The position numbers and the translations under genes are program-made. DNA of 64,000 nt, taken from Aliiglaciecola sp. LCG003 (GTDB taxonomy: Bacteria; Pseudomonadota; Gammaproteobacteria; Enterobacterales; Alteromonadaceae). Positions 1 to 64,000 of this stretch are shown one piece after another. Numbering within the stretch: the first letter of the stretch is position 1; every line of letters begins with the position of its first letter. A model generated the notes under the pieces. The model saw only the letters and a list, made by a program, of their open reading frames with translations. It was not told where the DNA came from and did no database searches. Location: assembly GCF_030316135.1 (NCBI RefSeq), contig NZ_CP128185.1, positions 2,976,001-3,040,000 of the forward strand, written 5' to 3'.

Positions 1-429
1 CGCTAAAGAATCAATAAAACACGCCGCCAAACGCCCTAAACCACCATTGCCCAGGGCCATGTCAGGTTCTTCTTCCATAATATCGGTAAGACTTACCCCT
101 AACTCATTTAGCGCTTGATCCGTCACCTCAAACAGGCCTAAATTATGCAGATTATTCGACATCAGTCGGCCCATCAAAAACTCAGCAGAAAAGTAATGCA
201 CCGCGCGAGTGTCATTCAAGTAATGGGCTTTTTGCGTGCGACGTAAACGCTCTAGCACTTGCTCTTGGACTGCTGCACAAGCCGCTTTCCACCAGGCGTG
301 GTTGTTAGCTTTATTTTCGTCAGTTCCGAGGGTGCTATGCAAATGACGCACGATAGCGTCTTTGATGGTGTTTTTGTCTAATTTTTCAGGCGCATTATTC
401 GCCTTACTCTTTACAGCTGGTTTAGCCAT
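1..429 (-). CDS. glgP: Glycogen phosphorylase, N-terminal part (cut by window edge)
   Basis: The ATG is at 427-429 on the minus strand and the frame stays open to base 1, giving the first 143 residues. I translated this by hand. It contains AVHYFSAEFLMGRL and DMALGNGGLGRLAACFIDSL, both hallmark segments of the N-terminal half of glycogen/maltodextrin phosphorylases (GT35). The enzyme releases glucose-1-phosphate from glycogen or maltodextrin in the cytoplasm. The neighbouring pgm converts that product to glucose-6-phosphate, so the pair makes metabolic sense. The pyridoxal-phosphate lysine lies in the missing C-terminal part. A MalP-type maltodextrin phosphorylase is the main alternative. Confidence 0.9.
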   Translation of the reverse strand, partial: MAKPAVKSKANNAPEKLDKNTIKDAIVRHLHSTLGTDENKANNHAWWKAACAAVQEQVLERLRRTQKAHYLNDTRAVHYFSAEFLMGRLMSNNLHNLGLFEVTDQALNELGVSLTDIMEEEPDMALGNGGLGRLAACFIDSLA

Positions 430-467
430 GACTGGAATTCCTACTTAATGGTAATTAACCGAGTTAG

Positions 468-558
468 ATGCTGTAATAAAATTACAGCATTTACTAAAAC
501 CAATAGTTTTAGCAGGAAATTAAACGCTTTTCTGTTAAAAAAATGTTAAATAACAGAA
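468..558. repeat. Three inverted repeats in the pgm-glgP gap
   Basis: Three hairpin-forming inverted repeats follow each other: ATGCTGTAAT at 468-477 with its complement at 481-490 (10 bp, 3-nt loop); CTAAAAC at 494-500 with 506-512; TTCTGTTA at 530-537 with 551-558. None has a clean T-tract in the pgm-to-glgP direction, so they are not obvious terminators. They may be operators or elements of the glgP leader. No function can be assigned from sequence alone. Confidence 0.4.
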
Positions 559-624
559 TGAATTCGTATGCAAGTGGATTTTATCGCCTAACTTAACAGC
601 TTATTAACAATATAAACACCTTAT

Positions 625-2277
625 TTAAACATTTTGCGATTGAAACACACCATCCACTAGTGCTTGCGCCTCACTTAATAGATCATTGAGGTGGGCTTCG
701 CCGTTGAAGCTCTCCGCATATATTTTATACACATTTTCGGTTCCAGAAGGACGAGCCGCAAACCAGCCATTTTCGGTACTGACTTTTACGCCACCAATGG
801 CGGCATTATTACCCGGTGCATGAGTTTGTATATTGGTAATTTTTTCACCGGCCAATTGGGTGGAAGTGATAACTGATTTGTCCATTTTACTCAGTACTTG
901 CTTTTGTGGGTGGCTTGCTGCAACGTCAACACGACGATAAATAGGCGCGCCAAAGCGATCGGTCAATTCGGTATAATGCTGACCAGGATCTTTACCCGTA
1001 ACCGCCATAATTTCAGCGGCTAATAAGCATAATATAATTCCGTCTTTATCTGTGGCCCAAGGCTGCCCATTGTTGCGTAAGAAAATACCACCAGCACTTT
1101 CTTCGCCAGCAAAGCCAATCTCACTGTTGAGTAAACCTTGCACGAACCATTTAAAGCCAACAGGCATTTCTCTTAGTTCACGGCCCAAAGACTGGGCAAC
1201 TCGGTCAATCATGCTACTTGAAACTAAGGTTTTGCCAATCGCCAGTTTGTTGCTCCAGTTACTTCTATGTTGATACAAATAATTGATTGCAACAGCTAAA
1301 TAGTGATTTGGATTCATCAATCCGGCGTGCTTAGTCACAATTCCGTGTCGATCAAAATCGGGATCGTTGCCAAATGCCACATCAAAGTTATCTTTGAGAT
1401 CGATCAATCCCGCCATCGCGTATGGCGAAGAACAATCCATACGTATTTTACCGTCTTTGTCACGGCGCATGAAACCAAACTGCTGATCAACTCTTTTGTT
1501 AACAACTGAAATATTTAAATTATAGCGATCCGCTATTTTATCCCAGTAGCCCAAGCCCGCACCACCAAGGGGATCGGTTCCTAGACGTAAATTGGCCGTT
1601 GCGATAGCTTGCATATCAATGACTTGGTCTAACTCTGCAATATATTGTTCCGCCAGGTCGACTTCTTTGACTAGGTCAGATTTCATTGCATGGTCAAAGT
1701 CAATCCGTTTAACGCCACGATTTCCGTCTGCAATCAGCTGATTTGCTCGGATCTGAATCCAGCCTGTTGCATCACTATCGGCTGGACCACCATGGGTAGG
1801 GTTGTACTTAAAACCGCCATCTTCCGGAGGATTATGTGAAGGAGTGATCACCACGCCATCGGCTAAACCACTGGTTTTGTCGCGATTAAAATTTAATATG
1901 GCATGTGAAATAACTGGCGTGGGTGTATAGCCTCGTTGCTGCTGGACAAACAATGGAATCTTATTCGCAGCCAACACTTCTACACTAGTCACAAAGGCCG
2001 GTTCAGATAATGCGTGAGTATCCATGCCAATAAACATCGGCCCAGTTGTACCTTGTTGCTGCCTATACTCGGCTAAGGCCTGACAAATGGCAGCAATGTG
2101 AATATCCGTAAAGGTGCTTAAGAACGCACTTCCTCGATGCCCAGAGGTACCAAATGCGACAGCTTGAGTAGCATCATCAACATCCGGCTTATTGGTATAG
2201 TAATCACTGACTAATCGAGCAACATTAACAAGTTGTTCTGGAGCGGCTGGTTGCCCAGCTTGAGGATGAACGGCCAT
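625..2277 (-). CDS. pgm: Phosphoglucomutase (alpha-D-glucose phosphate-specific)
   Basis: This cytoplasmic enzyme interconverts glucose-1-phosphate and glucose-6-phosphate, linking glycogen and UDP-glucose metabolism to glycolysis. The 550-residue length matches the family (E. coli 546). The catalytic phosphoserine loop is visible as [15 protein letters not shown] (about residue 145), the metal-binding loop as DPDFDRHG (about 306), the sugar-binding loop as GEESAGG (about 393), and the phosphate-binding loop as [16 protein letters not shown] near the C-terminus. It lies 26 bp downstream of seqA on the same strand, the same seqA-pgm order as in E. coli, so the two are probably co-transcribed. 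Confidence 0.97.
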
Positions 2278-2303
2278 TTTATTCCTTGGGGTGTGGCGGA
2301 TAC

Positions 2304-2897
2304 TTATTCTGCGTCAAACATTTTGACTAAACGATCCATTGAAGATTTAGAGTACCCTAATGCGTCAGCGGCATTCAATAGCATAGTGCGTTTTTTAGCC
2401 GTGTTGTTATTAGTCACTACCCAAAATTCAGAATCTGGTATCTGTTTTGGATTGGTACTGCTGCCTGATTGCAATAATTCATCTTTGCTCTGGGCAAAAT
2501 ATAAACGTCCCTTGCCTTTAATGTTCAATACCGCATCAAAGTGTATAGGATGAGCATGATGTAACGCAGATAGCATCAACAAAAAGCGTTCAACTTTACT
2601 CATCGCTTGCTTAAATTTGTCCGCGCTAAGTAAGTTAAATAAATCAGCGGCATCTACCACTCCATCAACTGGCTTATGAGCCGATTGTTGAGATTGATTC
2701 TTAGCTTTGTTTATTTCTCTCACTGCTTTGGTGACTTGCTTAGGCTTAGTCACGTCTACGCGAGGATCTTCGCCGGCAACTAACCCGAGTTCATCAATCA
2801 GTATTCGGCGCAAAATATCAGATGCACTTTCACCGATATGCTTAGTTTGAGAGGCGATAAAAGCATAGAGTTCTTCGTCAATAGTAATGGTCTTCAT
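2304..2897 (-). CDS. seqA: Negative regulator of replication initiation SeqA
   Basis: SeqA binds hemimethylated GATC sites, sequesters oriC after firing and organises newly replicated DNA. The N-terminal multimerisation helix pair is visible ([14 protein letters not shown], then [10 protein letters not shown]). The C-terminal DNA-binding domain contains [11 protein letters not shown] and ends [14 protein letters not shown], both typical of SeqA. The linker (residues about 55-85) is longer and more charged than in E. coli, which explains 197 residues against 181. SeqA implies a Dam methylase elsewhere in the genome. It precedes pgm in a likely operon. Confidence 0.95.
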
Positions 2898-3252
2898 AAT
2901 TCCACAAAATAACTACAGGGGGGATGGTCGCTATTATAAGACGATAGGATAGTATTTTTCAGCAAAAAATTGTGATGATTTTCACATTGAGCAAAATTTT
3001 GATCCTCTATTATTCGCAATTCTATACCAATGTATCGCAGACAAAGATTACAGATAATCCACTATAGGCTAATATTACTGAGCAAATTCCTAAAAACATC
3101 TAACCTACCTTGGATAGTAACCCAACCGGTAGAAAAAACCTTTTTTTGGGGAAATTTGGCATGGGTGAGTTTATTCCCGTTGATGGAATCTAAACTATTG
3201 TTATCAGTTTACTTAGCTATATTCACTAGACCATAAGGAAGCCTAACTAGAA
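2898..3252. other. Intergenic region between seqA and the MoxR operon
   Basis: This 355-bp gap separates divergent operons. It holds the seqA promoter candidate near 2933-2962 and presumably a promoter for the MoxR operon. A 68-codon frame at 3030-3236 has no ribosome site of note and resembles no protein I know, so I treat it as non-coding. A ribosome-binding stretch (AAGGAAG) at about 3236-3242 lies just before the MoxR gene. Confidence 0.5.
2933..2962 (-). promoter_or_regulatory. Candidate sigma-70 promoter for seqA-pgm
   Basis: On the minus strand a perfect -10 (TATAAT, 2933-2938) lies 18 bp from a -35-like CTGAAA (2957-2962). Transcription would start about 30 bases before the seqA ATG. 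The -10 is convincing; the -35 is a partial match. Confidence 0.45.
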
Positions 3253-4170
3253 ATGCAGCAAACTATTAGCCATGCAATTGAACAAATTTCGAAACATGTG
3301 ATAGGTAAACGCCGGCAAATCAAATTAGCTCTAACCTGTCTGTTGGCGAACGGCCATTTATTGATTGAGGACTTACCCGGCATGGGTAAAACCACCTTAT
3401 CCCATGCCTTGGCAAAGGTGCTTGGTTTAGATTTTTCGCGGATCCAGTTCACCTCAGATCTGTTACCTGCCGACATGTTAGGCCTGAATATTTTTGACAG
3501 TGCCAAACAAGCTTTTCAGTTTCATCCAGGTCCGATTTTTAGCCAAATTGTATTAGCGGATGAAATTAACCGTGCCAGCCCCAAAACACAAAGCGCCCTT
3601 CTCGAAGCGATGGAAGAGAAACAGGTGAGTTTAGATGGTGAAACCCGACCTTTGCCAAGCCCATTTTTCGTCATAGGTACACAAAATCCGGCGCATCAGT
3701 CTGGTACCTACCCCTTACCCGAATCACAGTTAGACCGTTTTTTAATGCGCATCCAACTTGGTTACCCCGATTGGCAAGCTGAAAAACAAATGCTCTTAGA
3801 GCAAGACTCTAGCGGCTCGGAAGAATTAAGTAGTGTGATGACCTGTCAGCAATTTATTGCTTTGCAAAAAGCGGCAAATGAAGTGCACTGCTCTGATGCT
3901 ATTTTGGACTATGTCCTAAAATTAGTTACCTATAGCAGAGAAATAGAAGGATTCCCTAACCCTTTATCACCCCGAGCGAGCAAAGCTTTAGTTGCAGCGG
4001 CGAAGGCGTGGGCCTATATCGAAGGTCGGGATTATCTGATCCCTGAAGATATTCAAGCCGTTTTACCCTCAGTTGCAGAGCATCGCATGCGAGCGGCCAT
4101 CGCGGATTTCTCGGGACAAGACGCCTTGAGTGATAAACTGCTAAAAGCCATTGACCCTTTGGCGGCTTAA
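3253..4170 (+). CDS. MoxR family AAA+ ATPase
   Basis: A 305-residue AAA+ ATPase of the MoxR group, thought to act as a chaperone for assembly or activation of partner proteins, often ones with von Willebrand or DUF58 domains. Walker A is DLPGMGKTTLSHAL (about residues 38-51) and Walker B is VLADEINRASPKTQ (about 103-116), followed by the typical SALLEAMEE segment and the sensor GTQNPAHQSGTYPLPE. The next gene starts 4 bp after its stop and encodes a DUF58 protein, and a transglutaminase gene follows. This three-gene set is a standard gammaproteobacterial operon whose exact target is not known. Confidence 0.92.
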   Translation: MQQTISHAIEQISKHVIGKRRQIKLALTCLLANGHLLIEDLPGMGKTTLSHALAKVLGLDFSRIQFTSDLLPADMLGLNIFDSAKQAFQFHPGPIFSQIVLADEINRASPKTQSALLEAMEEKQVSLDGETRPLPSPFFVIGTQNPAHQSGTYPLPESQLDRFLMRIQLGYPDWQAEKQMLLEQDSSGSEELSSVMTCQQFIALQKAANEVHCSDAILDYVLKLVTYSREIEGFPNPLSPRASKALVAAAKAWAYIEGRDYLIPEDIQAVLPSVAEHRMRAAIADFSGQDALSDKLLKAIDPLAA

Positions 4171-4173
4171 CCC

Positions 4174-5142
4174 ATGCTGAGATGGCATAATAGACTGTCA
4201 AAATGGTTGGACAAGCGCATACCTAGAGCACGTCGCGTCAAACTAAATAGACACAATATCTTTATTTTTCCCTCTCGCTTTGGCGGACTTTACCTATTAT
4301 TGTGTCTAGGCTTATTTTTTTTAGGTACCAACTATCAAAATAACTTAATGATTATATTATGTTATTTTTTACTTTCTTTGTTCCTATTGAGCTTGTTTGC
4401 AGGGTATTTTAATTTTGCAAAGTTAGATGTTCAACTGGGAAAGGTACAAAATGGTTTCGTCGACGATAATATTCAGTTGCCTATATGGTTCAACCACGGT
4501 GAACAGTCCAGCCATGGCAAATTGCAATTAAGCTTTTTACGTCAGCCAGCACAAGTCAATATGGATTTAGATGATTTTTCGAATCCTATTTACCAAGCAC
4601 TCCACTGTGAACAGCGGGGCAAAATAACCCTACCACGGATTACCATTAATAGTTTTTATCCCCTCGGATTATTTCGTTGCTGGACCCACCTTGCCTTCGA
4701 ATCTGATTTAATCGTGTACCCCAAACCTAAAGTTTGCCGAGTGTCGACGGTCAATCAAATGTCTGAACAACAATTTAGCGATGAGCAATTAAGCGCCAGG
4801 GGCCATGACGATTTTGACTGCTTAGCGGTTTATAAGCTAGGAGAGCCTCTACACCACGTAGCCTGGAAGCAAGTCGCCAAAGGCAGGGGAATGATTTCAA
4901 AAAAATTTAGCCAACAAAATGGCTCTATAAGTTGGTTGACTTTACCTGCTTTGCCCTCAGACGAACTTGAAAATGCCCTTAGCCAATTATGCTTTCAAGT
5001 GCTAGAACTGACACGTCAGAATCAGCCCTTTGGACTCAAATTGGAGAGTCAAATCATTGCACCAGATTCAGGATTGGCCCATCAACACCTTTGCCTTGCT
5101 GCACTGGCGATGTTTAAGCCGCGACTGGCAGAGCTAAAATAA
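4174..5142 (+). CDS. DUF58 domain-containing membrane protein
   Basis: A 322-residue protein with two adjacent hydrophobic segments near residues 36-82 (FGGLYLLLCLGLFFLGTNY, then the MIILCYFLLSLFLL stretch), followed by a soluble part. The motif DDFDCLAVYKLGEPLHHVAWK corresponds to the DUF58 signature, a von Willebrand-like fold. It lies between the MoxR ATPase and the transglutaminase membrane protein, with gaps of 3 and 1 bp. The three products probably act together at the inner membrane. DUF58 proteins have no proven biochemical activity that I can name here. Confidence 0.88.
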   Translation: MLRWHNRLSKWLDKRIPRARRVKLNRHNIFIFPSRFGGLYLLLCLGLFFLGTNYQNNLMIILCYFLLSLFLLSLFAGYFNFAKLDVQLGKVQNGFVDDNIQLPIWFNHGEQSSHGKLQLSFLRQPAQVNMDLDDFSNPIYQALHCEQRGKITLPRITINSFYPLGLFRCWTHLAFESDLIVYPKPKVCRVSTVNQMSEQQFSDEQLSARGHDDFDCLAVYKLGEPLHHVAWKQVAKGRGMISKKFSQQNGSISWLTLPALPSDELENALSQLCFQVLELTRQNQPFGLKLESQIIAPDSGLAHQHLCLAALAMFKPRLAELK

Positions 5143-5143
5143 T

Positions 5144-7174
5144 ATGAGCCAGAGCCTCAACAATGTAGCTCATCTATTAATTACTGTGGTGTTTATCGCC
5201 GTGAGTTTCAGTCTAGCCGAGCCGGTAATGGGTTGGATCTTTGTTTTGGTGATATGTGCAGGTGTAATGCGCTTGGCTTTGTTTCTTGGCCTACACAAAC
5301 ATTCCCCATCTGTACGAACCTTAAACCTGTTAGCCCTGCTAAGTGGCATTGTACTAGCTTACTTCAGTTTTCAGCTCGGTATTTTGCTTGCCATGCTCAA
5401 TTTGTTGGTCATGGCATGTGCGCTCAAACTCATGCTGTTAAAAACTGACAAAGACTATTACCAATTGGTTACTACCTGCGGATTTTTACTCGGCTGTGGC
5501 TTCATTTTTCAACAAGGCATTGGCTTTAGCTTATTATATCTGGCACTAACCTTGTTATTATTGCTATCGCTAGCATCCAACATTAGCCCAGCATTATCCT
5601 TCAAACATACAGTCAAGCGGGTGTCTATTTTAGTTGCACAATCTGTGCCTCTCACCTTGTTGATGTTTTTAGTCCTTCCCCAATTGCAACCCTTATGGCA
5701 AATGCCTTCCTCCAAGCAACATAAAACGGGCTTAGCGGAGAAGGTTACGCCGGGCGATATCGCTAAGTTATCGCAAAGTGCCGAGCTTGCCTTTCGTGTC
5801 GAATTCGATGGCGCTGTACCCGCTATACAGCAACGATATTGGCGTGCTATTGTGATGGAGTATTTTGACGGCAAAAGTTGGCAAGTTTCACCAGATAGAA
5901 GAGCAGTAAGCCGTCAATATCGAGCTTATAATCGTGAATTTAAACCACAACTGGAAGGCCAATATTTTAGTTATCAAATTATTGCTGAACCCACACACCA
6001 AAGGTGGCTATATGGGTTGGATATCGCTCAACCCGATGGACTCAGCAGTGACCGGAAAATTTGGCAAGGGCAAGACTACCAACTTGTCAGTGAAACGCCC
6101 TTGGTCAGCAGTTATCAGTACCGATTGCGGTCCTACCCTCAGGCCCCCCTAAACCAAACAATATTTAGCCTAGATAAACGTATTAACCTGCAATTGCCTG
6201 AACAGGGCAATCCCCGAACTCAACTTTGGGTCAGCGATTTGCGTAGACAATACCCTCTAGATGCAGATTTCATTCAAGCGGTGCAGCACTTTTTTGCCAC
6301 ACAGCCCTTTGAGTACACATTGCAGCCACCACTGATGCAAAATAGCCCTGTAGATACTTTTCTATTTGATAAGCAGCAGGGGTTTTGTTCCCATTATGCC
6401 AGTGCAATGGCCTATATTTTGCGACTCGGTGGGATCCCGGCCCGCATGGTAACAGGCTACCAAGGTGGTGAGATGCGCCAGAGTAATTTTCTGAGTGTAT
6501 ATCAATATGACGCCCATGCTTGGGTAGAGGCTTGGCACAGTGATCTTGGCTGGCTGAGATACGACCCCACCGCGATCATAGCGCCAAATAGGATCAATTT
6601 TGGACTGCGCGCCGCGGTGGAAAATGCCAATGAACTCATCGACTCAGCGTTTTCACTAAATCGATTTAACACTATTGGTTGGCTCAAAGAGTTAGGATTA
6701 CTGTTGGGAGACATTGATTTTTTATGGAGCAAATGGGTATTGGGCTTTGACCAAAATAAACAACAAGACCTAATAAAATCCATTATTGGAGATTTAACAC
6801 CGAAAAAATTAGCTTTATTCGGTCTTGGTGTGGTGGCGATTATCGCACTACTATTAGTATTGTTTTTTCTGCCCAAGTGGCGACACCCCAAAGCAGATGA
6901 GGCAATGCGCTATTATCAGCACGCTTTGACGTTGCTTGGAAACCACCATATGCATCGATTAGAAAGTGACGGCCCTAACGCTTTTGCTAAGCAAGTTGAA
7001 GCACAAGCGCCTAGAGATGTCAGTCGAGCGTTCAACAAGATCACTGACCTAATCATTCAACATCGTTATCAACCATCAACAGACAAAGGCAGGCGAGTTG
7101 CTGTGCTGCGGCTCAAACAACACTGGATTGACCTTAAAAAAGCCCTGAAACAACATAGCAAAAACAGTCGATAA
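5144..7174 (+). CDS. TgpA-type transglutaminase-like membrane protein (DUF3488)
   Basis: A 676-residue inner-membrane protein. The N-terminal 190 residues contain about six hydrophobic segments (DUF3488). A large periplasmic region carries a transglutaminase-like domain with the Cys (GFCSHYASAMAY, about residue 415), His (YDAHAWVEAWH, about 456) and Asp (LRYDPTA, about 472) triad. A last membrane helix at about 560-580 is followed by a cytoplasmic DUF4129-like tail. The Pseudomonas relative TgpA is described as essential and linked to the cell envelope; the substrate is unknown. It is the last gene of the MoxR-DUF58-transglutaminase operon. Confidence 0.92.
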   Translation: MSQSLNNVAHLLITVVFIAVSFSLAEPVMGWIFVLVICAGVMRLALFLGLHKHSPSVRTLNLLALLSGIVLAYFSFQLGILLAMLNLLVMACALKLMLLKTDKDYYQLVTTCGFLLGCGFIFQQGIGFSLLYLALTLLLLLSLASNISPALSFKHTVKRVSILVAQSVPLTLLMFLVLPQLQPLWQMPSSKQHKTGLAEKVTPGDIAKLSQSAELAFRVEFDGAVPAIQQRYWRAIVMEYFDGKSWQVSPDRRAVSRQYRAYNREFKPQLEGQYFSYQIIAEPTHQRWLYGLDIAQPDGLSSDRKIWQGQDYQLVSETPLVSSYQYRLRSYPQAPLNQTIFSLDKRINLQLPEQGNPRTQLWVSDLRRQYPLDADFIQAVQHFFATQPFEYTLQPPLMQNSPVDTFLFDKQQGFCSHYASAMAYILRLGGIPARMVTGYQGGEMRQSNFLSVYQYDAHAWVEAWHSDLGWLRYDPTAIIAPNRINFGLRAAVENANELIDSAFSLNRFNTIGWLKELGLLLGDIDFLWSKWVLGFDQNKQQDLIKSIIGDLTPKKLALFGLGVVAIIALLLVLFFLPKWRHPKADEAMRYYQHALTLLGNHHMHRLESDGPNAFAKQVEAQAPRDVSRAFNKITDLIIQHRYQPSTDKGRRVAVLRLKQHWIDLKKALKQHSKNSR

Positions 7175-7206
7175 CCCAAGATCAATCACTGTAGTTCTAC
7201 ACGTGT

Positions 7207-8277
7207 TTATACTAGACGCAGATGCACTGTGACCTCTTCCCTATCATGATAAAGGTGTTTGGCCTGCCAACTAAAGTTACATTGGTGTTTATCCATGAGC
7301 TCTGTGACGATACTTTCCGCCTGTTTAACCGACTCGTATCGCTGTTTCATCGGTAACTTGAGGTTGAACATGGCCTCTTTGCACCAGCCCTTGATCAACC
7401 AATTAGCCATTAATTTAGCCACTTTCTGCGGTTGCTCAATCATGTCGCACACCAACCAATATACATTTTTCTTACGGGGTTCGAACTTAAATCCATCCTC
7501 GGCGAAGTACTTTACCTGGCCCGTTTCCATTAATGCTTCATCCATAGCGCCATTATCGACTGCTTGCACAAACATGCCACGCTGCACCAATTGGTAGGTC
7601 CAACCTCCCGGACAAGCGCCCAGATCAACGGCCTGCATGCCTAGGGCTAAACGTGAATCCTGTGCATTTGCCGGAATAAATAATTGGAATGCTTCATCAA
7701 GCTTCAAGGTTGAGCGACTAGGCGCAGCATTGGGAAATTTAAGACGCAAAATACCTAATGGATAAGGGCTGCTATTATTACTATAGGAATAGCCTACATA
7801 AACACTATCACCATTAGTAAAAAAAGCATGCAAACAGGGTTTTTGCTTATTTTCTTTGGCACTCAACTTGCCTTTCTTGCGCAACGATTGTCGTAAGGGA
7901 ACCGTTAATTTACGACACAACTTAGATAATTCTCGCCCATCAGTCGTATCGGCATATTCGACTCTAAGGTCGCCGCACATTGGGAAATCTTCAGCTGCCA
8001 ACAATATGGGACCAATCCTGTCTGTGGTATTCAAATCGACAATTTGCTCAGCACAAACAAACATTTGCCGAGCAAATATTAGAGACTGAAAAGACAATTT
8101 GCGCACTAACAGTTCAGCCTGTTCGGCTTGATGACATTGAAAGGTGATAAAACCAGAAGACTTAGTAAAGGTTGGGTAACCATAAATATCAAGCTCGGAA
8201 GCCCGCTCTAACACTTCAGTTGCCATGTCAGATTCAAATCCGGCACGACAATAAAACAAAACACGATTAGTTTTCAT
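7207..8277 (-). CDS. rlmM: 23S rRNA 2'-O-ribose C2498 methyltransferase
   Basis: RlmM methylates the ribose of C2498 in 23S rRNA using S-adenosylmethionine. The N-terminal THUMP-like part is followed by the Rossmann SAM site DLGACPGGWTYQLVQRG, then VYWLVCDMIEQP and the GWCKEAMFNLKLPMKQR segment carrying catalytic lysines. I chose the start at 8277 (MKTNRVLFYCRAGFESD) because it matches the family N-terminus. The frame opens 14 codons earlier, but that extension lies inside the upstream gene. With this start the gene overlaps the DUF423 stop by 11 bp, suggesting translational coupling. The order gcvA, ygdD, rlmM is as in E. coli. Confidence 0.94.
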   Translation of the reverse strand: MKTNRVLFYCRAGFESDMATEVLERASELDIYGYPTFTKSSGFITFQCHQAEQAELLVRKLSFQSLIFARQMFVCAEQIVDLNTTDRIGPILLAAEDFPMCGDLRVEYADTTDGRELSKLCRKLTVPLRQSLRKKGKLSAKENKQKPCLHAFFTNGDSVYVGYSYSNNSSPYPLGILRLKFPNAAPSRSTLKLDEAFQLFIPANAQDSRLALGMQAVDLGACPGGWTYQLVQRGMFVQAVDNGAMDEALMETGQVKYFAEDGFKFEPRKKNVYWLVCDMIEQPQKVAKLMANWLIKGWCKEAMFNLKLPMKQRYESVKQAESIVTELMDKHQCNFSWQAKHLYHDREEVTVHLRLV

Positions 8278-8638
8278 ATTCATACGCTGCAACAAGTAGA
8301 CATATCCAACCGGCGACAAAAAATAATCCGCCTAATGGTGTAATGGGCCCGACCCAGCTAATGTCCGTTAGAGCTAAGACATATAAACTACCGCTGAACA
8401 GAACAATACCCGCGGCGAGGGAGCGAGCGCCCCACAATAACCAGACATTTTTCCATTGGTGGTAAAATACCGCCATAACCAAAACCCCAATACTGTGGAT
8501 CATTTGATATTGAACTGCCGTTTTAAAATATCCCAACGACTCTGGTCCAATTTGGGCTTTCAATGCATGGGCGGCAAACGCCCCCAACAGCACTGATAAG
8601 CAGGCACTTATGGCTGAAAAAGCTAATAGAAATTTCAT
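8267..8638 (-). CDS. DUF423 inner-membrane protein (YgdD-like)
   Basis: A 123-residue, very hydrophobic protein with four predicted membrane segments. The family signature is visible at the start (LLGAFAAHALKAQIGPE) and later FSGSLYVLAL and ITPLGGLFFVAGW. Its E. coli relative YgdD sits in the same gcvA-ygdD-rlmM order. The function is unknown. Its ATG overlaps the stop of the upstream hydrolase by 4 bp, and its own end overlaps rlmM, so this is a tightly coupled operon. Confidence 0.9.
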   Translation of the reverse strand: MKFLLAFSAISACLSVLLGAFAAHALKAQIGPESLGYFKTAVQYQMIHSIGVLVMAVFYHQWKNVWLLWGARSLAAGIVLFSGSLYVLALTDISWVGPITPLGGLFFVAGWICLLVAAYEYEN

Positions 8639-9252
8639 ATTAATTTGTCCATAAATTCAGCTATTAAAGCTGCGCTCGATTGAAGGTGCTCAGCTTGGGT
8701 AAAGCCGCTGGATTTTAAAGGCACAAAACTGTGATCACCGGCTGGCAAAAATTTAACATTTATCGATTGAGGAAGCGAATAACCCGCCACTCGTTCTCGG
8801 CTACCAAAGGTATCTCTTTCCCCCTGTACTATCAATATAGGTTTAGTGGCTGTCAACAAATGCGCAGTCCTATGCTTTTCAGGCTTTCCAGGAGGGTGAA
8901 AAGGATAACCAAGGCAAACGATACCCCGCACCCTGTCATCTTTCTCAAGCATGCTGGCGACTCTTCCCCCCATGGATTTTCCACCGATAAAAAGAGGTAA
9001 ATTTTTGTCAACGTCAGCGATAACCTGCGTATAAGACTCCAATAGTGTCGGCATTCTGTCCGGTGGACGTCGCTTACCGGTCTCTTTAGCTTTGAGCATA
9101 TACGGAAAATTAAAGCGTAGCACTTTCACTCCCCTTTCACATAGCAGCTTAGCCATAACCATCATAAAGTCACTATCTTTGTCGGCACCCGCACCGTGCG
9201 CCAGGATAAATAAGGCTTTAGGCTTGTCTGGACTATCAACGGAAATATTCAT
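8635..9252 (-). CDS. Alpha/beta hydrolase of the KANL3/Tex30 (COG3571-like) family
   Basis: A 205-residue cytoplasmic alpha/beta hydrolase. The N-terminal FILAHGAGADKDSDFM carries the HGAGA oxyanion-type loop. The nucleophile elbow is GGKSMGGRVAS (about residues 92-102, Ser in GKSMGG). The acid and His lie in ILIVQGERDTFG and PAGDHSFVP. The substrate is unknown. It lies between the GcvA-type regulator (17-bp overlap) and the DUF423 gene (4-bp overlap), a place where E. coli has no gene, so it is an insertion into an otherwise conserved block. Confidence 0.85.
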   Translation of the reverse strand: MNISVDSPDKPKALFILAHGAGADKDSDFMMVMAKLLCERGVKVLRFNFPYMLKAKETGKRRPPDRMPTLLESYTQVIADVDKNLPLFIGGKSMGGRVASMLEKDDRVRGIVCLGYPFHPPGKPEKHRTAHLLTATKPILIVQGERDTFGSRERVAGYSLPQSINVKFLPAGDHSFVPLKSSGFTQAEHLQSSAALIAEFMDKLI

Positions 9253-10141
9253 CTTGCTCTTCTTTAACCTGTTCTAATAACCAATGCCTAAATGTGGCAA
9301 TTTTGCCCAACTCGGCTTGCGATTGATGACACACCAAATAGTAACTACTTTTACTGATCAAGCGCTCTTCAAAGGGACAAACTAACCTTCCGGAGATAAG
9401 CTCTGGATGAGCCAGCACGCTATTGGCTAGCGCAATCCCCTGCCCCAACGCCGCTGCCTGCAAAACCATCATGGTGTGACTAAAAATCGGGCCTTGCTCT
9501 ACCTTTACTCCATTTACATGAAAATGACGGATCCAATTGCGCCAACTTTCCCGACTAGAATCATGTAGCAGACGATGATGTTTAAGATCATCCAATGTTT
9601 CCAAAGGTTTTTCACCGTCAAACAACAAGGGAGAACACACAGGAGTGAGAAACTCGGTGTGCAATTTATCAGCTTGCAACCCAGACCATTTCCCACGGCC
9701 ATAGTAAATAGCCACATCCACATCATCGGCTAAAAAACCATCATCAAAGTCGATGGCTTTGATTCTAACGTCGATATCAGGATAAGCCTGGCTAAACTGA
9801 TGAATTCTGGGAACCAACCATTGGATCGCAAAACTAGGTGGCATAGCGACAGTAATGGCCCCTTTGGCGCCTGATGCCAAAAGCTTAGCGGTGGCTAAGT
9901 GCAGCGACTCAAACAACTCTTTCAGGTCGAGATAATAACCCTGCCCTTGTTCTGTAAGCAGTAGCGAGCGATTTTTGCGCAAAAATAATTTAATCGATAA
10001 AAAATCTTCTAGGCTTTTAATTTGATGACTGACTGCAGCTTGAGTCACAAATAGCTCATCTGCAGCTTTAGTAAAACTGAGGTGTCTCGCGGCAGCTTCA
10101 AATGCTCTAAGTGCGTTTAACGGCGGTAATCTGCGGTTCAT
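9236..10141 (-). CDS. gcvA: LysR-family regulator, GcvA-like
   Basis: A 301-residue LysR-type transcription factor. The N-terminus MNRRLPPLNALRAFEAAARH followed by the winged helix-turn-helix LSFTKAADELFVTQAAVSHQ is characteristic of the GcvA/AmpR subgroup. The rest is a type 2 periplasmic-binding-fold effector domain. GcvA controls the glycine cleavage operon in E. coli; whether this one does so cannot be seen here. Synteny with ygdD and rlmM supports true orthology. The upstream 240 bp is AT-rich and may contain an autoregulatory site. Confidence 0.85.
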   Translation of the reverse strand: MNRRLPPLNALRAFEAAARHLSFTKAADELFVTQAAVSHQIKSLEDFLSIKLFLRKNRSLLLTEQGQGYYLDLKELFESLHLATAKLLASGAKGAITVAMPPSFAIQWLVPRIHQFSQAYPDIDVRIKAIDFDDGFLADDVDVAIYYGRGKWSGLQADKLHTEFLTPVCSPLLFDGEKPLETLDDLKHHRLLHDSSRESWRNWIRHFHVNGVKVEQGPIFSHTMMVLQAAALGQGIALANSVLAHPELISGRLVCPFEERLISKSSYYLVCHQSQAELGKIATFRHWLLEQVKEEQDEYFR

Positions 10142-10383
10142 CAGACTCTATGACTTATCTTTACTTAGTTGTCCCTAGTTTACCCTAAAGATCCTATCAA
10201 TTCATTAGTTTATCTAATACTAAAAAATAAAAAATGTCATTTTAACCCATATCAAATACAGCCTAAAATACAATCAACATTAAAAATATAAGATTAAAAA
10301 CATAACCTTAACAATCTCTCATTGCTAAGGAAATATATCAAAACAGCTAATTTCAGTTTAAAAATATTAACCAAGGACTCACT

Positions 10384-10665
10384 ATGAAAAATTTAAGATC
10401 CTCCGTTTTGGGGCTAATCCTGTTAGCAGCTTCAACCAATCCAGTTGGGGCCAGCGAGCAGAATGTGGAATCGATAGCGTTGTCTACCACCATAGACATG
10501 CTTTTAGCGCAAAATCTTCTCGAAGTACAAGACTTTGATTTTACTACTGATAACCAGAAATTGGTGCTAAGTATGCCGATTAATTCTGTTTCTTCTGATG
10601 AGAGTACACAACTTCTGAACAATCCATCACAAGAAGCGCCTACAGCAGGGATTATTGCAGAATAA
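10384..10665 (+). CDS. Small secreted protein of unknown function
   Basis: A 93-residue product with a clear Sec signal peptide (MKNLRSSVLGLILLAASTN, likely cleaved after PVGA-S). The mature part of about 70 residues is acidic, has no cysteine and is rich in Ser, Asn and Gln. AAGGA at about 10373-10377 sits a suitable distance before the ATG, which supports translation. I recognise no family. It is alone on its strand between the divergent gcvA-like gene and convergent kdsA. It is probably a lineage-restricted periplasmic protein. Confidence 0.6.
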   Translation: MKNLRSSVLGLILLAASTNPVGASEQNVESIALSTTIDMLLAQNLLEVQDFDFTTDNQKLVLSMPINSVSSDESTQLLNNPSQEAPTAGIIAE

Positions 10666-10688
10666 CCCACTGCTGTGAGGATAAATAG

Positions 10689-11567
<879 letters not shown>

Positions 11568-11649
11568 TTAGCAAAGGATAGTAACAAGTTAGACCACTGA
11601 TTAGAACCATATAAGCGCGGGCCGCTTCACAATCTGCGCTGCAAGACTG

Positions 11650-12489
11650 CTAGTGTAATATCAGCCCGTGTTGATAATCCCAATGCCGCATTTGTAACTT
11701 AAGTAGTTGCGCAGCGGGGTCTTGGGGGCAATGCTTAATAAAAAACTGATAATCAGCTTTTGCCACTTGAGGACAATCTAATTGATGCAATAAAAAGCCT
11801 CTATCACGTCGCTCGTAAGGATCATTTGGGCACAAGTTAATTAGCATTTCTACCGCACCCAATGCCTTTTGATAATTTTGCTCGCGGATAAAGGATGCTT
11901 TAAGGTTGTGCAACAGGCGAATCACGATCTCTTCCACGCTAGCCGCTTGCATCACCTCGTTAGGTATAGCGTCGACATCGGTTTCGCCCACAATGCTAAA
12001 GTACAACACTTCTAATTCACTTTTACTCATGGGTTTACCGTTCAAGGGATCGATAAAAACGTCCACTTGATTGTGACTCTTAAAGCGAATTAAAAAATGC
12101 CCAGGAAAATTTATCCCTTCAACTTCAAAACCCAATTGCTTGGCTAGCGCACAAAAAATGATCCCCAAAGTAACGGGAATGCCGGTTCTATAATCGAGCA
12201 CTTGATCAAGTAAACTGTACCTAGAATTGAAAAAGTCGGTCTCATCGGCACTAAACGCAAACTTTTTATAAAATACATCTATAAATTGGTCAAATCGTGA
12301 TGGCTCATCACAATCATTACCAATCATCTTGCAGGCTTCTAGTGCCAACTGCTGAATTTTATCACTGTGCAACTCAACATCGCCGATGCCAGCAAATTGG
12401 CCAGCTATCACTAAGCTTGCACCGACCATATCTTGTTGACCTATCGCGCGTAGTAGGGATTCCACGGTATCCTCGGATAAAAACATCAT
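11650..12489 (-). CDS. sirB1: SirB1 family protein (transglutaminase-like plus TPR)
   Basis: A 279-residue protein with the SirB1/transglutaminase-like N-terminal domain. Features are FNSRYSLLDQVLDYRTGIPVTLGIIF, VEGINFPGHFLIRF and DVFIDPLNGKPMS, followed by a tetratricopeptide-like C-terminus (NYQKALGAVEMLINLCPNDPYERRDRGFL). The canonical catalytic Cys position is not obvious. Its biochemical function is unknown. It is part of the conserved prmC-sirB2-sirB1-kdsA arrangement and follows sirB2 by about 60 bp. Two adjacent ATGs (12489 and 12486) can both serve as start. Confidence 0.88.
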   Translation of the reverse strand: MMFLSEDTVESLLRAIGQQDMVGASLVIAGQFAGIGDVELHSDKIQQLALEACKMIGNDCDEPSRFDQFIDVFYKKFAFSADETDFFNSRYSLLDQVLDYRTGIPVTLGIIFCALAKQLGFEVEGINFPGHFLIRFKSHNQVDVFIDPLNGKPMSKSELEVLYFSIVGETDVDAIPNEVMQAASVEEIVIRLLHNLKASFIREQNYQKALGAVEMLINLCPNDPYERRDRGFLLHQLDCPQVAKADYQFFIKHCPQDPAAQLLKLQMRHWDYQHGLILH

Positions 12490-12549
12490 ATATCTCTGTT
12501 ATCGGAATCGGGTACTACTTCTTGAAACGGATTTTGCTCAAATATGCAG

Positions 12550-12927
12550 TCATAGCATGAAAAGGGCGTGTTTAGTTACCGCCATTTTACCAGCCAGTGC
12601 CAAACACGCTATCGCCACACTAAATCCAATCCACTTTGAAAGGGTGCTGCGAGCAACTTTTAACACAAAGTATCCTACCCCTATATAGCCGACCACTAGA
12701 ATAATCTTTTGCCATAGCCAAGGATGATTGAGTGGATTAAATGGTGCCATGAAACAAAGTGCAATAGCCGAAACGAGCAAGAATGTGTCTACTATGTGCG
12801 GGGTTATTTTCACCCATTTAGCCTGTAACAGGCTGGAGTTTCTCATCAGCCATATATATCTCAAAACAAATAACAAAATGGATAGTGCTACCGTCGTAAG
12901 ATGGAAATGTTTAACTATTATGTACAT
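12550..12927 (-). CDS. sirB2: SirB2 family inner-membrane protein
   Basis: A 125-residue protein with four hydrophobic segments, starting MYIIVKHFHLTTVALSILLF and containing the SirB2-typical RYIWLMRNSSLLQAKWVKI and PHIVDTFLLVSAIALCF. The name goes back to a supposed link with Salmonella invasion gene regulation; the molecular role is not known. It lies in the conserved position upstream of sirB1, but is separated from prmC here by a response regulator gene. Confidence 0.88.
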   Translation of the reverse strand: MYIIVKHFHLTTVALSILLFVLRYIWLMRNSSLLQAKWVKITPHIVDTFLLVSAIALCFMAPFNPLNHPWLWQKIILVVGYIGVGYFVLKVARSTLSKWIGFSVAIACLALAGKMAVTKHALFML

Positions 12928-13137
12928 GTAACGCCCTAAATTATTATTTTAAGTGGACAACTAGCGGCAACCGCTGAGCTTGGCAAGTAATAAGACCGGC
13001 AGCCTTACAACAGTGATCACTCTATCTCAGTTGTTGGCTTAAATCGAGCAAGATAATCTGCTTTCTAGTTAAGTCGCTGAGCACAGTCGAATTAAATCTA
13101 TGACTTGCGCAATGACGGCTCAAGCCCTAAATATGAC

Positions 13138-14694
13138 TTAAGGCATCACCTCATCAGGATACTTTTTTTGGATACTTTCAATCCGCTCTATATTTTCAAT
13201 AAGTATATCCACCAACTTGGGATCAAAGTGCTTGCCGCTTTCGCCTTTAAACACTTTTAATACTTTGTCTAAAGGCCAAGCCTCTTTATGAAATAATTTG
13301 CTTCGTAATGCATCATACACATCAGCGATAGCAGTAATGCGGCTGAATATATGTATTTTGTCTCCCTTTAGGCCTCGCGGATATCCGCTACCATCCCAAT
13401 GCTCATGATGATCTCTGGCCACCATTGCCGCAGTTTGAATAATTGGACGACGAGATCCTTTTAGCAATTGATAGCCAATCTCTGCATGGCTGCGAGCGAT
13501 ATTACGTTCATCATCTGATAAAGGCCCAGGTTTACGGATAATATCCATAGGGACCTTCAGCTTACCTACATCATGGAGGGGAACGGCTAACTTGAGCATT
13601 TCAATCTGACAATCAGGTAAACCATACTCTGTGGCCAAAATGTGGCACATCTCTACCATTCTTTGGATATGTTTGCCGACGCTGAAGTGTCGTTCCATCG
13701 CCTGCCCTAAGCGTTCTATTATTTCTCGCTGGGTATCTTCGATATCTTTGGTGAGCAACACATTATCAAATGCAATTTGCACATTCTGACTAAAAATTTC
13801 GAGTAGTTTTTTGTCAATTTTATTCAGTTTTCTAGGTAATCCGGACAGGTACAACAAGGAACCATTGGTACTTTTTCCTTGGCAATATGCCGCCACAAAT
13901 TCGTCGCCATACACCATGGAATGATTTTTCAAGGCATCTTTACAGGCTTTGAGTCCACTGCCTTTGACCACATCCTGTAACAGCGCACCTTCTTGATTTT
14001 GGTATTCACCTTTGCCTGTAAATACATAGAATTTTTCAGGCTCTGGGCAATCAATAGGAATAGGACCCGCCACTGCTGAGGTAATGTAAGCGGCGTCCTG
14101 TGTGCCTCCTAATAAGGAAGAAAGTTGTTGGATAATGCCTTCAATAAAACTTTCTAATGAACGCAGGGTAAAAAGGTTGGCAGAGGCAGTAATGATTTTC
14201 TCTAACCCCTTGCGATTTTCTTCTATAACGGTGATGTCACGGTAAGAGCGCAAAGATGCAATAACGACGGTAAATAGTTTTTGTGCCGTCAATTCGGTTT
14301 TGGATTTATAATCATTGATGTCGTAGTTGACAATGACATCACGCTCTGGCGCCTGTCCAGGTTGGCCCGTGCGTAAAATGATGCGGGTAAAATGGTTGTC
14401 TAAATCATTACGAACATAATCAGCTACTTCCAGGCCAGCTTCGTCGGTTTCCATAACAACATCCAGCAATACCACGGCAATATCATCATGCTCCTGAAAA
14501 AGTTGTTTGGCTTCTTTTCCACTGTGGGCACTGATAAAAGTTAGCCCGCGGTCTAAAAAGACGAAATCATTTAAGGCTAATTTAGTGACAGCATGAACTT
14601 CAGGTTCATCATCAACAATCAACACCTTCCACGTGCCTCTTGGCTCTTCTATCGGTTCGTCCGTGTCCTCGGCAAAAAGAAATGTGTCTGACAT
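13138..14694 (-). CDS. Response regulator with DUF3369 and HD-GYP domains (c-di-GMP phosphodiesterase)
   Basis: A 518-residue two-component output protein. Residues about 20-145 form a receiver domain (VLIVDDEPEVHAVTKLAL, then VVLLDVVMET with the phospho-acceptor Asp). Next is a DUF3369 sensor-like domain. The C-terminus is an HD-GYP domain with HDVGKLKVP (about 373), HAEIGYQLL and the full HHEHWDGSGYPRGLKGD motif (about 430), so it should be an active cyclic-di-GMP phosphodiesterase. No histidine kinase is next to it. It sits between prmC and sirB2, interrupting a block that is otherwise conserved. Confidence 0.93.
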   Translation of the reverse strand: MSDTFLFAEDTDEPIEEPRGTWKVLIVDDEPEVHAVTKLALNDFVFLDRGLTFISAHSGKEAKQLFQEHDDIAVVLLDVVMETDEAGLEVADYVRNDLDNHFTRIILRTGQPGQAPERDVIVNYDINDYKSKTELTAQKLFTVVIASLRSYRDITVIEENRKGLEKIITASANLFTLRSLESFIEGIIQQLSSLLGGTQDAAYITSAVAGPIPIDCPEPEKFYVFTGKGEYQNQEGALLQDVVKGSGLKACKDALKNHSMVYGDEFVAAYCQGKSTNGSLLYLSGLPRKLNKIDKKLLEIFSQNVQIAFDNVLLTKDIEDTQREIIERLGQAMERHFSVGKHIQRMVEMCHILATEYGLPDCQIEMLKLAVPLHDVGKLKVPMDIIRKPGPLSDDERNIARSHAEIGYQLLKGSRRPIIQTAAMVARDHHEHWDGSGYPRGLKGDKIHIFSRITAIADVYDALRSKLFHKEAWPLDKVLKVFKGESGKHFDPKLVDILIENIERIESIQKKYPDEVMP

Positions 14695-14801
14695 TCAATG
14701 ACCCTGCAATCCTATAATTTGCCTAAATTTAACATCAAGTTATCGATTAAACCACTAACACTATTGAAAAAACCGAGTTGATGTTAAATAAATAGTAAAA
14801 A

Positions 14802-15647
14802 TCAAACTACTTTACGGGCAGCGCTAATACGAGTGACGCCATTTAGGTCCTCTGCATGGAAGATATTTTGATAACCTGAATTGAGAAATAACTTGGCAAT
14901 CTCGGGGGCTTGCCCTAAGCCATGCTCTAACATAAGCCATCCTTTGGAGGATAAATAAGAGGTAGCATTTTTTACAATTTGAGTGATGTCATCTAATCCA
15001 GTGCTCCCTGAGGTTAACGCTGAAGCAGGCTCAAATCTAACATCGCCTTGAGCTAAATACGGACTGTCAGACTCAACATAAGGAGGGTTCGAAACAATTA
15101 AATCGAAGGATTGCAGGGGGATTTGCTCAAACCAGTTACTTTGTAAAAAAGTCACCTGCTCTAAGTGATTTTTAACCCCATTGGATTTTGCCAACTGCAC
15201 TGCTTTAGCACTAAAATCTGCGCCTGTTATTTGCCAATCAGCTTGTTCACTGGCCAGCGACAAAGCAATTGCCCCAGTCCCTGTACCTAGGTCCAACACG
15301 CGGGCTTCGCGGGGTAAATCTAGTTGCAAGGCTTGTTCAATCAGTAATTCTGTTTCAGGGCGCGGAATTAAGGTATCAGGTGTAACATTCAACGACAAGG
15401 TCCAAAAGTCACGATATCCAATTAAATGGGCGACCGGATGACCCACTTTACGTTGTTGGACTAAATCTCGAAATTGCTTCTCTGGCGTTTCATCAATGCT
15501 TTTGTCCGGCCAAGTCATCAGTTGCGTGATGCTTAAGTTAGTGCAATGACTAAGTAATATCCGGGCATCAAGCCTAGGACTTTCGCCTAAAGCTAACTGG
15601 ACTATTGCCCAGTCTAATAGTTGTTGAATTGACATTAACGAGCTCAA
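14802..15647 (-). CDS. prmC: Release factor glutamine methyltransferase
   Basis: PrmC methylates the glutamine of the GGQ motif in release factors RF1 and RF2, using SAM. Visible are the SAM site VLDLGTGTGAIALSLA and the substrate-binding NPPY motif in LIVSNPPYVES, with the N-terminal helical recognition domain before them. The 281-residue length matches E. coli (277). It starts 7 bp after the stop of prfA, which encodes its substrate RF1, so the two are co-expressed. Confidence 0.96.
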   Translation of the reverse strand: MSSLMSIQQLLDWAIVQLALGESPRLDARILLSHCTNLSITQLMTWPDKSIDETPEKQFRDLVQQRKVGHPVAHLIGYRDFWTLSLNVTPDTLIPRPETELLIEQALQLDLPREARVLDLGTGTGAIALSLASEQADWQITGADFSAKAVQLAKSNGVKNHLEQVTFLQSNWFEQIPLQSFDLIVSNPPYVESDSPYLAQGDVRFEPASALTSGSTGLDDITQIVKNATSYLSSKGWLMLEHGLGQAPEIAKLFLNSGYQNIFHAEDLNGVTRISAARKVV

Positions 15648-15654
15648 AGCAATT

Positions 15655-16740
15655 TTAATGATCCGATAGTGATGCTAGCAAATCGGCCTGATGTTCTTGT
15701 CTGATTGGCTCTAACAATGCATTTACATCGCCGGCAATAACGTCATCAAGTTTATATAAGGTTAAGTTGATGCGGTGATCTGTTACTCGTCCCTGGGGAA
15801 AGTTATAGGTCCGGATCCGCTCAGAACGATCACCACTTCCAACCAAATTACGTCGTGTGGAAGCTTCTTCGGCATTGCGTTTATCTTCTTCTATCTGATT
15901 CAGCCTAGCTTGCAATACCGACATCGCTTTAGCTCGGTTTTTATGTTGTGAACGTTCATCCTGACACTCCACCACAACCCCAGAAGGAATGTGAGTTAAA
16001 CGTATAGCAGAATCAGTTTTATTGACGTGCTGACCACCGGCACCAGATGCTCTGAAGGTATCAACCCGTAAATCAGCCGGGTTAATTGAAATCGCTTCAG
16101 ATTCAGGGATTTCAGGTAGTACGGCTACCGTACAAGCTGATGTATGAATCCGTCCTTGGGATTCGGTTTCAGGTACACGTTGCACCCTATGTCCACCGGA
16201 TTCAAACTTCATTACTCCATAGGCGCCATCACCAATGATATTAGCCACAACTTCTTTATAACCACCATGTTCGCCTTCGTTGGCATTAACCAACTCTAGG
16301 CGCCATCCTTGGGTTTCGGCATAACGACTATACATACGGAATAAGTCGCCAGCGAAAATGGCGGCTTCATCACCACCGGCTCCTGCTCTGATTTCTAAGA
16401 AACAGTTACTTTCATCATTTGGATCTTTAGGCAAGAGTAATATTTGCAATTCAGTTTCTAAACTTTCAATACTCGACTTTGCAGCTTTATATTCCTCCTG
16501 CGCCATTTCGCGCATTTCGGCATCATCTTCTTGCATCATTTCTTGCGCGGATGAGAGATCCTGTTGAGCTTGTTGATACTGCTTAAAAGCTTTCACCACA
16601 TCTTCAAGTTGCGAATATTCTTTCGATAAGGCTCTAAATTTATTTTGATCAGCAATGATTTCGGCATTGCTTAACAAAGCTTGCACTTCTTCAAATCGCT
16701 CTATTAAGGATTCTAACTTGCTGACGACTGAGTCTTTCAT
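15655..16740 (-). CDS. prfA: Peptide chain release factor 1
   Basis: RF1 ends translation at UAA and UAG. The GGQ peptidyl-tRNA hydrolysis motif is in [17 protein letters not shown]. The stop-codon recognition segment reads [15 protein letters not shown], a P-x-T motif with Glu where E. coli has Ala. The 361-residue length matches E. coli (360). The gene is 11 bp downstream of hemA and 7 bp upstream of prmC, the standard hemA-prfA-prmC operon. Confidence 0.97.
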
Positions 16741-16751
16741 GGTGTTCCTGT

Positions 16752-18017
16752 TTAATCTTGTTGTTCAGACTGCAACCCTAAGGTGTTTTTTAGGATGGAC
16801 AGTGTTTGCTCATCTTGCTCAGAGGCTGCTTGATTTAAGGCCTTTGTTGGAGCATGTAACAACGCATTAGTTAATTTGTTGGACAATTCTATCACCACTT
16901 GTTGGGGGTCTTTACCCTCTGCAAGCTGACTGAGTGCCCGTTCTTGTAGCTTTTCTTTGATCTCATAATTCTGTTGGCGGAAGGTTTTTAAGGTATCCAC
17001 CGATGCTTGCGAGTTTTGCCAGTTATAAAACTCTTTTACTTGCAGTTGAATAATATTTTCAGCTTCGTCTGCAGCTTGCTGTCGATTAGCAAGATTCTGT
17101 TCAACAATATGTTGTAAATCATCCACACTATATAAATAGGCATCATCAAGTTCAGCCACTTCGCTTTCGATATCCCGCGGAACTGCTAGGTCAACAAAGA
17201 AGATAGGCTTGTGTTTGCGATCTTTCAAGGCACTTTCCACCATACCCTTACCTATGATGGGCAAGGTACTGGCGGTAGAACTGATAACAATATCCGCTTG
17301 ATGCAAGATACTCGGCACCTGCGCCAACGTGACGACTTCTGCGCCTATCTGCTGAGCCAACTCCTGTGCTCGACTCAAAGTCCGGTTGGCCACGGTAATT
17401 TTCTGCACCGATTGCTCATTAAGATGCTTACCCACCAACTCTATGGTTTCGCCAGCACCAATCAATAACACATTGGTTTTAGCTAACGAGGAAAATATTT
17501 GTTTTGACAGTTGTACCGCTGCAAATGCCACTGAAACAGCATTGGCGCCGATGTCAGTGTCAGAACGGACTTTTTTGGCTACGCTAAAAATATGTTGAAA
17601 CAGCCGTTCAAAATGCCCTTGGATGGCTCCGGAGTTTTTCGCACTCATATAGGCCTGTTTCACTTGGCCGAGTATCTGCGGCTCACCTAATATTAACGAG
17701 TCCAATCCACTGGCTACGCGCATTATGTGTTCAATCGCCTGACGACTTTCAAATAAATAGCTGTTGTTGGCGATATCACCAGCGGCCACACCATGAAATT
17801 GGGCCAGCCAATTAACTACATCATCCTTATTGATCCGGTCGGCGGCAACATAAAGTTCGGTACGATTACAAGTAGATAAAATCACTGACTCTTCAGCGCC
17901 CAATGACTGGCGTAGGGATGACAGCGCGCTAACGATTGATTCAGGTGCAAAGGCGACCTTCTCTCGCAGTACGACAGATGCTGTTTTGTGATTAATACCT
18001 AGCGCGATTAACGTCAT
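16752..18017 (-). CDS. hemA: Glutamyl-tRNA reductase
   Basis: HemA reduces glutamyl-tRNA(Glu) to glutamate-1-semialdehyde, the first committed step of haem synthesis by the C5 pathway. The catalytic cysteine is in [12 protein letters not shown] (about residue 50). The NADPH-binding part has [13 protein letters not shown], and the C-terminal dimerisation helix is long and charged. The N-terminus [15 protein letters not shown] is diagnostic. At 421 residues it matches E. coli (418). It is the first gene of the operon and is divergent from lolB across a 123-bp gap that must hold promoters for both. Confidence 0.97.
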
Positions 18018-18140
18018 TCAGAAAGGCTGAAAATGTCCAAAGTTGTTGGGAGCGGCATTGTACGCAAAAGCCAAAACTATTGAAAGTATCTAACCTTCTG
18101 TGTTCCCATATAACCTAGTAAAACTTCATAAAGATTAGAT

Positions 18141-18749
18141 TTGATGAGAATTGTTGGGCTAGCAATAGGTATTATTTGCGTTTTGTTGCTAAATGGCTGC
18201 GCAAGCAAGCGCATTCAAAACCAGAGTGTTGATAGTGTGGCCCATCAGCAAGCCCTCAGTGAGTTCAATCATTGGAAGATCAAGGGCCGTATGGCGTTTA
18301 AAAGCGCAGATGAAAAATTCAGTGCCTATGTTAGATGGGAGCAGCTAGATCAGCAGTATGATCTGCAGCTAAATACCTTTATTGGCACCACCTTGATGTC
18401 AATGGAAGGCTATCCAGGTTATGCTAAACTTGAAGCCGATGATAAAACCTATACCGATGTGAATGCCTCTGATCTTATCCAGCGTATTACCGGATGGAAT
18501 ATTCCAGTCGCAAAACTATCTATGTGGGTAAAGGGTCAACATAGCGACCAAGAATCAATAATCTATGACGATTTAGGTTTGGTGAATCAATTAGTGTCGA
18601 AGTGTAAAAGGTGCTCACCTTGGATATTGACCTATTCAAAATATAAATTAGTCGATGAACTACTGCTCCCCCACCAAATAGAATTAGTTAATCGTAAAGA
18701 CAAGCAAAATCAAATCAAAATAAAAATCACTTCATGGCAGAAATTATAA
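18141..18749 (+). CDS. lolB: Outer-membrane lipoprotein receptor LolB
   Basis: LolB accepts lipoproteins from LolA and inserts them in the outer membrane. The lipoprotein signal peptide ends in the lipobox LLLNGCAS with the acylated Cys at residue 20. The mature part shows HWKIKGRMAFKSADEKFSAYVRWEQ, matching the start of the LolB half-barrel. At 202 residues it is close to E. coli (207). It is divergent from hemA and directly precedes ispE, the conserved gammaproteobacterial order hemA, lolB, ispE, prs. Confidence 0.94.
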   Translation: MMRIVGLAIGIICVLLLNGCASKRIQNQSVDSVAHQQALSEFNHWKIKGRMAFKSADEKFSAYVRWEQLDQQYDLQLNTFIGTTLMSMEGYPGYAKLEADDKTYTDVNASDLIQRITGWNIPVAKLSMWVKGQHSDQESIIYDDLGLVNQLVSKCKRCSPWILTYSKYKLVDELLLPHQIELVNRKDKQNQIKIKITSWQKL

Positions 18750-18751
18750 CG

Positions 18752-19612
18752 ATGTCAAATGAAACCCAGTTGGAATGGTGGCCAAGCCCAGCCAAACTCA
18801 ATCTTTTTCTACATATCACTGGCCGAAACCCGCAGGGTTACCACCTATTGCAGAGTCTCTTCCAAATGGTTGATGTGGGCGATAGGCTAGCGTTTAAAGT
18901 CAACCAAAGCGGCATTATTAACCTGCAAACCGTATTACAAGATGTTCCTGCCGAGCAAAACCTGATTGTTAAAGCGGCTAAATTGCTCCAGCACTACACT
19001 AAGACCTCGGCTGGCTGTGATATTTGGCTGGATAAAGTATTGCCGATGGGCGGCGGCATTGGCGGCGGCTCATCTAATGCCGCAACCACGCTAGTGGCGT
19101 TGAATTATTTATGGAATACTAACTTACCTTCACATGTGTTGTCTGAGCTTGGTCTCCAATTAGGTGCGGATGTACCTATTTTTATTCAGGGTAAAACGGC
19201 CTTTGCCGAAGGCGTAGGCGAAATTATTTCACCGGTAGAGCTCAAAACCCAATACTATTTAATCGTATTCCCTAATTGCCACGTGTCTACCGCTGAGGTT
19301 TTTGCTGCTGCAGATTTACCCAGAAATACCCCCAAAATAGCCTGGTCCGATTATTCTTTTGAGCAAACTCATAATGATTGCCAGAAATTAGTCAGTCAAC
19401 GCTATCCTAAAGTTGCAAATTTATTAGCGCACTTGTTAGAATACGCGCCGTCGAGAATGACCGGAACAGGCGCCTGCTTATTCGCCATTTTTGACACTAA
19501 CAACCAAGCACAACAGGTTAAAGATACTTTGCCGGAAGATTGTCAGGCTTTTATAGCCAAAGGAGTGAATAATTCTCCTTTATGTGATCATTTAGCAAAA
19601 AAATCCGGCTGA
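18752..19612 (+). CDS. ispE: 4-diphosphocytidyl-2-C-methyl-D-erythritol kinase
   Basis: IspE phosphorylates CDP-methylerythritol in the MEP pathway of isoprenoid synthesis. The GHMP-kinase phosphate loop is PMGGGIGGGSSNAATTL, the N-terminus is WPSPAKLNLFLHITGRNPQG, and the C-terminal motif is SRMTGTGACLFAIF. The frame also has an ATG at 18734 overlapping lolB, but the one at 18752 gives an N-terminus closer to the family and starts 2 bp after the lolB stop. This choice is not certain. Confidence 0.95.
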   Translation: MSNETQLEWWPSPAKLNLFLHITGRNPQGYHLLQSLFQMVDVGDRLAFKVNQSGIINLQTVLQDVPAEQNLIVKAAKLLQHYTKTSAGCDIWLDKVLPMGGGIGGGSSNAATTLVALNYLWNTNLPSHVLSELGLQLGADVPIFIQGKTAFAEGVGEIISPVELKTQYYLIVFPNCHVSTAEVFAAADLPRNTPKIAWSDYSFEQTHNDCQKLVSQRYPKVANLLAHLLEYAPSRMTGTGACLFAIFDTNNQAQQVKDTLPEDCQAFIAKGVNNSPLCDHLAKKSG

Positions 19613-19738
19613 ATTTATTACTTTAGTTTATGCTGATGTAATGATGTTAAGACAGCCGACCAATTGACAACTGTTGCTAAGGTTTAGCATTTAAGCGCAT
19701 TTGTTGCCCCCTAACTATTCGCACTGAGGAATTTTCTT

Positions 19739-20686
19739 GTGCCGGACATGAAGCTTTTCGCTGGTAATGCAGTACCAGAACTCGCCCAAAAAGTCGCAGA
19801 CCGACTCTACACCAAACTTGGCCATGCTAGCGTTGGCCGCTTCAGTGACGGAGAAATAAGTGTCGAGATTCATGAAAATGTCCGCGGCTCGGACGTTTTT
19901 ATTATTCAGTCTACTTGCGCGCCTACTAATGACAACTTGATGGAATTGATCGTGATGATTGATGCCCTCAGACGTGCATCAGCTGGCCGTATCACCGCGG
20001 TAATTCCTTACTTCGGCTATGCTCGACAAGATAGACGAGTACGTTCAGCTCGTGTGCCTATTACCGCTAAAGTGGTAGCCGATTTCTTATCAAACGTTGG
20101 TGTAGATAGAGTATTAACTATCGATTTACACGCAGAGCAAATTCAAGGTTTCTTCGATGTGCCAGTAGATAACGCTTTTGGTACGCCCATTTTGTTAGAT
20201 GATATGCGCAGACGTGATTTTGATAATCCGGTTGTGGTATCACCAGACATTGGCGGTGTTGTTCGTGCCCGAGCAATGGCAAAACTGTTAAACGACACTG
20301 ACTTAGCCATCATTGATAAACGTCGTCCTAAAGCCAATGTTGCACAAGTAATGCATATTATTGGTGATGTAAAAGGCCGCGACTGTATTATCGTTGACGA
20401 TATGATTGATACTGGTGGAACCTTAGGTAAAGCCGCCGAGGCGTTAAAAGCACATGGCGCTAAAAATGTTTATGCCTATGCAACTCATGCGATATTCTCA
20501 GGTGATGCAGTTAAGAACATTACCGAATCAGTCATTGATGAAATTATCGTCACTGACAGTATTCCACTGCGACCTGAAATCAAAGCATTGAGCAAGGTGA
20601 AGCAACTTACCTTGTCAAACATGCTAGCTGAGGCCATCCGCCGCGTCAGCAACGAAGAATCTATTTCGGCAATGTTCGAATACTAA
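19739..20686 (+). CDS. prs: Ribose-phosphate pyrophosphokinase (PRPP synthase)
   Basis: Prs makes phosphoribosyl pyrophosphate from ribose-5-phosphate and ATP for nucleotide, His, Trp and NAD synthesis. The 315-residue length equals E. coli. The active-site flexible loop is [18 protein letters not shown], and the PRPP-binding loop is [18 protein letters not shown]. The start is GTG ([10 protein letters not shown]), the same unusual start and second methionine as in E. coli. A clear intrinsic terminator follows. Confidence 0.98.
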
Positions 20687-20713
20687 GCCAAGCAGAACCA
20701 AATCTTCACCAAC

Positions 20714-20737
20714 AGCCGGACTAGTATCCGGCTTTTT
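20714..20737 (+). terminator. Intrinsic terminator of prs
   Basis: AGCCGGA (20714-20720) pairs perfectly with TCCGGCT (20727-20733) around a 6-nt loop and is followed by a T-run, 28 bp after the prs stop codon. Confidence 0.85.
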
Positions 20738-21002
20738 ATTGTCTTATAGACTGCGTGTGCCCCATGCAAGGGAGGAATGAACTAAGATTACATCCCTTTT
20801 CCATCGATACTTGTCCCAAGATCAATCTGCCATAGGGAAATTAGAAGCTTGAAATCCTAAAGTCGTCCGCAGAGCATGGCCATGTTGGTTCTTGACCACT
20901 TACTGACATTTGTCAGTTATTATTTACGCAGCTAAATGTCGAAATTTGCCGCCGTCCGTGCTTGAATGGCGTATGCTAGTATCAAATACAAAGGAGTCTG
21001 TT
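20738..21002. other. Intergenic region before the small lipoprotein, with a palindrome
   Basis: This stretch holds no gene. A symmetric element, ACTGACA (20902-20908), 2-bp spacer, TGTCAGT (20911-20917), looks like a binding site for a dimeric repressor. It lies just after a -35-like TTGACC (20892-20897) and overlaps an AT-rich TTATTATTT that could act as -10. If so, the palindrome would be an operator for the downstream lipoprotein gene. A frame beginning at 20910 reads through here but lacks a ribosome site. Confidence 0.35.
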
Positions 21003-21395
21003 ATGAAAGTGTTAGTAAATGTCGCCTTGCTGTTGGCAATCGGTGGATGTGCCGGCGAAGCAATTGATAATGAATCGGCCAAACAGGCTGACGTTTCTTT
21101 ATCTCAGGCGAATAAGGATGAATCCAAACAGGAGCCAGCAAAAATGCTGACTATTAAAGGCACAATCGTTTATAAATCGTTAGAAGGCGGGTTTTTCGCC
21201 TTAGATGCCCAAGATGGCAAAAAATATATGCCTCGCGGGATGGACAAATCACTGCTTAAAAACGGCATGGTGGTTGAAGTACAAGGCGTTGTGTTAACAG
21301 ACGTGATGACCTTTCAACAATATGGTGAAGTGTTAAAAGTGGTTCAAGCAAAAATGATAGATGACAGTCAGGTCACTGAGCCCAACTCCTACTGA
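21003..21395 (+). CDS. Small lipoprotein of unknown function, possible OB-like fold
   Basis: I place the start at the ATG at 21003, preceded by AAGGAG at about 20991, rather than at the in-frame start at 20910. This gives 130 residues with a lipoprotein signal (MKVLVNVALLLAIGGCAG, Cys at 16). A polar linker rich in Gln, Ser and Lys follows. The C-terminal part (TIKGTIVYKSLEGGFFALDA to VVEVQGVVLTDVMTFQQYGE) alternates strand-like segments, as in small OB-fold periplasmic proteins. I recognise no named family. It sits alone between prs and a convergent amidohydrolase. Confidence 0.7.
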   Translation: MKVLVNVALLLAIGGCAGEAIDNESAKQADVSLSQANKDESKQEPAKMLTIKGTIVYKSLEGGFFALDAQDGKKYMPRGMDKSLLKNGMVVEVQGVVLTDVMTFQQYGEVLKVVQAKMIDDSQVTEPNSY

Positions 21396-21417
21396 AGATG
21401 TCACTAGAGTAATTTAC

Positions 21418-21453
21418 ACCACACGGCGCTTATACATCGTGCAGTGTGGTTTT
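21418..21453. terminator. Terminator between lipoprotein and amidohydrolase
   Basis: ACCACAC (21418-21424) pairs with GTGTGGT (21444-21450), with further GCGC pairing inside, followed by TTTT in the plus direction. It lies 22 bp after the lipoprotein stop and serves that gene; it may also slow transcription of the convergent amidohydrolase. Confidence 0.6.
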
Positions 21454-21481
21454 ACCTCAGCCTTTGCGGGCTAAACTCATA

Positions 21482-22852
21482 TTATAAATTGGCTTCAACA
21501 GGTAGCCCGTCCTGTTTATAGATCACACCATTTTTCATGACTAAATTCACATTTTGCAGCAAATTAATGTAGCGCAGTACATCCCCTTTCACCGCTATAA
21601 TATCGGCTGCTTTACCTTCTGAAACTGTACCAGTAGTTTTATTTACGCCCATCATTACTGCCGGCCAGTAGGTTGCGGCCCGAATCGCATCCATAGAGCT
21701 GATTTGCATCTGCTCGACCCAAATGGCCATTTCATTCCACGTACTTTGGCAATGAAATTTAGTTGGAATCCCACTATCGGTTCCTACTAAGAACACTACG
21801 CCGGTTTCCTTTAACTGCGCGATTTTACGTTTCAGTGTAGGCTTGCGCAACGGCGTTAACTGCATATAGTCCAATTGACCGACATTTTTTAATGAGGACT
21901 CGATATCAGCGATGGTGTCGTCTTTAAGGCCACGATGCCAGCAGGTATTATCTAATCGTTCGGGATTGGCTACGGTAAGTTGATAATTCCACAAGCCTTC
22001 CACTGTGGGTGTCCAAAATAGCGGCCCGCCGGCAACTCGACCTGTTGCGGTGCGTTCTTTGAGTGCTTGAATAATATCAGCTGGATATTCTGGCGAGGTG
22101 GTTAAGCCGGTGTGTTCAAAATTATCTACGCCTATTTCTAACCCTCGACGTATTTCATCAGGACGATGTGAATGGGCAACTACTTTTAGCCCCCGTTCGT
22201 GGGCTTGATCCACAATTGCTTGAGCCTCTTCAAGGGTCATTTTGTCTTGATCAATTAACTTGATGATATCCATACCCGCGTCGGCTAATTGATTCACTTT
22301 GCGCTTTGCATCAGCCACGCCATCTATGCCCCAGCGAAATTTTTCGGTCCCTGGGTAAGCTTCGTGTTGTAAAAATGGGCCAGAAACATATAAATTTGGG
22401 CCAGGTATCTCGCCTCTCTCAATCCGTGATTTGACACTTATGGTATCTTTTAGCGGTGCACCTAAATCTCGTGCACTGGTTATACCGGCCAACAATAATT
22501 GGGCGGCACTTGCTGGCATTATTTCATCCGACAACCTGTCAATATAAGCAACATCCCAATGCACGTAGTCAGCATGCCCATTTAACATCAAGTGCGCGTG
22601 ATTTTCCCAAAGCCCTGGCAACACATCCATGCCTTCAGTCGACACTTGAGTGTAACCTTCTGGTATCGCTAGCGTATCGATAGTACCGACTTTTTCGATG
22701 ATGCCATCTTTTATTAAGATCACACTGTTGGCGATGGGTTGATGCCCAAAACCATCAATCAATCGGCCGCCGACTAAGGCTTGGTTTTGAGCAAAGGCAT
22801 TTAGATGTAAGGCACTCAAGAATAAAAATGTAACTTTAATTTTTAATGACAT
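21482..22852 (-). CDS. Secreted amidohydrolase (metal-dependent hydrolase, imidazolonepropionase-like)
   Basis: A 456-residue protein with a Sec signal peptide (MSLKIKVTFLFLSALHLNAFA). It is a member of the amidohydrolase superfamily with the composite beta-sandwich and TIM barrel. Metal ligands are suggested by LPGLWENHAHLML, VVAHSHRPDE, NFEHTGLTTSP and FLVGTDSGIPTKF. The first metal motif reads ENHAH where many relatives have DxHxH. Related exported enzymes are prolidases or other amidases in marine Alteromonadales, but the substrate cannot be given. It is monocistronic. Confidence 0.85.
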   Translation of the reverse strand: MSLKIKVTFLFLSALHLNAFAQNQALVGGRLIDGFGHQPIANSVILIKDGIIEKVGTIDTLAIPEGYTQVSTEGMDVLPGLWENHAHLMLNGHADYVHWDVAYIDRLSDEIMPASAAQLLLAGITSARDLGAPLKDTISVKSRIERGEIPGPNLYVSGPFLQHEAYPGTEKFRWGIDGVADAKRKVNQLADAGMDIIKLIDQDKMTLEEAQAIVDQAHERGLKVVAHSHRPDEIRRGLEIGVDNFEHTGLTTSPEYPADIIQALKERTATGRVAGGPLFWTPTVEGLWNYQLTVANPERLDNTCWHRGLKDDTIADIESSLKNVGQLDYMQLTPLRKPTLKRKIAQLKETGVVFLVGTDSGIPTKFHCQSTWNEMAIWVEQMQISSMDAIRAATYWPAVMMGVNKTTGTVSEGKAADIIAVKGDVLRYINLLQNVNLVMKNGVIYKQDGLPVEANL

Positions 22853-23012
22853 AGCGCAACCCCATGTTATTTTTATGATTTGTTATTTGTACTACTGTAA
22901 TGCAAATATTGTTAAAAACACAATGGTGAAATTAAACCAGCCTAGTACGTGCTATATGCTTGTTTAAGAGTCAGTCAAATGGTAGACTTCGCCGCCCTTT
23001 TTAATAGGGGTT

Positions 23013-23059
23013 CAAGCAAGACGCTTGTTATATCGTAAATTCTGGTCGCAAGAATTTAC
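23013..23059 (+). promoter_or_regulatory. Candidate structured leader of rplY
   Basis: Two hairpins lie in the rplY leader: CAAGC (23013-23017) with GCTTG (23023-23027), and a perfect 9-bp stem GTAAATTCT (23035-23043) with AGAATTTAC (23051-23059) around a 7-nt loop. E. coli L25 is known to repress its own mRNA through a leader that mimics its 5S rRNA site. These hairpins may play that role, but I did not verify a loop-E-like motif. Confidence 0.4.
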
Positions 23060-23087
23060 AACACTATTTATTTTTTGGAGTAAAAAA

Positions 23088-23729
23088 ATGTCTGATGCAA
23101 TTTTTAATTTGGATGCAGAAGTCCGCACAGATCTAGGGAAAGGTGCGAGCCGCCGCCTACGTCGTGAAGACAAAGTACCTGCGATCCTTTACGGAGCTGA
23201 CAAAGAGCCAGTTTCTTTAACCCTAGCCCACAACAAAGTTCTTCAAGCTCAAGAGTTTGAAGCGTTTTACAGCCATGTTTTAGTACTTGATATCGCTGGC
23301 GAGAAAGTTGAAGCTGTAGTTAAAGACATGCAACGTCACCCGTTCAAACCAAAAGTTACGCACATAGATTTCTTGCGCGTTGATAAGAACAAAGAGCTAA
23401 CCACTAGTGTTCCTCTTCACTTTATCAACGAAGAAAGTGCAGATTCTATCAAGGTTCATGGCGGTCACGCAGAACACCACATGAATGACGTAGAAGTCAC
23501 TTGTCTACCTAAAAATCTTCCAGAGTTTATCGAAGTAGATTTAACTGATGTTGAACTTGGCCAAACTTTGCATTTATCTGATTTGACGCTTCCTAAAGGT
23601 GTTACTTCAGTAGAATTGGCTAAAGGCGAAGATCATGACTTAGCAGTTGTTACTGTTAAGACAGCTAAAGGTCCAAGTGTTGCCGAAGAAGAAGTAGAAA
23701 GCTCTGAAGAAGACGCAGCTAAGGAATAA
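23088..23729 (+). CDS. rplY: 50S ribosomal protein L25, long (CTC-type) form
   Basis: L25 binds the loop-E region of 5S rRNA. I take the ATG at 23088 ([20 protein letters not shown]), which follows a GGAG at 23077-23080; the frame opens earlier at 23025 without support. The 213-residue product has the N-terminal L25 domain ([19 protein letters not shown]) plus the C-terminal TL5/CTC beta domain ([20 protein letters not shown]-like, ending in an acidic tail). E. coli has only the short 94-residue form. It is followed at 5 bp by pth. Confidence 0.95.
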
Positions 23730-23734
23730 GTTGC

Positions 23735-24319
23735 TTGTCTGATATTCAGCTTATTGTGGGCCTGGGAAATCCAGGCCCCGAATATCACAACACTCGCCAC
23801 AATGCAGGTGCTTGGTTCGTTGAAGCCCTAGCAAAGTTACACAATTGCACGCTAAAGCTAGAAAATAAATTTTATGGCTACACTGGCCGCATAACCATAG
23901 ACAGCCAAGACATTCGTTTGCTGATCCCCACCACTTATATGAACAATAGCGGTCAGGCCGTATCAGCCTATGCTGGATTCTACCGCATCGCCACTAATAA
24001 TATGCTAGTCGCATTCGACGAACTAGATTTGCCCCCTGGTGTGGCAAAATTTAAAATCGGTGGTAGTTCAAGTCAAAATGGGGTGCGCGATATTGTCTCT
24101 AAAATGGGTAATGACAAAGATTTTTTACGATTAAGAATTGGCATCGGCCACCCTGGTGACAAGTCCAGAGTGACCGGACATGTATTGGGAAAACCATCAG
24201 CGACAGAACTGCTGCAGATGGATGCGGCAATCGATGAAGCAATGCGCTGTACCGATATCTTAATTAAACACGATTTAAAGAAAGCGATGAATCGCCTGCA
24301 CGGCTTCAAAGCAGAATAA
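23735..24319 (+). CDS. pth: Peptidyl-tRNA hydrolase
   Basis: Pth cleaves peptidyl-tRNAs released from stalled ribosomes. The catalytic His is in [13 protein letters not shown] (about residue 21), with [26 protein letters not shown] and the [11 protein letters not shown] segment, where many relatives have GGxGGHNGL. The 194-residue length equals E. coli. The start codon is TTG at 23735, with AAGGAA 8 bp before it inside the end of rplY; no ATG lies near the family N-terminus. Coupling to rplY translation is likely. Confidence 0.96.
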
Positions 24320-24364
24320 ACTTTTAACAGCCAGCACTAGGCTGACTATCTTGAGGAACAACAA

Positions 24365-25456
24365 ATGGGCTTTAAATGTGGGATTGTAGGTTTACCAAAC
24401 GTCGGTAAATCGACCCTTTTCAATGCACTGACCAAAGCTGGAATCGAAGCGGCTAACTTTCCCTTTTGTACCATTGAACCAAATACCGGTGTCGTCCCTG
24501 TTCCTGATGAACGACTAGATCAGTTGGCCGCTATAGTGAATCCCCAACGTACGATTCCCACTACTATGGAATTTGTTGATATCGCTGGATTGGTAGCCGG
24601 GGCTTCAAAAGGTGAAGGACTTGGCAATAAATTTTTAGCCAACATTCGCGAGACAGATGCAATTGGACACGTAGTGCGTTGTTTTGACAATGAAAACATT
24701 GTGCATGTTGCTGGTCGTGTGAGTCCAAGAGATGATATTGATGTGATCAATACTGAATTGGCCTTATCGGATCTCGAAACCTTAGAAAAAGCCCTTTTAC
24801 GGGTGGGTAAGAAGGCTAAGGGCGGTGATTCCGATGCAAAGTTTGAACTTAAAGTACTAGAGAAAATCAAACCGGCACTAGATGAAGGCATACTCCTTCG
24901 CGCAGTTCCTCTTGAAAAAGAAGAACTTGCGGCTATTAGCTACATGAATATGTTAACCCTAAAACCTACCATGTATGTGGCTAACGTCAACGATGATGGA
25001 TTCGAAAATAATCCTTATCTTGATGAAGTTCGTGCTATTGCAGAACAAGAAAACGCAATAGTAGTGGCGGTTTGTGCCGAAATTGAATCTGAAATTGCCG
25101 AGCTTGAAGAAGACGAAAAAACCGAGTTTATGGACGAAATGGGTCTTACTGAACCAGGTCTTAATCGTGTAATTCGTGCTGGGTACAGTCTACTTACTTT
25201 ACAGACATACTTCACTGCGGGTGTGAAAGAAGTCCGCGCTTGGACGTTTCCTGAAGGCTCAACGGCGCCCCAAGCTGCAGGTAAAATCCACACTGATTTT
25301 GAAAAAGGCTTTATTCGTGCTGAAATTATTGGCTTTGACAACTTTGTTGAATTCAAAGGTGAACAGGGTGCCAAAGATGCCGGTAAATGGCGTCTAGAAG
25401 GCAAAGATTATATTGTAAAAGACGGTGATGTAATTCACTTCCGTTTTAACGTTTAA
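24365..25456 (+). CDS. ychF: Redox-regulated ATPase YchF (OLA1 family)
   Basis: A TRAFAC-class P-loop NTPase that prefers ATP over GTP and associates with the ribosome. The G1 loop is [18 protein letters not shown] (residues 6-23), switch/G3 is [20 protein letters not shown], and the C-terminal TGS-like domain ends [18 protein letters not shown]. The 363-residue length equals E. coli. The gene order rplY-pth-ychF is conserved in gammaproteobacteria. Confidence 0.97.
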
Positions 25457-25473
25457 TTCTGCATCAAACATTT

Positions 25474-25507
25474 CGGACTAGGTCAATTATTTTGATGACT
25501 TAGTCCG
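25474..25507. terminator. Hairpin between convergent ychF and acetyltransferase genes
   Basis: CGGACTAGGTCA (25474-25485) pairs with TGACTTAGTCCG (25496-25507), 12 bp with one G-T pair. It overlaps the stop codon of the minus-strand gene. There is no T-tract on either side, so it is a weak candidate for a bidirectional terminator. Confidence 0.35.
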
Positions 25508-26005
25508 ATGTTGCCAATTCAATTGCATATCCCGATGGTCAATCCCCCCATCATCGTAAACCTCGCCAAAAGCTTCAAATCCTAAGCTTTGATAAAACGA
25601 AATCACATCTACTTGAGCGGATAACTGTATCTGTTTGACCTGAGGTATTTTATCAATTTGTTCAAAAGCAAATTGCATTAGCCCAAGGCCGAGCCCCTTC
25701 CCCCTCTGAGATTTAGCCACAACGACTCGCTCCAGTTTGACCGTCGTACCATCTGCTAGCAGTCTAAAACGCATGTAAGCTGTCAGGGTTCGGGTGTTTT
25801 CATCTAAAAAAGTGAGATGTCGAGCTTGCTGGTCAAGATTATCAATGTCATCGTAGATACTTTGCTGCTCCAACATAAAGACTTGCTGACGCAGTCGCAG
25901 TATCGCGTACAATAAAGTGGTCGAAAGAGTATCAAAACTGTGCATTTGGCGCTTCATTTGGGTCTCAACTGGTAAGCTGTGGCTAGGATTGTTAGCATAG
26001 ATCAT
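25487..26005 (-). CDS. GNAT-family acetyltransferase, ElaA-like
   Basis: A 172-residue N-acetyltransferase. The core VKLERVVVAKSQRGKGLGLGLM carries the acetyl-CoA pyrophosphate loop (RGKGLG), and SFYQSLGFEAFGEVYDDGGIDH resembles the C-terminus of E. coli ElaA. LRLRQQVFMLEQQSIYDDID is also ElaA-like. The start at 26005 is supported by AAAGGA about 6 bp upstream; a second in-frame Met 15 residues later would give a more typical length. The substrate is unknown. Confidence 0.85.
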   Translation of the reverse strand: MIYANNPSHSLPVETQMKRQMHSFDTLSTTLLYAILRLRQQVFMLEQQSIYDDIDNLDQQARHLTFLDENTRTLTAYMRFRLLADGTTVKLERVVVAKSQRGKGLGLGLMQFAFEQIDKIPQVKQIQLSAQVDVISFYQSLGFEAFGEVYDDGGIDHRDMQLNWQHRTKSSK

Positions 26006-26070
26006 TCAATTCCTTTCTCAAACGCCTGTTTGTGATTAAGGGTCGATTTAAAAGAACCAAAGGATTATTA

Positions 26071-27582
26071 ATGGAATTAGGTACATTAATCTCACTCACA
26101 TTATATTTTGCTGTGATGCTTGGGATAGGGCTATACGCTTTCAAAAAATCCACCTCCGATATGCAAGAATATATGTTAGGAGGAAGAACCCTCAGCCCCA
26201 AGGTCACGGCTTTATCGGCCGGAGCTTCAGACATGAGTGGGTGGATGCTAATGGGTGTGCCCGGTGCGATGTATGTGTCTGGTTTATCCAGTATTTGGAT
26301 TGCTGTGGGACTTACCGTAGGTGCTTACCTAAACTACATTTTTGTCGCACCACGGCTGAGGGTTTATACCGAAGTCGCCAAAAACGCCATCACCCTTCCC
26401 GATTTCTTCGAGAACCGTTTTGAAGATAATACCCGACTCCTACGCTTGATTTCTTCTATGGTGATCATCGTATTTTTTACCCTTTACACTTCCAGCGGCA
26501 TAGTTGCCGGGGGCAAGTTGTTTGAATCATCTTTTGGTTTAACCTACGAGATGGGTCTGTATGTTACCGCCGGCGTGGTAGTGGCTTACACTCTGTTTGG
26601 TGGCTTCTTAGCCGTTAGCCTGACCGACTTTGTACAAGGCTGCATTATGTTTGTCTCTTTGGTGTTAGTGCCTATAGTGGTACTGTGGGATATCGGCGGA
26701 TTGCATGAAGCCACCGTACAAATCAATTCAGTTAGCCAGAATATGACCAACCTGTGGGTGGATGCCAAAACAGGCGAAGCATTAAGCTTGTTGGCCATTA
26801 TTTCGCTTATGGCTTGGGGTGTGGGCTATTTTGGCCAACCACATATAATCGTGCGTTTCATGGCGATACGCCATGTAAGAGATATGAAGACCGCGAGACG
26901 AATCGGCATGAGCTGGATGATAGTATCACTTGCCGGAGCAGTGGCGACAGGTTTGCTTGGTCTTGCCTATATCACCAAGAACCCAGCCACATTAGATGAC
27001 CCTGAAACCATCTTTATTTATCTGTCTCAGGTCCTGTTCAACCCGCTAGTTGGAGGATTTTTACTAGCAGCCATATTAGCTGCCATCATGAGTACTATAT
27101 CCTCACAACTACTGGTCACTTCAAGCTCACTAACCGGTGATTTTTATCAGGCCTTTGTGCGCCGTGACGCCAGCCAAAAAGAATTGGTGTTGGTGGGTAG
27201 GATCTCAGTGGCACTAGTTGCGATTGTCGCTATTTACCTCGCCTATGACAGAGATAGCAGCGTACTTAGCTTAGTCAGTAATGCCTGGGCTGGATTTGGT
27301 GCGGCATTTGGGCCCTTGGTATTGTTTAGCCTCTATTGGAAACGCATGACGTTTGCAGGTGCTCTAGCGGGGATGATCACCGGTGCAGTCACTGTGTTGA
27401 TCTGGATTTTTGCTGGTCTTTCAATCGACGGGCAGCCTTTAAGTAATATTGTCTATGAAATTGTGCCAGGCTTTATCGCCAGTTCTTGTGCCATAGTGAT
27501 TGCCAGCCTAGCTTCTCCTGCCCCTCAGCAGTCTGTTTTGAATACCTTTGCAGAAGCTGAAAAAGGGCTAGAAGAAGCCTAA
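26071..27582 (+). CDS. putP: Sodium/proline symporter
   Basis: A 503-residue inner-membrane transporter of the sodium:solute symporter family with about 13 hydrophobic segments. PutP-typical stretches are KKSTSDMQEYMLGGRTLSP, SAGASDMSGWMLMGVPGAMY, RFMAIRHVRDMKTARRIGMS and LLAAILAAIMSTISSQLLVTS. I chose the ATG at 26071 (MELGTLISLTLYFAVMLGIG), preceded by AAAGGAT, over an upstream ATG at 26032. It imports proline with Na+ as nutrient or osmolyte. No putA is adjacent. A strong terminator follows. Confidence 0.92.
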   Translation: MELGTLISLTLYFAVMLGIGLYAFKKSTSDMQEYMLGGRTLSPKVTALSAGASDMSGWMLMGVPGAMYVSGLSSIWIAVGLTVGAYLNYIFVAPRLRVYTEVAKNAITLPDFFENRFEDNTRLLRLISSMVIIVFFTLYTSSGIVAGGKLFESSFGLTYEMGLYVTAGVVVAYTLFGGFLAVSLTDFVQGCIMFVSLVLVPIVVLWDIGGLHEATVQINSVSQNMTNLWVDAKTGEALSLLAIISLMAWGVGYFGQPHIIVRFMAIRHVRDMKTARRIGMSWMIVSLAGAVATGLLGLAYITKNPATLDDPETIFIYLSQVLFNPLVGGFLLAAILAAIMSTISSQLLVTSSSLTGDFYQAFVRRDASQKELVLVGRISVALVAIVAIYLAYDRDSSVLSLVSNAWAGFGAAFGPLVLFSLYWKRMTFAGALAGMITGAVTVLIWIFAGLSIDGQPLSNIVYEIVPGFIASSCAIVIASLASPAPQQSVLNTFAEAEKGLEEA

Positions 27583-27600
27583 AAATTGGGAAAAGAGTCA

Positions 27601-27640
27601 ATTAGTGAACAAGGTGTTAACATCTTGTTCACTAATGCTT
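27601..27640 (+). terminator. Terminator of putP
   Basis: A 16-bp stem with one G-T pair (27601-27616 with 27621-27636) and a TTAA loop starts 18 bp after the putP stop, followed by CTTTTGTT. The arms read ATTAGTGAACAAG and CTTGTTCACTAAT. Confidence 0.75.
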
Positions 27641-27717
27641 TTGTTAAACCTTTTTGCTCCTAAGTATAGAAAATTAGCATACTTAAAGCTTTCACAGTTG
27701 TGTTAAAGTTCTAAGCA

Positions 27718-27723
27718 TATAAT
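27718..27723 (+). promoter_or_regulatory. Candidate -10 element of the cys operon
   Basis: A perfect TATAAT lies 36 bp before the cysD start, but no good -35 stands 16-18 bp upstream. A strong -10 with a poor -35 is typical of activator-dependent promoters, and CysB control would be expected; no CysB site can be read with confidence. Confidence 0.4.
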
Positions 27724-27759
27724 TCTTTAGTCTAAAGTCTGAAATACTGGAACTTACAC

Positions 27760-28674
27760 ATGACAACAAACATTCCTTCTGTAACGCACCTTAAGCAACT
27801 AGAAGCAGAGAGTATTCACATCTTCAGAGAAGTGGCCGCCGAGTTTGACAATCCGGTCATGTTGTATTCTGTCGGGAAAGATTCCTCGGTATTATTACAC
27901 TTAGCCAGAAAAGCTTTTGCTCCAGGAAAAATCCCCTTTCCTCTTTTGCATGTTGACACCACTTGGAAATTTCACGAAATGATTGAGTTTCGTGACAAAA
28001 TGGCGGCCAAACATGAATTGGATCTATTGGTTCACATTAATCCTGAAGGCCTAGAAATGGGAGTTGGACCATTCACCCATGGTAGCGCCAAGCATACCGA
28101 CATCATGAAAACTGCGAGTTTGAAGCAAGCGTTAAACAAGTATAAGTTTGACGCCGCCTTTGGTGGTGCGCGCCGTGATGAAGAGAAATCCAGAGCCAAA
28201 GAACGGGTCTATTCATTCAGAGATGAAAATCACCGCTGGGATCCTAAAAATCAGCGGCCTGAATTGTGGAATATTTACAATTCACAAATTAATAAAGGCG
28301 AAAGTATTCGCGTCTTTCCAATGTCAAACTGGACCGAACTGGATATTTGGCAATATATTTATCTAGAGAACATCGAGATTCCTTCGCTGTATATGGCTAA
28401 ACCACGCCCTGTGGTAGAACGGGATGGTGTACTCATTATGGTAGATGACGAGCGTATGCCAATGAAAGAAGGTGAGACACCAGAGATGCGTTCAGTACGT
28501 TTTCGTACCTTGGGCTGTTATCCATTAACAGGTGCAGTTGAATCGACTGCCAGCACACTACCTGATGTAATCCAAGAGATGTTGCTTACCAAAACATCAG
28601 AGCGCCAAGGCCGAGTGATTGACCATGATTCATCTGGTTCGATGGAGAAAAAGAAAATGGAGGGTTATTTCTAA
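27760..28674 (+). CDS. cysD: Sulfate adenylyltransferase subunit 2
   Basis: CysD is the catalytic ATP sulfurylase subunit that forms adenosine 5'-phosphosulfate from sulfate and ATP, driven by CysN GTP hydrolysis. The PP-loop is [17 protein letters not shown] (about residue 31), with [16 protein letters not shown] and the C-terminal [12 protein letters not shown] typical of the family. At 304 residues it matches E. coli (302). It is first in a tight five-gene operon and overlaps cysC by one base (TAATG). Confidence 0.97.
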
Positions 28675-29270
28675 TGGCAAATAATATCGTTTGGCATCAG
28701 CATGATGTCGACAAGTCCCGCAGAGCAAGCGCTAAAAATCAGCAACCCGCGGTTATTTGGCTGACAGGCTTAAGCGGCTCGGGTAAATCTACCATTGCGA
28801 ATCTATTAGAAAAGAAGCTAACTGAAGCAGGCAAACATACCTACTTGCTCGATGGTGACAATGTTCGCCATGGCTTGTGCGGCGATCTTGGCTTTAGCGA
28901 TTCAGACCGAGTTGAAAATATTCGTCGTATTAGCGAAGTAGCAAAATTATTTGTCGATGCAGGCCTTATCGTATTGACCGCTTTTATCTCGCCCTTCAAA
29001 GCCGATAGAGGTTTTTGTCGCGGTTTGTTAAAAGAAGGTGAATTCGTAGAAGTGTTTGTTGATACGCCTATTGAAGAATGTGAAAAACGCGATCCTAAAG
29101 GCCTGTATCAAAAAGCTCGCCAAGGAGATATCAAAGACTTCACCGGCATAGGCTCTGCTTATGAAGTACCAGAAAACCCTGAAATACACCTTAACTTCTC
29201 TGGCCAAAGTCCAGAAGAGTCGGCAGAACTGCTATTTACTATGCTGTCACAGAAAGGGTTTTTAGACTGA
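28674..29270 (+). CDS. cysC: Adenylylsulfate kinase
   Basis: CysC phosphorylates APS to PAPS, the substrate for sulfite formation and for sulfotransferases. The P-loop is [18 protein letters not shown] (about residues 25-42), followed by [20 protein letters not shown] and the APS-site segment [10 protein letters not shown]. At 198 residues it matches E. coli (201). Here it lies between cysD and cysQ rather than after cysN as in E. coli. It overlaps both neighbours by a single base. Confidence 0.97.
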
Positions 29271-30055
29271 TGTTTGAACATCCTCTTGCCGCCCAAATAA
29301 CTGCGCTGGCCCACAAAGCCGGTGATGCCATCATGCAGATTTATCAGAAAGATTTTAGCATCTATGAAAAAGCCGATGAAAGCCCGCTAACTGAAGCCGA
29401 CCTTGCCGCTCACCACATCATAGTGGATGGCTTAAAAACGCTTTCTGAATTACCTATTTTGTCTGAAGAATCCGCCAACATTGATTGGCACACTCGCCAG
29501 TCTTGGCAAGACTACTGGTTAGTCGATCCATTAGATGGCACTAAAGAATTTATTAAAAAGAACGGTGAGTTTACCGTCAATATTGCTCTCATCAGTCAAG
29601 GTGTACCGACATTAGGCGTAGTATATGCTCCTGTGTTGGATAAAACCTATGTAGGCGTGGCTGGTATAGGCGCCTATAAGATAGAAAAGGGCCAATCAAG
29701 TATGATTAGTCCCTTACCTCATCAAGCCGGTGACACTTGGAAAGTGGTTGGAAGTCGCTCCCATCAGAGCCCTGCCATCCAAGCATTACTGGACAGCCTT
29801 GACGGTGAATCTGAATTGGTTGCCATGGGCAGCTCGTTGAAGCTATGCCTTGTCGCCGAAGGGGCGGCGCATTTGTACCCTAGACTCGGGCCCACGTCCG
29901 AATGGGACACAGGTGCGGCCCAAGCTGTGGTTGAAGCCGCAGGAGGAAAAGTTACCGTAGTTGACGAATCTGATCCTCTAGCAAGCGATGCCCTACCCCT
30001 GCGTTACAACCAAAAAGACTCTGTATTAAATCCTTACTTCCTAGTGAGCTGCTAA
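29270..30055 (+). CDS. cysQ: 3'(2'),5'-bisphosphate nucleotidase
   Basis: CysQ removes the 3'-phosphate from PAP (and PAPS), the by-product of PAPS use. The inositol-monophosphatase-fold metal motifs are [26 protein letters not shown] and [17 protein letters not shown]. At 261 residues it is slightly longer than E. coli (246). In E. coli it is not linked to cysDNC; here it is inside the operon, which couples PAPS production to removal of its toxic product. Confidence 0.95.
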
Positions 30056-30056
30056 C

Positions 30057-31466
30057 ATGAATAGCGAAAACGAATTACTCCAAAAAGACATTTTGTCTTA
30101 CCTAGAACAACATGAGAAAAAAGACCTGCTACGTTTCTTGACCTGCGGCAGCGTAGATGACGGCAAGAGCACCTTGATCGGCCGATTATTACACGACTCA
30201 AAAATGATCTATGAAGATCAGTTAGCCGCCATTACCAAAGACAGTAAAAAAATGGGTACCACTGGTGAAAAAGTGGATTTGGCCCTACTCGTCGATGGTC
30301 TCCAATCTGAACGAGAACAAGGGATCACTATAGACGTGGCATATCGCTACTTCTCTACCGATAAACGTAAATTTATTATTGCTGATACCCCAGGGCATGA
30401 ACAATATACCCGCAACATGGTTACCGGTGCTTCCACTTGTCAATTGGCGATTATCCTGGTTGATGCTAGAGGCGGTGTGAAAACTCAGACTCGTCGTCAC
30501 TCATTCTTAGTCTCCCTTTTAGGCATAAAACACGTTGTGGTGGCCATCAATAAAATGGATTTAAAGGAATACAGTCAAGAGGTCTATGAGCAAATTAAGC
30601 AGGATTATCTTGAATTTTCTAAACAGCTCGATATTCCTGATATTCGCTTCATTCCGATGTCTGCACTAGATGGCGACAATGTGGTAAATAAGAGTGAGAA
30701 TATGCCGTGGTACACGGGCGATACCCTTATGACCACGTTGGAGAATATTGAGATAGGCAAGGATCTCAATCTGGAAGATTTCAGATTCCCTGTGCAATAT
30801 GTGAATCGACCTAATTTAAACTTCCGTGGTTTTGCTGGCACGGTTGTCTCTGGGCAAATTAGTAAAGGTGACAAAGTTACCGCCCTGCCCTCAGGCAAAG
30901 AGTCGAGGGTGCGTGCTATCGTTAATTTCGAAGGCGAGCTGGAATCGACCCATGCCCCACTGACTACCACGCTTACATTGGAAGATGAAATTGATATCTC
31001 CCGTGGTGACATGATTGTTAAATCTGACAATCTCCCATTACAGGGCAATAATTTCAAAACCCACTTAGTCTGGATGTCAGAAGAGGCCATGATCCCGAAT
31101 AAACAATATGGCTTTAAATTTGCGACCAAATTTGTGCCCGGCTCAATTTCATCGGTGGATCATTTAATTGACGTCAACACCCTACAAAAAACCGAATCAG
31201 TACATTTGAAACTGAATGAAATTGCGGTGGGTAATATTAAATTGACTCAGACAGTGGCCTGCGACCCTTACGCTAAAAATCGAACTACCGGTGCCTTTAT
31301 TATTATCGATCGCGTCAGCAATGGTACTGTCGGCGCAGGGATGATCATCGAGCAGAACAAAGAAGCAAACAGCTCTCACCAATTCTCAGAATTTGAGTTG
31401 GAGTTTAATAGTTTGGTCAGAAAGCATTTCCCACATTGGAACGCCACTGATATTACAAAACTCTAA
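30057..31466 (+). CDS. cysN: Sulfate adenylyltransferase subunit 1 (GTPase)
   Basis: CysN is the regulatory GTPase of ATP sulfurylase, related to EF-1A. The G1 loop is [20 protein letters not shown] (about residues 29-48), G3 is [13 protein letters not shown] and G4 is [11 protein letters not shown], followed by two beta-barrel domains. At 469 residues it matches E. coli (475) and is not fused to an APS kinase. Start codon follows the cysQ stop by 1 bp. Confidence 0.97.
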
Positions 31467-31484
31467 AATAAACACTGAGAAACT

Positions 31485-33212
31485 GTGGACATCAATCAGC
31501 TAATTGTAATTGGTATATTTACCATGACAATTTTGGCGCTTGTCGTAACCGATAAGCGCCCATCCAGTATTTTTGCTGGCACTATTTTAGGCTTAGTTGT
31601 TACCACGCAAATAGGACTGGAAGATGTCGCCCACAATCTAACCAATCAGGGTTTATTAACCCTGATTTTATTGTTGCTAGTCAGCAGCGCCGTAGATAAG
31701 ACCTCACTGATAAAGCGATTAGGACGAAAGCTAATTTCACCTAATTTCAATGTGAGCTTTTGGCGTTTGTTTGGTCTCACTTTTACCTCTTCAGCATTGC
31801 TTAACAATACCGCTGTTGTGGCCAGTTTAATTGGGCCGGTGAGTCAAAATCAGCATCACCCGGCCTCAAAGCTACTCATACCCCTCTCCTACTCAGCGAT
31901 ATTGGGCGGAACTGTTACTTTAATAGGCACGTCAACCAATCTGATTGTTGACAGTTTTCTAATTGAACTGGGTCACCCGGGTTTTAATTTTTGGGATTTT
32001 ACCCTGTACGGCTTAGTGGCGGGTTTAAGTTGTGGGTTGTTGATGTTTTTGTTGATCCCAATACTACCGACCATAGAGAATCGTAAAGGCCGTTTTCAAG
32101 AATATTTTATTGAGGCCAAGGTGATTGAAAACTCTGAGCTGATTGGCCATTCAGTGGAAGATAATCATTTACGTAATTTACCTGAATTATTTTTAGTCGA
32201 AATAGTCAGAGACGGTAAGCTCATTACGCCGGTAACCCCCGATATCGTTATTCAACAAAACGATAAATTAATTTTCTCCGGCAATATCAAAAAGGTAGAC
32301 AACCTTAGTCATATTAAGGGCTTGAAATTATTTGCCGAAACCAATGGTTTACTGCGCGATAACCTGACGGAAGTGATTATCTCTAACCGTGCCCAAATCA
32401 TCGGCCAAACTATTAAAGCTTTAGGCTTTAGGGCTTTGTTTGACGCAGCAGTGGTTGCCATCCGACGGGATGGTGAGCAGCTTTCAGGAAAGTTGGGAGA
32501 CATAAAACTGCAAGCAGGTGATTTTTTGCTGCTAGCCACTGGCCAGGACTTTGTGAAACGCCACAATTTGTCGAAAAACTTCTTCGTTATTTCTGAGCAA
32601 AAAATAGCGACCAAGTTAACCAAACCACAAGAATGGATAACCGTGGGCGGGTTTCTACTGACAATTGTTTTGGCCGCAGCATCTATAGTTAATCTTGCCA
32701 CCGGCTTGATGTTTTTTATGGCCCTGTTGGTGATTAGTGGTGTTACCAACAATGCCGAAGTAAAACGCAACATTCCACTTAACCTAGTGATAGTCATTGT
32801 CGGCGCGCTAAGCTTAGCCACCGCTTTGCAAACCTCTGGTGTAATAGCATTGCTGACTGACAGTTTGCGCCCTTACTTATTAGGTACCAGTCCGTTTATG
32901 GCCCTGGTGGTTATTTACCTAGTAACTCTGGTGTTAACTGAGCTTGTCACCAATAACGCAGCAGCAGCCCTTATGTTTCCATTCGCCTATGGTGTCGCGA
33001 GTATGCTAGGTCTACCTATAATGCCTTTCGCTTTAGCCGTTGCCTTTGCTGCTAGTGCCAGTTTCCTATCACCCTATGGCTATCAAACCAACCTGCTGGC
33101 ATTTAACGCAGCAAACTACAAGTTTAAACACTTCATCCAATTTGGACTGGCGATTTCAATCACCTATTCGTCTATTGTACTGCTGCTATTAAAGTTTAGT
33201 TACGGTTTATAA
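31485..33212 (+). CDS. SLC13/DASS-family permease with two RCK-C (TrkA-C) domains, putative sulfate importer
   Basis: A 575-residue membrane protein with about eleven hydrophobic segments split by a central cytoplasmic insert of two TrkA-C domains (about residues 205-370). The typical SLC13 hairpin motifs are present: LLNNTAVVASLIGP, GGTVTLIGTSTNLIVDSFL, and LVTNNAAAALMFPFAYGVA with SASFLSPYGYQTN. The start codon is GTG. Its place as the last gene of the sulfate-activation operon indicates sodium-coupled sulfate uptake, though the substrate is inferred from context. Vibrio has a similar gene next to cysDN. Confidence 0.88.
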   Translation: MDINQLIVIGIFTMTILALVVTDKRPSSIFAGTILGLVVTTQIGLEDVAHNLTNQGLLTLILLLLVSSAVDKTSLIKRLGRKLISPNFNVSFWRLFGLTFTSSALLNNTAVVASLIGPVSQNQHHPASKLLIPLSYSAILGGTVTLIGTSTNLIVDSFLIELGHPGFNFWDFTLYGLVAGLSCGLLMFLLIPILPTIENRKGRFQEYFIEAKVIENSELIGHSVEDNHLRNLPELFLVEIVRDGKLITPVTPDIVIQQNDKLIFSGNIKKVDNLSHIKGLKLFAETNGLLRDNLTEVIISNRAQIIGQTIKALGFRALFDAAVVAIRRDGEQLSGKLGDIKLQAGDFLLLATGQDFVKRHNLSKNFFVISEQKIATKLTKPQEWITVGGFLLTIVLAAASIVNLATGLMFFMALLVISGVTNNAEVKRNIPLNLVIVIVGALSLATALQTSGVIALLTDSLRPYLLGTSPFMALVVIYLVTLVLTELVTNNAAAALMFPFAYGVASMLGLPIMPFALAVAFAASASFLSPYGYQTNLLAFNAANYKFKHFIQFGLAISITYSSIVLLLLKFSYGL

Positions 33213-33308
33213 GCACCAACAACTAGAGAGTGATTAATTGCTATTAACGCTATATGGCGAGGTACAGGAAGATCATGCGACAGGACTGCCGCATGACTGA
33301 TAAGTTGC

Positions 33309-34508
33309 TTATCTAAATAATACTTTTTCTTTATTAAACCAATGCACACAAAAACCAATCAAGGCCAAGGCGATTACGGCTGTGGAGCCGAAAATGGCAA
33401 ACAACTGGAAATAATCCATAGTACCTTTGATCAGCTCTTTAATGGCTAAGGCTACATTAGTTAGCGGCACCCAAGCCCAGCCGCCCTTGAGTTCAACCCC
33501 AGGTAGCAAGGAAAATATAATGGGCACAAATAACATTAAGGTCAAAGACCCCATGTAGCTTTGGGCTTCTTTGAAACTTTTAGCGTAAATAGACAGTGCT
33601 AATAAAATTGAGGCAAAAATTGCGACCACAGGCACCAACATTAAAAACATCAGCACAAAGTCTATCGCCCCAATAGAAGACATGAATTTCACCACGACTT
33701 CCACTGCCATACCCTGACTTAGTATTAAGCCCCATATGGCCATACTGGAGATGGTCACCAACGCTGAAGTCAACCCTGCAAGGGCAATAGTGAAGAACTT
33801 ACCCAAGACTATCTTATAACGTTCAATCGGTGATATTAGCAAGGTTTCCAAGGTACCCCGCTCTTTTTCACCGGCACCTAAATCCGCAGCTGGAAACATA
33901 GCTCCTTGCAAGCACAGAATAAAAATAAAGTACGGGATCAAGCCACCTAACCGCTCACCTAAACTCTCTCGCTCATCAGCAGTGCTGACTTTTTCCAGCA
34001 CTATAGGCTCAAGTAGCGCCAGTTGTTGTTGCGGGTTTAAATCCTGTTGTGAGAAGGCCAGCTTTTGCTGAACATCTGCCTGTTGCTTGACTATTTCATC
34101 GACTCGGGCGAATACTTTATTTAAGCCTGTATCATTAAAAAACAACTTTATTCGGTTTTGTCCGGATTGCAGTATATCGTTTGAATAGCCCTGTGCGATT
34201 TCGATCACGAAATCAACCTTGTCTTGTTCAATCAAACTGGCGTAATCAGACTCAAGCTCAATATCAACCAGATTAAACATGGCGGTATTACTCAGTTTAT
34301 CAGTAATTTCCGGAGCGTATTGAGCACCGACAATCGCATAATTCAACACTTTAGATTCGGCGTCTTCTACCGCTTGCTTACTGAAATACAGTACACCACT
34401 TATGATTGCCGGAAACACTAATATAGGCAACGCGATCATAAAGAAGAGGGTTTTGCGGTCGCGCACCAACTCTTTTAATTCTTTTAAAAATACTAACCAC
34501 ATATTCAT
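33309..34508 (-). CDS. ABC transporter permease, NatB-like
   Basis: A 399-residue ABC-2 type permease. One N-terminal membrane helix (FFMIALPILVFPAIISGVLYF) is followed by a large extracytoplasmic domain (about residues 45-205), then six hydrophobic segments including SLTLMLFVPIIFSLLPG. The motif LGAGEKERGTLETLLISPI is the ABC2 signature. The architecture matches NatB, part of a sodium extrusion pump in Bacillus. It overlaps the upstream ATPase gene by 4 bp (ATGA), so the two form one transporter. Confidence 0.85.
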   Translation of the reverse strand: MNMWLVFLKELKELVRDRKTLFFMIALPILVFPAIISGVLYFSKQAVEDAESKVLNYAIVGAQYAPEITDKLSNTAMFNLVDIELESDYASLIEQDKVDFVIEIAQGYSNDILQSGQNRIKLFFNDTGLNKVFARVDEIVKQQADVQQKLAFSQQDLNPQQQLALLEPIVLEKVSTADERESLGERLGGLIPYFIFILCLQGAMFPAADLGAGEKERGTLETLLISPIERYKIVLGKFFTIALAGLTSALVTISSMAIWGLILSQGMAVEVVVKFMSSIGAIDFVLMFLMLVPVVAIFASILLALSIYAKSFKEAQSYMGSLTLMLFVPIIFSLLPGVELKGGWAWVPLTNVALAIKELIKGTMDYFQLFAIFGSTAVIALALIGFCVHWFNKEKVLFR

Positions 34509-35287
34509 AGCTCCTTGTTGATGGTGGCTAAAAACGCTTGATGCAAATTATCACCGCCTGCCATTTGCTTAAAACTTTGCAGACTACCTTCAAACTTGCC
34601 CACTCCTTGGTCGATAACCACCACTTTGTCACACAGCTCTTCTACTTCATCTAGATGGTGAGTGGAAAAAATTACCGGAATATTGTCATTTTTAAGGCTA
34701 CGAATAAAATCCATTACCGTTTGTGTCGCCATAATATCTAGCCCTGTGGTGGGCTCATCTAAAATAACCACTTCTGGACTGTGCACTACCGCTCTGGCAA
34801 TGGCAGCCTTTTGTTTCATACCCGTTGAATAATTTTCGCAGCGCCGGTCTAGGAAAGAATCCATGTCCAGCATGGCGGAAAGCTCACCGATCCTAACCTT
34901 AATATCCCCTTTACTCATGCCATTGAGTTGACCAAAATACTCAATATTTTCACGCCCGCTTAGGCGCCCATACAAGCCTGTAGAGCCAGACAAAAAACCA
35001 ATTTTTTGTCTGGCTACTATAGGCTTTTTAAGTACGTCAATGTTATTGATAAAGACACTACCACCGTCTGGTTGTAAAGCAGTAGATAGCATTCTTAAGG
35101 TGGTGGTTTTACCTGCACCATTTGGCCCTAGCAGTCCTAGCACTTGACCTTTTTCAACCGAAAATGACACGTCTTTGACTGAGTGAAAAAAGCGCCCTAT
35201 AAGCCTAGGATCTTTGCGCTCCTGCTCGCTAAGTTTCTTTGGATTTTCAACTTCAAATTTCTTCGATAATTGCTTTATTTCAATCAT
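34505..35287 (-). CDS. ABC transporter ATP-binding protein, NatA-like
   Basis: A 260-residue ATPase with Walker [18 protein letters not shown] (about residues 50-66), signature [14 protein letters not shown], Walker [16 protein letters not shown] and the H-loop [12 protein letters not shown]. The N-terminal insert [19 protein letters not shown] before the first strand is seen in NatA-type proteins. With the partner permease it probably exports sodium or another cation or toxic compound. No regulator is adjacent. Confidence 0.88.
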
Positions 35288-35455
35288 TCCATTTTCCCAA
35301 TTACGACCTTGTTATTTTAGTTAGTGTATAACGTGCTGGATTTATTACATATATCTGGAAATCATTTTCTAAATAATAGGATCCCTTGTTACACTGCATA
35401 TTATCTTACAATAATCCATACCAGTTTTAACCAGTTAAAAGGACCTAATCTGCCG

Positions 35456-36163
35456 ATGAACACTATTACCAATCCATTCCAAGCATGTTTGCAGGTATTT
35501 ATCAAACCACGGGAGGTTTTTACCACCCTCAATCACAAACATAATTGGTCATGGATCCCTTTCATTTTAGTTATGTTGGCAGCTGTTTTGCCCATGTATA
35601 GCTATCTTAATTTTGTTGATTTTGCTTGGTATAAACACGCTGTTATCGAGCTTACGGCAGGCGATTTGAGTCCTGCCGAGCAAGACAGTATGAAAGCAAT
35701 GATGGGATCACAAGCGAGTTATACCACAGGTTATATTATCGGTATGTCGCTGGGTGTGATAGCTGCAATGGCTGTATTTGCTGGCTATTTGCATTTAGTC
35801 ACCCGCTCTGATGAACAAAATCTGAATGGTTTTACCGATTGGTACGGATTTACCTGGTGGGTATCGCTGCCAACTGTAATTAGCTGCTTGTTGGCATTGT
35901 TGATGTTGGCGCTGAGCTCAACCAACCAGATCCACCTGATCCAACTTGATATAGTCTCACTTAGCTATTGGCTGGGTTTAGATATGTCGTCCACGTGGAT
36001 TGCTGTCACCGACCTTATTCGTCTCGACACCTTGTTCAGCATATATTTGACGGCGGTGGGGATAAGCCGCTGGACGCAATTTTCTAATCGGCGTGTTTAC
36101 CTGCTTGCGTTGCTACCTTACACGGTCATTTTGAGCATCGCACTCTTAGTTACGCTAGTCTAA
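35456..36163 (+). CDS. Yip1-domain inner-membrane protein
   Basis: I take the ATG at 35456 (MNTITNPFQACLQVFIKPRE), preceded by AAAAGGA, rather than the frame opening at 35324. The 235-residue product shows the Yip1 family pattern: an N-terminal amphipathic stretch NPFQACLQVFIKPREVF, then five or so membrane helices. Bacterial Yip1 proteins have no established function. Its end overlaps by 4 bp with the convergent DUF3025 gene. Confidence 0.8.
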   Translation: MNTITNPFQACLQVFIKPREVFTTLNHKHNWSWIPFILVMLAAVLPMYSYLNFVDFAWYKHAVIELTAGDLSPAEQDSMKAMMGSQASYTTGYIIGMSLGVIAAMAVFAGYLHLVTRSDEQNLNGFTDWYGFTWWVSLPTVISCLLALLMLALSSTNQIHLIQLDIVSLSYWLGLDMSSTWIAVTDLIRLDTLFSIYLTAVGISRWTQFSNRRVYLLALLPYTVILSIALLVTLV

Positions 36164-36972
36164 TTGCACTTAGGGCGGAAATAATCAGTATTGCGGTAAA
36201 ACTCAGGGTGTTGATTGTCATCCCACCAATCAGGCACCCCTAAGAGCGGCAGTGGCCGTAATGATTTTGCCTGTGAAAAGGGTTGCTCTGCTTGCAATTG
36301 AGCGGCTAATTTTGTGTCTAACAATGACACTTGCTGGCCGTACTCTAGCTTGAAAAACTCCGCTGTAACCTCTACCGCCAACCACTTTCCGGTCAGACCA
36401 ATAAAGGGCTTCAACATCATCTCTAAGTTAGCGTGTCCAAATATAAAGGCTTTAATCTGCTTGCCCCAGGATGGCCGATGTTGCACAAACGCCTGTTGCC
36501 AATGATGCTCGGCAAGCAAGCCACTTATTTGCTTATCTACAACCGCTAGTACGACCCCACACTCATCAAAATGGGTTATGCGGTTGCGCCGCGCTGTTCT
36601 GGGCGTTAAACCATATTGCTCAATATCTTGCATATGCCATTGGTTTAATAATTTTTTAGTTTTTGGATACTGCAGCCATATCAGGCCGTTAAACAAGTCA
36701 TGCCAGCTATCTGGACGAGTCGGAATAATACTTTGTTGATTGATAATTTGTTCATAGTAACTAAGGTTGTCCGCTAGTTCTGATTGGCACACAAACTCAT
36801 GAGTAATCCCCTGCAGTTTAGCTGCCCACTTATTTAGGCTAGATGCATGGAGTAAATTGGCCTGATGAGTTAAGCCAAACAATTCATTGAGGGGTTCAAA
36901 CGGCTGGGCCTTAATGCGCTTTAACGGGATCAAAGGATTTTTTACTGGCAAATTATCTGAATTAGATTTCAT
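36160..36972 (-). CDS. DUF3025 domain-containing protein
   Basis: A 270-residue soluble protein without signal peptide or membrane helices. WHDLFNGLIWLQYPKTKKLLN and RTARRNRITHFDECGVVLAV correspond to what I recall of the DUF3025 family, common in gamma- and betaproteobacteria. ALLDTKLA-type and FGHANLEMMLKPFIGLTGKW stretches are also conserved in the group. Function unknown. It is divergent from the M28 peptidase gene across a short gap. Confidence 0.7.
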   Translation of the reverse strand: MKSNSDNLPVKNPLIPLKRIKAQPFEPLNELFGLTHQANLLHASSLNKWAAKLQGITHEFVCQSELADNLSYYEQIINQQSIIPTRPDSWHDLFNGLIWLQYPKTKKLLNQWHMQDIEQYGLTPRTARRNRITHFDECGVVLAVVDKQISGLLAEHHWQQAFVQHRPSWGKQIKAFIFGHANLEMMLKPFIGLTGKWLAVEVTAEFFKLEYGQQVSLLDTKLAAQLQAEQPFSQAKSLRPLPLLGVPDWWDDNQHPEFYRNTDYFRPKCN

Positions 36973-37038
36973 TCGACTCTAGTGATTACTGATTGGATTT
37001 TCTATACTGGGGACAAATGTAATAATAAGAGCAACAAT

Positions 37039-38673
37039 ATGCAAATAAGACAGTTCATTTTTCCCTTGATCACCTCCACTATTTTGCTAGCGGGGTGCAG
37101 TCAAACGAATAACAACATGCCTGCGAGTAATTTTGATAGCGTCTATCAAAATATCAGTACACAGGACTTGAAACAACATACCAAAGTATTGTCCTCTGAT
37201 GAATTTGAAGGCCGTTCGCCTACCTCGCCAGGTGAAACCAAAACCTTGGATTACTTAATCAGTAATTTTAAAGCCTTGGGATATCAACCCGGCAATGGCA
37301 ATAGCTATTTGCAAGCCGTGGAGCTGATGGAAATCACTGCTGATCCAGACATGACTCTGAGGATTGGCCAGAATCAGTTCAAATACAGAGATGACATGGT
37401 AGCCTCGTCTAAACGAGAAAACAGCCAAATCAACCTGACTGATTCCGAAGTGGTATTCGTAGGCTATGGCGTGAATGCGCCAGAATATGACTGGAATGAT
37501 TACGCCGGATTAGATGTAAAAGGCAAAACCGTGGTGATTTTGGTCAATGACCCTGGATTTGAAAACCCCGAAAGCGGTAAGTTCCAAGGCAAAACCATGA
37601 CCTACTATGGTCGCTGGAGTTATAAATTTGAAGAAGCCAGTCGCCAAGGAGCTGAAGCAGCTATCATAGTCCATGAAACCGCGCCCGCGTCATACGGCTG
37701 GTCCGTGGTGGCCAACAGTTGGAGTGGTCCACAATATAGTTTAGCGAGCGACAACGGCAATGCCGATAGAGTTGCGGTAGAAGGTTGGATAAGCTTAGAC
37801 GCTGCGAACAAAGTATTTAAGGATGCAGGTTTAGATTTCGCCCAGCAAAAAGCCTTAGCCATGCAAGGACCCTACTCTACACCTTTGCAATTAAAAGCCG
37901 CTGTCACTATTAAGAGTAAGTTGCAAAAGTCGGTGAGTAATAATGTCATCGCTACCTTACCCGGCAGTGAGCGTGCCGATGAGCATATATTATACACGGC
38001 GCATTGGGACCACCTAGGCAAAGATGAAAGTCGTGTGGGGGATCAGATTTATAATGGAGCCCATGACAACGCAACAGGCACAGCAGCCAGCTTGGTTATG
38101 GCCAAAGCTTTCGCGGGATTAACCGTTAGACCGCAGCGCTCAATTACTTTCCTAGTGGTTACCGCTGAGGAGCAAGGTTTATTAGGTTCACAATTTTACG
38201 CTGAGCACCCTATTATTCCACTTAACAAAACGGTAGCGAATATCAATATGGATGCGATGAATGTATTAGGCAAAACCAAAGATGTTGCGGTCGTGGGTAT
38301 GGGCAAATCAGAATTAGAAACAAACTTGGAGATGGCAGCTAAAAAGCAAGGTCGCCACCTGACTCAAGAAGATCGCCCAGAAGCGGGTTATTATTATCGG
38401 TCTGATCATTTCAGCTTCGCCAAATTAGGTGTACCTGCCCTGTACGCCGAAGGAGGCAGCGAGCCTTTCGATGAAGAAACTGCCGCATACCGTAAACGCA
38501 CAAATGTTGTGATCACTGGCTGTTATCACCAAGTCTGTGATCAATTTAGGGAAAGTTGGGATTTTTCTGGAGTACAACAGGACACCCAGATGTTGTTTGA
38601 TGTAGGTTATCAAATTGCCAATTCCAGCGATTGGCCTAAATGGTTAAAAACCAGCGAGTTCCAACGTAAGTAA
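37039..38673 (+). CDS. M28-family metallopeptidase lipoprotein with PA domain
   Basis: I place the start at 37039 (MQIRQFIFPLITSTILLAGCS), which gives a lipoprotein signal with Cys at residue 19; the frame opens at 36982. The 544-residue product has an inserted PA domain (about 115-260) and an M28 zinc aminopeptidase core. Zinc ligands are in LYTAHWDHLGKD, NGAHDNATGTA, VVTAEEQGLLGS (catalytic Glu) and NINMDAMNV, with a late His in YYYRSDHFSFAKLG. It probably trims peptides in the periplasm or at the outer membrane. Confidence 0.92.
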   Translation: MQIRQFIFPLITSTILLAGCSQTNNNMPASNFDSVYQNISTQDLKQHTKVLSSDEFEGRSPTSPGETKTLDYLISNFKALGYQPGNGNSYLQAVELMEITADPDMTLRIGQNQFKYRDDMVASSKRENSQINLTDSEVVFVGYGVNAPEYDWNDYAGLDVKGKTVVILVNDPGFENPESGKFQGKTMTYYGRWSYKFEEASRQGAEAAIIVHETAPASYGWSVVANSWSGPQYSLASDNGNADRVAVEGWISLDAANKVFKDAGLDFAQQKALAMQGPYSTPLQLKAAVTIKSKLQKSVSNNVIATLPGSERADEHILYTAHWDHLGKDESRVGDQIYNGAHDNATGTAASLVMAKAFAGLTVRPQRSITFLVVTAEEQGLLGSQFYAEHPIIPLNKTVANINMDAMNVLGKTKDVAVVGMGKSELETNLEMAAKKQGRHLTQEDRPEAGYYYRSDHFSFAKLGVPALYAEGGSEPFDEETAAYRKRTNVVITGCYHQVCDQFRESWDFSGVQQDTQMLFDVGYQIANSSDWPKWLKTSEFQRK

Positions 38674-38697
38674 CCCAACACAGTTATGATAGATACT

Positions 38698-38726
38698 AAA
38701 ACGCCAGCAATCCGCTGGCGTTTTTT
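38698..38726. terminator. Bidirectional terminator between M28 peptidase and LysR genes
   Basis: CGCCAGC (38702-38708) pairs with GCTGGCG (38714-38720) around a 5-nt loop, preceded by AAAA and followed by TTTTTT. It can therefore end transcription from both convergent genes. Confidence 0.88.
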
Positions 38727-38770
38727 ATGAATAAACGTTAACCCAATTAGCTAGTCTAGCTCTAACTTGG

Positions 38771-39694
38771 TTATTTTTGACTTTCTTTAATGAAGTAACT
38801 TAATTCTTTTATGCAATGGCGCAAGACTGGATTCAATCGGGTATTTTTACCATTCATCACAAACAATTCATGTTTGAACTCAAACCATTTTCCGCCGCCA
38901 ACCGGCACCAAACCTAAGCCAGCCCCCTGCTCTTTAGCCATATAATCAGGCAACAGCCCCACGTATTCACCAGTCATGATGGCGGATAAACAAGCATCGA
39001 ATGAATCAGAAAAGGTTTGTATGGCTAAACGGTTCTCGTCCTGAATGTAATTGGCAGAGGATAACCCAGAAATCCCGATAGCCGGGTAATCATCAATTTT
39101 CACCGTATCTGGCAAGGCGTCGCGATATTTGGCAAGAGGATGGGAAGGAGCACAATACAAGCGACCCGCGCATTCGTGACCGACAGAATGGAAGGTGACT
39201 GATTCCGGTTTTACCATATCATAGGTGGACACCACTAAATGACATTCACCCGATAACGCCACATGCTCAACTTCGTTGTATAAGCGCGTCTGGATATTAA
39301 CGTGAATATCATCGAACTTTTTCATCGTGCTTTTAACCGCTTTACTCACCGCAAGATGCATTGATAAGGGCAAGCCAGCCATCAATACCAAGGTAATATG
39401 CCCTGAGTAATCATCATGTAAACTCTTCAGATTAAATACAAAATTATCAAATGCGTTGAAGATACGTTTGGTTTCCTGAAAGACCACTTCGCCTTCTTTG
39501 GTCATTTGAAAACCACCCCGTCCTCGGTGACATAACACCAAATCCAAGCGCTCTTCGAGTTTTTTAATCGCTGCACTAATATTCGGACGTTGCATACGCA
39601 GCACTGGCTCGGCGGCAGTGAACCCATTGCATGACGCAACGGCGTAAAACACCCTCAATAATTTAATGTCAGATTCTTGTAGACGATTCAACAT
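38771..39694 (-). CDS. LysR-family transcriptional regulator
   Basis: A 307-residue LysR-type factor. The winged helix-turn-helix is FYAVASCNGFTAAEPVLRMQRPNISAAIKKLEERL (read in two parts around residues 13-50), where the recognition helix QRPNISAAI differs from the usual QSAVSxxI. The remainder is the effector-binding domain. No target gene is adjacent: the flanking genes are a convergent peptidase and uvrB in the same direction, so its regulon cannot be guessed. Confidence 0.85.
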   Translation of the reverse strand: MLNRLQESDIKLLRVFYAVASCNGFTAAEPVLRMQRPNISAAIKKLEERLDLVLCHRGRGGFQMTKEGEVVFQETKRIFNAFDNFVFNLKSLHDDYSGHITLVLMAGLPLSMHLAVSKAVKSTMKKFDDIHVNIQTRLYNEVEHVALSGECHLVVSTYDMVKPESVTFHSVGHECAGRLYCAPSHPLAKYRDALPDTVKIDDYPAIGISGLSSANYIQDENRLAIQTFSDSFDACLSAIMTGEYVGLLPDYMAKEQGAGLGLVPVGGGKWFEFKHELFVMNGKNTRLNPVLRHCIKELSYFIKESQK

Positions 39695-39901
39695 AACAAC
39701 ACCAGTAAGGTATAGGAATTAATACTATAAAGCCTATATTAGGCAAGCATGCTGGCTATTACAACGTTTATTTTTAGTCGTATTTATAGCAGCTACACTG
39801 TGTCTCTGCTTGCGCTTGCATGCAGTGTGGAAATTATCCAGTTGAATCTAGCTGAGGGTGTAAGGAAGTGGAAGGCGCCAATGGAGGCAGGCTCAAATAG
39901 T

Positions 39902-39923
39902 AGGCAGCCTAGCTAGGCTGCCT
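39902..39923 (-). terminator. Perfect 22-bp palindrome after uvrB
   Basis: AGGCAGCCTAG is followed directly by its complement CTAGGCTGCCT, starting 5 bp past the uvrB stop. The RNA would form a strong GC-rich hairpin, but no T-tract follows, so it may be an RNA 3'-end stabiliser or factor-assisted terminator. Confidence 0.5.
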
Positions 39924-39928
39924 GATTA

Positions 39929-41947
39929 TTAGGAAAGTTTAACGCTTTGCTCTCTTAGCACCTCAATTTCATCCCGTATACTTGCCGCTTTTTCAAACTC
40001 AAGCTCTCGGGCTGCCACGAACATGCTTTTCTCCAATTCGGCAATTTTGCTCATTAATTGGGTGGCGTTCATAGATTGATATTTCTTAGTCGCCTCAGCC
40101 ACTTTACGTAATTTTACTTTGCCGCCAACATCAATGGAGTTACCATCGCCTACATCCATGATGTCGGTAATAGGTTTATTCAATTGGGTCGGAGTGATCC
40201 CATTGTCGAGATTGTGTTGTCGTTGTTTATTGCGACGACGCTCAGTTTCCTCCATCGCACGCTGCATCGAGCCCGTTATCCGATCTGCATATAATATGGC
40301 CTTGCCATTAATATTCCGCGCCGCTCGACCTATGGTTTGGATAAGCGCCCTGTCGGAGCGCAAAAAACCTTCTTTGTCGGCATCTAAAATTGCCACCAAG
40401 GACACTTCAGGCATATCCAAACCTTCTCGTAACAGGTTGATCCCGACCAGTACATCGAACTTTCCGAGACGCAAATCACGGATGATCTCGATACGCTCAA
40501 CCGTATCTATATCAGAGTGCAGGTAACGCACCTTAATACCGTGTTCATCAAGGTAATCACTCAGATCCTCAGACATCCGTTTAGTTAAAGTCGTCACCAA
40601 TATTCGTTCATTAACCGCCACCCGCTTGTGGATTTCTGACATAACATCATCCACTTGAGTACCGACAGGACGTACTTCTATCTCAGGATCAATCAATCCG
40701 GTAGGTCTAACGACTTGTTCAACTATATCTTCGCCGGATTTCTCAATCTCATATTTGCCCGGTGTCGCAGACACATAAATAGTCTGGGGGGAAATTTGCT
40801 CAAATTCTTCAAATTTGAGTGGCCGATTATCCAGAGCAGAAGGCAATCTAAAGCCAAACTCAACCAAGGTTTCTTTACGAGAGCGATCCCCTTTAAACAT
40901 AGCGCCGATTTGCGACACAGTTACATGAGACTCATCGATAAATAGCAAGCCATCGGCAGGAAAATAATCCAAAAGTGTTGGAGGCGGTTCGCCCGGCGCA
41001 CGGCCCGACAGATACCGAGAGTAGTTTTCGATACCCGAGCAATAGCCTAACTCCTGCATCATCTCCATATCAAATTGAGTTCGCTGAACAATACGCTGCT
41101 CTTCGACCAATTTATGCACCGATTGCAATTGCGCCTTCCGCTCTTTCAATTCAACTTTGATATGCTCAACAGCGGCCAGGATTTTTTCTCTTGGCGTAAC
41201 ATAATGGGTTTTAGGGAATACAGTCACCCGAGTTACCGTTTTTTCTACAGAGCCGGTTAAAGGATCAAACAAACGGATATTATCGATTTCTTCATCAAAC
41301 AGCTCTACGCGGATGCCCTGCTTTTCAGAGTCCGCAGGAAAAATATCAATCACATCCCCGCGTACTCTGAATGTCCCCCTTTCAAAGGAAACATCATTGC
41401 GGGTGTATTGTAATTCGGCTAAACGGCGCAGGATGGCGCGCTGATCCATCAAATCGCCCTGACGAAGATGTAATAGCATTTTCATATAGGATTTAGGGTC
41501 ACCCAAACCATATATGGCAGAAACGCTCGACACTATCACTACGTCTCGACGTTCCATCAAAGACTTAGTCGCCGACAACCGCATTTGCTCGATATGATCG
41601 TTTATGGAGGAGTCTTTTTCGATAAAGGTATCGGTACTAGGTACATAGGCTTCAGGTTGATAATAATCGTAATAAGAGACAAAATATTCTACCGCATTAT
41701 TGGGAAAGAACTCTTTCATCTCACCATACAACTGCGCCGCTAGGGTTTTGTTGTGAGCAAGGATTAAGGTAGGACGCTGTACCTGACTAATGACATTGGC
41801 CATGGTGAAGGTTTTACCGGATCCTGTCACCCCCAGCAGTGTTTGGTTAGCTAAGCCGCTGTCCAAACCATCAACCAATTGTTCGATTGCCTTGGGCTGA
41901 TCCCCTGCAGGTTGATAGGTCGAAACTAAGTCAAATGCTCTACTCAC
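39929..41947 (-). CDS. uvrB: Excinuclease ABC subunit B
   Basis: UvrB is the damage-verifying helicase-like subunit of nucleotide excision repair. Walker A is [14 protein letters not shown] (about residues 37-50), the beta-hairpin region includes [14 protein letters not shown], the DEAD-like box is [10 protein letters not shown], motif VI is QTIGRAARN, and the C-terminal UVR domain ([19 protein letters not shown]) binds UvrC. The 672 residues match E. coli (673). It lies 5 bp downstream of the MATE gene, so it is probably co-transcribed. I found no convincing LexA box near. Confidence 0.98.
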
Positions 41948-41952
41948 TTATA

Positions 41953-43332
41953 TCAAACCTCATTGTTTACCTTATCTAATTGAAATAATTTAGTACTGCG
42001 CATAAACCAGCTGTAAGCTAGACTGGCAGTAAACAGATTCGCTACTATCAACCCCCAAAATAGCCCTTTGATATCAGCCCATTGACTGCCGATGTAAGCC
42101 AAAGGCACGTAGAATACAAATAACCGTACAATACTTAATATCAGTGCTGACAGTGGTTTATGTAATGCATTGAAAGATGAGTTGGTTAATACAACTACAC
42201 CTTGTAAACCATAGCCTAAGGGTACGATCATTAAGAACAAAGTGATCAACTCTTCAACAGTTTGATCTTCTGCAAATATGGCTGCGATGTAAGGAGCGAC
42301 AAGCCAAAGTATGCCAAATATCATTAATTGAAAGATAATCACAAAATTTAGCGACAGGGTATAACTTTTTCTAACCCGACCTTGCTTGTTAGCACCATAA
42401 TTTTGACTGATAAAGGGTGGCAATGACATTGATAAAGCCAACACCACAATACTTGCGATGGATTCTAGTCGACTTCCCACTCCCCAAGCCGCTACAGCGG
42501 CAGGTCCATAACCTGCGACTATAGCCGTGATCACCCCAACAGCGATAGGTGTAAGCATATTCGCACCGGCTGCGGGCAATCCAATTTTTAACACACCACC
42601 ACTGGTTAGCCTAAGTTCTTTCCAGTTTAGTAGGCGTGGCAGGATCAATTTTCGCTTTAAGGCCAATAGATAAAGGATGTAGATTAAGCCGATTGCCCAC
42701 GCAATGGCTGTGGCAAGTGCAGCTCCCTTTATACCCATGGCAGGGATCGGTCCCCAACCAAAGATAAGAATGGGGTCAAGAATAGCATTTATCAAGCCGC
42801 CACTGGCCATCACAATACTCGGGGTTTTGGTATCCCCAGAAGCTCTTAATACGCTATTACCCACCATAGGAACAGCAAGAAAAATACCTGCACCGTACCA
42901 CACTAGCATGTAATCTCGTATAAAGGGCATAAGCTCATCCGTGGCTCCCATCAGACGAAATATAGGATCTATGCTCAACGCACCAATAAACGCTAATATG
43001 CCCACTAGGATAAAAGAAAGCATCAATGCACCGGTTGCAAACTCCTTGGCCATTTGGGTTTCGCCAGAGCCCAATGCTCGGCCAATGACAGCAGATGCAC
43101 CTATGCCCAAGCCAATATTTAAACTTATGATGGTAAAAGTAACTGGAAATGTAAAACTGATAGCAGCAAGCTCTTCAGTGCCAAGTAAACTGACAAAAAA
43201 CGTATCGACCAACCCAAAGGTCATTAGCATCACCATGGCCAACACCATAGGTAAAGTCATTCGCTTTAAGGTTTCAGGGATCGGGGCGTTTAACAGATCA
43301 TTATTTCTACTTGAAGGCTTGGTTTGACTCAC
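41953..43332 (-). CDS. MATE-family efflux transporter
   Basis: A 459-residue membrane protein with twelve hydrophobic segments and the internal two-fold repeat of MATE transporters. Motifs are LGTEELAAISFTFPVTF in the first half and GYGPAAVAAWGVGSRLESI in the second, with GLGIGASAVIGRALGSGE. MATE proteins export cationic drugs or metabolites in exchange for Na+ or H+. It precedes uvrB by 5 bp; a functional link between the two is not evident. Confidence 0.92.
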   Translation of the reverse strand: MSQTKPSSRNNDLLNAPIPETLKRMTLPMVLAMVMLMTFGLVDTFFVSLLGTEELAAISFTFPVTFTIISLNIGLGIGASAVIGRALGSGETQMAKEFATGALMLSFILVGILAFIGALSIDPIFRLMGATDELMPFIRDYMLVWYGAGIFLAVPMVGNSVLRASGDTKTPSIVMASGGLINAILDPILIFGWGPIPAMGIKGAALATAIAWAIGLIYILYLLALKRKLILPRLLNWKELRLTSGGVLKIGLPAAGANMLTPIAVGVITAIVAGYGPAAVAAWGVGSRLESIASIVVLALSMSLPPFISQNYGANKQGRVRKSYTLSLNFVIIFQLMIFGILWLVAPYIAAIFAEDQTVEELITLFLMIVPLGYGLQGVVVLTNSSFNALHKPLSALILSIVRLFVFYVPLAYIGSQWADIKGLFWGLIVANLFTASLAYSWFMRSTKLFQLDKVNNEV

Positions 43333-43816
43333 GTGATTGTCATCTCTTTTTAGCTCAATGAATGATGGTAAGCGATATAGATTTTATTGACTATGCTCAG
43401 TATTAAATTGCTGGCCTGTTTTGGGTCTAAATATAATTCAAACTTCGGCTTAAATTTGGCAACACTATTATGACAGGAATAACACAGAACAAATTCAACT
43501 TTTTGCTAAATCGCTGTGTAAAAGCGGCCTAATAAAGTGTAACTGCTTTTTTACGCCTTGGATTAAAAACACAACTCACCACTGGCCTGAACCAATAAAC
43601 TGAAAATTTTCATCCACTAATACCATTTTCAGTAATCGTTTTCAGTAAACTACACACAGCGCAGGATTAGCCGGGGCAGTATAATACTCATTTTTGAAAA
43701 ATCCCCCAGCAACAATTTGTATCTATCTGTTTTACATAATTTTTAATATTATTGATGAATAAGTGAATTCTCATATTGACATTATCAAACAAATTTGAAG
43801 CATAGTGCCTATCTAT

Positions 43817-43851
43817 TTATGCACAGACTTATCCACAGGAACGGTGGATAA
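43817..43851. promoter_or_regulatory. Cluster of three DnaA boxes (DARS/datA-like candidate)
   Basis: Three DnaA boxes lie in 35 bp: TTATGCACA (43817-43825, plus), TTATCCACA (43829-43837, plus, perfect consensus) and TTATCCACC (43843-43851, minus, one mismatch). Gaps are 3 and 5 bp. Two boxes run in tandem and the third faces them, an order recalling the core of the E. coli DnaA-reactivating sites (DARS). E. coli DARS1 lies beside uvrB, and here the MATE-uvrB operon is adjacent. No DnaA-controlled origin genes are near, so a titration or reactivation site is more likely than an origin. Confidence 0.6.
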
Positions 43852-44274
43852 CTGGACTAATCTCAATTGCAGCGCCCAGTTACAGTTATGTGACCAAAAT
43901 TTAGGTAAGTCGCCACTAACCCTAGGAGCTTTGATTTTATGTTTCAGTTTTATGAAACACTGATCTAACGAACAGTGATCAACTGTTTCTTTATAACTAT
44001 TTAGTCTAGCATTGTGCATTTATTGTTATTAAAAAATGGCACCGAAATTGCCCAGAAATTGTCAAGTCTGTCAACCAAAACAAGTAACTTTTTGAGGTTA
44101 AATGAGGTGATTTCGACTACTCTCACACCTAGTGTAAATCGCAAATTCAGCTTAACATTTTAGCTCGATCAAAAACCCAGTATATAAAACATCCTAGGAC
44201 TGTTGATTTTATCACCTTTACTGCATTTAATTTGAGCAAATAAACATATTCCTTAAAAAACCTTCGATATTGTG

Positions 44275-44312
44275 TTGACAGATTGCGTGTTGCTCATTAA
44301 CATTCGCCTCCG
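44275..44312 (+). promoter_or_regulatory. Stable-RNA type promoter of the tRNA-Asn genes
   Basis: A perfect -35 TTGACA (44275-44280), 17-bp spacer and -10 TAACAT (44298-44303) are followed by a GC-rich discriminator TCGCCTCCG. Such discriminators mark promoters under stringent (ppGpp/DksA) control. The start would be near 44310, about 14 bases before the first tRNA. Confidence 0.75.
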
Positions 44313-44323
44313 TTGAAATCCGG

Positions 44324-44400
44324 TCCCCCTTAGCTCAGTTGGTTAGAGCGACGGACTGTTAATCCGCAGGTCCCCCGTTCGAGTCGGGGAGGGGGAGCCA
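44324..44400 (+). tRNA. tRNA-Asn (anticodon GTT), first copy
   Basis: A 77-nt cloverleaf with encoded CCA. The acceptor arms are TCCCCCT and AGGGGGA with discriminator G; the D-arm is GCTCAGTTGGTTAGAGC; the anticodon GTT is at 44358-44360; the T-loop is GTTCGAGTC. It is identical in sequence to the next copy. Confidence 0.97.
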
Positions 44401-44421
44401 ATTTCAACCTGACAATTTGAT

Positions 44422-44498
44422 TCCCCCTTAGCTCAGTTGGTTAGAGCGACGGACTGTTAATCCGCAGGTCCCCCGTTCGAGTCGGGGAGGGGGAGCCA
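44422..44498 (+). tRNA. tRNA-Asn (anticodon GTT), second copy
   Basis: Identical to the first copy over all 77 nt, including CCA; the anticodon is at 44456-44458. Only 21 nt separate the two, so they are one transcript. The spacers before the two copies differ, so only the tRNA itself is kept identical. Confidence 0.97.
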
Positions 44499-44658
44499 AG
44501 TCAGCTCACTACTTCGATACCTGCATACTCTATCTAGTTACACTTTCCACTTGTATAAATTTCAGTCTTAATATCCCTATTAATATCAAGTTGTTAATCA
44601 GCTCTGAAACGTAGATAATACCCTCGATCCCGTCATAGTCAGGCAATGCATATTTTTC

Positions 44659-45240
44659 ATGAGTGAATTTTTAGTTCTGTTGATCGGCACAGTACTGGTA
44701 AACAACTTTGTTTTGGTCCAATTTTTAGGGCTATGCCCTTTTATGGGCGTTTCAAACAAATTGGAAACGGCCATCGGTATGTCGATGGCAACGACCTTCG
44801 TGCTGACCTTAGCCTCCCTTACCAGCTATTTGGTTGAACATTACATATTACAGCCTTTCGGTATCGGCTATCTAAGAACCCTGAGCTTTATTTTAGTGAT
44901 TGCGGTTGTAGTCCAATTTACTGAAATGGTGGTACACAAAACCAGTCCAACCCTATATCGTTTGCTTGGCATATTCCTGCCGCTCATCACCACTAATTGT
45001 GCGGTACTGGGTGTGGCCTTACTCAACGTCAACCAAGAGCATAATTTTGTTGAATCGGTGGTTTATGGCTTTGGCGCCGCAGTGGGCTTTTCTCTAGTGT
45101 TAATCTTGTTCTCGGCTATGCGTGAACGACTTGCAGCAGCCAACGTCCCTGCTCCGTTCAAAGGGGCCTCTATCGCTATGGTAACGGCAGGACTGATGTC
45201 ACTGGCATTTATGGGCTTTAGTGGATTGGTGAAGTTTTAA
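44659..45240 (+). CDS. rsxA: Electron transport complex subunit RsxA (RnfA)
   Basis: RsxA is one of the six core subunits of the Rnf/Rsx complex, a membrane ion pump that couples electron flow between ferredoxin and NADH to Na+ or H+ transport. The 193 residues (six hydrophobic segments) equal E. coli. The conserved half-helices include [19 protein letters not shown] and [15 protein letters not shown], whose cysteines bind an iron-sulfur centre with RsxE. It overlaps rsxB by one base (TAATG). First gene of the operon. Confidence 0.97.
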
Positions 45241-45794
45241 TGACCTTTATGATTGCCTTAGTCGCCATTGGAATTATGGCTTTAATATTTGGCGCTATCT
45301 TGGGCTATGCAGCCATTCGCTTCAAAGTTGAAAGCGATCCTCTGGTAGATCAAATAGACGAAATATTACCGCAAACCCAATGTGGTCAATGTGGGTATCC
45401 CGGCTGTCGCCCCTATGCAGACGCAATCGCCAATGGCGATGATATTAACAAATGCCCCCCTGGCGGTGAAGCCACTATCAAGCAACTTGCAGATTTGATG
45501 GGAGTAGAGGCTAAACCACTAGATGCGGCGCATGGACAAGAAGATGTAAAGAAGGTCGCGTTTATTCGTGAAGATGAATGCATTGGCTGTACTAAATGCA
45601 TACAAGCCTGTCCGGTTGATGCCATTATCGGGGCAGCAAAACAAATGCACACAGTACTTGAAGATGAATGCACCGGTTGTGACCTCTGTGTTGATCCCTG
45701 CCCTGTCGATTGCATAGATATGATACCTATTTCGGAAACGGCTGCATCTTGGCGCTGGCAGATGAATGCCATAGATGTGAAACAAGTAAGTTAA
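45240..45794 (+). CDS. rsxB: Electron transport complex subunit RsxB (RnfB)
   Basis: RsxB is the iron-sulfur subunit that takes electrons from ferredoxin. One N-terminal membrane helix ([16 protein letters not shown] region) is followed by the 4Fe-4S domain with [19 protein letters not shown], and two ferredoxin-like motifs, [16 protein letters not shown] and [16 protein letters not shown]. At 184 residues it is near E. coli (192). Transcribed with the other rsx genes. Confidence 0.97.
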
Positions 45795-45804
45795 AGGATC
45801 TTTT

Positions 45805-47940
45805 TTGTATAACGAATTTGACGATATTGTAGACCGACTTAATCAGGGCAGACTTTGGGACTTCCCAGGCGGAGTGCATCCGCCTGGGCTAAAAGAACTA
45901 TCCAATCACAGCAATATCAAAGAAATACCGCTGCCGCCCACGCTTTTCATCGCCGTCAAGCAACATATAGGGGTAGAAGGCAGCTTAATAGTCAAAGAAG
46001 GTGAACGCGTCTTAAAAGGACAAGCACTGACCAAGAGTACCAATCCATTTGCCGTTCCGGTGCACGCACCCGCTTCTGGCAGCATAGTGCGGATTGGTCC
46101 TCACGTATCAGCACATCCCTCAGGGTTACCCGAGTTGTGTGTGGAATTACGCACCGATGAGTTTGAAACATGGATTGATTTAAAACCGATTTTAGATTAT
46201 CAAACCAAACCAAAAGCGAAAATTGTAGAAGCTATTTGTAGCGCGGGGATAAGCGGCATGGGTGGTGCAGGGTTTCCCACCCACATTAAGGCTTCACCGA
46301 AGAAAAATGTCGAATTTTTGATTATCAATGGGGTGGAATGCGAACCCTATATCAGCTCAGATGACCGACTGATGCGGGAACACGCATGGCAGATACGACA
46401 GGGGATCGATATTTTAGCCCATCTGCTTAGCCCCAAAATTGTGTTAGTGGCCATTGAAGACAATAAACCCGAAGCGATTGAGGCCATGCAAGTGGCCTGT
46501 CAGGAAAATGCCAAATACCGTGTAGTCTCAATTCCAACCAAGTATCCAGCAGGCGGCGAGAAACAACTTATCCAAGTGCTAACCAACCGTGAAGTGCCGG
46601 GGAAAGGGCTCCCCATTGATGTTGGGGTGATCATGCAAAACGTGGGCACCTGCTTTGCCATTGCCGATGCCGTTTTAAGTGGTAAGCCATTAGTTAAGCG
46701 GGTGGTAACCCTGACCGGAGAAGCGTTTAAATATCCACAAAACATTTGGGCGCCAATTGGCACTCCCATCTCATACCTACTTGAACAAGGTAAATACCGC
46801 GAGCACAAACAGCGCCACCGGAAAATTATCATGGGTGGCCCGATGATGGGTTTCGAGTTGTTGAGCAATGACGTTCCAGTGGTGAAAATGACAAACTGTA
46901 TTTTGGCCCCCTCTTCGGCTGAAGTCGATGAGCCCGGACCGGAGCAGCCTTGCATACGCTGTAGTGCTTGTGCAGATGCCTGCCCAGCCAGCCTGCTGCC
47001 GCAGCAATTATTCTGGCACAGCAAAGCCAAAGAGTATGATAAAGCGCAAGAATACAATTTATTTGACTGTATCGAATGTGGTGCTTGTGCTTATGTCTGC
47101 CCGAGTGAAATTCCGCTGGTACATTACTATCGCATTGCCAAAGCAGACATACGCACACAAGAGCGAGAAAAAGACCAAGCAGACAAAGCCAGAGAGCGTT
47201 TTGAGGCCCGTAAGCAACGTTTAGAGGCTGAGCAACGAGAGCGCGATGAAAAGCACTCCAAGGCAGCTGAAGCTCGTCGTAATGCGATGAGTGAGAAAGG
47301 TAGCGACGCTAAAGATAAAATCAGTGCTGCGTTGGCTCGAGCCAAGGCCAAAAAGCTACAAAACCAAGAAACAGACATCCAGACTACCGACCAAAACCTG
47401 ACAAGCGAGTCGGCCGCTGCAAGCACAGATAAGCAAGACAAAGTCGCGGCGGCTATAGCCAGAGCAAAAGCAAAGCGTGAAGCGGCCAAAGCAACGGCTA
47501 AACCGGAGGTTGATACTAATGCGACGACTACCAATCAACCGGTTAAACAGCAAAAAATTGCCGCCGCAATTGCTAAAGCCAAAGCCAAACGAGAGGCGGT
47601 TAAACAAGCCGCTTCTGGCCAAGCGTCTGTTCCTGCAAAAGAAATTGAAAGTATTGAGCAATCAGCTGCAGCACCATTAGATCCAGAGCATTTAAAGAAA
47701 CAGAAAGTTGCGGCCGCCGTGGCCAAAGCCAAGGCAAAACGAGCCGCAGCTAAACAGGCTGAGTCATCGCCAGCAGAACAACCAACCCCAACTGAACGAA
47801 GTGAGCAGGAGGTTGAGCCTGCCTCGACGGAATTAACCCCAGAGCAACTTAAAAAGCAGAAAGTTGCTGCCGCCGTGGTCAAAGCCAAGGCAAAACGGGC
47901 TGCGGCCAAGCAAACTGATCCAAATGAGGATGAAAAGTAA
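45805..47940 (+). CDS. rsxC: Electron transport complex subunit RsxC (RnfC)
   Basis: RsxC is the peripheral NADH- and FMN-binding subunit. The nucleotide-binding stretch is GISGMGGAGFPTHIK (about residue 148). Two 4Fe-4S motifs are CIRCSACADACPASLLP and CIECGACAYVCPSEIPL. After residue 450 comes a charged, alanine- and lysine-rich tail with five repeats of the type KVAAAVAKAKAKRAAAK, as in other RsxC proteins. The start codon is TTG at 45805, with AAAGGA 6 bp before it. At 711 residues it is close to E. coli (740). Confidence 0.96.
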   Translation: MYNEFDDIVDRLNQGRLWDFPGGVHPPGLKELSNHSNIKEIPLPPTLFIAVKQHIGVEGSLIVKEGERVLKGQALTKSTNPFAVPVHAPASGSIVRIGPHVSAHPSGLPELCVELRTDEFETWIDLKPILDYQTKPKAKIVEAICSAGISGMGGAGFPTHIKASPKKNVEFLIINGVECEPYISSDDRLMREHAWQIRQGIDILAHLLSPKIVLVAIEDNKPEAIEAMQVACQENAKYRVVSIPTKYPAGGEKQLIQVLTNREVPGKGLPIDVGVIMQNVGTCFAIADAVLSGKPLVKRVVTLTGEAFKYPQNIWAPIGTPISYLLEQGKYREHKQRHRKIIMGGPMMGFELLSNDVPVVKMTNCILAPSSAEVDEPGPEQPCIRCSACADACPASLLPQQLFWHSKAKEYDKAQEYNLFDCIECGACAYVCPSEIPLVHYYRIAKADIRTQEREKDQADKARERFEARKQRLEAEQRERDEKHSKAAEARRNAMSEKGSDAKDKISAALARAKAKKLQNQETDIQTTDQNLTSESAAASTDKQDKVAAAIARAKAKREAAKATAKPEVDTNATTTNQPVKQQKIAAAIAKAKAKREAVKQAASGQASVPAKEIESIEQSAAAPLDPEHLKKQKVAAAVAKAKAKRAAAKQAESSPAEQPTPTERSEQEVEPASTELTPEQLKKQKVAAAVVKAKAKRAAAKQTDPNEDEK

Positions 47941-47946
47941 TTTTAT

Positions 47947-49059
47947 ATGGGTTTTAAAATAGCCAGTTCTCCCCATCAGCGCGTGAAGCGCACCACTGGT
48001 CAAGTTATGCGTCTGGTAATTTATGCAGGCTTGCCCGCAATTGCATTGCAAACATGGTTTTTCGGATGGGGGGCGATAATACACTTTGCCATCGCAGCTA
48101 TTACAGTGGTAGTAACCGAAGCGACGCTTTTAGAGATGCGTAAGAAAAATTTTGAAGTGGCCATCAAAGACTGCAGTGCCTTGCTAACGGCCTTTTTAAT
48201 TGCTGTTAGTATTCCGCCTCTCGCACCTTGGTGGATAACCGTTATTGGCAGTTTTTTCGCTATTGCCATCGTTAAGCAACTATATGGTGGTTTAGGATTT
48301 AACTTATTTAATCCCGCCATGGCCGCATACGTCATGTTGTTAGTGTCTTTTCCGGTAGAGATGTCTACTTGGGCCATTCCACAATCATTGAGTCAGTTTC
48401 CGCAAAGCTTTATGGATTCTGTTAGCATCGTATTTACCGGTTTCAGCGCTGATGGCTATAGCATCGAGCAGTTGCGAACCCATATCGATGGTTACACCAT
48501 GGCAACACCATTAGACGCGGTTAAAACTGCGGTATCGCAAGGAATGACCGTACAAGAGAGCGGTCAACTGGCGATGTTCGAATCTGGTCTAGGGGTCGGC
48601 TGGTTTGAGATAAATATTGCCTATCTGTTGGGGGGCTTATACTTATTAAAGACTAAAGTGATTAATTGGCATATACCAGCGGGCGTGATAGCAGGCATGG
48701 TTTGTTTATCACTTGTGATGTATATGGTAGACAACGGCGTATACAGCGACCCGATATTCCATCTTTTCAGTGGCGGCTTTATGCTCGGGGCATTTTTTAT
48801 CGCAACTGATCCGGTATCCGCCTCTACCACCAATCGTGGGCGGATAATTTTTGGATTCGGCATTGGTGCTTGGATATATATAATTCGCACTTGGGGGGGA
48901 TATCCTGATGCCATCGCCTTTGCGGTGTTAATTATGAATATGGCCGTACCCTTGATTGATTATTACACCCGACCAAGAACTTACGGACACCATTCAGATC
49001 ACAAAAAGAACATTGTAGTGAAATCCGCTGAAAGCAAATCATCCCAGCGCAAGGATTAG
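47947..49059 (+). CDS. rsxD: Electron transport complex subunit RsxD (RnfD)
   Basis: An integral membrane subunit with about ten hydrophobic segments and a covalently bound FMN. The FMN-attachment Thr lies in [15 protein letters not shown] (about residue 187). Other family motifs are [15 protein letters not shown] and [16 protein letters not shown]. At 370 residues it is somewhat longer than E. coli (352), mostly at the C-terminus. It lies 6 bp after rsxC and 3 bp before rsxG. Confidence 0.96.
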
Positions 49060-49062
49060 TCA

Positions 49063-49719
49063 ATGAAAAAGAGTGTACTCCAAAATGGCCTAATTCTGAG
49101 TAGTTTCGCATTAGCTACCACAGCCTTGATTGCGCTCACTTTTGTGGGCACCAAAGACAAGATAACCGAACAGCAGGTACAAAAAAGGCTGTCGATTTTG
49201 AGTGCAATAATACCTCCTTCATCTTATAACAACGATATTCATCATGATTGCACGGATGTCTACAATGCAGAATTCTTAGGTAGCGATGAAGCCCACCGGG
49301 TGTATTTTGCGAGAATGCAGGGAGCACCTGTAGCTGCTGCACTCGAGGTGACCGCAGCTAATGGATATAGCGGAAAAATTGAGTTGATCGTTGGCATTAA
49401 AATCGACGGTGAAGTAGCTGGTGTGCGCGTGCTAGAGCATAAAGAAACACCAGGATTGGGAGATAAGATTGAGTTACGAGTCAGCGATTGGGTCCTCGAT
49501 TTTAACGGTAAATCTATCGCTGTTCAGGGATTACAAGCCTGGCAAGTTAAAAAGGACGGTGGTCAATTCGATCAATTTACCGGTGCAACTATTACCCCAA
49601 GAGCGGTGGTAAATGCAGTAAAAAATAGCATACTTTATTTCCAGCAACATCAGACAGAGCTGTTTGCCGCTGAAGGTATCTGCGAACATAGCAAAGACTC
49701 TGCCGCGGGAGGATCCTAA
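49063..49719 (+). CDS. rsxG: Electron transport complex subunit RsxG (RnfG)
   Basis: A periplasmic FMN protein anchored by one N-terminal helix ([19 protein letters not shown]). The FMN-attachment motif is [18 protein letters not shown], with the modified Thr in SGAT/TGAT context (about residue 172). The [19 protein letters not shown] segment is diagnostic. At 218 residues it is near E. coli (206). Located between rsxD and rsxE. Confidence 0.96.
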
Positions 49720-49720
49720 C

Positions 49721-50419
49721 ATGAACCAATATCAAGAGCTTAGCTGGCAGGGTTTATGGAAAAATAACCCCGCTATAGTGCAGCTATTAGGCTTGTGTCC
49801 ATTACTTGCCGTTACCATGACAGTGATCAACGGCTTGGGCTTAGGCTTGGCCACTACACTGGTGTTAATTGGTTCAAACTGCACTGTGTCATTGGTGCGT
49901 AATATGGTGCCAAATGAAATACGTATCCCGATATTTGTGATGGTGATTGCCGCCTTTGTGACGGTGATCCAACTACTCATGAACGCCTACACATTCAATT
50001 TATATGAAACATTAGGCATATTTATTCCGCTAATTGTGACCAACTGCGCCATTATTGGTCGCGCCGAGGCCTATGCATCAAAAAATCCGGTTAAGTATGC
50101 GGCATTTGATGGCTTGATGATGGGGGTTGGCTTTACGGCCGTGTTGATGATCCTAGGTGGAATGCGCGAGTTATTGGGTTATGGCACGTTATTCTCTGGT
50201 GCTAACCTATTGTTAGGTGATTGGGCCAGCGTGCTCAAACTTACCGTATTTGAAACCGAAAGTCCTTTTCTATTGGCAATATTGCCCCCAGGCGCATTTT
50301 TAGGAATGGGCTTATTAATCGCCTTAAAAAATGCGCTTAATAATCGAGTAGAGTCTTGGATTGAAACACCGACAACAGACAAAGCGGTAACACGGGCCCG
50401 GGTCACTACCGAAACTTAA
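49721..50419 (+). CDS. rsxE: Electron transport complex subunit RsxE (RnfE)
   Basis: The last membrane subunit, related to RsxA, with six hydrophobic segments. Family motifs are [20 protein letters not shown] and [21 protein letters not shown] chose the ATG at 49721 because GGGAGG lies just upstream and it starts 1 bp after the rsxG stop; the frame opens at 49664 inside rsxG. The 232 residues match E. coli (231). Confidence 0.96.
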
Positions 50420-50446
50420 TCAGCCAGATTGTAGTAAAGTATTATT

Positions 50447-51106
50447 ATGAATAAACACACACGCCTTGAAATGTTAACCCGCTTGCGGGCCCACAACCCC
50501 AATCCTGTCACAGAGCTCAATTATACGACTCCATTTGAGTTGCTGATTGCGGTTATTCTCTCGGCCCAGGCCACTGATGTGGGAGTCAATAAAGCCACAG
50601 ACAAACTCTATCCAGTGGCTAATACTCCGCAGGCGATCTACGACTTAGGCGTGGAAGGCCTCAAGCACTACATCAAAACCATTGGGCTGTTTAATGCCAA
50701 GGCCGCCAATGTCATTAAAACCTGCAAAATCTTGATAGAACAGCACAACTCTCATGTACCGGAAAATCGCGCGGCATTAGAAGCCTTGCCCGGGGTTGGA
50801 CGAAAAACGGCTAACGTGGTGTTAAATTCAGCCTTCGGCCAGCTCAAAGACGACCAAGGTAATTACTTCATTGCAGTGGATACTCACATACAGCGCGTCG
50901 CCAACCGCACAGGCTATGCAAAAGGTAAAACCGTAGAAGAGACCGAAAAAAATATCATCAAAAACACCCCGCATAAAACCGAGTTCTTTTTTGATTTGCA
51001 CCACTGGTTAATTCTACATGGCAGATACACCTGTATTGCACGTAAACCTCGATGCGGCTCTTGTATTATTGAAGACATATGTGACTTCAAAGATAAAACC
51101 GAATAG
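50447..51106 (+). CDS. nth: Endonuclease III
   Basis: A DNA glycosylase/AP lyase that removes oxidised pyrimidines. The helix-hairpin-helix is LEALPGVGRKTANVVLN with the catalytic Lys and the following Asp in FIAVDTHIQRVANR. The C-terminal 4Fe-4S cluster cysteines are in CIARKPRCGSCIIEDIC. At 219 residues it matches E. coli (211). The rsx-nth linkage is conserved in enterics and vibrios. Confidence 0.97.
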   Translation: MNKHTRLEMLTRLRAHNPNPVTELNYTTPFELLIAVILSAQATDVGVNKATDKLYPVANTPQAIYDLGVEGLKHYIKTIGLFNAKAANVIKTCKILIEQHNSHVPENRAALEALPGVGRKTANVVLNSAFGQLKDDQGNYFIAVDTHIQRVANRTGYAKGKTVEETEKNIIKNTPHKTEFFFDLHHWLILHGRYTCIARKPRCGSCIIEDICDFKDKTE

Positions 51107-51190
51107 CTAACTTTTGCCCCGTTAAAGCTGAATTTTAAAATCATGCTAATGCTTTATCTCTTTTTCTAGATATAATTTCGCCACAAAAAT

Positions 51191-51215
51191 ACAGCCCCCA
51201 TAGTTAGGGGGCTGT
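51191..51215 (+). terminator. Hairpin downstream of nth
   Basis: ACAGCCCCC (51191-51199) pairs with GGGGGCTGT (51207-51215) around a 7-nt loop, 84 bp after the nth stop. The stem is strong, but TGGGC follows instead of a T-run, so termination is uncertain. Confidence 0.45.
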
Positions 51216-51350
51216 TGGGCTCAGCCAGATTTACTTTCTCGTTCGTTTACTTATCCCATGATTAAGGATTGCCGCAGGCTTGAGCAGCTTTATTAGGCCC
51301 TATTGCAACACTGCCTGCAGATGCTCGTAAGGCAACAAAGTTGAAAAGCT

Positions 51351-51412
51351 GGTCGCTGAGACCGCATTGGTTGGTCGCTGAGACAGCCATCGCGGGTTGC
51401 TGAGACAGCCAT
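51351..51412 (+). repeat. Short tandem REP-like array with GCTGAGAC core
   Basis: Three related units follow each other: GGTCGCTGAGACC (51351), GGTCGCTGAGACAGCCAT (51373) and GGTTGCTGAGACAGCCAT (51395). The last two end in AGACAGCCAT, the same word that flanks the transposase gene near 61 kb. Confidence 0.6.
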
Positions 51413-51576
51413 CTTAAATTGCAGGTTCATTGCGATGGGTGTCTTGGGAATAGTGTTGTCAATTAGTTGTAGATTTTGCGGTACACTATTTTGATGAGTA
51501 ATCTATTTTTTCACCAAAAAGTCACACTATAGTTTTAACCTAGCCAGCTAAGATTAACTATCTATGGGATAGATGA

Positions 51577-52602
51577 ATGAGAAGAATAATATATAAACTG
51601 TTGTTCAGGGCTGTTCTGGTATTGTCTGTACAACAAGCTTGGGCGAAGCCTTTAGTTATTGCTCATCGAGGCGCATCAGGCTATTTACCTGAACATACTT
51701 TGGAGGCGGCTATTTTGGCTTTTGCCCAAGGTGCCGATTTTATTGAGCAAGACCTAGTGCTTAGTAAAGATGGGGTTCCAGTGGTACTGCACGATATCCA
51801 TTTAGAGTCAGTAACCGATGTGGAACAGGTATTCCCTGACCGCCACCGCCCTGACGGACGCTTTTACGCCCTGGACTTCACCTTGGCTGAGTTACAACAA
51901 CTACACAAGCATGAACGAACTGATAGCGATAACAATCAGGTTTTTCCATCTAGATATCAGGGGTTGTCACCCTTCCGCATTGCTACTTTTGAGCAGCATA
52001 TAGAATTAATTCAGCAGCTTAACCGTCAATTCAATAAGCAGGTGGGGCTGTATCCTGAAATCAAGTCTCCTGCATGGCATCGTCAACAAGGAGTTGATAT
52101 CAGTAAAATAGTATTAAAGGTTTTACGCAAGCACCAGCTGGATAGTGCCGATAGCATGGTATTCATACAATGTTTTGATTTTGCCGAAACTAAGCGGATT
52201 CGCAACGAATTAGGCGCAAAGGTAAAATTAATTCAATTACTGGCGGATAACAGTTGGCATGAGTCAAGCTCCGACTACGATTACCTGCAATCATCACCAG
52301 GGCTAGCAGAAATAGCCAAAGTCGCCCAAGGTATAGGTCCGTGGGTGCCACAGTTGTTTGATCTGGACAAGATGCAGCCTACCCCGCTGGCGGCGAATGC
52401 TAAGCAGAATGCTTTATTAATCCATCCATATACTTTTAGAGTAGATGAACTACCACCAGCAATGGGCGCTGACGAGTTACTCACCATTTTGTTTGATAAG
52501 GTCGAGGTAGACGGGATATTTACTGACTTCACCGATGTGGCGGTAAATTATTTATACCAAAAGAGACTACACGAAAAGGACCTTCACCAACAGGCTCAAT
52601 AG
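51577..52602 (+). CDS. glpQ: Glycerophosphodiester phosphodiesterase, periplasmic
   Basis: GlpQ hydrolyses deacylated phospholipids (glycerophosphodiesters) to glycerol-3-phosphate and an alcohol. A Sec signal peptide (MRRIIYKLLFRAVLVLSVQ, cleaved after AWA) precedes the family motif VIAHRGASGYLPEHTLEA, which holds the catalytic His and Arg. EQDLVLSKDGVPVVLHD carries the metal ligands and second His, and LYPEIKSPAWHRQQG follows. At 341 residues it is close to E. coli GlpQ (358). Confidence 0.93.
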   Translation: MRRIIYKLLFRAVLVLSVQQAWAKPLVIAHRGASGYLPEHTLEAAILAFAQGADFIEQDLVLSKDGVPVVLHDIHLESVTDVEQVFPDRHRPDGRFYALDFTLAELQQLHKHERTDSDNNQVFPSRYQGLSPFRIATFEQHIELIQQLNRQFNKQVGLYPEIKSPAWHRQQGVDISKIVLKVLRKHQLDSADSMVFIQCFDFAETKRIRNELGAKVKLIQLLADNSWHESSSDYDYLQSSPGLAEIAKVAQGIGPWVPQLFDLDKMQPTPLAANAKQNALLIHPYTFRVDELPPAMGADELLTILFDKVEVDGIFTDFTDVAVNYLYQKRLHEKDLHQQAQ

Positions 52603-52624
52603 CTTTAGTTTGACTAATCCGTTG

Positions 52625-52651
52625 AATGGCTAAACCTAAGGTTTAGCCATT
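52625..52651. terminator. Hairpin between convergent glpQ and motY
   Basis: A perfect 12-bp stem, AATGGCTAAACC (52625-52636) with GGTTTAGCCATT (52640-52651), has a 3-nt loop. It includes the last codons and stop of motY. Neither side has a T-tract, so it is only a possible bidirectional terminator. Confidence 0.4.
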
Positions 52652-53499
52652 CTGATCACAACGCGACGGTTTTTTGCACGGGACATTTTATTATTATTTG
52701 CGGCCGCATGGCGACGTTCTCCATGGCCAGTGACCTCAATTCTAGTGGGATCGACCCCTAGTTCACTAAAGAAACTTTTTATCTCCACAGCACGGCGGAT
52801 TGACAATTGAGTATTATTCCATTGACCACCGTAGCTATCACTGTAACCATCCAATAACACTAGCTCTAAGTCGGTGTCTTCTTTTAAATAATCACCGATC
52901 ATTTGCAAACGCTTTTTCGAGTATTTGGTTAAATCCACGCTGTTGCTTTGATAACTTAGCACTGTATAGGCAATATCATCGAACGCAAAAGGTAAAAGAT
53001 TCGCCACACACTGGGCAAACTCAACATAGGGTTGACTGAAATTGCTTGCATTGAGACCCACTGCGATACGATCAAAATCACTGTACCAATCTTGATAATA
53101 CAAGGTGGGCCAATAACCTTTTTCCAGCTCAGACAGCATGGTCCATGCCGCTTTTTCGGGCAAGTCGCCATTGTATTGTTTGCGGATTGGCATATTAGCG
53201 ATTTCTTTTTGCTGCTGTCCGGGCATCCACGTTGGTGGCACTGAATATACCGCAGCCATGCCGTAATTATTCGGCAAACGCAGCATGTCCAGTTCAAACT
53301 CCATATTAAGTTGTTTCGATGCAGTACTGGTAAACATCGCTTGACCATAGCCCGGCAATTGATGTTGCAAGGTACATTGCAATCGACTTTTTTCACTTAC
53401 CTGCCATTGAGAAGCTTCTACCGGCGCAGAATAATGGCGCAATCCCGCTTGCGCAGAAAAGCTAAGCGTCATACACAGTGCTAAAGCGCATTTTTTCAT
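52636..53499 (-). CDS. motY: Sodium-type flagellar motor protein MotY
   Basis: MotY forms, with MotX, the T-ring of sodium-driven polar flagellar motors. I place the start at 53499 (MKKCALALCMTLSFSAQAG, a signal peptide) rather than at the frame opening at 53532. The N-terminal domain has RHYSAPVEASQWQVSEKSRL. The C-terminal OmpA-like peptidoglycan-binding domain has LLDGYSDSYGGQWNNTQLS and RIEVTGHGERRHAAANN. At 287 residues it matches Vibrio MotY. As in Vibrio, it is next to and divergent from rnt. Confidence 0.93.
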   Translation of the reverse strand: MKKCALALCMTLSFSAQAGLRHYSAPVEASQWQVSEKSRLQCTLQHQLPGYGQAMFTSTASKQLNMEFELDMLRLPNNYGMAAVYSVPPTWMPGQQQKEIANMPIRKQYNGDLPEKAAWTMLSELEKGYWPTLYYQDWYSDFDRIAVGLNASNFSQPYVEFAQCVANLLPFAFDDIAYTVLSYQSNSVDLTKYSKKRLQMIGDYLKEDTDLELVLLDGYSDSYGGQWNNTQLSIRRAVEIKSFFSELGVDPTRIEVTGHGERRHAAANNNKMSRAKNRRVVIRMAKP

Positions 53500-53541
53500 A
53501 TCACTTTGGTATCCAATCAATCGAGTTAGCAATCTACACTA

Positions 53542-53568
53542 GTATCGACAATTTGCCGAAAAGGTTTA
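53542..53568 (-). promoter_or_regulatory. Sigma-28 (FliA) promoter of motY
   Basis: On the minus strand TAAACCTT (53561-53568), an 11-bp spacer and GTCGATAC (53542-53549) match the flagellar sigma-28 pattern TAAAGTTT-N11-GCCGATAA closely. The start would lie about 35 bases before the motY ATG. This agrees with motY being a late flagellar gene. Confidence 0.75.
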
Positions 53569-53783
53569 ATTTTTGCTGTGGCAATCTAGAAAGCTAAATC
53601 CAAACTCGCTAAATAATAGCAGCCATGGGATTTGTACGCTAACTGAAATAAAAGCATGACCATGATAAAAACGCTTTGGCGAGCAAAAAACAATCGTTTG
53701 GTGCACTTAACGGTGATGTCTGTGGCAGAGTCTGGCAAAGATTGACATAATGGTCGCTTAATTGGTCAATCATTTAGGTCGTC

Positions 53784-54434
53784 ATGTCAGACACAGTTCA
53801 CTTGCTTAGTCAGCGCTTCAGAGGTTATTTCCCCGTTGTTATTGATGTGGAGACTGCGGGTTTTAACGCTCAAACCGATGCATTATTAGAATTAGCGGCT
53901 GTGACCTTGAAAATGGATTCAAATGGACTATTGAAAGCGGATCAGACATTTCATTATCACATCAACCCCTTTGAGGGCGCGAATATCGTACAGGCGGCTA
54001 TTGATTTTAACGGCATCGATCCATATTGCGCGCTGCGCGGCTCAATTGACGAAACTGATGCAATTAAAGACTTATGCAAGCAGGTCCGTAAAGCTCAAAA
54101 AAATGCAGATTGTCAGCGCTCCGTTATCGTTGCTCACAATGCTGCTTTCGATCAAGGCTTCGTCAATGCAGCACTAGAACGGAGTAATATTAAACGCTCT
54201 CCATTTCATCCATTTGTATCCTTTGACACGACTAGTTTAGCGGGGTTGACCTTGGGCCAAACCGTGCTGGTCAAAGCTTGTGAAGCGGCTGCTATCGAGT
54301 TTGATCAACGTGAAGCTCACTCCGCTTTATACGACACAGCTAAAACCGCAGAATTGTTTTGTTTTATGGTGAATAAATGGAAAACCCTAGGTGGTTGGCC
54401 ATTACAACAGGCGACAGTGACTAGCTCTTTGTAA
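53784..54434 (+). CDS. rnt: Ribonuclease T
   Basis: RNase T is a DEDD-family 3'-5' exonuclease that trims the 3' ends of tRNA, 5S and 23S rRNA. The exonuclease motifs are [19 protein letters not shown] (motif I, residues about 18-36), [15 protein letters not shown] (motif II) and [17 protein letters not shown] (motif III). The 216 residues equal the E. coli length (215). Monocistronic, with a strong terminator 14 bp past its stop. Confidence 0.97.
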
Positions 54435-54447
54435 ATCTATCTAATAA

Positions 54448-54492
54448 AAAAGCAAAAAGGGCAACATCATTGATGTTGCCCTTTTTGCTTTT
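54448..54492. terminator. Strong bidirectional terminator between rnt and purF
   Basis: A perfect 22-bp stem, 54448-54469 with 54471-54492, has AAAA on one flank and TTTT on the other with GGGCAACATCA in the middle. It works in both directions for the convergent rnt and purF transcripts. Confidence 0.92.
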
Positions 54493-54516
54493 CGATAACA
54501 TCTGATCAGTGAATGA

Positions 54517-56043
54517 TTAGTCGTCGTTGTCTAAATCCATATTATGCATTTCAAGGTTACTCAGCTCGGTCTGGATCACCGCGTTCTTAGCACCTTCAGA
54601 GCGGGCCACATCGATCCTTTCTAGGTAGCCTTGATCAACGTCTCCGGTGATATACTTACCATCAAATACTGAAGTTTCGAACCGCGTAATGGCTGGGTTT
54701 TCTTCTCTGACCGCGTCGACTAAATCTTTAATATCTTGGAAAATCAAACCGTCAGCCTTAATCAACTCGCTGATCTCATCCAATTCTCGCCCATAGGCAA
54801 TCAATTCGTTAGCACTTGGCATATCTATGCCATATACATTTGGGAAACGAATCTCAGGAGCTGCTGACGCGAAGTAAACTTTCTTAGCCCCTGACTCCCT
54901 AGCCATCTCGATAATTTGCTCTGAGGTAGTACCACGGACGATGGAATCATCGACCAACAATACGTTCTTGCCTTTAAATTCAGACTTGATTGCATTAAGT
55001 TTACGACGTACTGACTTACGTCGCATGGTTTGCCCAGGCATGATAAAGGTTCTACCAATATAACGGTTCTTTACGTAACCTTGGCGATAAGGTAGGTCTA
55101 GCTCAATGGCTATTTGCAAGGCAACATCCATCGATGTTTCTGGAATAGGGATAACCACATCTATGTCTAAATCGGCCCACTCTTTAGCAATTTTTTGACC
55201 CAGCTTTTTGCCCATGTTTACCCGTGAGGCATAAACCGAGATCCCGTCGATGAACGAGTCAGGGCGAGCGAAGTAAACAAATTCGAAAATGCATGGCGCA
55301 TTCATCGGGTTTTCGGCGCATTGTTGGGTGTGTAATTCGCCGGCTTCGGTAACATAAACTGCTTCGCCTGGGGCAACATCACGAATAAAGGTAAAACCGA
55401 CGGCATCCAGTGCAACACTTTCCGAGGCGACCATGTATTCATCGCCTAGTTCGGTTTTGCGCTTACCTAACGCTAATGGGCGGATACCGAAAGGGTCACG
55501 AAATGCCACCATACCATTGCCAATCACAGCAGCAACCACGGCGTAGGCACCGCGAATTTTCTTATGCACTTTAGACACCGCAGCAAATACTTCATCGGCG
55601 GTTAAAGTTAAACCCGCACAGTTTTGTAACTCATGGGCAAATATATTCAATAATAACTCTGAATCAGAGGTGGTATTAATATGACGTCGGGCAATTCTGA
55701 ACACTTCATCTTGCAATTCATGAGCATTGGTGAGATTGCCATTGTGGGCAAAGGCTATACCGAAGGGGGAATTTACGTAAAACGGCTGTGCTTCAGCTGA
55801 ACTGGACGTTCCTGCAGTTGGGTAGCGTGCATGGCCAATCCCAAACTGCCCCGTTAACCTCTGCATATGACGATTATGAAAAACATCCCGAACTAGGCCG
55901 TTGCCTTTACGCAAGTGAAACATTCCCTCATCTATGGTGACGATTCCAGCAGCATCCTGTCCACGGTGTTGCAATACAGTTAGCGCGTCATAAAGCGATT
56001 GATTAACTGCACTTTTCCCGACTATTCCGACAATACCACACAT
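54517..56043 (-). CDS. purF: Amidophosphoribosyltransferase
   Basis: PurF transfers the amide nitrogen of glutamine to PRPP, the first step of purine synthesis. The N-terminal nucleophile Cys2 is exposed at the start ([11 protein letters not shown]) without a propeptide. The PRPP-binding loop is [17 protein letters not shown]-like ([16 protein letters not shown], about residue 363). At 508 residues it matches E. coli (505). It follows cvpA by 9 bp, as in E. coli. Confidence 0.98.
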
Positions 56044-56052
56044 GCAAATTAC

Positions 56053-56544
56053 CTACTTATTCGGTGTTAAAAAACTGGAGTTATCTTGAATAAAGCTGAA
56101 AAACCACTCAATAATCGGGGTAAATTCAGCAATAAGAATTGATTCAATCCACCAAGTGGATTCAGATGAAGTCGTAAATGTATCTAAAAAGAATAATGCG
56201 GCGCTGACAATCAGCACACCTCTTAATACGCCGAAAACAGAGCCAAGGGCGCGGTCGGTACCGGTTAAGCCGGTAAACTGCACAAGCTGCGCTATCAAAT
56301 AATTTATCAGGCCACCTAAAATCAAAGTACTGACAAATAGAATAGCGATAGAGACGCCGTTTCTGACCATCTGATCATCAAACTTAGTCATGTAAACAGC
56401 AAGGAACTCATAAAATTGGCTGGCGATAAAAAAGGCAGCGAACCAAATGGCCAAAGAAATGGCTTCTTTGACGAATCCACGGATCAAACTAATGATGGTG
56501 GAGATTGCGATAACACCGATAATGGTGAAGTCTATCCAATTCAT
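56053..56544 (-). CDS. cvpA: Colicin V production protein homologue CvpA
   Basis: A 163-residue inner-membrane protein with four hydrophobic segments, starting MNWIDFTIIGVIAISTIISLIR (start only) and continuing GFVKEAISLAIWFAAFFIA, the CvpA signature. CvpA was named for its need in colicin V export; in other species it affects envelope stress. It is co-transcribed with purF, as in E. coli, and is preceded by dedD. Confidence 0.94.
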   Translation of the reverse strand: MNWIDFTIIGVIAISTIISLIRGFVKEAISLAIWFAAFFIASQFYEFLAVYMTKFDDQMVRNGVSIAILFVSTLILGGLINYLIAQLVQFTGLTGTDRALGSVFGVLRGVLIVSAALFFLDTFTTSSESTWWIESILIAEFTPIIEWFFSFIQDNSSFLTPNK

Positions 56545-56619
56545 AATGACACAGTCACACTATTATTGGTTCGTTAAAATCGCGCGCATTCTACCAGAGA
56601 TAGAAGTTTTTTCTAGCAT

Positions 56620-57294
56620 TCATTTTACTGTGAAAGGACTTATTCGACCTTGAAGGTTGGTCAACTCACGTAAATGGGGGAGCGCTTTAGCTAATTTTTC
56701 TTTGTCCAATTCAGGTCCGACAAACACTTTGGTCAGCTCCCCAGTACTGGTTTTCACTGGCCGGCTAAATGCCCGATAACCCGCATTACGCAGTGTACTG
56801 AGCAATTCTCGAACATTTTTTTGATGTCTAAATACACCCAACTGCACTACCCAACCGGCATCCGCTAACAAATTATCGTTCTGGGTAGCGGGTTGAGTTG
56901 CGGTGTTTTGTTCAGCTGGATCGACAATAGCCCGATCAACATCTACACCACTAGGTTGATTTGAAGCCGACGAACTAGGAGAAGCATCGGCAGACTCGAT
57001 CGTGGCAGCTTCATTATTTGCTATATCAAAATCATCAGTAGCTACATCAGGAATTATTTCAGCTTTGCGAATCGTTTGTTGTTTCACCTGTTCGGCAGGA
57101 AAACTTTCGGCGCTTTGAACCGCAGCCATTTGAGGTCTTTCAGGTAAAGAAACAAACACATCTTCTGAGGTTTGTTTTTTACCGTCTAATATATCCGGCA
57201 GAAAAATCACTGCTAAAGCAACGATTATGATAGTACCCACTAATCGGTTTTGTAACGCTGAAGACAAAGAATTATCCTTTTTGTTCGAAAACAC
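56620..57294 (-). CDS. dedD: Cell-division SPOR-domain protein DedD
   Basis: A 224-residue bitopic membrane protein. One N-terminal helix (LVGTIIIVALAVIFLPDIL) is followed by a low-complexity periplasmic linker (about 45-145) and a C-terminal SPOR domain (WVVQLGVFRHQKNVRELLST, TKVFVGPELDKEKLAKALP) that binds denuded peptidoglycan at the septum. The N-terminal LPDILDGKK is characteristic of DedD. Placement between folC and cvpA is as in E. coli. Confidence 0.93.
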   Translation of the reverse strand: MFSNKKDNSLSSALQNRLVGTIIIVALAVIFLPDILDGKKQTSEDVFVSLPERPQMAAVQSAESFPAEQVKQQTIRKAEIIPDVATDDFDIANNEAATIESADASPSSSASNQPSGVDVDRAIVDPAEQNTATQPATQNDNLLADAGWVVQLGVFRHQKNVRELLSTLRNAGYRAFSRPVKTSTGELTKVFVGPELDKEKLAKALPHLRELTNLQGRISPFTVK

Positions 57295-57321
57295 AGTTAC
57301 GTTGAATTGACACCGGCTTAA

Positions 57322-58605
57322 TTAAGTTGTTCGATTAGCCCGTTTTTGCATAACCTGACTAACGGTAAAAAATGATCCGAACACTATAATCAAGTCATCT
57401 ACCTTCGCTTGCTCAAGAGCACTTTCGTACGCTTGCCAAACTTCCTTGAATTCTAACACTGTTTGAGTGGGATTGAGCACAGATTTTATTTGACTGTGAT
57501 CAGCACCTCTTGGCACATCCAACGAAGCAACATGCCAGGTGGCATTGAACGGCTGAAGTGGCGATAGACTCGAAGCGATATCTTTGTCTCCCAACATTGC
57601 CACCACCAAGTGCAAACTTTGATAGTCCTGTTGAGCTATTTTAGTCGCCAAATAGCGGGTTGCTTGCGGGTTGTGCGCAACATCCAAAACTATAGTTGGC
57701 TGCGATGATATGGTCTGGAAACGTCCTGGCAGTTGGGTGTCTTCAATTAATGAAACTACCCACTCTTGCTGCAAGTTGATTTTTAATAAACCAAGAACTT
57801 GTAGAGCGGTTGAAGCATTTTGCATCGGAATGGACGGTAGCGGCAAATTATTTAGTTGAAATTCATCGTTACGCCAAGACCAATCATGTTGATGTTGCTG
57901 ATAGCTAAAATCTTGCCCTTGCCAAAAGGCATTTGCTTCAAACTGTTGTACCTGCTCAAGTAAGGTATCGGGTGGATCAGGTTCGCCAATTACCACAGTA
58001 ATCAAGGGTCGCATAATTCCTGCTTTTTCTATCGCAATTTGCGCACGGCTGTCGCCCAGCCAATCTTGATGATCCAAATCTATACTAGTGATAACAGCCA
58101 TATCAGGGTCAATAATATTCACTGCATCTAGGCGTCCTCCTAGGCCCACCTCAAGCAATACATACTCTGGCCGATTATTAGCTATCAGCGCTAAAGCCGC
58201 CAAAGTGGCAAACTCAAAAAAGGTTAGCGATACACTCTGACGGGCCTGTTCAACCTGCATAAATGCGGCAATATGTTCCGCATCACTGAGCATTACGCCG
58301 TCGATTCGTAGTCTTTCTTTGTAATCAACGAGGTGTGGGGAGCTGTAAACAGCTATAGTATGATTGGCAGTCAACAAGCCCTGCTCAATCATTCTGCAAG
58401 TCGTGCCTTTACCGTTGGTGCCCGCGACCGTTATAATTTTTGAGTGTGACAAATCAATTGCCATATTAACCAATACTTGCTGGCAGCGCTCTAAGCCCAT
58501 TTCGATATTTTTAGGATGGATAGCTTGTAAGTAATCTTGCCACATGGCAAGAGACCAGGATAAACATGGTTTATCCTGGTTTGGGAAAGATTCTGGCTTT
58601 GTCAT
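57322..58605 (-). CDS. folC: Dihydrofolate/folylpolyglutamate synthase
   Basis: FolC joins glutamate to dihydropteroate and extends the polyglutamate tail of folates. The ATP loop is ITVAGTNGKGTTCRMIE (about residue 58), followed by YSSPHLVDYKERLRIDG and LLEVGLGGRLDAVNI. Mid-protein ITSIDLDHQDWLGDS and C-terminal VLDVAHNPQATRYLA are also family motifs. At 427 residues it matches E. coli (422). It overlaps the accD stop by one base. Confidence 0.96.
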   Translation of the reverse strand: MTKPESFPNQDKPCLSWSLAMWQDYLQAIHPKNIEMGLERCQQVLVNMAIDLSHSKIITVAGTNGKGTTCRMIEQGLLTANHTIAVYSSPHLVDYKERLRIDGVMLSDAEHIAAFMQVEQARQSVSLTFFEFATLAALALIANNRPEYVLLEVGLGGRLDAVNIIDPDMAVITSIDLDHQDWLGDSRAQIAIEKAGIMRPLITVVIGEPDPPDTLLEQVQQFEANAFWQGQDFSYQQHQHDWSWRNDEFQLNNLPLPSIPMQNASTALQVLGLLKINLQQEWVVSLIEDTQLPGRFQTISSQPTIVLDVAHNPQATRYLATKIAQQDYQSLHLVVAMLGDKDIASSLSPLQPFNATWHVASLDVPRGADHSQIKSVLNPTQTVLEFKEVWQAYESALEQAKVDDLIIVFGSFFTVSQVMQKRANRTT

Positions 58606-59453
58606 TAGTGCTGTTTAGTGTGTAATTTACTCAAAAGACGATGAATGGTGTCACGCATTTCACGACGATCGACAATCATATCAATCGCACCTTTTTCTAC
58701 CAAAAATTCACTGCGTTGGAAACCATCTGGTAAGGTTTCACGGACTGTCTGCTCAATAACACGAGGACCGGCAAAACCAATCAATGCTTTGGGTTCAGCG
58801 ACATTGATATCACCCAACATCGCAAGACTGGCCGATACACCGCCCATAGTCGGATCGGTTAACACTGATATATAAGGCAGGCCCTGTTTACTCATTCGCG
58901 CTAAAGCTGCACTGGTTTTAGCCATTTGCATTAATGAGAATAATGCTTCTTGCATTCGAGCGCCTCCACTAGTAGAAAAACACACTAGTGGCATATTATG
59001 CTCTAAACAGGCTTCTACCGCCTTTACAAAACGTGCCCCCACGACGGAGGCCATTGAGCCACCCATAAAGGAAAATTCAAACGCCACGCAAGCAATGGGC
59101 ATTCCTTTGAGTTTACCTTGCATAGCGACTAATGCATCTTTCTCATTCGTCGCTTTTTGCGCTGCACTAAGACGGTCTTTGTAACGCTTAGAGTCACGAA
59201 ACTTAAGAATATCCTGTGGCTCCAGCTCTTCACCTAGTTCTTTGCGATCGGTTTGGTCTAAAAACGAATTCAACCTAGCTCTGGCCGTAATTCGCATGTG
59301 ATGATCGCATTTGGGGCATACTTCTAACTGTTTTTCTAATTCCGTTTTATACAGAACCGCTCCACAAGAACCACATTTGGTCCAGATACCTTCAGGCACG
59401 TTACTCTTAATTGAAGATTGAGTGCGAGGTAAAATCTTTTGTATCCAACTCAT
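58605..59453 (-). CDS. accD: Acetyl-CoA carboxylase carboxyltransferase subunit beta
   Basis: AccD pairs with AccA to transfer the carboxyl group from biotin to acetyl-CoA, giving malonyl-CoA for fatty acid synthesis. The N-terminal zinc ribbon has CGSCGAVLY and [10 protein letters not shown]. The crotonase-like core includes [19 protein letters not shown] and [19 protein letters not shown]. At 282 residues it is a little shorter than E. coli (304) because the C-terminal tail is short. Between truA and folC, as in E. coli. Confidence 0.97.
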
Positions 59454-59589
59454 TTAACACATCCTAAATGCGGCAAGTCGCAGCCTAATACTGCCTTTTC
59501 CGCAAAAAATTAAAGTCTAATCAATTATTGAAGCCATTAAAGCATAGTTTGCTTAAACCTAGAAAACAAAACTGGTCTAAGAAGTAGTA

Positions 59590-60369
59590 CTAGATGAAAA
59601 CCGGTCCCAGCGGAGTCTCTGGGATCCCAAACTTTTCTGGATAAACTACTTTGACCAAATATAACCCATTGGGTTTGGCGGTAATGCCAGCTTTGCTGCG
59701 ATCTTTTTGTGCTAGCACTTGCTGCATCCACGTTATTGGCTGTTCACCACTGCCCACTACCATCAGACTTCCAGCAATATTGCGCACCATATGATGGACA
59801 AATGCATTTGCCTGCACATCAATCATGATGTAGTTACCCTTGCGAGTGACTTCGATATGCTTTAAACGGCGAACCGGTGTTTTTGCTTGGCACAATGATG
59901 CGCGGAAGGCGCTGAAATCATGTTCTCCAACTAAACATTGCGCGGCTTGATGCATTTTTTCGTGATCTAATGGAGTATAAATATGCGTAATACCGTGATT
60001 TAGGATCGCGGGGCGAAATGGGTGATTAAAAATAATATAGCGATAGCGTCGAGCGACAGCTGAAAAGCGCGCGTGGAAATCATCATCCACCTGTTTAGCC
60101 CACTTAACCGCGATACTGTCAGGTAAATTAGTGTTTACGCCCAGTGTCCAACCGCGCTCTGGCCTGCTTACTGGAGAATCAAAATGCACCACCTGTCCAG
60201 TTGAATGCACACCTGCATCTGTTCTACCTGCACATTTAACCTGAATTGGAGTATTTGCAACTTTGCTTAGTGCTTGTTCCAAGTGCTCTTGAACACTGAT
60301 TGATTTGGATTGACGCTGCCAACCATAGTAGTTGGCGCCGTCGTATTCGATGCCTAAGGCAATTCTCAT
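59590..60369 (-). CDS. truA: tRNA pseudouridine(38-40) synthase
   Basis: TruA makes pseudouridine at positions 38-40 of tRNA anticodon stems. The catalytic Asp is in [15 protein letters not shown] (about residue 52). [14 protein letters not shown] and [21 protein letters not shown] are family motifs. I use the ATG at 60369 ([20 protein letters not shown]). The frame is open 22 codons further upstream, but that part is made of the AATAAATGA repeats, so it is most likely leader. 259 residues; E. coli has 270. Confidence 0.95.
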
Positions 60370-60386
60370 AGTGCTATTATGTTCCC

Positions 60387-60494
60387 AAATAAATGAATGA
60401 ATGAATGACTGTCTAATAAATGACTGTCTCGCCAATTGAATAAATGAATGACGAATAAATGAATGACCGAATAAATGAATGACTGTCTTGCCAA
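60387..60494 (+). repeat. AATAAATGAATGAC tandem repeats in the truA leader
   Basis: About five copies of AATAAATGA(ATGA) occur, three of them continuing to ACTGTCT. The decamer ATGACTGTCT is at 60405-60414, 60420-60429 and 60479-60488. The unit length varies between 15 and 28 bp, so copy number probably changes by slippage. Confidence 0.8.
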
Positions 60495-60595
60495 TAGCCC
60501 TATTGTAATCAAATATCCATCTAAATTCACAATCTGTTTGGCCGACAGCTCTAAATATCGACTAAATCATCTTTTAGTCAGCTAAATCGTCCTTT

Positions 60596-60649
60596 AGACA
60601 GCCACTTTTTAGACCCCATCCTTTAGACCACTGATTTTCAGACAGCCAT
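60596..60649 (+). repeat. REP-like words on the 3' side of the transposase gene
   Basis: AGACAGCCA is present at 60596-60604 and 60640-60648, both on the plus strand, within a degenerate TTTAGAC array. These face the two copies in the opposite orientation on the other side of the transposase gene. Confidence 0.6.
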
Positions 60650-60830
60650 GCCTGTTTATGATTGTAAGATGGTTCTTAAAAATAAAACCGGCAATTTCTT
60701 TCGAATTCATTAAATGAACGAATAACAGTAAACAAGAGGAGTTGATTTTTGCTATTTTGTAGGTTTAGACCATCTAACACACAGATTAATTCACAGTATG
60801 AAACTGCACAACATTGAAATAAACCGGTGT

Positions 60831-61799
60831 TCAAACACTTATTTGTATTGGGATTTCGCGTTTTCGCTTAGTGTGGGCTCGATATCTATTTATGGAATCT
60901 ACAGTCCCCGCTGCAACACTAAATGTGGACTCAAAACATTGGGTTAATATCTGCCACTGCTCCTTCTCAATTCCTAGCTTAGTTAAAATAGGAGTGGTAT
61001 CAGCTGCAATACTACCTCGCTCATTTGGGGCAAGGCTTTGCCCGGTTAACTCTACCAACTGTATATACTCAAGTAAGTTTAATGCTAATCCTGGGGACTG
61101 ATGCTGCTGTGAGCCTCCCACAAAGGGCATAAGAACTTTAGGCTGACGACCACGTTCAGCATGGCTTATCCGACGCTTGATACTGGTATGCTCAGACATT
61201 TCCAATGAGTCCGCTATCTTAGCGCGAATTGGGTTCAAGTCCACATACACCATACACGCAGTTAAAGCCTGTTCATCTAGTAGAGCTTGAGATTTGAAGC
61301 GACCTTCCCAGAAATGCCCCGTGCAGCAATCTTCGGTATTTGCTTTTCTGGCTATAACTTCGTTCAGCTCTCGCATAAACCAACTGATATCGTATAGCCT
61401 TTGACGATATATGGCGATGGTCGCATTAAGGGTTATTTGCTCGGCTTGAGTCAGAGGCGTTGACTGTTTAGCTGTAAAGCGTTGTGCTAACAAGGTTGAT
61501 TTATGTATTTTTTGCCAGCGCTTAACTATTTCTATATCTGTCAGCCCAAACGCTTTTTCTCTGTTTACATGCAGTACAACATGGGTGTGGTTACTCATCA
61601 CTGCATATGCGCACACATCAATTGTGAAAACTGTACTCAAAAACAACAACCGGTCTTCCACCCAGCTACGACGGTGCTCATAGCTTTGGCCTGTTAATTT
61701 ATCCTCTCCACATAGAAAAGCACGGCGAACGCAGCGAGAGACACAGTGATAATAGGCTGTATCAGATAAACTAATCTGGTGTTTCCTTGCCATTGGCAT
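60831..61799 (-). mobile_element. Y1 (IS200-like) transposase of the REP-associated RAYT type
   Basis: A 322-residue HUH/Y1 transposase gene. The HUH motif is YAVMSNHTHVVLHVN (about residue 70), and the helix following carries the expected catalytic Tyr region in YDISWFMRELNEVIARKAN. GHFWEGRFKSQALLDEQAL and MVYVDLNPIRAKIADS are hallmarks of TnpA_REP proteins. An additional C-terminal part of about 100 residues is typical of the marine subgroup. AAAGGG 7 bp before 61799 supports that start. The gene is intact. It sits between fimV and truA, neighbours that are normally adjacent, and is flanked by REP-like words on both sides, so it looks like an acquired REP/RAYT unit. Its exact RAYT subgroup is uncertain. 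Confidence 0.82.
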
Positions 61800-61865
61800 A
61801 AATAAACCCTTTACAAGTCATATGCCTTAAGCCTAGTAGATTTGAAACTGAAACAAAGTACAGTT

Positions 61866-61943
61866 CTAAGTCTAGTTTGGGTGGCTGTCTTAGGATGTAG
61901 TCTTAGGATGTACTAAGTCTAGTTTGGGTGGCTGTCTTAGGAT
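61866..61943 (+). repeat. Two perfect 31-bp direct repeats upstream of the transposase gene
   Basis: The same 31 bases, beginning CTAAGTCTAG and ending TGTCTTAGGAT, are at 61866-61896 and 61913-61943. Each has CTAAG near one end and CTTAG near the other, so a small hairpin is possible. Each contains TGGCTGTCT (61882-61890, 61929-61937), the complement of AGACAGCCA. Between them is a partial third copy, TCTTAGGATGTA. Confidence 0.9.
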
Positions 61944-62009
61944 TTGTAGGGTTTGCTTTGTTTTGATGCCAGCATTTATCTTTCAAACAGTGACATCAAA
62001 ACCTAGTAC

Positions 62010-64000
62010 CTAAGGTAATTTGTCAAGTAGCTCTTTGGCTTCTACTTTTTGACTCTCGTCCCCTTTTTCAAGGACTTCTTGTAATAGTTCAGCGGCTGAA
62101 TCGTTATCGTCGGTTTCGATATAAGCTTGTGCTAAATCTAGTTTTGCACCTATACCGTCATCACTATCAACATCTACCATCTCATCCATAGCACGACTTT
62201 GAGGGTACGAGTCTAGGGCAGCGCTTAGATTGAATTCTTGGTCGTTTCCAATCAATCCTTCCGCTTCGATACTTTCATTAATCAAATCATCAACATCTAG
62301 AAAATCACTTTCATCTCGGGACTCTGTTGACTTAGCAAATTGTGACGAGGCATCTGGCTCATTTAACAATGCATCGAAATCGAGCCCAGTCTCATCAAGT
62401 ATACGTTCTTGCTCTGTAACCAGTGGCTGTGCATCTTCATCATCAACATCTTCATCAATACTATCAAGAAGTTCATCGAAACTGGTTTTCTCAAGCTCAT
62501 CAATTGAAGCTGACTCCTCAGCCTCAGGCGATGACAACCAATCACCTAAGCCCGGAAGGTCTTCAAGATCAACCGACTCCCTGGTATCCTCACTATCTGC
62601 GCTATAATCATCAATGCTTTGCTCATCTAGGGCACTTTCATCAAACGCTTTGAGAGCTTCCTCCAAATCTGAATCGTCAATATCCCCGGTAGTCTCAGAA
62701 GACAGACTATCTAAATCCCCTATGCTTGGTATGTCATCATCTAAATCTGAAATTATTTTATCTAAATCATCAGCATTGCTATTGGGTAACAGAGTCTCAA
62801 GTTCAATGCCATCACTTTGAGATATAGCTTGTTCAGTATCATCATCCAATTCAACATCGAATGACGTCGACTCTAGTTCTACTTCACGGTCGAACTCCTC
62901 CAACGCTTTTTCTAGCTCAGGGATATCATCATCAGGGTTATGACTGTCTTCAGGGCCATCTGATTCAGCAGCATCTACATCAAGATTATGACTGTCTTCA
63001 GGGGCATCTTCAGGGGCAAGGCTGTCATGACTGTCTTCAGGGGCAAGGCTGTCTTGCGAGACATCAGTATCAAGGGCATCAATAATATCCTCTACATGTT
63101 CTTCTAACTTGTCGCTATCAACATCTTCCTCACCATCTTGTTCAAACGAGATCTCAGCGCTGTCGGCCAGGATAGAATCAATGTCAATTTGCTCTTCGTC
63201 GGCCTGGGTGTCTACCGCGTTGTCTAAGCTGTCGGTTACCTCAATGCTTTCTGGCTGTGATTTTGGCACTTCCGCGGCAATATTTTGGTCCTGCTGACCG
63301 GATTCATCATCGCCCATATCCATTTCTGCAAGCAATTCATCTGCAGATAATGACTCAACACCTTGATTAGTTAGCGTCTGCTGCGCCAATAGTGCATCGA
63401 CGTCGTCACTGTCCATAAGCGCATCGTCGCTATCGATTTCATCACTTTCGACTACATCGGTATTAGTTGATTTGACTAGAATATCATCCAATTCTGCGAG
63501 CATTTCGTCACTGTCATCTTCTTCTATCATATCCTCTAGGCCGTCGGAAATTGAATCAAGCTCCTGAATACCCATTTGAGGCTCGCTTAGATTTGCCGTG
63601 TCGGACTCAGCATCTTGCTCTGAATCGTCATCATCAAGATCACCGACCATGCTGCCCATCTGCTCTAATTGCTCTATCTCTGTGAGCAATTCATCGGTGA
63701 TATTATCGAGTTGAACATTTTGACTCGTAATTTCACGGTCAATGTTTTGCAACATCGCCTCGCTCATCAATTCGGAATCATTATCAATAATTGACTCAGG
63801 AAGTTCGGGTTCGGGCTGTTCTAACAACTCATCGATGCTAATTTCGGGCTTTTCAGGCTCCTCATCAACTACAGACGTGACTGGAGCAGGGGCAACAGGC
63901 TGATCTGAAGGCTCAGCTGTACTATCTAAAATAGCATCAATATCTACGATTTCTGTTTCATCCGCGACATTTTGTTCAGTCTCGGGGGCAGCGTTACTTG
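62010..64000 (-). CDS. fimV: FimV-like protein, C-terminal part (cut by window edge)
   Basis: The frame is open through base 64000, so the N-terminus (LysM domain and membrane helix in FimV) is outside. The visible part of about 660 residues is extremely rich in Asp, Glu and Ser with few basic residues, followed by a conserved C-terminal domain DGIGAKLDLAQAYIETDDND then SAAELLQEVLEKGDESQKVE, the FimV/TPR-type C-terminus. FimV helps polar assembly of type IV pili and other polar machines. The position upstream of truA-accD-folC fits FimV. Residues encoded near 62940-63060 contain PEDSHN/PEDSHD repeats from tandem copies of a DNA unit. Confidence 0.88.
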   Translation of the reverse strand, partial: SNAAPETEQNVADETEIVDIDAILDSTAEPSDQPVAPAPVTSVVDEEPEKPEISIDELLEQPEPELPESIIDNDSELMSEAMLQNIDREITSQNVQLDNITDELLTEIEQLEQMGSMVGDLDDDDSEQDAESDTANLSEPQMGIQELDSISDGLEDMIEEDDSDEMLAELDDILVKSTNTDVVESDEIDSDDALMDSDDVDALLAQQTLTNQGVESLSADELLAEMDMGDDESGQQDQNIAAEVPKSQPESIEVTDSLDNAVDTQADEEQIDIDSILADSAEISFEQDGEEDVDSDKLEEHVEDIIDALDTDVSQDSLAPEDSHDSLAPEDAPEDSHNLDVDAAESDGPEDSHNPDDDIPELEKALEEFDREVELESTSFDVELDDDTEQAISQSDGIELETLLPNSNADDLDKIISDLDDDIPSIGDLDSLSSETTGDIDDSDLEEALKAFDESALDEQSIDDYSADSEDTRESVDLEDLPGLGDWLSSPEAEESASIDELEKTSFDELLDSIDEDVDDEDAQPLVTEQERILDETGLDFDALLNEPDASSQFAKSTESRDESDFLDVDDLINESIEAEGLIGNDQEFNLSAALDSYPQSRAMDEMVDVDSDDGIGAKLDLAQAYIETDDNDSAAELLQEVLEKGDESQKVEAKELLDKLP

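Follow-up and report, generated by a model that had tools for sequence, protein, structure and literature searches.

Known DnaA-reactivating sites

The cores of the two DnaA-reactivating sequences of Escherichia coli, DARS1 and DARS2, have a common spacing, and box I is opposed to boxes II and III in both of them (PMC5742627). The DnaA pair is described as standing head to head at DARS (PMC8682772), and a stretch beside the last box raises the activity of E. coli DARS1 (PMC4585315). The E. coli places are kept in Vibrio cholerae, where DARS-like sequences were located at the same positions (PMC6090056, citing Fujimitsu 2009), and DARS-like sequences are present in a number of Gammaproteobacteria (PMC4451416, citing Fujimitsu 2009). 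The Aliiglaciecola site described here would therefore add to the known DARS. In the literature searched, of which the coverage was partial, neither a DARS of Alteromonadaceae nor a priA-linked DARS was described.

The window analysed here is a 64,000 bp stretch of the chromosome of the marine strain Aliiglaciecola sp. LCG003. We consider that a triplet of DnaA boxes in it is very probably the DARS1 of this chromosome (probability about 0.86), because of its geometry, its conserved place before uvrB, its conservation in relatives and the DnaA residues kept by this organism.

DnaA-box cluster in the window

The features of the locus are listed in Table 1. The first-pass annotation had described two tandem DnaA boxes and one opposed box with gaps of 3 and 5 bp, and the coordinates, strands and gaps were all exact. 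It had also placed them in a gene-free, AT-rich region of about 1 kb, with MATE-uvrB on one side and tRNA-Asn on the other. The region from the MATE ORF to the first tRNA-Asn gene (43333-44323) is 991 bp long with 65.4% AT, vs 56.3% for the whole window, and the ORFs and tRNA genes were located as described; a plus-strand rnf gene comes next after the two tRNA-Asn genes.

Table 1. Features of the locus upstream of the MATE and uvrB genes (positions in the window)
Feature	Position	Strand	Remark
DnaA box I (TTATCCACC)	43843-43851	-	faces boxes II and III
Box I-II spacer	43838-43842	-	5 bp, GTTCC on the minus strand
DnaA box II (TTATCCACA)	43829-43837	+	equals the consensus
DnaA box III (TTATGCACA)	43817-43825	+	3 bp from box II
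Putative DARS core, whole unit	43817-43851	-	read in the uvrB direction
MATE efflux transporter ORF	41953-43332	-	between core and uvrB
uvrB ORF	39929-41947	-	5 bp past the MATE ORF
Two tRNA-Asn genes	44324-44400, 44422-44498	+	divergent from the MATE and uvrB ORFs
LexA-box-like palindrome, CTG-N10-CAG	43960-43975		one base off CTGT-N8-ACAG; starts 124 bp before the core
Conserved, nearly gap-free block	43852-44000	-	on the box I side; holds the LexA-like box and the GTTAGT-N4-ACTTAC motif

The window has no excess of single boxes: with no more than 1 mismatch allowed, TTATCCACA was found 20 times vs 17.9 expected, and TTWTNCACA five times vs 8.5 expected. It is the cluster of boxes, not the frequency of single boxes, that carries the signal. 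For the whole core we used a 35-base pattern with 28 fixed positions, derived from the window core together with both E. coli cores; these three match by construction. In the LCG003 genome (4,411,932 bp, one contig), this pattern had two matches at no more than 3 mismatches, the window core and C1:2675757-2675791, and the reversed control had none; the cluster is therefore beyond chance.

An origin of replication was rejected for this site. The first-pass annotation had thought oriC unlikely, in agreement with our finding that the origin context is missing and that dnaA (C1:110) is 1.39 Mb away.

Comparison with E. coli DARS1, DARS2 and datA

The MG1655 sequences of DARS1 and DARS2 were taken from their genomic places. 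Read on the uvrB strand, the window core is TTATCCACC-GTTCC-TGTGGATAA-GTC-TGTGCATAA and E. coli DARS1 is TTATCCACT-ATTCC-TGTGGATAA-CCA-TGTGTATTA, and the core of DARS2 is TTATTCACC-TTTTC-TGTGGATAG-AGT-TGTGAAGAA. On the uvrB strand of the window, box I is followed after 5 bp by box II and, after another 3 bp, by box III, which is the geometry of both E. coli cores. The alignment with these cores that the first-pass annotation proposed thus gave equal geometry and similar spacers, and the layout that it gave for the DARS core, two tandem boxes and one opposed box, agrees with the E. coli cores, to which the window core is equal in box number, order, orientation and both gaps.

The likeness to DARS1 (bioD-uvrB) includes three boxes with gaps of 5 and 3 bp, the spacer NTTYC, an intergenic position and the same orientation to uvrB. 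The two loci differ in their neighbours: Aliiglaciecola has the MATE gene between core and uvrB, as some other families do, and tRNA-Asn and rnf genes on the far side, where E. coli has bio genes. In Aliiglaciecola the LexA-like box precedes the core (-124), whereas a comparable box lies downstream in six enterobacterial loci (+317 to +328 from the core start). The geometry of DARS2, located between rppH and mutH, is identical to that of the window core, which lies at another place, before uvrB. The activity-raising stretch beside the last box of E. coli DARS1 had no clear counterpart on the box III side of the window core, where identity was 0.33 in 20 Alteromonadaceae loci; the conserved block is on the box I side.

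A datA-like site, the alternative offered by the first-pass annotation, was not supported. E. coli datA also has DnaA boxes close to tRNA genes, but they are spread without a convergent 35-bp triplet of 5/3 geometry, and its tRNA genes are tRNA-Gly; identity with datA was rejected because of this different box layout.

Conservation in the genus and the order

Matches at no more than 2 mismatches were present in seven of nine genomes of the genus (LCG003 included), and one of the two without a match is 59% complete. At the same threshold, the pattern was found in 135 of the 295 order genomes and the control in none; some of the other 160, for example Alteromonas, match at 3-4 mismatches. Forty matching places were hand-chosen from the genus and order matches and spread over families: 22 precede uvrB on its strand, nine are between rppH and mutH, seven at the dapE place described below and two elsewhere. 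A second set of 19 places comprised 12 before uvrB, five at mutH and two elsewhere. In one family (f2 g15; L075, L180, L182), a second core was observed at a place with no uvrB or mutH found; it is near a tRNA-Ala gene in L075 and near a gltX-like ORF, judged by eye, in L182.

Through a search with UvrB we picked loci independently of the boxes, taking the best 80 of at least 586 relatives, in which close relatives dominate; the top match was Aliiglaciecola sp. 3_MG-2023 (L089). A core was found upstream of uvrB in 32 of these best 80 loci at no more than 2 of 28 mismatches, in 62 at no more than 4 and in 73 at no more than 6, and 71 of the 73 cores were on the uvrB strand. At no more than 6 mismatches, neither the reversed pattern nor the stretch of uvrB plus its downstream sequence gave a match in any of the 80. 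Seven loci contained no core at this threshold. Two of them have less than 1.2 kb of upstream sequence (a Tolumonas bin with 299 bp and an uncultured Colwellia with 1,168 bp), and the others belong to gammaproteobacterium NORP105, Shewanella OPT22, Thalassotalea mangrovi and two Kangiella. Lack of conservation of boxes and spacing among relatives, named earlier as an argument against the site, was thus not observed, with cores conserved in 73 of 80 UvrB-anchored loci.

For the sequence around the core we stacked 20 Alteromonadaceae loci without gaps (the window and L089-L107). Mean pairwise identity was 0.83 in the core vs 0.31-0.50 in the flanks, where it was 0.40-0.50 over the 160 bp next to box I and 0.31-0.37 outside. 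In the alignment of seven genus loci, the best 35-column windows were 80% invariant and started 0-5 columns before the core, vs an alignment mean of 14%; another such window, about 60 columns upstream, was 77% invariant.

Spacing of the boxes

In 118 genomes of the order we searched with a free gap, requiring TTATCCAC and GTGGATAA 0-20 bases apart and TGTG within the next 12. Matches were found in 66 of the 118 genomes, and the reversed control matched in one (G118). The gap between boxes I and II, the only gap counted, equalled the DARS gap in 70 of 77 strand-wise matches, was 8 longer in six and 4 longer in one; with two places that were read on both strands counted once, 69 of 75 had the DARS gap. 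This preference fits the head-to-head DnaA pair. In the family f7 (G039, G015, G059, G077 and G094), the gap between boxes I and II exceeds that of DARS by 8 bp, which might represent a variant core.

Second core and chromosome position

The second core of LCG003 (C1:2675757-2675791, equal to L048 7758-7792) is located between a patatin-like gene and a cluster of ACT, EIIA, ArsC and dapE-like genes. Places of this dapE type are near tRNA-Val and the dapE cluster. Relatives of the patatin, ACT, ArsC and dapE genes were present in all seven such loci, LCG003 included, and a relative of the EIIA gene in five of the seven; none of the five was found in the four other loci. DARS2 was sought in the rppH-mutH gap of LCG003 and rejected, since this gap contained no core at no more than 6 mismatches and no DnaA box at no more than 1. 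Judged by these placements, the lineage would have DARS1 in the usual place and a second core elsewhere than at mutH, because the dapE-side core is present and its own rppH-mutH gap is empty; this arrangement is less expected.

The distance from the window core to dnaA is 0.63 of half the chromosome, and that from DARS1 to oriC in E. coli is 0.66. We searched 24 genomes for dnaA, assuming ter to be opposite to it, and left out four with cores not at uvrB (G055, G009, G071 and G129) and one with its chromosome in several contigs (G264). The distance ranged from 0.57 to 0.98 over the remaining 19 genomes, LCG003 included, which speaks against a fixed distance from the origin as a rule.

LexA-like box and conserved block

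In 17 of the 20 Alteromonadaceae loci, which are related and thus not independent, the LexA-like palindrome precedes the core by 123-125 bp. By the CTG-N10-CAG rule it was absent in L095, L104 and L106; L146, a locus named Alteromonadaceae outside the set of 20, has none either. The rule gave four matches elsewhere in 69,691 positions scanned, and a mean of 0.3 with a maximum of 3 on the base-shuffled 330 bp before the core. Two LexA-like boxes are within 44 bp before the ATG of the LCG003 lexA gene and another precedes a second gene that encodes a LexA-type domain, so that a CTG-N10-CAG-type box is likely the LexA motif in Aliiglaciecola. The motif alone is weak evidence, as TACTGT-N8-ACAGTA at no more than 1 mismatch was found at 19 places in the genome vs 13 for the reversed control. 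Scores of a promoter weight matrix clearly favoured neither direction at the LexA-like box.

No reading frame across the conserved block is open in more than two of the 20 loci, and a small protein encoded there was rejected accordingly. The GTTAGT-N4-ACTTAC motif, at 43900-43921 in the window, might be a regulator site. In 19 of the 20 Alteromonadaceae loci a motif of this kind starts 69-70 bp upstream of the core, and the same rule found none within 250 bp before the core in other families. A further conserved stretch of the genus alignment, similar to GTCACATnACTGTAAC and located at 43879-43894, resembles a Pho box by eye.

In E. coli, uvrB is repressed by LexA and by DnaA, with the promoter uvrBp3 overlapping DARS1 (PMC6015884), and the effect of DARS1 is lost when it is strongly transcribed (PMC5010248). 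Considering the latter together with the LexA-like box upstream of the core, we might tentatively speculate that DARS1 of Alteromonadaceae is wired to the SOS response, with a LexA-held promoter reading through the core into MATE-uvrB; we regard this as possible but doubtful. DNA damage would then turn on the MATE-uvrB repair operon, and transcription through DARS1 would switch off DnaA recharging and hold back new rounds of replication. The fixed distance of the LexA-like box makes the locus a direct test case for DNA damage turning a DARS off.

Cores outside the order

Beyond the order, 15 of 138 genomes of the class matched at no more than 2 mismatches, at 18 places. None of these had uvrB, mutH, mnmG or dnaA matched within about 1.5 kb on each side. 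A PriA-like gene on the opposite strand was found at six of the 18 (L206, L214, L215, L219, L220 and L223, with the core at 1501 in each; named through a profile in L206 only), and its start is separated by 124-230 bp from the core's far end. The other 12 cores lie elsewhere than PriA-like genes. The 5/3 geometry before PriA-like genes might be a DARS or a DnaA operator tied to replication restart. Since the geometry stands away from uvrB outside the order, it is not alone a proof of DARS1, and the argument also depends on the position upstream of uvrB.

Proposed DARS1 function and competing explanations

Of 461 residues aligned between the DnaA proteins of LCG003 and E. coli, 370 are identical, among them 86 of 94 in domain IV. 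The LCG003 protein keeps R227, D269, R281, R285, L290, R334, R399 and T435, residues of which changes were tested at DARS, with R281A still active (PMC4245941). Extrapolating from the E. coli work, ADP-DnaA would bind boxes I-III, and because boxes I and II converge, the molecules bound there would meet head to head via their AAA+ domains. ADP would then be released from DnaA, as expected from E. coli, and the apo-DnaA would take up ATP and become competent to start replication at oriC. An effect on the timing of initiation may follow, by the same analogy.

An unlikely explanation is that the boxes are mainly a DnaA-controlled operator of the MATE-uvrB operon, with DnaA recharging weak or absent. 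The core indeed stands upstream of this operon, and E. coli uvrBp3 is repressed by DnaA via a DARS1 box (PMC6015884). The recurrence before PriA-like genes in six of the 18 outside-order loci also agrees with an operator, as do weak promoter-matrix signals over the core, which exceeded 3 bits toward uvrB in 10 of 20 loci and away from it in 8 of 20. However, the 5/3 geometry is found again at places other than uvrB, between rppH and mutH and close to dapE, and simple repression would have no need of the observed preference in spacing.

That the site would act like datA, titrating DnaA or promoting hydrolysis of ATP-DnaA, is very improbable: a cluster of DnaA boxes near tRNA genes recalls datA, but the spread boxes of the E. 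coli site lack the convergent triplet and the geometry in the window is that of DARS. We give equally little credit to an RNA hairpin in the operon leader, for which boxes I and II form an inverted repeat. A transcript would give an 8-bp stem, and the 161-nt stretch folds with z = -2.06, six of 200 shuffles folding at least as well; we rejected the RNA leader reading, as this folding support is weak. An inverted pair of DnaA boxes folds inevitably, no U-run comes after the stem, box III is kept without being part of the box I-II stem, and the element is also present before other genes, at the known place of DARS2. The DARS-like function claimed in the first-pass annotation is supported, at the level of sequence features, by the box layout, by the place and orientation to uvrB shared with DARS1, and by the conservation in relatives.

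Reading the site as DARS1, we found that the core spacing and the place before uvrB have been kept well beyond E. coli, despite changing neighbour genes. The kept spacing and place argue that the DnaA recharge step may be an old part of replication control in the order.
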